From positions 1-11,746 of the forward strand of contig JAQUEG010000008.1 of assembly GCA_028685275.1 (NCBI GenBank): DNA of 11,746 bases. The letters run 5' to 3'. The notes under the pieces were generated by a model that was given only the letters and a program-made list of their open reading frames with translations, did not search any database and had not been told where the DNA came from. Position 1 is the stretch's first letter, and each line of letters opens with the position of its first letter. Origin of the DNA: Bacilli bacterium. Lineage in GTDB: Bacteria > Bacillota_I > Bacilli_A > RF39 > UBA660. A program made the translations under genes and the position numbers. This document shows positions 1 to 11,746 of this stretch, piece after piece.

Positions 1-257
1 GTGGAGGTCATGATGAAGCTGAACTCCTGGCTTCCTGCTATCGCCGCTGTATGGAAATAGCTTCGGAGCATGAGATTGCATCTATAGCATTCCCTAACAT
101 CTCAACGGGGATCTACCGTTTTCCGAAAGAATTGGCGGCTGAGATCGCGATAGCTACTATCAGGAAGGCTATGCTTGATATGCCTGCGATAGAGGTCTAT
201 TTCTCTTGCTTTGATGAAGAGAATTATCGCATATATAGGGATTTATTAAAGAATTAA
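1..257 (+). CDS. Macro-domain protein, C-terminal fragment (5' end outside window)
   Basis: The frame is open from the window edge (first full codon at base 3) to TAA at 255-257. It reads GGHDEAELLASCYRRC, then IAFPNISTGIYRFP, then a helical end. This is the second half of a macro domain: the GGxxxExxLLxxCYR helix and the ISTGxYxxP loop that cradles the diphosphate and distal ribose of ADP-ribose. Members bind or hydrolyse ADP-ribose adducts, such as O-acetyl-ADP-ribose or ADP-ribosylated protein; the ISTGIY loop matches the YmdB/MacroD-like hydrolase type. The N-terminal half with the Asn-rich catalytic strand is missing, so activity cannot be judged. The ATG at base 51 lies inside the domain and is not the start. 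It is co-directional with the operon that follows but separated by 127 bases holding a likely promoter, so it is probably not part of that unit. Composition is closer to the right flank than to the operon. Confidence 0.85.
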   Translation, partial: GGHDEAELLASCYRRCMEIASEHEIASIAFPNISTGIYRFPKELAAEIAIATIRKAMLDMPAIEVYFSCFDEENYRIYRDLLKN

Positions 258-302
258 TCATGATAATATATGGGAAATGGGAAGTGCCTGGAAAGATAGT
301 TC

Positions 303-332
303 TTGACAGGAAGTCGGAAGCTGAAATACTAT
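303..332 (+). promoter_or_regulatory. Candidate sigma-70-type promoter of the seven-gene operon
   Basis: A perfect -35 hexamer TTGACA (303-308) is followed after 18 bases by TACTAT (327-332), which matches the -10 consensus at four of six positions. An overlapping TATGAT (330-335) matches better, but its 21-base spacing is too long. Transcription would start near 340, giving an untranslated leader of about 45 bases before the GTG at 385. No other good promoter-like pair was seen between the macro gene and the operon. Confidence 0.5.
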
Positions 333-373
333 GATAACAGGTGTTTCCTAAATAAAACATTATTTGTTATTTT

Positions 374-378
374 GGAGG
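374..378 (+). promoter_or_regulatory. Ribosome binding site fixing the GTG start of the vWA gene
   Basis: GGAGG at 374-378 lies six bases before GTG at 385. The frame is open further upstream to a TTG at 364, but that codon precedes the Shine-Dalgarno and has no purine-rich site of its own. GTG 385 is therefore preferred, and it places the signal peptide at the very N-terminus. Confidence 0.7.
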
Positions 379-384
379 TTGTGC

Positions 385-1611
385 GTGAGAAGCGGATTAA
401 AATATGCCCTTATCGTTATTGTATTTGTTATGGGCTTTCTGATGAGTTGTTGCTCTAAGTGTCCATTGTTCCATGAATTGACAGACTTGGAAAAGCCATT
501 TGGTGTTGAAAGCACTCAAGCGAAAACCGATCCTCAACATTTTAATGTATTTATAGATGCCAGTATGAGTATGTATGGGTATACAGGCGATAACAGCGAT
601 CTGTTCAGGATAATCAACACCGTTATTAGCCGGATACCGAATAATGCAACCATTAAACTCTACCGGTTTGGTCGCGGCTCCAGCGAGTTGCAGGGTGACC
701 TCAGGCAGGTACTGCACTCGATCTCAAACCGAAAGTTTTATAATGAGGGAGACACAGACCTAAATGAGCCATTCAAACACATTTTAGACGACCGAAATTC
801 AATCAATCTTATATTTACAGACGGTGTTCAATCGACTGCTCACTCACTGTCAGACTATGTGATCTTTGCACGTAATCTAAAAAGTTATCTTGGTGAGCAC
901 GGTTTCTTTTCTTTCAAAGGGACACAAGCCTCGTTTGAGGGCTACTATTATTCGGAAATGAAAAAAGCTTCTTTAAACATTGCTCCTGGAAGCACTCGCC
1001 CATTATACTGCCTAACGTTTGGAGACCGTAAGTACGCAAAATTCATAACAGACAAGTTCAGTGACCTATTTGAGAATCATTTTGATTTCGGTTTCGTCTC
1101 AGATAACAAGATGGATTTTGTTGATAATGTTGACGGTGTTTCCGTACCCAAGGGACTTGTTTTTAATAATGACGATTATGATTTACCACTCACGCGCTAT
1201 ACTTTAAAAAACCAAGCACAGGAGCTAAACTTCAATTTGAAAGGTTATGAGGACAGCTTCGGCAAAACGATTGATTATACAGTTGCATATATGGCGAAAA
1301 CAGACACATCTTATAGCGTTATTGATGATGCCCATGGTAATGTGAATGCCGAAGTCACTATCGGGACTGACCGCGCATCCTTCATTATACCATTTCCTTA
1401 TAAAGACAGAGGATGTTATCTAATCCGGCTCACTTTTAGAAAGACCTTGCCAAAGTGGATAGAAGAGTGGAGCACGGACGATGATTATAAAATAGAAAAC
1501 CAACAGAAAACCTTTAATTTAGCTAATTGGATGGGATTTATCATGGATAGTTTTGAAGACTATAAGTACCTTGCCACTACCCAATATTACCTGCACGTTG
1601 ATAGGAGATAA
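385..1611 (+). CDS. vWA-domain lipoprotein, first gene of the motor operon
   Basis: Read from GTG 385 the protein has 408 residues. Residues 1-21 form a short basic N-terminus plus a hydrophobic helix ending in LMSC, a lipobox-like signal with Cys22 as the probable lipidated residue. The methionine at -2 is unusual but tolerable. From about residue 53 a von Willebrand A fold is visible, with the metal (MIDAS) set apparently complete: DASMS at 58-62, Thr124 in GDTD and Asp146 in FTDG. Such domains bind a divalent ion and a protein ligand. The remaining 200 or so residues are beta-rich and unrecognised. Lipidation would put the domain outside the inner membrane, with Cys23 at +2 giving no inner-membrane retention signal under the E. 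coli rule. Its stop shares one base with the next start (TAATG), so translation is probably coupled. It may sense or clamp an envelope or surface ligand for the motor. The vWA call is firm; the role is inference. Confidence 0.8.
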   Translation: MRSGLKYALIVIVFVMGFLMSCCSKCPLFHELTDLEKPFGVESTQAKTDPQHFNVFIDASMSMYGYTGDNSDLFRIINTVISRIPNNATIKLYRFGRGSSELQGDLRQVLHSISNRKFYNEGDTDLNEPFKHILDDRNSINLIFTDGVQSTAHSLSDYVIFARNLKSYLGEHGFFSFKGTQASFEGYYYSEMKKASLNIAPGSTRPLYCLTFGDRKYAKFITDKFSDLFENHFDFGFVSDNKMDFVDNVDGVSVPKGLVFNNDDYDLPLTRYTLKNQAQELNFNLKGYEDSFGKTIDYTVAYMAKTDTSYSVIDDAHGNVNAEVTIGTDRASFIIPFPYKDRGCYLIRLTFRKTLPKWIEEWSTDDDYKIENQQKTFNLANWMGFIMDSFEDYKYLATTQYYLHVDRR

Positions 1612-2015
1612 TGATGCTGAACATATTTTTCTTCTTGTTCTACCCTGACATCTACTTGGTAGATTGGCACAGTCATATGCTAGAAAGCGTGATAGTCTCT
1701 TTCGGCATTGTCTTGCTTTCTATTTTCGTATACGGCATATTTCGTTATCGGAGAGAGACAGAATCCATTAAGTTCTGGACAGTCTTCGGTGGCGCAATGC
1801 TCATAGCTTTTTGCTATATATTTTATAAGTCTACTACGATCTCTATCGACATTTGCCGTGGGAACTATAAGCTCTTGTACGTGTTGAATTTCATGATATC
1901 CTCACTTCTATTAGAGGTGGGGTTATTCTATGCTGCTAGTAACATTTTGGGGAGCAAGAAATACTTTGCACGCGTGCATGAGTATTTCAGAAAGGGCAGT
2001 AAGGAGTTCAAATGA
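1611..2015 (+). CDS. Small three-helix membrane protein of unknown function
   Basis: This 134-residue protein has three hydrophobic segments at about 25-46, 56-73 and 85-108. The RYRRE cluster after the first helix and the basic C-terminus (FRKGSKEFK) suggest, by the positive-inside rule, that the first loop and the C-terminus are cytoplasmic and the N-terminus faces outwards. No enzyme motif was seen and I do not recognise the family. The start overlaps the vWA stop by one base, with AGGAG just upstream, and the stop overlaps the tubulin-like start by four bases (ATGA). It is therefore locked between the outside-facing vWA lipoprotein and the cytosolic tubulin-like protein. A linker between these two is a reasonable guess but unproven. 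ATG 1614 is an alternative start one codon later. Confidence 0.75.
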   Translation: MMLNIFFFLFYPDIYLVDWHSHMLESVIVSFGIVLLSIFVYGIFRYRRETESIKFWTVFGGAMLIAFCYIFYKSTTISIDICRGNYKLLYVLNFMISSLLLEVGLFYAASNILGSKKYFARVHEYFRKGSKEFK

Positions 2016-3457
2016 GATACTATGTATTTGCAATAGGAGGGACAGGTGCCAGGTGCCTGGAATCCCTCGTATTTTTATGCGCTATGGGTTTGGGACCCAA
2101 AGAGCTTCACCCAATATTGGTAGATCCAGATAGTAGCAATGGAAATGTTAACCGAACACGGACACTAATCACCAAATACAAAGCTATCAGGGATCAATTG
2201 ACAAATTCTGTTGAAGGGGATTATTTTTATACTGATATTCTATATGAAGATACTGAGGACAAAAAAGACACCAAGCTAAGGATTCCCAATGTGATCAATC
2301 CCAATGCAGGTCTTGATACTGGGATGAATACGCTGGCCCATTTCATCGAATATAACAACAACCTGTCACTTTCGGATGATAAATATCTGGCAGATCTCCT
2401 CTACAGTAAAAGAGAAATGGACATGGACATGACTGAAGGATATCGGGGTGTGCCATCTATTGGCTCAATACTTATGACAAATGTCAAAGATCATCCATTC
2501 TGGCCAGTCCTTACCAGTGCTCTAAAAAATGACTCCAGCTCCAAGGCATTCATCTTTGCTTCAGTATTTGGGGGAACCGGGGCTTCAGGATATCCGGTGA
2601 TTAGTCAGCTTTTAAAGAAAGCTGCTCCAAATGCCCGGGTGGGAGGTGCTTTGCTACTTCCATATTTCAGGCTTCAGGATCCTAAGAATCTGGGCACCCA
2701 AACTGAGGCATTCAATAATGACGAAATCCTGCCAGACTCAAACTTTTTTCTGATGAATACCAAGGCTGCCTGTGAGTTTTACAAGAACAATTTCTCTAAG
2801 AATGTTTCCAATTATGTTTTAGGCGACGATTTGGATATTTGCTCCCAATATGAGAATTATAGTAAGGGTAGTGCGGATCAGGAGAATAACTCGCACATGA
2901 TAGAGTTGTTTGCCGCTTACGCTGCTTTGGATTTCGGTGTAAGAGAAGATGGCAACTATAAAGACTTCTATCACATACAAGTACAAAATCCTGATAGAGA
3001 ACCTAAGACTTACGAGGTAACAGCCAGTGACCTACCACACTTCCAAAAGGGCTTGGTATTCGAGAACTTTTCCCTTTTTTACAATTATATCATGGACATC
3101 AACCGACTTATCGAGACTTCCAAGACATCTCTACTGAATAAAATAGCTTGGCTAAGGAATATGAAATTCAATGGTCGTTATATAATGGATCATAAAGATG
3201 AGTTAAAACCACTTGTTAGTTTTTGTCAATCTTACAAGCAATGGATCCAACAGATTCATACCAACAGCGCTAACCTCAATGTTGTAAGCCCCGAATTAAG
3301 AATGGATTGCCTGATATCAGAAAATCAAGATAAATATGCTGGTTATCCGATAAGTCGTATGGATAAGAAGCTTCATGGCAGAAAGACCAACCATGAAAGA
3401 CTTGTTAATGCCTTTATTAAAGTATTGTCTGCCGCTAGAGTGGAAAGGGGGAAATAA
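2012..3457 (+). CDS. Tubulin/FtsZ-fold-like GTP-binding protein
   Basis: The 481-residue protein opens with a beta strand and the glycine loop AIGGTGARCLES (residues 7-18), then an acidic strand end VDPD (37-40). A second glycine loop, FGGTGASG, lies at 186-193 after the hydrophobic strand AFIFASV. This pair is what tubulin-like families show: an early Rossmann-type phosphate loop and the tubulin signature GGTGxxxG. The closest family I know is the 'tubulin-like' group (Pfam Tubulin_2). The later stretch with His and Glu in SHMIELFAAYAALDFG resembles the conserved helix of that family. I see no clear T7 catalytic loop (NxDxxD type), so filament-coupled GTP hydrolysis is uncertain. No signal peptide or membrane segment is present, so it is cytosolic. 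It overlaps the upstream gene by four bases and the Hsp70-like gene by one. Role is unknown; a nucleotide-switched or polymerising partner of the motor is inferred. Confidence 0.7.
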   Translation: MRYYVFAIGGTGARCLESLVFLCAMGLGPKELHPILVDPDSSNGNVNRTRTLITKYKAIRDQLTNSVEGDYFYTDILYEDTEDKKDTKLRIPNVINPNAGLDTGMNTLAHFIEYNNNLSLSDDKYLADLLYSKREMDMDMTEGYRGVPSIGSILMTNVKDHPFWPVLTSALKNDSSSKAFIFASVFGGTGASGYPVISQLLKKAAPNARVGGALLLPYFRLQDPKNLGTQTEAFNNDEILPDSNFFLMNTKAACEFYKNNFSKNVSNYVLGDDLDICSQYENYSKGSADQENNSHMIELFAAYAALDFGVREDGNYKDFYHIQVQNPDREPKTYEVTASDLPHFQKGLVFENFSLFYNYIMDINRLIETSKTSLLNKIAWLRNMKFNGRYIMDHKDELKPLVSFCQSYKQWIQQIHTNSANLNVVSPELRMDCLISENQDKYAGYPISRMDKKLHGRKTNHERLVNAFIKVLSAARVERGK

Positions 3458-6400
3458 TGCCACGTCCATTATTGCCAGATCATAAAGGAACCGTTGCGCA
3501 AGCAACTCCTGGCCAATGGCTAGATTTCACGCAAGAATTTTCTACATTCCAAAGTAATATTGTAGTATCTCAGCAGGCAAAAGCCAATGTCACTTCTATT
3601 CCTTCTCCTTGGGCTCGCATGCTCCTATTCAAAGAAGCTATAATGGACAAAAACCATATATTGCACATGGAGGTAATGTCCAACATTCTTGATGTGATCG
3701 AGCTTATTTTCTATGAAGATATGCTAACTCTGACGCTTACAGCTAAAGAAATACACATTTCTGATGAACCGACAAATAATAAGCTTCGCAAGGTTCTATA
3801 TGACCTTCATCCTGAGAACTTAGCGGATATATCAATAACCTTGATAATTGCCTCGCGAGGAAGCGAAACTTTTGTCGTTGCGGGCACAAGTCAGTACACT
3901 ATGTTCTTTACTCCTCTGGATTTGAAGGTCCAAAACAAGTTCATGCGATATTTCAAGGACGTTCCTGTGCCACTTAGTGAGCGGCCTTCTGATTTTCAGA
4001 TCTATATAAACAAAATACTCATACCTAATTTGTCGGAAGATGGACGTTATAGTGGATTGGTGAATGCATTCAATCTTAGTAATGGTATATGCAAGGGATC
4101 CGACCAAGGATTGGCAGATAATTCAAAATATGGCGTTTCAGATCTGTCTCATCAGTGCGGACTGTCATCAATTTTAAAGAGGTACACGATAAATGACATA
4201 AGTAGCTGCAATCTATTACGACCTTCAAAGGCAGGGATAAGATCGCCACTGGTTATAGACGAATCATCCGGCCTTAAAGGCAAGTCCTATTATAATAATT
4301 ATTTATTCAATGGTGACTACACGTTTAGCACATTAAGGATTATGGATAGAAAGTCTTTACCAGGAGAGGACGTAGTTTATCCTTGGGTCCTACCCAAACA
4401 CGATTTTCTGGAACCGGTTATCATTAAATATAAATATAAGATGAATGACAAGTTCCTAGTTTTAGGGGAAAATACTGATGTCTATGAATACGCTTTGCCG
4501 CTCAAAAAGGAGTTCTTCGATTACTTTGATCCAGAAGATGTCGATAAGTACTTGACCATTCGGGAAATGGGGGCTAATCAGGTTAGAGTTAAATTGGAAA
4601 TTCCGGTTCAAAACGGCAAAGTCATTGAGGTTACCAGAGATTATCTGGGACATTATACCAAAAGTACCGATGAGAACGTGATACTGGACTATGATTCAAG
4701 CGATAGCAACACTCCTCTTCCTCATATCGTCATTTGGCCAAACTTAAGTCCTGAAGATTGGAAAGATCCGTATTACGGTTTTGTGTATGGGAAAAGATAT
4801 GGAGATACAGTGAACACGGAGCAAATATCGCTCGAGTTTTTGGATGATAATCTGGAAAATGTTAAGTTTGGTCAATCAAGAAAGACCAGAGCTTTGGAAA
4901 TATTTAGATTCGAAAACCTGCCCACTTATGTTTCCTTAAGACACATTGAGAGCGGTAGCCAGGCTTTTTTGATTCTGGATCACAAGCTTTTAAATAAGCA
5001 CAAGCCCACGGTTAATGATGCAGTAGTAGGAATGGACTTTGGCACCTCACACACTAACATTGCCATTAAATACAATAACAAGACTAGTATCCTGAAATAC
5101 AGTTCTAACTTCAAAGGGAAGAATCTGAACGACAAAGATTTCATAACCTTGATACAGTTTTCCGATAAACAAGTTGGAGCAGACCAGATACCTGATTTGA
5201 TAAAAAGTAACCTTGAACAGTATTTCATGCCCAACTGTCTCAGCGAAATTAGCGACGCACAGTCTGTAAATTTTCCGCTTCCAACCATGGTCGCTACCGA
5301 GAAAAACGCTTCCGCCGAAGCCTTACTAAGGACATCTATAAACTTTTCAAAGTACAAGTATGTCCCTTATGCAGTTCCTGCTAGTCAAATTAATAAAGAG
5401 ATGCAGGTAATGACTGACTTGAAATGGAACCACGAATTAAATACTCAAAACGCTGCCAAAGAGTATCTGAAAGTACTGCTATCTTTAGTGAAATATGAGC
5501 TGATCAGGAACGGAGTTAACCTGGCATCTGTAAAATACATCTGGGCTTATCCCAAAGCTTTTTCAGAAGTTGACATTGTGAAATACAAAACTATGTGGAA
5601 TAAACTGCTACAGAATCAAAATGTAGAAAGCACTGACGAGAGTAAGGCCGCACTTCTATACTTTGATTATAAAAAAGATCTTAATATGTTCGCTCCCAGC
5701 ATGTCTATTGTTATCGATGTTGGTGGCGGTTCTTCTGACATCTCAGTCTGGAGTGATGGCAATGTTCATTTGCTATATAGTTCTCTCTGGGCAGGGAGGA
5801 ACTTAGTGGGAGTGCCGACAGGAGACAACGCTGATGGCAGTCACTCAGTTATATATAGTGCCTTAAAAAATGGATTCCCAGCAATCGCACAAAAATATTC
5901 GAACCTTGAAGATTATCAGACACATCTAAACTTCATGCTCTCTTCTATATCTGATGCCGATCTGGCTCAACACATGCAAACGAGAGAATTCTTTAAGGTC
6001 AGGTTCCTGATCATCTACTTCTTTAGTTCACTTCTTTTCGAGATCGGGTTGCAAAGCAAGAGATTTTTAACGGGCATCAATAAAATTGACATCTGTCTGG
6101 CTGGGAACGGATCGCGGTTTGCCTGCTGGAGCTGTGGCGATCCAGGCAAGATTGCAGAACTTGAAGCTGAAATATACCGAAAGGTTATCAGGCAAGCTAT
6201 GCTGATCGATGAGACTGTCCAGATTAACTTCATACCATCACGTGAGCAGAAGAATGAGGTGGCTATAGGTCTGTGTGAAGGGGATAATGATCTTCTGATC
6301 CAAAGCGCAGATGAGGAACCTTATGTCGCTGAATCATTGTCATTGAAGGGGAAAGATGTAGATTTTGATACCTTGATAAAAGAATTTGATGAAATGATAA

Positions 6401-6708
6401 AGGACAATGGCAATACAATAAATATAGACATGAAGGGTTCTGAGATCCTGAGGTTTCACAGTGTACTATTCAATATTCTGAAGGGGACCAACCTATATAT
6501 GCAGGATTTGAAGCATGATCCCAAACTGGCAGATCTCAACAGAATAACACAGACAATTATTCGAGATTGGGACAACCTTATTGGTTCGGTAAGAAATGAG
6601 GTTATCGATAACAAATCTAAGCTAAACTCAATCTCCAGTTCGATCTTCATCCTTGGAATGCAGGGCATTATTGATAGGCTACACAACTACCTCTCCCAAG
6701 CCAATTAA
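3457..6708 (+). CDS. Large Hsp70/actin-fold ATPase with about 520-residue N-terminal extension
   Basis: The protein has 1083 residues. The second half carries all three actin/Hsp70 nucleotide motifs: phosphate-1 GMDFGTSHTN (525-534), phosphate-2 DVGGGSSD (754-761) and the adenosine loop LAGNGS (881-886). It then ends in a helical region, about 930-1083. The ATP-binding core is thus intact. The first 520 residues include IPSPWARMLLF near 48-58, have no signal peptide or transmembrane helix, and match no family I can name. The large size and late ATPase recall Hsp70-like conflict proteins and, loosely, SrfB-type 'virulence factor' proteins; I cannot confirm either. No canonical substrate-binding beta domain or DnaJ partner is seen, so a general chaperone role is unlikely. 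Its start shares one base with the tubulin-like stop (TAATG), preceded by a GGGGG-rich Shine-Dalgarno. Pairing with a tubulin-like protein suggests an ATP-driven switch or filament feeding the membrane motor; this is inference. Confidence 0.75.
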   Translation: MPRPLLPDHKGTVAQATPGQWLDFTQEFSTFQSNIVVSQQAKANVTSIPSPWARMLLFKEAIMDKNHILHMEVMSNILDVIELIFYEDMLTLTLTAKEIHISDEPTNNKLRKVLYDLHPENLADISITLIIASRGSETFVVAGTSQYTMFFTPLDLKVQNKFMRYFKDVPVPLSERPSDFQIYINKILIPNLSEDGRYSGLVNAFNLSNGICKGSDQGLADNSKYGVSDLSHQCGLSSILKRYTINDISSCNLLRPSKAGIRSPLVIDESSGLKGKSYYNNYLFNGDYTFSTLRIMDRKSLPGEDVVYPWVLPKHDFLEPVIIKYKYKMNDKFLVLGENTDVYEYALPLKKEFFDYFDPEDVDKYLTIREMGANQVRVKLEIPVQNGKVIEVTRDYLGHYTKSTDENVILDYDSSDSNTPLPHIVIWPNLSPEDWKDPYYGFVYGKRYGDTVNTEQISLEFLDDNLENVKFGQSRKTRALEIFRFENLPTYVSLRHIESGSQAFLILDHKLLNKHKPTVNDAVVGMDFGTSHTNIAIKYNNKTSILKYSSNFKGKNLNDKDFITLIQFSDKQVGADQIPDLIKSNLEQYFMPNCLSEISDAQSVNFPLPTMVATEKNASAEALLRTSINFSKYKYVPYAVPASQINKEMQVMTDLKWNHELNTQNAAKEYLKVLLSLVKYELIRNGVNLASVKYIWAYPKAFSEVDIVKYKTMWNKLLQNQNVESTDESKAALLYFDYKKDLNMFAPSMSIVIDVGGGSSDISVWSDGNVHLLYSSLWAGRNLVGVPTGDNADGSHSVIYSALKNGFPAIAQKYSNLEDYQTHLNFMLSSISDADLAQHMQTREFFKVRFLIIYFFSSLLFEIGLQSKRFLTGINKIDICLAGNGSRFACWSCGDPGKIAELEAEIYRKVIRQAMLIDETVQINFIPSREQKNEVAIGLCEGDNDLLIQSADEEPYVAESLSLKGKDVDFDTLIKEFDEMIKDNGNTINIDMKGSEILRFHSVLFNILKGTNLYMQDLKHDPKLADLNRITQTIIRDWDNLIGSVRNEVIDNKSKLNSISSSIFILGMQGIIDRLHNYLSQAN

Positions 6709-6723
6709 TACTAGAGGTTAAGT

Positions 6724-7356
6724 ATGTTAATTTATATTGCAATCTTATCTTTTACAGTCCTCGCGGTTGCAGTTGTCCTCCTTTTTTTGTACATAAGGGG
6801 GGAGTTAAAAGATATCAACGAATCTCTGTCTTATAAGAGTTACAAAAATTATAAGACATCCAAAGATGATTCGAATAAGCTGAGCAACCTGACCCGGCAG
6901 CTTAATGATATGAAGTTGGCAATTGAAAAACAGCGTACTGTGTTTGAGAGTAGGATCACGAAGCTTGAGCAGATAAAGAACGAAAACGCAGATATGCAAG
7001 AAAGATCGAAACCGAAGAAAGAAAATACGGTTAGTCAAGAAGGTAGTAAGAGGTCTGTACCGGAACAAGATACTAGAATATGGGTGCAGAGGACAGAAGA
7101 CGGATTGAAAAAACTAGAGGTATCAGATACAAAAAAAGACATGTACTTGTTGAAAAAAGGTGATTATTTTCTATTAAATCTGACCGATCTCAGGCCTTCA
7201 TCATATGTCGATATTATGAACCTCTACGGCAGTATCATCGGTTTCCCTGCGGGTTTTGAAGCCATTAATAAGATAACTATGTCCGTAAATCCCAGATATA
7301 ACAAACAAGGGGATTACTTTCACTTTGAAGCTCAAGGCGAAATAACTGTAAACTAA
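6724..7356 (+). CDS. Single-pass membrane protein with coiled coil and small C-terminal domain
   Basis: The protein has 210 residues. Residues 2-24 form one strongly hydrophobic helix followed by RGELKD, giving a probable N-out, C-in anchor. A heptad-like coiled coil runs from about 50 to 92. A charged linker spans about 93-117 (KPKKENTVSQEGSKRS). A compact, probably beta-rich domain covers 118-210 (RIWVQRTEDG...GDYFLLNLTDLRPSSYV...GEITVN). I do not recognise the domain. The start has AGAGG upstream and lies 15 bases after the ATPase stop; the next gene follows after another 16. It stands immediately before the channel gene. A membrane-tethered adaptor between the ATPase and the channel's coiled-coil tail would fit but is not shown. 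Confidence 0.7.
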   Translation: MLIYIAILSFTVLAVAVVLLFLYIRGELKDINESLSYKSYKNYKTSKDDSNKLSNLTRQLNDMKLAIEKQRTVFESRITKLEQIKNENADMQERSKPKKENTVSQEGSKRSVPEQDTRIWVQRTEDGLKKLEVSDTKKDMYLLKKGDYFLLNLTDLRPSSYVDIMNLYGSIIGFPAGFEAINKITMSVNPRYNKQGDYFHFEAQGEITVN

Positions 7357-7372
7357 TTACGAGAGGATATTC

Positions 7373-8848
7373 ATGGTTTTTATTATCACAGTCTTTGTCG
7401 TGGTTGAAGTACTGCTTTCCATAATTATGGGAAGTAGAGCTTCTAGAGTCATCAAAAAAGAAATGAAATGGATCGAGGACATCAGGGACCAGCTTGGATC
7501 AAGTGACGAGGGGGTTTTTGATTCCATAGCGAAAGAGCAACGTAACCATAGGGTTATTGACTATCTTGCTACCTGTGCCGAGACTGGACAGCAAGTAAAT
7601 GCTGCAGATTTCTCTAAATTACTATCTACAAAAACAGAGCAGGCTTTCGAGAAGATAAATTCAGTGATGAATGTGCTCCCCATCATCGGGTTGATGGGCA
7701 CGTTTCTGGGAATTGTGATAGGTATAAATTTTATTGATCTTGAATCAGGCCTTGATATCGAGAAACTCTCTGGCATCATCCAACCTTTGATAAGTGCAGC
7801 GGGGCTGGCATTTATGAGCAGCTTGGTCGCTTTGTTCTGTGCCACCATCCTTAAAGCTATATTTGGTGTTAAGCGCAGTAGGATGAATCATGTCATAAAC
7901 GATACCGAAAATGCATTATTGATTGACTACATTCCTCATATAGCGCCTAAGGATACTGAAGATCGTTTTGCTAAGACAGTTAAAAAACTGGACAGGAGTA
8001 TATCGGGCTTTGTGAACAACTTCCAACAAAGCTATTCGGAGTTTATTGCAGAGTTTAAACCTCTGGTTGAAGACCAAAAGCACACAAATGCGGAAACAGT
8101 AAAGGCGATAGAGAATGTATCCGTGAAGCTGGCTGAAAATACCGAGAGCTTAAAGCAGATCACTTCTCAGCAAAGCAATCAAACTGAGTCCTTAAACACC
8201 GTTATCACAAATATTTCAGCAGCCAGCTCATCTCTTGAAGGTAGTATAGAAGTGGCCTCCAAATCACTTCAAGAATTTGCCAAGCTTGGTATAGAAATGA
8301 AGAACAGCATAAGTGAAATGCACACACCCCTTAAGGAGATCATCACGGGAAACGCTGCAGTTAATGTAACTATTAACAAATTATTCAAAGAATTACCCGA
8401 ATATAACCAGATGGTCGTGCAATATCTAAATGCCCTGAATACCAAACTCGACACTTTCCGAGAAGTAGGAGAAAAAGTACAGAATGTCAAAGCGGAGTTT
8501 AGCGTATTTTCGGAACATCTGGGGAAAATGTTAACGCAGTTTACTGCAGACTCTGAAAAATTCCGTCTCCTCATGGAAACAAACTTTAGAGATTATGACA
8601 CAGCCTTAAGGACAGCTTTCCATGGTATTGCAGAGAAGAATGATATTGAACTATTCTACTACGACCCCAAGGCGATAAAACTACTTCAAGAGCTGGCCGC
8701 AGAGAACGGTCGGCTGCTTTCACAGGTGGAACGGGCTACGAACTCTTTTGATAAAAGTACTGAAAATCTGCTGAAGGCAATGAATGACCTGGGCTTTTGG
8801 GGTTTCTTCCGCCGCAAGAAAAAGGAAATAAAGGGTAGAGGGAAATGA
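7373..8848 (+). CDS. MotA/TolQ/ExbB-family motor channel protein with long coiled-coil tail (ZorA-like)
   Basis: The protein has 491 residues. Hydrophobic segments lie at 1-20, 101-120 and about 138-165, the three-helix plan of ExbB/TolQ and ZorA. The family core is clear: LPIIGLMGTFLGIVIG (102-117), then ISAAGLAFMSSLVALF (140-155), equivalent to the pore-lining helices of TolQ/ExbB. Thr110 and Ser149/Ser150 are candidate polar pore residues. From about 180 to 465 the chain is largely helical, rich in Glu, Lys, Ser and Asn, with methyl-accepting-like coiled-coil character. It ends in a basic stretch (FFRRKKKEIKGRGK). A long cytoplasmic tail is what separates ZorA from the short ExbB/TolQ proteins; ZorA tails are usually longer than this one. 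It should form a pentameric ion channel with the next gene's product, whose start overlaps its stop by four bases (ATGA). GAGAGGA precedes the start. Confidence 0.85.
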   Translation: MVFIITVFVVVEVLLSIIMGSRASRVIKKEMKWIEDIRDQLGSSDEGVFDSIAKEQRNHRVIDYLATCAETGQQVNAADFSKLLSTKTEQAFEKINSVMNVLPIIGLMGTFLGIVIGINFIDLESGLDIEKLSGIIQPLISAAGLAFMSSLVALFCATILKAIFGVKRSRMNHVINDTENALLIDYIPHIAPKDTEDRFAKTVKKLDRSISGFVNNFQQSYSEFIAEFKPLVEDQKHTNAETVKAIENVSVKLAENTESLKQITSQQSNQTESLNTVITNISAASSSLEGSIEVASKSLQEFAKLGIEMKNSISEMHTPLKEIITGNAAVNVTINKLFKELPEYNQMVVQYLNALNTKLDTFREVGEKVQNVKAEFSVFSEHLGKMLTQFTADSEKFRLLMETNFRDYDTALRTAFHGIAEKNDIELFYYDPKAIKLLQELAAENGRLLSQVERATNSFDKSTENLLKAMNDLGFWGFFRRKKKEIKGRGK

Positions 8849-9456
8849 ACAAGGGACACAAAGATGAGCTGAACTACTGGCCAAGTTTTGCGGATATCTT
8901 TGCCTCTTTGTTCTTTATCTTTCTAATACTGTTCTCCGTTTATTATACCAGTATGCGTAAAATTGCAGACGCAGCTCAGGAAGACATCGATGATTTGAAA
9001 ACCATGATGAAAGCTTTAGACATCGAGAAACTTGATGATGATGGAAAATTGGTAATACCAGGTGATCTTTTGTTTGATAGCGGGAAAAGCCATATAAGGG
9101 TCGGGAGAGCGGAAGATTTTGCCACAAAGGTTGCTGTCCAACTAAGTAAGTACTTTAAGACTATGGAACGCCAGAAAAAGTATACTATTATTGTCGAAGG
9201 CCATACGGATACAGTAGATTCTGAAGAATACAATAACAATCTGTCACTTAACCGTGCGCTATCTCTGATTAGTCATATAGAGCAGCACTTAGATCCAGCT
9301 GTGCAGGGTAAAATTGAGTTTATACCGGCAGGCTATGGAGAGACAATGTTGCTAATACCCACAGCGGATAATAAAAATGAACAACGTAACAGAAGAGTAG
9401 TGATCAGAATAATGCCGAAGTTTAATATGACCATTGAGTCGATGACTCGAGAATAG
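8845..9456 (+). CDS. MotB/ZorB-like protein with OmpA-type peptidoglycan-binding domain
   Basis: The protein has 203 residues. A short cytoplasmic N-terminus leads to one transmembrane helix at about 14-34. Near its start lies Asp17 in PSFADIF, matching the ion-carrying aspartate of MotB, ExbD and ZorB. A short linker follows, then an OmpA-like domain from about 65: LLFDSGKSHIR (75-85), GHTDT (119-123) and NLSLNRAL (132-139). Asp122 and Arg137 fit the pair that grips diaminopimelate in peptidoglycan, and NRRVVIRI (182-189) closes the fold. It would anchor the motor to the cell wall as the dimeric core inside the channel ring encoded just upstream. The OmpA domain and aspartate make it closer to MotB/ZorB than to ExbD/TolR. 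It is the last gene of the operon; the convergent peptidase gene ends 40 bases later, and no clear terminator lies between. Confidence 0.9.
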   Translation: MNKGHKDELNYWPSFADIFASLFFIFLILFSVYYTSMRKIADAAQEDIDDLKTMMKALDIEKLDDDGKLVIPGDLLFDSGKSHIRVGRAEDFATKVAVQLSKYFKTMERQKKYTIIVEGHTDTVDSEEYNNNLSLNRALSLISHIEQHLDPAVQGKIEFIPAGYGETMLLIPTADNKNEQRNRRVVIRIMPKFNMTIESMTRE

Positions 9457-9496
9457 GATTATGATCCACCTTGAATCATCAGGTATTACACTGGAC

Positions 9497-10180
9497 TCAG
9501 ATGCAGAACATTCTATTCTTACCCATCCGCCAGATCCTGAGAAAGAGTTCCAGAGGATAGCGGTTATTATTGCCCTGTGCTCTGCCGGGATCGTGTAAAA
9601 AGATGTAGTCGGGAGAAATGCCCACTACGACCATAGCGTGAAAGGTTTTGATTTCCGGATTCATCTTGCGCTTGACGGTTACCATAATGGGCTTCCCCAA
9701 ACGTAGATAATCTACCAGGATGGGGAGGTTGCCGTTTCCATTGTGCAGTGGTTCCACTCCCTTTAGTTTGAGAAATTCCTTCGCTTCAGTATCAGAATAC
9801 CCTACTTTATTGCCGCTGTATCCATTTATGGGTTTTCCTTTGGTCATCTCTGCCCAATCATCGAATTCTTGAATCATTTCTTTGGTGGGTGCGATTCCTT
9901 TGTAATGGGAATAGAGCATTGCCGTTGAGGCTGGGACGCAATTGCTAGTATGTTTCCACTCTCCGGGTGGGACTTGTGCCTTGAATTTGACATCGAGCTT
10001 GATTGTGGGTATGCTCTCCCGGGGAAGTGAGGCGTCCAGATCAATTTCTTTAGCTTGGGCTGGTGCCGGTTTCTCAAGTTTTGGATTTATGTGAAACCGG
10101 TTGAAGATCAGCCAGCCACCAATTACCAAGACTGCGCATAACAGTACCGCAATCGCTACTCTGCCTATCGTCCTGTACAT
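9497..10180 (-). CDS. Membrane-anchored C39-like cysteine peptidase family protein
   Basis: The protein has 227 residues. Residues 6-26 form a hydrophobic signal anchor; a proline/alanine-rich linker follows to about 66. The rest fits the papain-fold C39-like group (Peptidase_C39_2): Cys81 in NCVPASTAML, His181 in TFHAMVVVGI and Asp197 in LHDPGR, in the right order and spacing for a catalytic triad. The domain would sit outside the inner membrane. C39 peptidases best known from ABC transporters cut leader peptides at double-glycine sites, but free-standing members have mostly unknown substrates. The oxyanion glutamine expected a few residues before the cysteine is not obvious (GEWKHTSNC there), so activity is uncertain. 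AAGGAG stands seven bases before the ATG. It faces the motor operon tail to tail, so a shared function is not implied by operon structure. Confidence 0.75.
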   Translation of the reverse strand: MYRTIGRVAIAVLLCAVLVIGGWLIFNRFHINPKLEKPAPAQAKEIDLDASLPRESIPTIKLDVKFKAQVPPGEWKHTSNCVPASTAMLYSHYKGIAPTKEMIQEFDDWAEMTKGKPINGYSGNKVGYSDTEAKEFLKLKGVEPLHNGNGNLPILVDYLRLGKPIMVTVKRKMNPEIKTFHAMVVVGISPDYIFLHDPGRAQGNNNRYPLELFLRIWRMGKNRMFCI

Positions 10181-10210
10181 AATACTGCTCCTTATTGTTT
10201 TTTTTACTCA

Positions 10211-10238
10211 AGACTTGGCGATCTTACTATCCAAGTCT
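10211..10238 (-). repeat. Perfect inverted repeat upstream of the C39-like gene
   Basis: AGACTTGG at 10211-10218 and its exact complement CCAAGTCT at 10231-10238 flank a 12-base loop. On the minus strand the element ends 30 bases before the C39-like start and is followed by an A-rich tract, not a T-run, so it is not a normal terminator for that strand. On the plus strand the T-run lies before the stem, the wrong order too. It could be an operator for a dimeric regulator or a hairpin in the 5' leader. Confidence 0.5.
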
Positions 10239-10454
10239 ACACATAAAGGGCTATATCAGTTAAGCACAAAGCCAGCTAATTCCATTGGGCCAAGCGGCTG
10301 AAGATATTTTTTGCCGAGCTGGGATTGATCAGAATGCTGGTACAAACCTTTATTTAGTCCAAGTAGTCTATTTGTGCAAGGTGATTCATACATCCATATT
10401 GCGTCAAGGACTATATTTTTTGGTATTCCTCAGCATCCAAAACCCAGATTTAAA

Positions 10455-10489
10455 GGAGGAGCCGGGTCACACCCTCTCCTCCGCTTTTT
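10455..10489. terminator. Terminator-like hairpin downstream of the ARPP-1 gene
   Basis: GGAGGAG (10455-10461) pairs with CTCCTCC (10476-10482), and inside it GGGT (10464-10467) pairs with ACCC (10471-10474), giving a strong G+C-rich stem. On the plus strand TTTTT follows at 10485-10489; on the minus strand the stem is followed by TTTAAAT. The ARPP-1 stop lies about 40 bases upstream on the minus strand, so the likely use is to end that transcript. The better T-run is on the plus strand, so it may act in both directions. Confidence 0.6.
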
Positions 10490-10521
10490 ATAACGCACTT
10501 AACTCAAATCTGAGATTACCT

Positions 10522-11490
10522 TTAGCTCCTCATTCCACGGTGAAATCTCTCATTATTCATTCTGCTTTCATTTCCCTGATGGGGGAAAACACTCAGATGA
10601 ACAGGATGATCATTCCAAAGTAGGGCTGAGCCTGTGAGATTCGGCTTTTCGATGCGCAGTTCTTTGCCCAGACCGATTCCGTCAAATTCGCTCAGTCTGG
10701 CATCTTTCAGCAGCTCTTCCAGGCTGGGTCTGGAATCATTCTGCGGCGGATATTGTTCCTGGCTGCGCAGAGCGTCCATGGCGTAGGATCTCAGGATTTT
10801 ATCATACAGATCCTGCCAGACTTCCGGGCTGGAGACCAGATCCAGGCCGGCAAAGCGTTTGCCGATCAGGGCATAGATCCCGCATTGTCCTGCTGTGAGC
10901 GGGAAGGACTTCTGGAAATCCTCCAGTTTGTTTTTGCTGCTTTCATACACGTCTGCCATGGCACCGGTGAGCGAAGGGCTGGCATGTTCCTGCTGCAGCA
11001 GAGCAATATCTGCCCAGACTTCATGTTGATCGGATCTGGCACTGCGGTCTATTCGGTAAGATGCTGATACGCTATGCAGTAATTTGCTCTTCAAGCTAGG
11101 CTGCATCATGTTTCCGGATTCGCTGAATTCTTTGCTTTGGTAAGACCAACGTCCTGCTTCGGTGCAGGTTACCGGAAGAATGGTCTCGCTAAGAGGGGCG
11201 ATCAAAACGGTAGTATTGAGAATGCGGTTTTGTTTGGCACCGCGCAGTTCCTCTCCGGCCAGGATGAGCACGGTATGTTTTCCTTGATTGATCACCTTCA
11301 ATTCCGGAACGCTGCCACTCTGGCTAAGCTCCGAGATGTGGATTTCTCCTGCCTCCAGGGCCTTGCGCAGGGAGATGTAGTCGTGCGGACAATAGGCCTT
11401 GCCCAGCATCGGATAGATTCTCAGTGCGCCATAGCTTTGCGGCACACCGGCCTCGTAACTTACGAGTTTGTCGAGTAGAACTTTTATCAT
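10522..11490 (-). CDS. ARPP-1-family protein (ARG and rhodanese-phosphatase-superfamily-associated domain)
   Basis: From ATG 11490 the protein has 322 residues. I recognise the ARPP-1 family (Pfam ARPP-1) by GEELRGAKQNRILNTTVLI near residues 79-97, followed by PVTCTEAGRW at about 106-115, with a polar helical second half. No signal peptide or transmembrane helix is present from this start, so it is cytosolic. Biochemical function is unknown; the family was named for gene-neighbourhood links in prokaryotic conflict systems. The frame stays open upstream to 11721 (77 more codons), but GGGAGG (complement of 11496-11501) lies five bases before ATG 11490 and the conserved part begins just after it. 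That makes 11490 the preferred start. G+C is clearly higher than in the motor operon. A terminator-like hairpin follows its stop. Confidence 0.75.
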   Translation of the reverse strand: MIKVLLDKLVSYEAGVPQSYGALRIYPMLGKAYCPHDYISLRKALEAGEIHISELSQSGSVPELKVINQGKHTVLILAGEELRGAKQNRILNTTVLIAPLSETILPVTCTEAGRWSYQSKEFSESGNMMQPSLKSKLLHSVSASYRIDRSARSDQHEVWADIALLQQEHASPSLTGAMADVYESSKNKLEDFQKSFPLTAGQCGIYALIGKRFAGLDLVSSPEVWQDLYDKILRSYAMDALRSQEQYPPQNDSRPSLEELLKDARLSEFDGIGLGKELRIEKPNLTGSALLWNDHPVHLSVFPHQGNESRMNNERFHRGMRS

Positions 11491-11653
11491 GATTTCCTCC
11501 CAGGAATTTTTGGGACACGGCTTTATAACCGCGCCTTCTGTATTGTTACATGCGGGGCAGGAAAGTGATCCTGACAAAATTAATGAGTTTCTCGAAATAT
11601 CGCTTGAAAAACCATCCAGCCACCGCCAAAAACTCTGAACTCTCCAATTTCTC

Positions 11654-11682
11654 TTGACCATTAAGGCGCTCAAACTTATCTT
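11654..11682 (+). promoter_or_regulatory. Candidate promoter for a gene leaving the right edge
   Basis: TTGACC (11654-11659) and TATCTT (11677-11682) are separated by 17 bases, a good sigma-70-like spacing with five of six -35 matches and a weaker -10. Transcription would start near 11690, about 20 bases before AAGGAG and a start codon at 11713. The site diverges from the ARPP-1 gene. Confidence 0.4.
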
Positions 11683-11712
11683 GCCAAAAGATAAAAGATT
11701 CAAGGAGTAATG

Positions 11713-11746
11713 ATGCAGCACAGGGGCAGATCATTTGAATCCCAAT
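11713..11746 (+). CDS. Possible start of an unidentified gene (3' part outside window)
   Basis: AAGGAG (11702-11707) lies five bases before ATG 11713; ATG 11710 directly precedes it in the same frame but is only two bases from the Shine-Dalgarno. The frame reads MQHRGRSFESQ and is open to the edge. With so few codons nothing can be said about function. The case rests on the ribosome site and the promoter-like pair upstream. Confidence 0.35.
   Translation, partial: MQHRGRSFESQ

What the first reader, a model, noticed from the sequence alone, without database searches (positions are those of the whole stretch)
385..9456. Seven-gene operon joining a Zorya-like ion motor to actin-like and tubulin-like proteins and a vWA lipoprotein
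Seen: seven co-directional genes with gaps of no more than 16 bases and four overlaps, encoding a vWA lipoprotein, a three-helix membrane protein, a tubulin-like protein, an Hsp70/actin-fold ATPase, a TM-coiled-coil protein, a ZorA/TolQ-like channel with long tail, and a ZorB/MotB-like OmpA protein. Known: ZorA-ZorB forms a peptidoglycan-anchored ion motor whose tail signals to cytosolic effectors in anti-phage defence, and Zorya effectors are ZorC/D, ZorE or ZorF/G. None of those is visible here. Inference: the motor is rewired to two cytomotive-fold proteins, with the vWA lipoprotein as an outside sensor or clamp. This could be a new defence type or an envelope machine such as a secretion, gliding or stress system. 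I do not recall a described system with this exact set.
Basis: partly seen in the sequence, partly recalled or inferred. Interest (0 to 1): 0.88.

Follow-up and report, generated by a model that had tools for sequence, protein, structure and literature searches.

The report
Motor-cytoskeleton operon with swappable envelope enzymes
Seven linked bacterial genes build a cell-envelope machine that joins a proton-motor pair like that of the Zorya phage defence to a tubulin-like and an actin-like protein; in relatives it is often followed by interchangeable exported proteases and nucleases, which suggests, but does not prove, a defence system acting at the cell surface.

Summary
In detail: seven co-directional genes (385-9456), four overlaps, two gaps of 15-16 bases. 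Folds tested: tubulin-like GTPase, actin/Hsp70 ATPase with nucleotide motifs intact, ZorA/ZorB-like motor nearest to Zorya among solved structures, vWA lipoprotein, three-helix protein, TM-coiled-coil protein. It is not unique: the core vWA-TM-tubulin-actin recurs in order across many phyla, and 36 of 50 informative loci also carry both motor genes. In 296 Bacteroidota genomes the three strong ZorB matches all lie beside the tubulin gene.

New here: after ZorB, relatives often carry interchangeable exported enzymes, many of them lipoproteins: trypsin, retropepsin, SNase, NucA, EEP-type (40 of 191 slot genes against 4 of 684 others in the same loci), sometimes as protease-nuclease pairs. In the window no such gene follows; a convergent C39-like peptidase sits there.

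Prior art: FtsZ-like+vWA+OmpA was predicted as membrane remodelling (2010); tubulin/HSP70/vWA and NucA-trypsin conflict systems in 2020. This full set was not listed in my searches of open papers. The window contig is mis-binned: all 11,746 bases match a Cloacimonadota contig, where it forms a lower-GC patch. Most likely a motor-gated envelope conflict system; function untested.

The parts
385..1611 (+). vWA-type lipoprotein (MIDAS-like DASMS at residue 58, lipobox Cys23); probable envelope sensor or clamp (inference)
   Evidence: ORF; VWA_2 E 0.15 only; Cys23 in 45 of 47 aligned relatives, D or E at 58 in 47 of 47, D146 in 47 of 47
1611..2015 (+). small three-helix membrane protein
   Evidence: hydrophobic segments at 26, 53, 88; a similar small TM protein sits at this place in most loci
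2012..3457 (+). tubulin/FtsZ-like GTPase, 481 aa, without a long coiled-coil extension
   Evidence: Pfam Tubulin 1.9e-4; G9, G10, G12 and S184, F186-A191 in 49 of 49 rows; model pLDDT 84.5, Foldseek FtsZ/tubulin
3457..6708 (+). actin/Hsp70-fold ATPase domain (about 520-950) behind a ~500-aa N-terminal region for which no relative was found
   Evidence: D527, G529, D754, G756, G757, D761, G883 in 45 of 45 rows; PDB profile MreB/Hsp70; Foldseek MreB/Hsp70
6724..7356 (+). N-terminal TM + coiled coil + C-terminal domain
   Evidence: relatives at this place share a C-terminal domain in 52 loci, but the window copy is not recognised by that profile
7373..8848 (+). ZorA-like MotA/TolQ/ExbB channel with long helical tail
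   Evidence: PADLOC ZorA1 2.5e-12, NCBIfam ZorA_4 4e-10, below cut-off, PDB 8vvn_C, 8vvi_F, 8qyk_A
8845..9456 (+). ZorB/MotB-like anchor: TM with Asp17, OmpA peptidoglycan-binding domain
   Evidence: PADLOC ZorB1 1.9e-24; W12, D17, G119, R137 in 34 of 34 rows; PDB 8vvn_B 6e-26
9497..10180 (-). C39-like peptidase with N-terminal hydrophobic segment, convergent with the operon; possible occupant of the effector place (inference)
   Evidence: Pfam Peptidase_C39_2 5e-10; its profile finds only the window and its duplicate contig among the loci held

Best explanation
A peptidoglycan-anchored, ion-driven ZorAB-type motor is the transmembrane part of an envelope conflict system. Shown: gene order, folds, conserved nucleotide and ion-carrying residues, and, in relatives, a variable cassette of exported proteases and nucleases after ZorB. 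Inferred: the vWA lipoprotein and ZorB sense envelope disturbance or a foreign ligand; the motor and its cytoplasmic tail pass this on to (or are gated by) an assembly of the tubulin-like GTPase and actin-like ATPase held at the membrane by the TM and coiled-coil proteins; the output is activation or release of periplasm-facing enzymes, possibly a protease that activates a nuclease, which attack DNA or proteins crossing the envelope (phage genome, conjugating DNA, rival effectors). In the window the effector is either the convergent C39-like peptidase or encoded elsewhere.
For: Core order conserved across phyla; 36 of 50 informative loci carry both motor genes. Five effector classes fill 40 of 191 genes in the three places after the last core gene against 4 of 684 other unlabelled genes of the same loci, and those 4 also lie beside the operon (Fisher 7e-24; control regions 1 weak hit of 233). 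Pfam on 96 downstream genes, of 105 listed: Trypsin_2 8, SNase 6, retropepsin 6, Endonuclease_NS 5, Exo_endo_phos 3, TerD 3 (first 25 of 53 families shown). Pairs trypsin+SNase 4, retropepsin+EEP 2, retropepsin+SNase 1, trypsin+NucA 1 among the 50. Exchange between close relatives: L051 (retropepsin+NucA) beside L034 and L058 (trypsin) on short branches. Further proteases at the place: prolyl oligopeptidase in L085 and transglutaminase-like in L072, subtilase in L045. Lipobox by a simple pattern: 12/13 trypsin, 7/7 retropepsin, 7/7 SNase, 6/8 NucA. The window's nearest relatives L027, L130, L131 and, by position, L129 have an SNase after ZorB. Patchy spread: 8 of 296 Bacteroidota and 5 of 98 Cloacimonadota genomes, seed genome of each included. 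In L026 the window part has 41.5% GC between flanks of 49.5 and 50.1%, as after lateral gain.
Against: No functional datum. 23 of 50 informative loci show none of the classes profiled. The Hymenobacter/Pontibacter group has nearly identical tubulins across species, which looks vertical and fixed; the prolyl oligopeptidase gene there may be an unrelated neighbour. Flanks show no clear defence enrichment: PADLOC at 1e-15 gave 52 models for 140 of 192 flank genes, mostly redundant GajB models with one member each, plus type II RM, an RT and RtcR, against 9 models for 140 of 219 control genes (distinct genes not resolved). Effector profiles were seeded from slot genes and the loci are related, so the Fisher value overstates. 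Lipobox only in 1/5 EEP and 0/4 transglutaminase-like slot proteins of Poribacteria. The window has no co-directional effector. In the genomes drawn without regard to the window only 4 of 9 informative loci have both motor genes and 2 have protease or nuclease classes beside both.
Confidence: 0.42

Rival explanations
1. Envelope or membrane-remodelling machine (housekeeping or stress): the two NTPases form a membrane-bound scaffold, the motor supplies force across the envelope, and the enzymes after ZorB are local cell-wall or protein-turnover helpers.
For: Makarova and Koonin 2010 proposed membrane remodelling for FtsZl1+vWA+OmpA operons. Nearly identical tubulins across Hymenobacter and across Pontibacter species without the five profiled effector classes. 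Core present in a Pelagibacteraceae genome of about 0.9 Mb, without the motor. One locus with a YkuD transpeptidase.
Against: Patchy within phyla (8 of 296, 5 of 98); exchanged nucleases and proteases of unrelated folds are hard to explain as wall maintenance.
Confidence: 0.3
2. Deployment or secretion machine that displays degradative lipoproteins for antagonism, predation or nutrient scavenging (DNA and protein outside the cell).
For: Many slot enzymes have a lipobox; many hosts are Bacteroidota.
Against: Pfam at E up to 1 shows no outer-membrane channel or adhesin among the seven genes; lipoproteins can travel without a dedicated motor (recalled).
Confidence: 0.15
3. A plain subtype of Zorya in which tubulin/actin-like proteins replace ZorC-G as cytosolic effectors.
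For: Zorya chains are the nearest motor-type chains to ZorA and ZorB among solved structures.
Against: No ZorC/D/E/F/G match; the core exists without the motor (7 of 50 informative loci, for example L047 and L123; also the plasmid-collection loci L022, L023, L025, not in that count), so the motor looks like an attachment to the core rather than the reverse.
Confidence: 0.1

Closest known systems
FtsZl1 (FtsZ-like 1, Tubulin_2) operons with vWA and OmpA, Makarova and Koonin 2010, PMC2875224 (parts 1-3 of 5 of the text read; supplements not seen)
   Same: FtsZ-like GTPase, vWA protein and OmpA protein in one predicted multicomponent membrane system
   Different: The majority of FtsZl1 proteins there have an extended coiled coil and helical C-terminal domain (the type protein has 1051 aa); the parts read name no MotA/ZorA-type channel, no actin/Hsp70 ATPase and no exported effectors, and name kinases and a P-loop GTPase that Pfam does not show among these seven genes. 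Unidentified families in their supplement could overlap with ours
Tubulin-, HSP70- and vWA-bearing DO-GTPase/GAP1-N2 systems and NucA-trypsin System 3, Kaur et al. 2020, PMC7159879 (abstract, outline, passages, sections 29 and 32 read)
   Same: Constant NTPase core plus swappable enzymes; tubulin, HSP70 and vWA parts; NucA and trypsin effectors
   Different: No P-loop GTPase seen here; the tubulin and HSP70 themes there are described as non-overlapping; no MotA, TolQ or ZorA-type motor in the text by word search
Zorya anti-phage defence (PMC11890865, passages read)
   Same: ZorA channel with long tail and ZorB with TM Asp and peptidoglycan-binding domain
   Different: Zorya works with ZorCD or the ZorE nickase; here tubulin, actin and vWA genes and exported enzymes

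Membership tests
Zorya | ZorA-type channel with long tail | tested here: met
   PADLOC ZorA 2.5e-12; PDB 8vvn_C, 8vvi_F, 8qyk_A; NCBIfam ZorA models below cut-off
Zorya | ZorB with TM Asp and peptidoglycan-binding OmpA domain | tested here: met
   D17 and R137 in 34 of 34; 8vvn_B 6e-26; NCBIfam ZorB1 28.7 bits, cut-off 400
Zorya | ZorC+D, ZorE or ZorF+G effector genes | tested here: not met
   no PADLOC match of the other window proteins at E up to 1
Zorya | anti-phage activity | not testable with these tools
   no experiment
FtsZl1 system | FtsZ/tubulin GTPase with Tubulin_2 domain | tested here: inconclusive
   fold met; relative L084 passes the Tubulin_2 cut-off with 45.8 against 27 bits, relatives L027, L025, L093 are below it, window protein shows no Tubulin_2 match
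FtsZl1 system | extended coiled coil and helical C-terminal domain after the GTPase domain | tested here: not met
   481 aa; helical C-terminal part but no long coiled coil in the model
FtsZl1 system | vWA and OmpA neighbours | tested here: met
   vWA by weak match and motif
DO-GTPase/GAP1 conflict systems | TRAFAC GTPase plus GAP1 | tested here: not met
   no P-loop GTPase among the seven by Pfam at E up to 1; GAP1 not searched by name
NucA-trypsin conflict systems | NucA nuclease and trypsin-like peptidase core | tested here: not met
   not among the window proteins; in relatives only one of several exchangeable sets

The most novel reading that the evidence does not exclude
A class of bacterial immunity working in the periplasm: a peptidoglycan-anchored ion motor, gated by a tubulin-actin NTPase pair and read out by a vWA lipoprotein, licenses swappable lipoprotein protease-nuclease pairs that destroy phage or conjugative DNA while it crosses the envelope.
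Probability: 0.27. Interest if true: 0.93.

Novelty: new variant of a known kind. Interest (0 to 1): 0.8.

Why it matters
It would put both prokaryotic cytoskeletal folds and a Zorya-class motor into one envelope machine conserved across phyla, and would give the FtsZ-like 1 class of tubulins, described in 2010 and without an established function in the papers I saw, a concrete testable output: exchangeable exported proteases and nucleases. Cultured hosts with complete operons (Terrimonas ferruginea DSM 30193, Pontibacter roseus DSM 17521) make tests direct. It also warns that ZorA/ZorB profiles used for defence annotation hit this system.

Tried and rejected
Close relatives first: 0 of the other 59 genomes of the kin set and, in the phylum sample of 392, 15 genomes besides the window's own with weak hits confined to about residues 694-781, MreB by inference; explained by mis-binning. 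Of ten G000 stretches, six could be read: GC 24-27% against 41.5% for the window; tetranucleotide correlation with the window 0.66-0.72, among themselves 0.97-0.99; the other four (L115, L116, L117, L119) read N throughout. Window bases 1-11746 match L026:6613-18358 at 100%. Against a simple picture: the window correlates no better with the left flank of L026 (0.62) than with the G000 pool (0.71), and the L026 flanks have 49.5 and 50.1% GC, so the operon is also foreign-looking in its Cloacimonadota contig.

Viral contigs with the actin-like protein alone: nothing; with the tubulin alignment 5 loci, L106-L110, whether viral or host DNA not tested. tblastn of the window ZorB in plasmids: no match. 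ZorB1 family in 299 Pseudomonadota genomes: 38 with a match, 0 over the cut-off, so L134-L145 were not used as Zorya yardsticks and no ZorAB tree was built. Defence-island test inconclusive. My ORF caller prefers longer antisense ORFs: in L129 it hid the tubulin frame, whose FtsZ loop is visible in the DNA, while actin-like, ZorB and SNase genes are labelled there; counts of absent genes in GC-rich loci are therefore upper bounds. Ten Selenomonadales loci (L035-L037, L041, L042, L044, L050, L054, L056, L069) have a related tubulin without a labelled actin-like gene and may be another system; not followed. ZorB labels in L126 and L127 are not supported. The shared SG motif behind the lipobox was chosen after seeing the sequences. 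I first took Hymenobacter copies for free of slot enzymes; one search shows a prolyl oligopeptidase there.

Literature: searches (open PMC library only, no preprints) listed no paper with this full set; passages of PMC12505986 and PMC9871819 (which mentions Tubulin_2 proteins as scattered FtsZ-like sequences) gave nothing on it either.
Full report
OBSERVATION. The seven genes are as described: four overlaps of 1-4 bases, gaps of 15 and 16. Window proteins alone give weak Pfam matches apart from OmpA, so I relied on profiles from relatives and on models. The ZorB alignment (34 rows) finds Zorya ZorB chains first (8vvn_B 6e-26, 8qyd_F 5e-18), ahead of MotB at 1e-14; ZorA likewise finds 8vvn_C, 8vvi_F and 8qy-series chains, mixed with long-helix proteins such as the first hit, apolipoprotein A-IV, that are probably composition matches. 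Asp17 in the TM and Arg137 in the OmpA domain are in 34 of 34 rows; their roles are taken from Zorya and MotB (passages and recall). The 1083-aa protein has an actin/Hsp70 ATPase domain with key phosphate-motif residues in 45 of 45 rows behind an N-terminal half of unknown fold. The 481-aa protein folds like FtsZ, with G9, G10, G12 and the FGGTGA loop invariant in 49 of 49 rows; TM-scores are low (0.22-0.46). The vWA protein keeps a lipobox Cys in 45 of 47 rows, but neither Pfam nor PDB profile gives it a significant match.

HOST. The window is contig C50 of a 0.87-Mb genome, which I take for a Bacilli assembly from the MreB-rich, one-contig relatives of its class (inference). Six readable stretches of that genome have 24-27% GC, the window 41.5%; four more read N. 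All 11,746 bases match a Candidatus Cloacimonadota contig at 100% (L026), beside acetate kinase and TldD genes. So the contig is mis-binned and the host is probably a diderm, which fits OmpA and lipoproteins. In L026 the window part is itself a low-GC patch (41.5% between 49.5 and 50.1%), and its tetranucleotide profile does not match the left flank (0.62): the operon was probably gained laterally.

RELATIVES. tblastn in plasmids led to Prevotella and cyanobacterial loci with vWA-TM-tubulin-actin but no labelled motor. Over 50 non-redundant loci (tubulins under 70% identical; three plasmid-collection loci left out) plus 11 loci from sampled genomes: 61 tubulin loci, actin-like gene within three genes in 60, vWA upstream in 50 of 56 with room; of 50 with more than 8 kb downstream, ZorA in 41, ZorB in 38, both in 36, neither in 7. 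In the sampled genomes alone: both in 4 of 9, neither in 2. Labels come from iterated profiles and a simple ORF caller that misses genes hidden by longer antisense ORFs (L129). By record title the hosts include Bacteroidota, Cloacimonadota, Poribacteria, Gemmatimonadota, Planctomycetota, Acidobacteriota, Nitrospirota, Bacillota and Cyanobacteriota; MAG titles can be wrong, as the window shows. Prevalence is low: 8 of 296 Bacteroidota and 5 of 98 Cloacimonadota genomes, seed genomes included. Of the four other Cloacimonadota loci, L128, L130 and L131 show the window's seven places filled, the coiled-coil place by an unlabelled gene of 202-268 aa, and L129 has tubulin frame, actin-like gene, ZorB and SNase. 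The ZorB profile in the same 296 genomes gave three strong matches, all at tubulin loci, then a drop from 192 to 71 bits.

EFFECTOR SLOT. Of 105 unlabelled genes downstream of the core I scanned 96: Trypsin_2 in 8, SNase 6, retropepsin 6, Endonuclease_NS 5, Exo_endo_phos 3, TerD 3, YkuD 1 (25 of 53 families shown). Singles include a subtilase (L045), a transglutaminase-like protein (L072) and, in Hymenobacter, a prolyl oligopeptidase (L085; similar genes in L081, L086, L090). Others have no Pfam match or look unrelated (an ion channel in L062, BNR repeats in L065). Poribacteria carry a protein that I read as transglutaminase-like from a recalled motif (no Pfam match). With profiles seeded from slot genes, five classes make up 40 of 191 genes in the three places after the last core gene, 4 of 684 other unlabelled genes of the same loci (all four beside the operon on its other side), and 1 weak hit of 233 control genes. 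Protease-nuclease pairs occur in 8 of the 50 loci. L051 (retropepsin+NucA) nests by short branches among trypsin loci, a recent exchange. Trypsin, retropepsin, SNase and NucA copies are mostly lipoproteins by pattern; EEP (1/5) is not. Several unrelated classes begin after the lipid Cys with an SG-basic stretch: SG in 8/13 trypsin, 6/7 retropepsin, 1/8 NucA, 1/7 SNase; over all downstream lipoproteins 17 of 51, against 4 of 50 vWA and 5 of 86 other lipoproteins; a post hoc motif. Motor-less loci carry retropepsin, TerD, YkuD or other genes. The window's nearest kin have an SNase; the window has only a convergent C39-like peptidase.

MECHANISM. Constant core plus exchangeable degradative enzymes is the pattern that Kaur et al. 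2020 read as conflict systems (sections and passages seen), including NucA with trypsin. What differs is a peptidoglycan-anchored motor and export of the enzymes. I infer envelope sensing, NTPase gating and periplasmic attack. The rival, membrane remodelling (Makarova and Koonin 2010), is favoured by the apparently vertical copies in Hymenobacter and Pontibacter and by 23 of 50 loci without a profiled enzyme class. Flank scans do not decide.

NOVELTY. Parts of the combination were predicted before. The ZorAB attachment, the actin-like ATPase and the exported protease/nuclease slot were not in the papers that my searches listed. I rate it a new variant of a known, still uncharacterised kind.

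Noticed in passing
window 1-257 (+) and 10522-11721 (-): The operon lies between a macro-domain gene (whole copy at L026:6318-6869, PF01661 1.5e-48) and an ARPP-1 domain protein (PF20208 2.4e-92), families tied to ADP-ribose chemistry (recalled).
   Followed up: partly
window 1-11746: Contig mis-binned: low-GC Bacilli-like MAG against a 100% match to a Cloacimonadota contig, in which it is again a low-GC patch.
   Followed up: yes
effector N-termini in L034, L039, L047, L049, L051, L060, L104, L123: Unrelated effectors share an SG-basic stretch right after the lipidated Cys; could be a docking or sorting tag (motif chosen post hoc).
   Followed up: partly
L127:1672-5128 (-): Three TerD genes and a proline-rich protein follow a tubulin/actin-like core, hinting at a link with Ter stress systems.
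   Followed up: no
L035-L037, L041, L042, L044, L050, L054, L056, L069: Selenomonadales carry a related tubulin without a labelled actin-like gene, in another gene setting.
   Followed up: no
L081, L085, L086, L090 (Hymenobacter): Nearly identical tubulins across species, with a prolyl oligopeptidase-type lipoprotein gene behind ZorB (Pfam shown for L085 only).
   Followed up: partly
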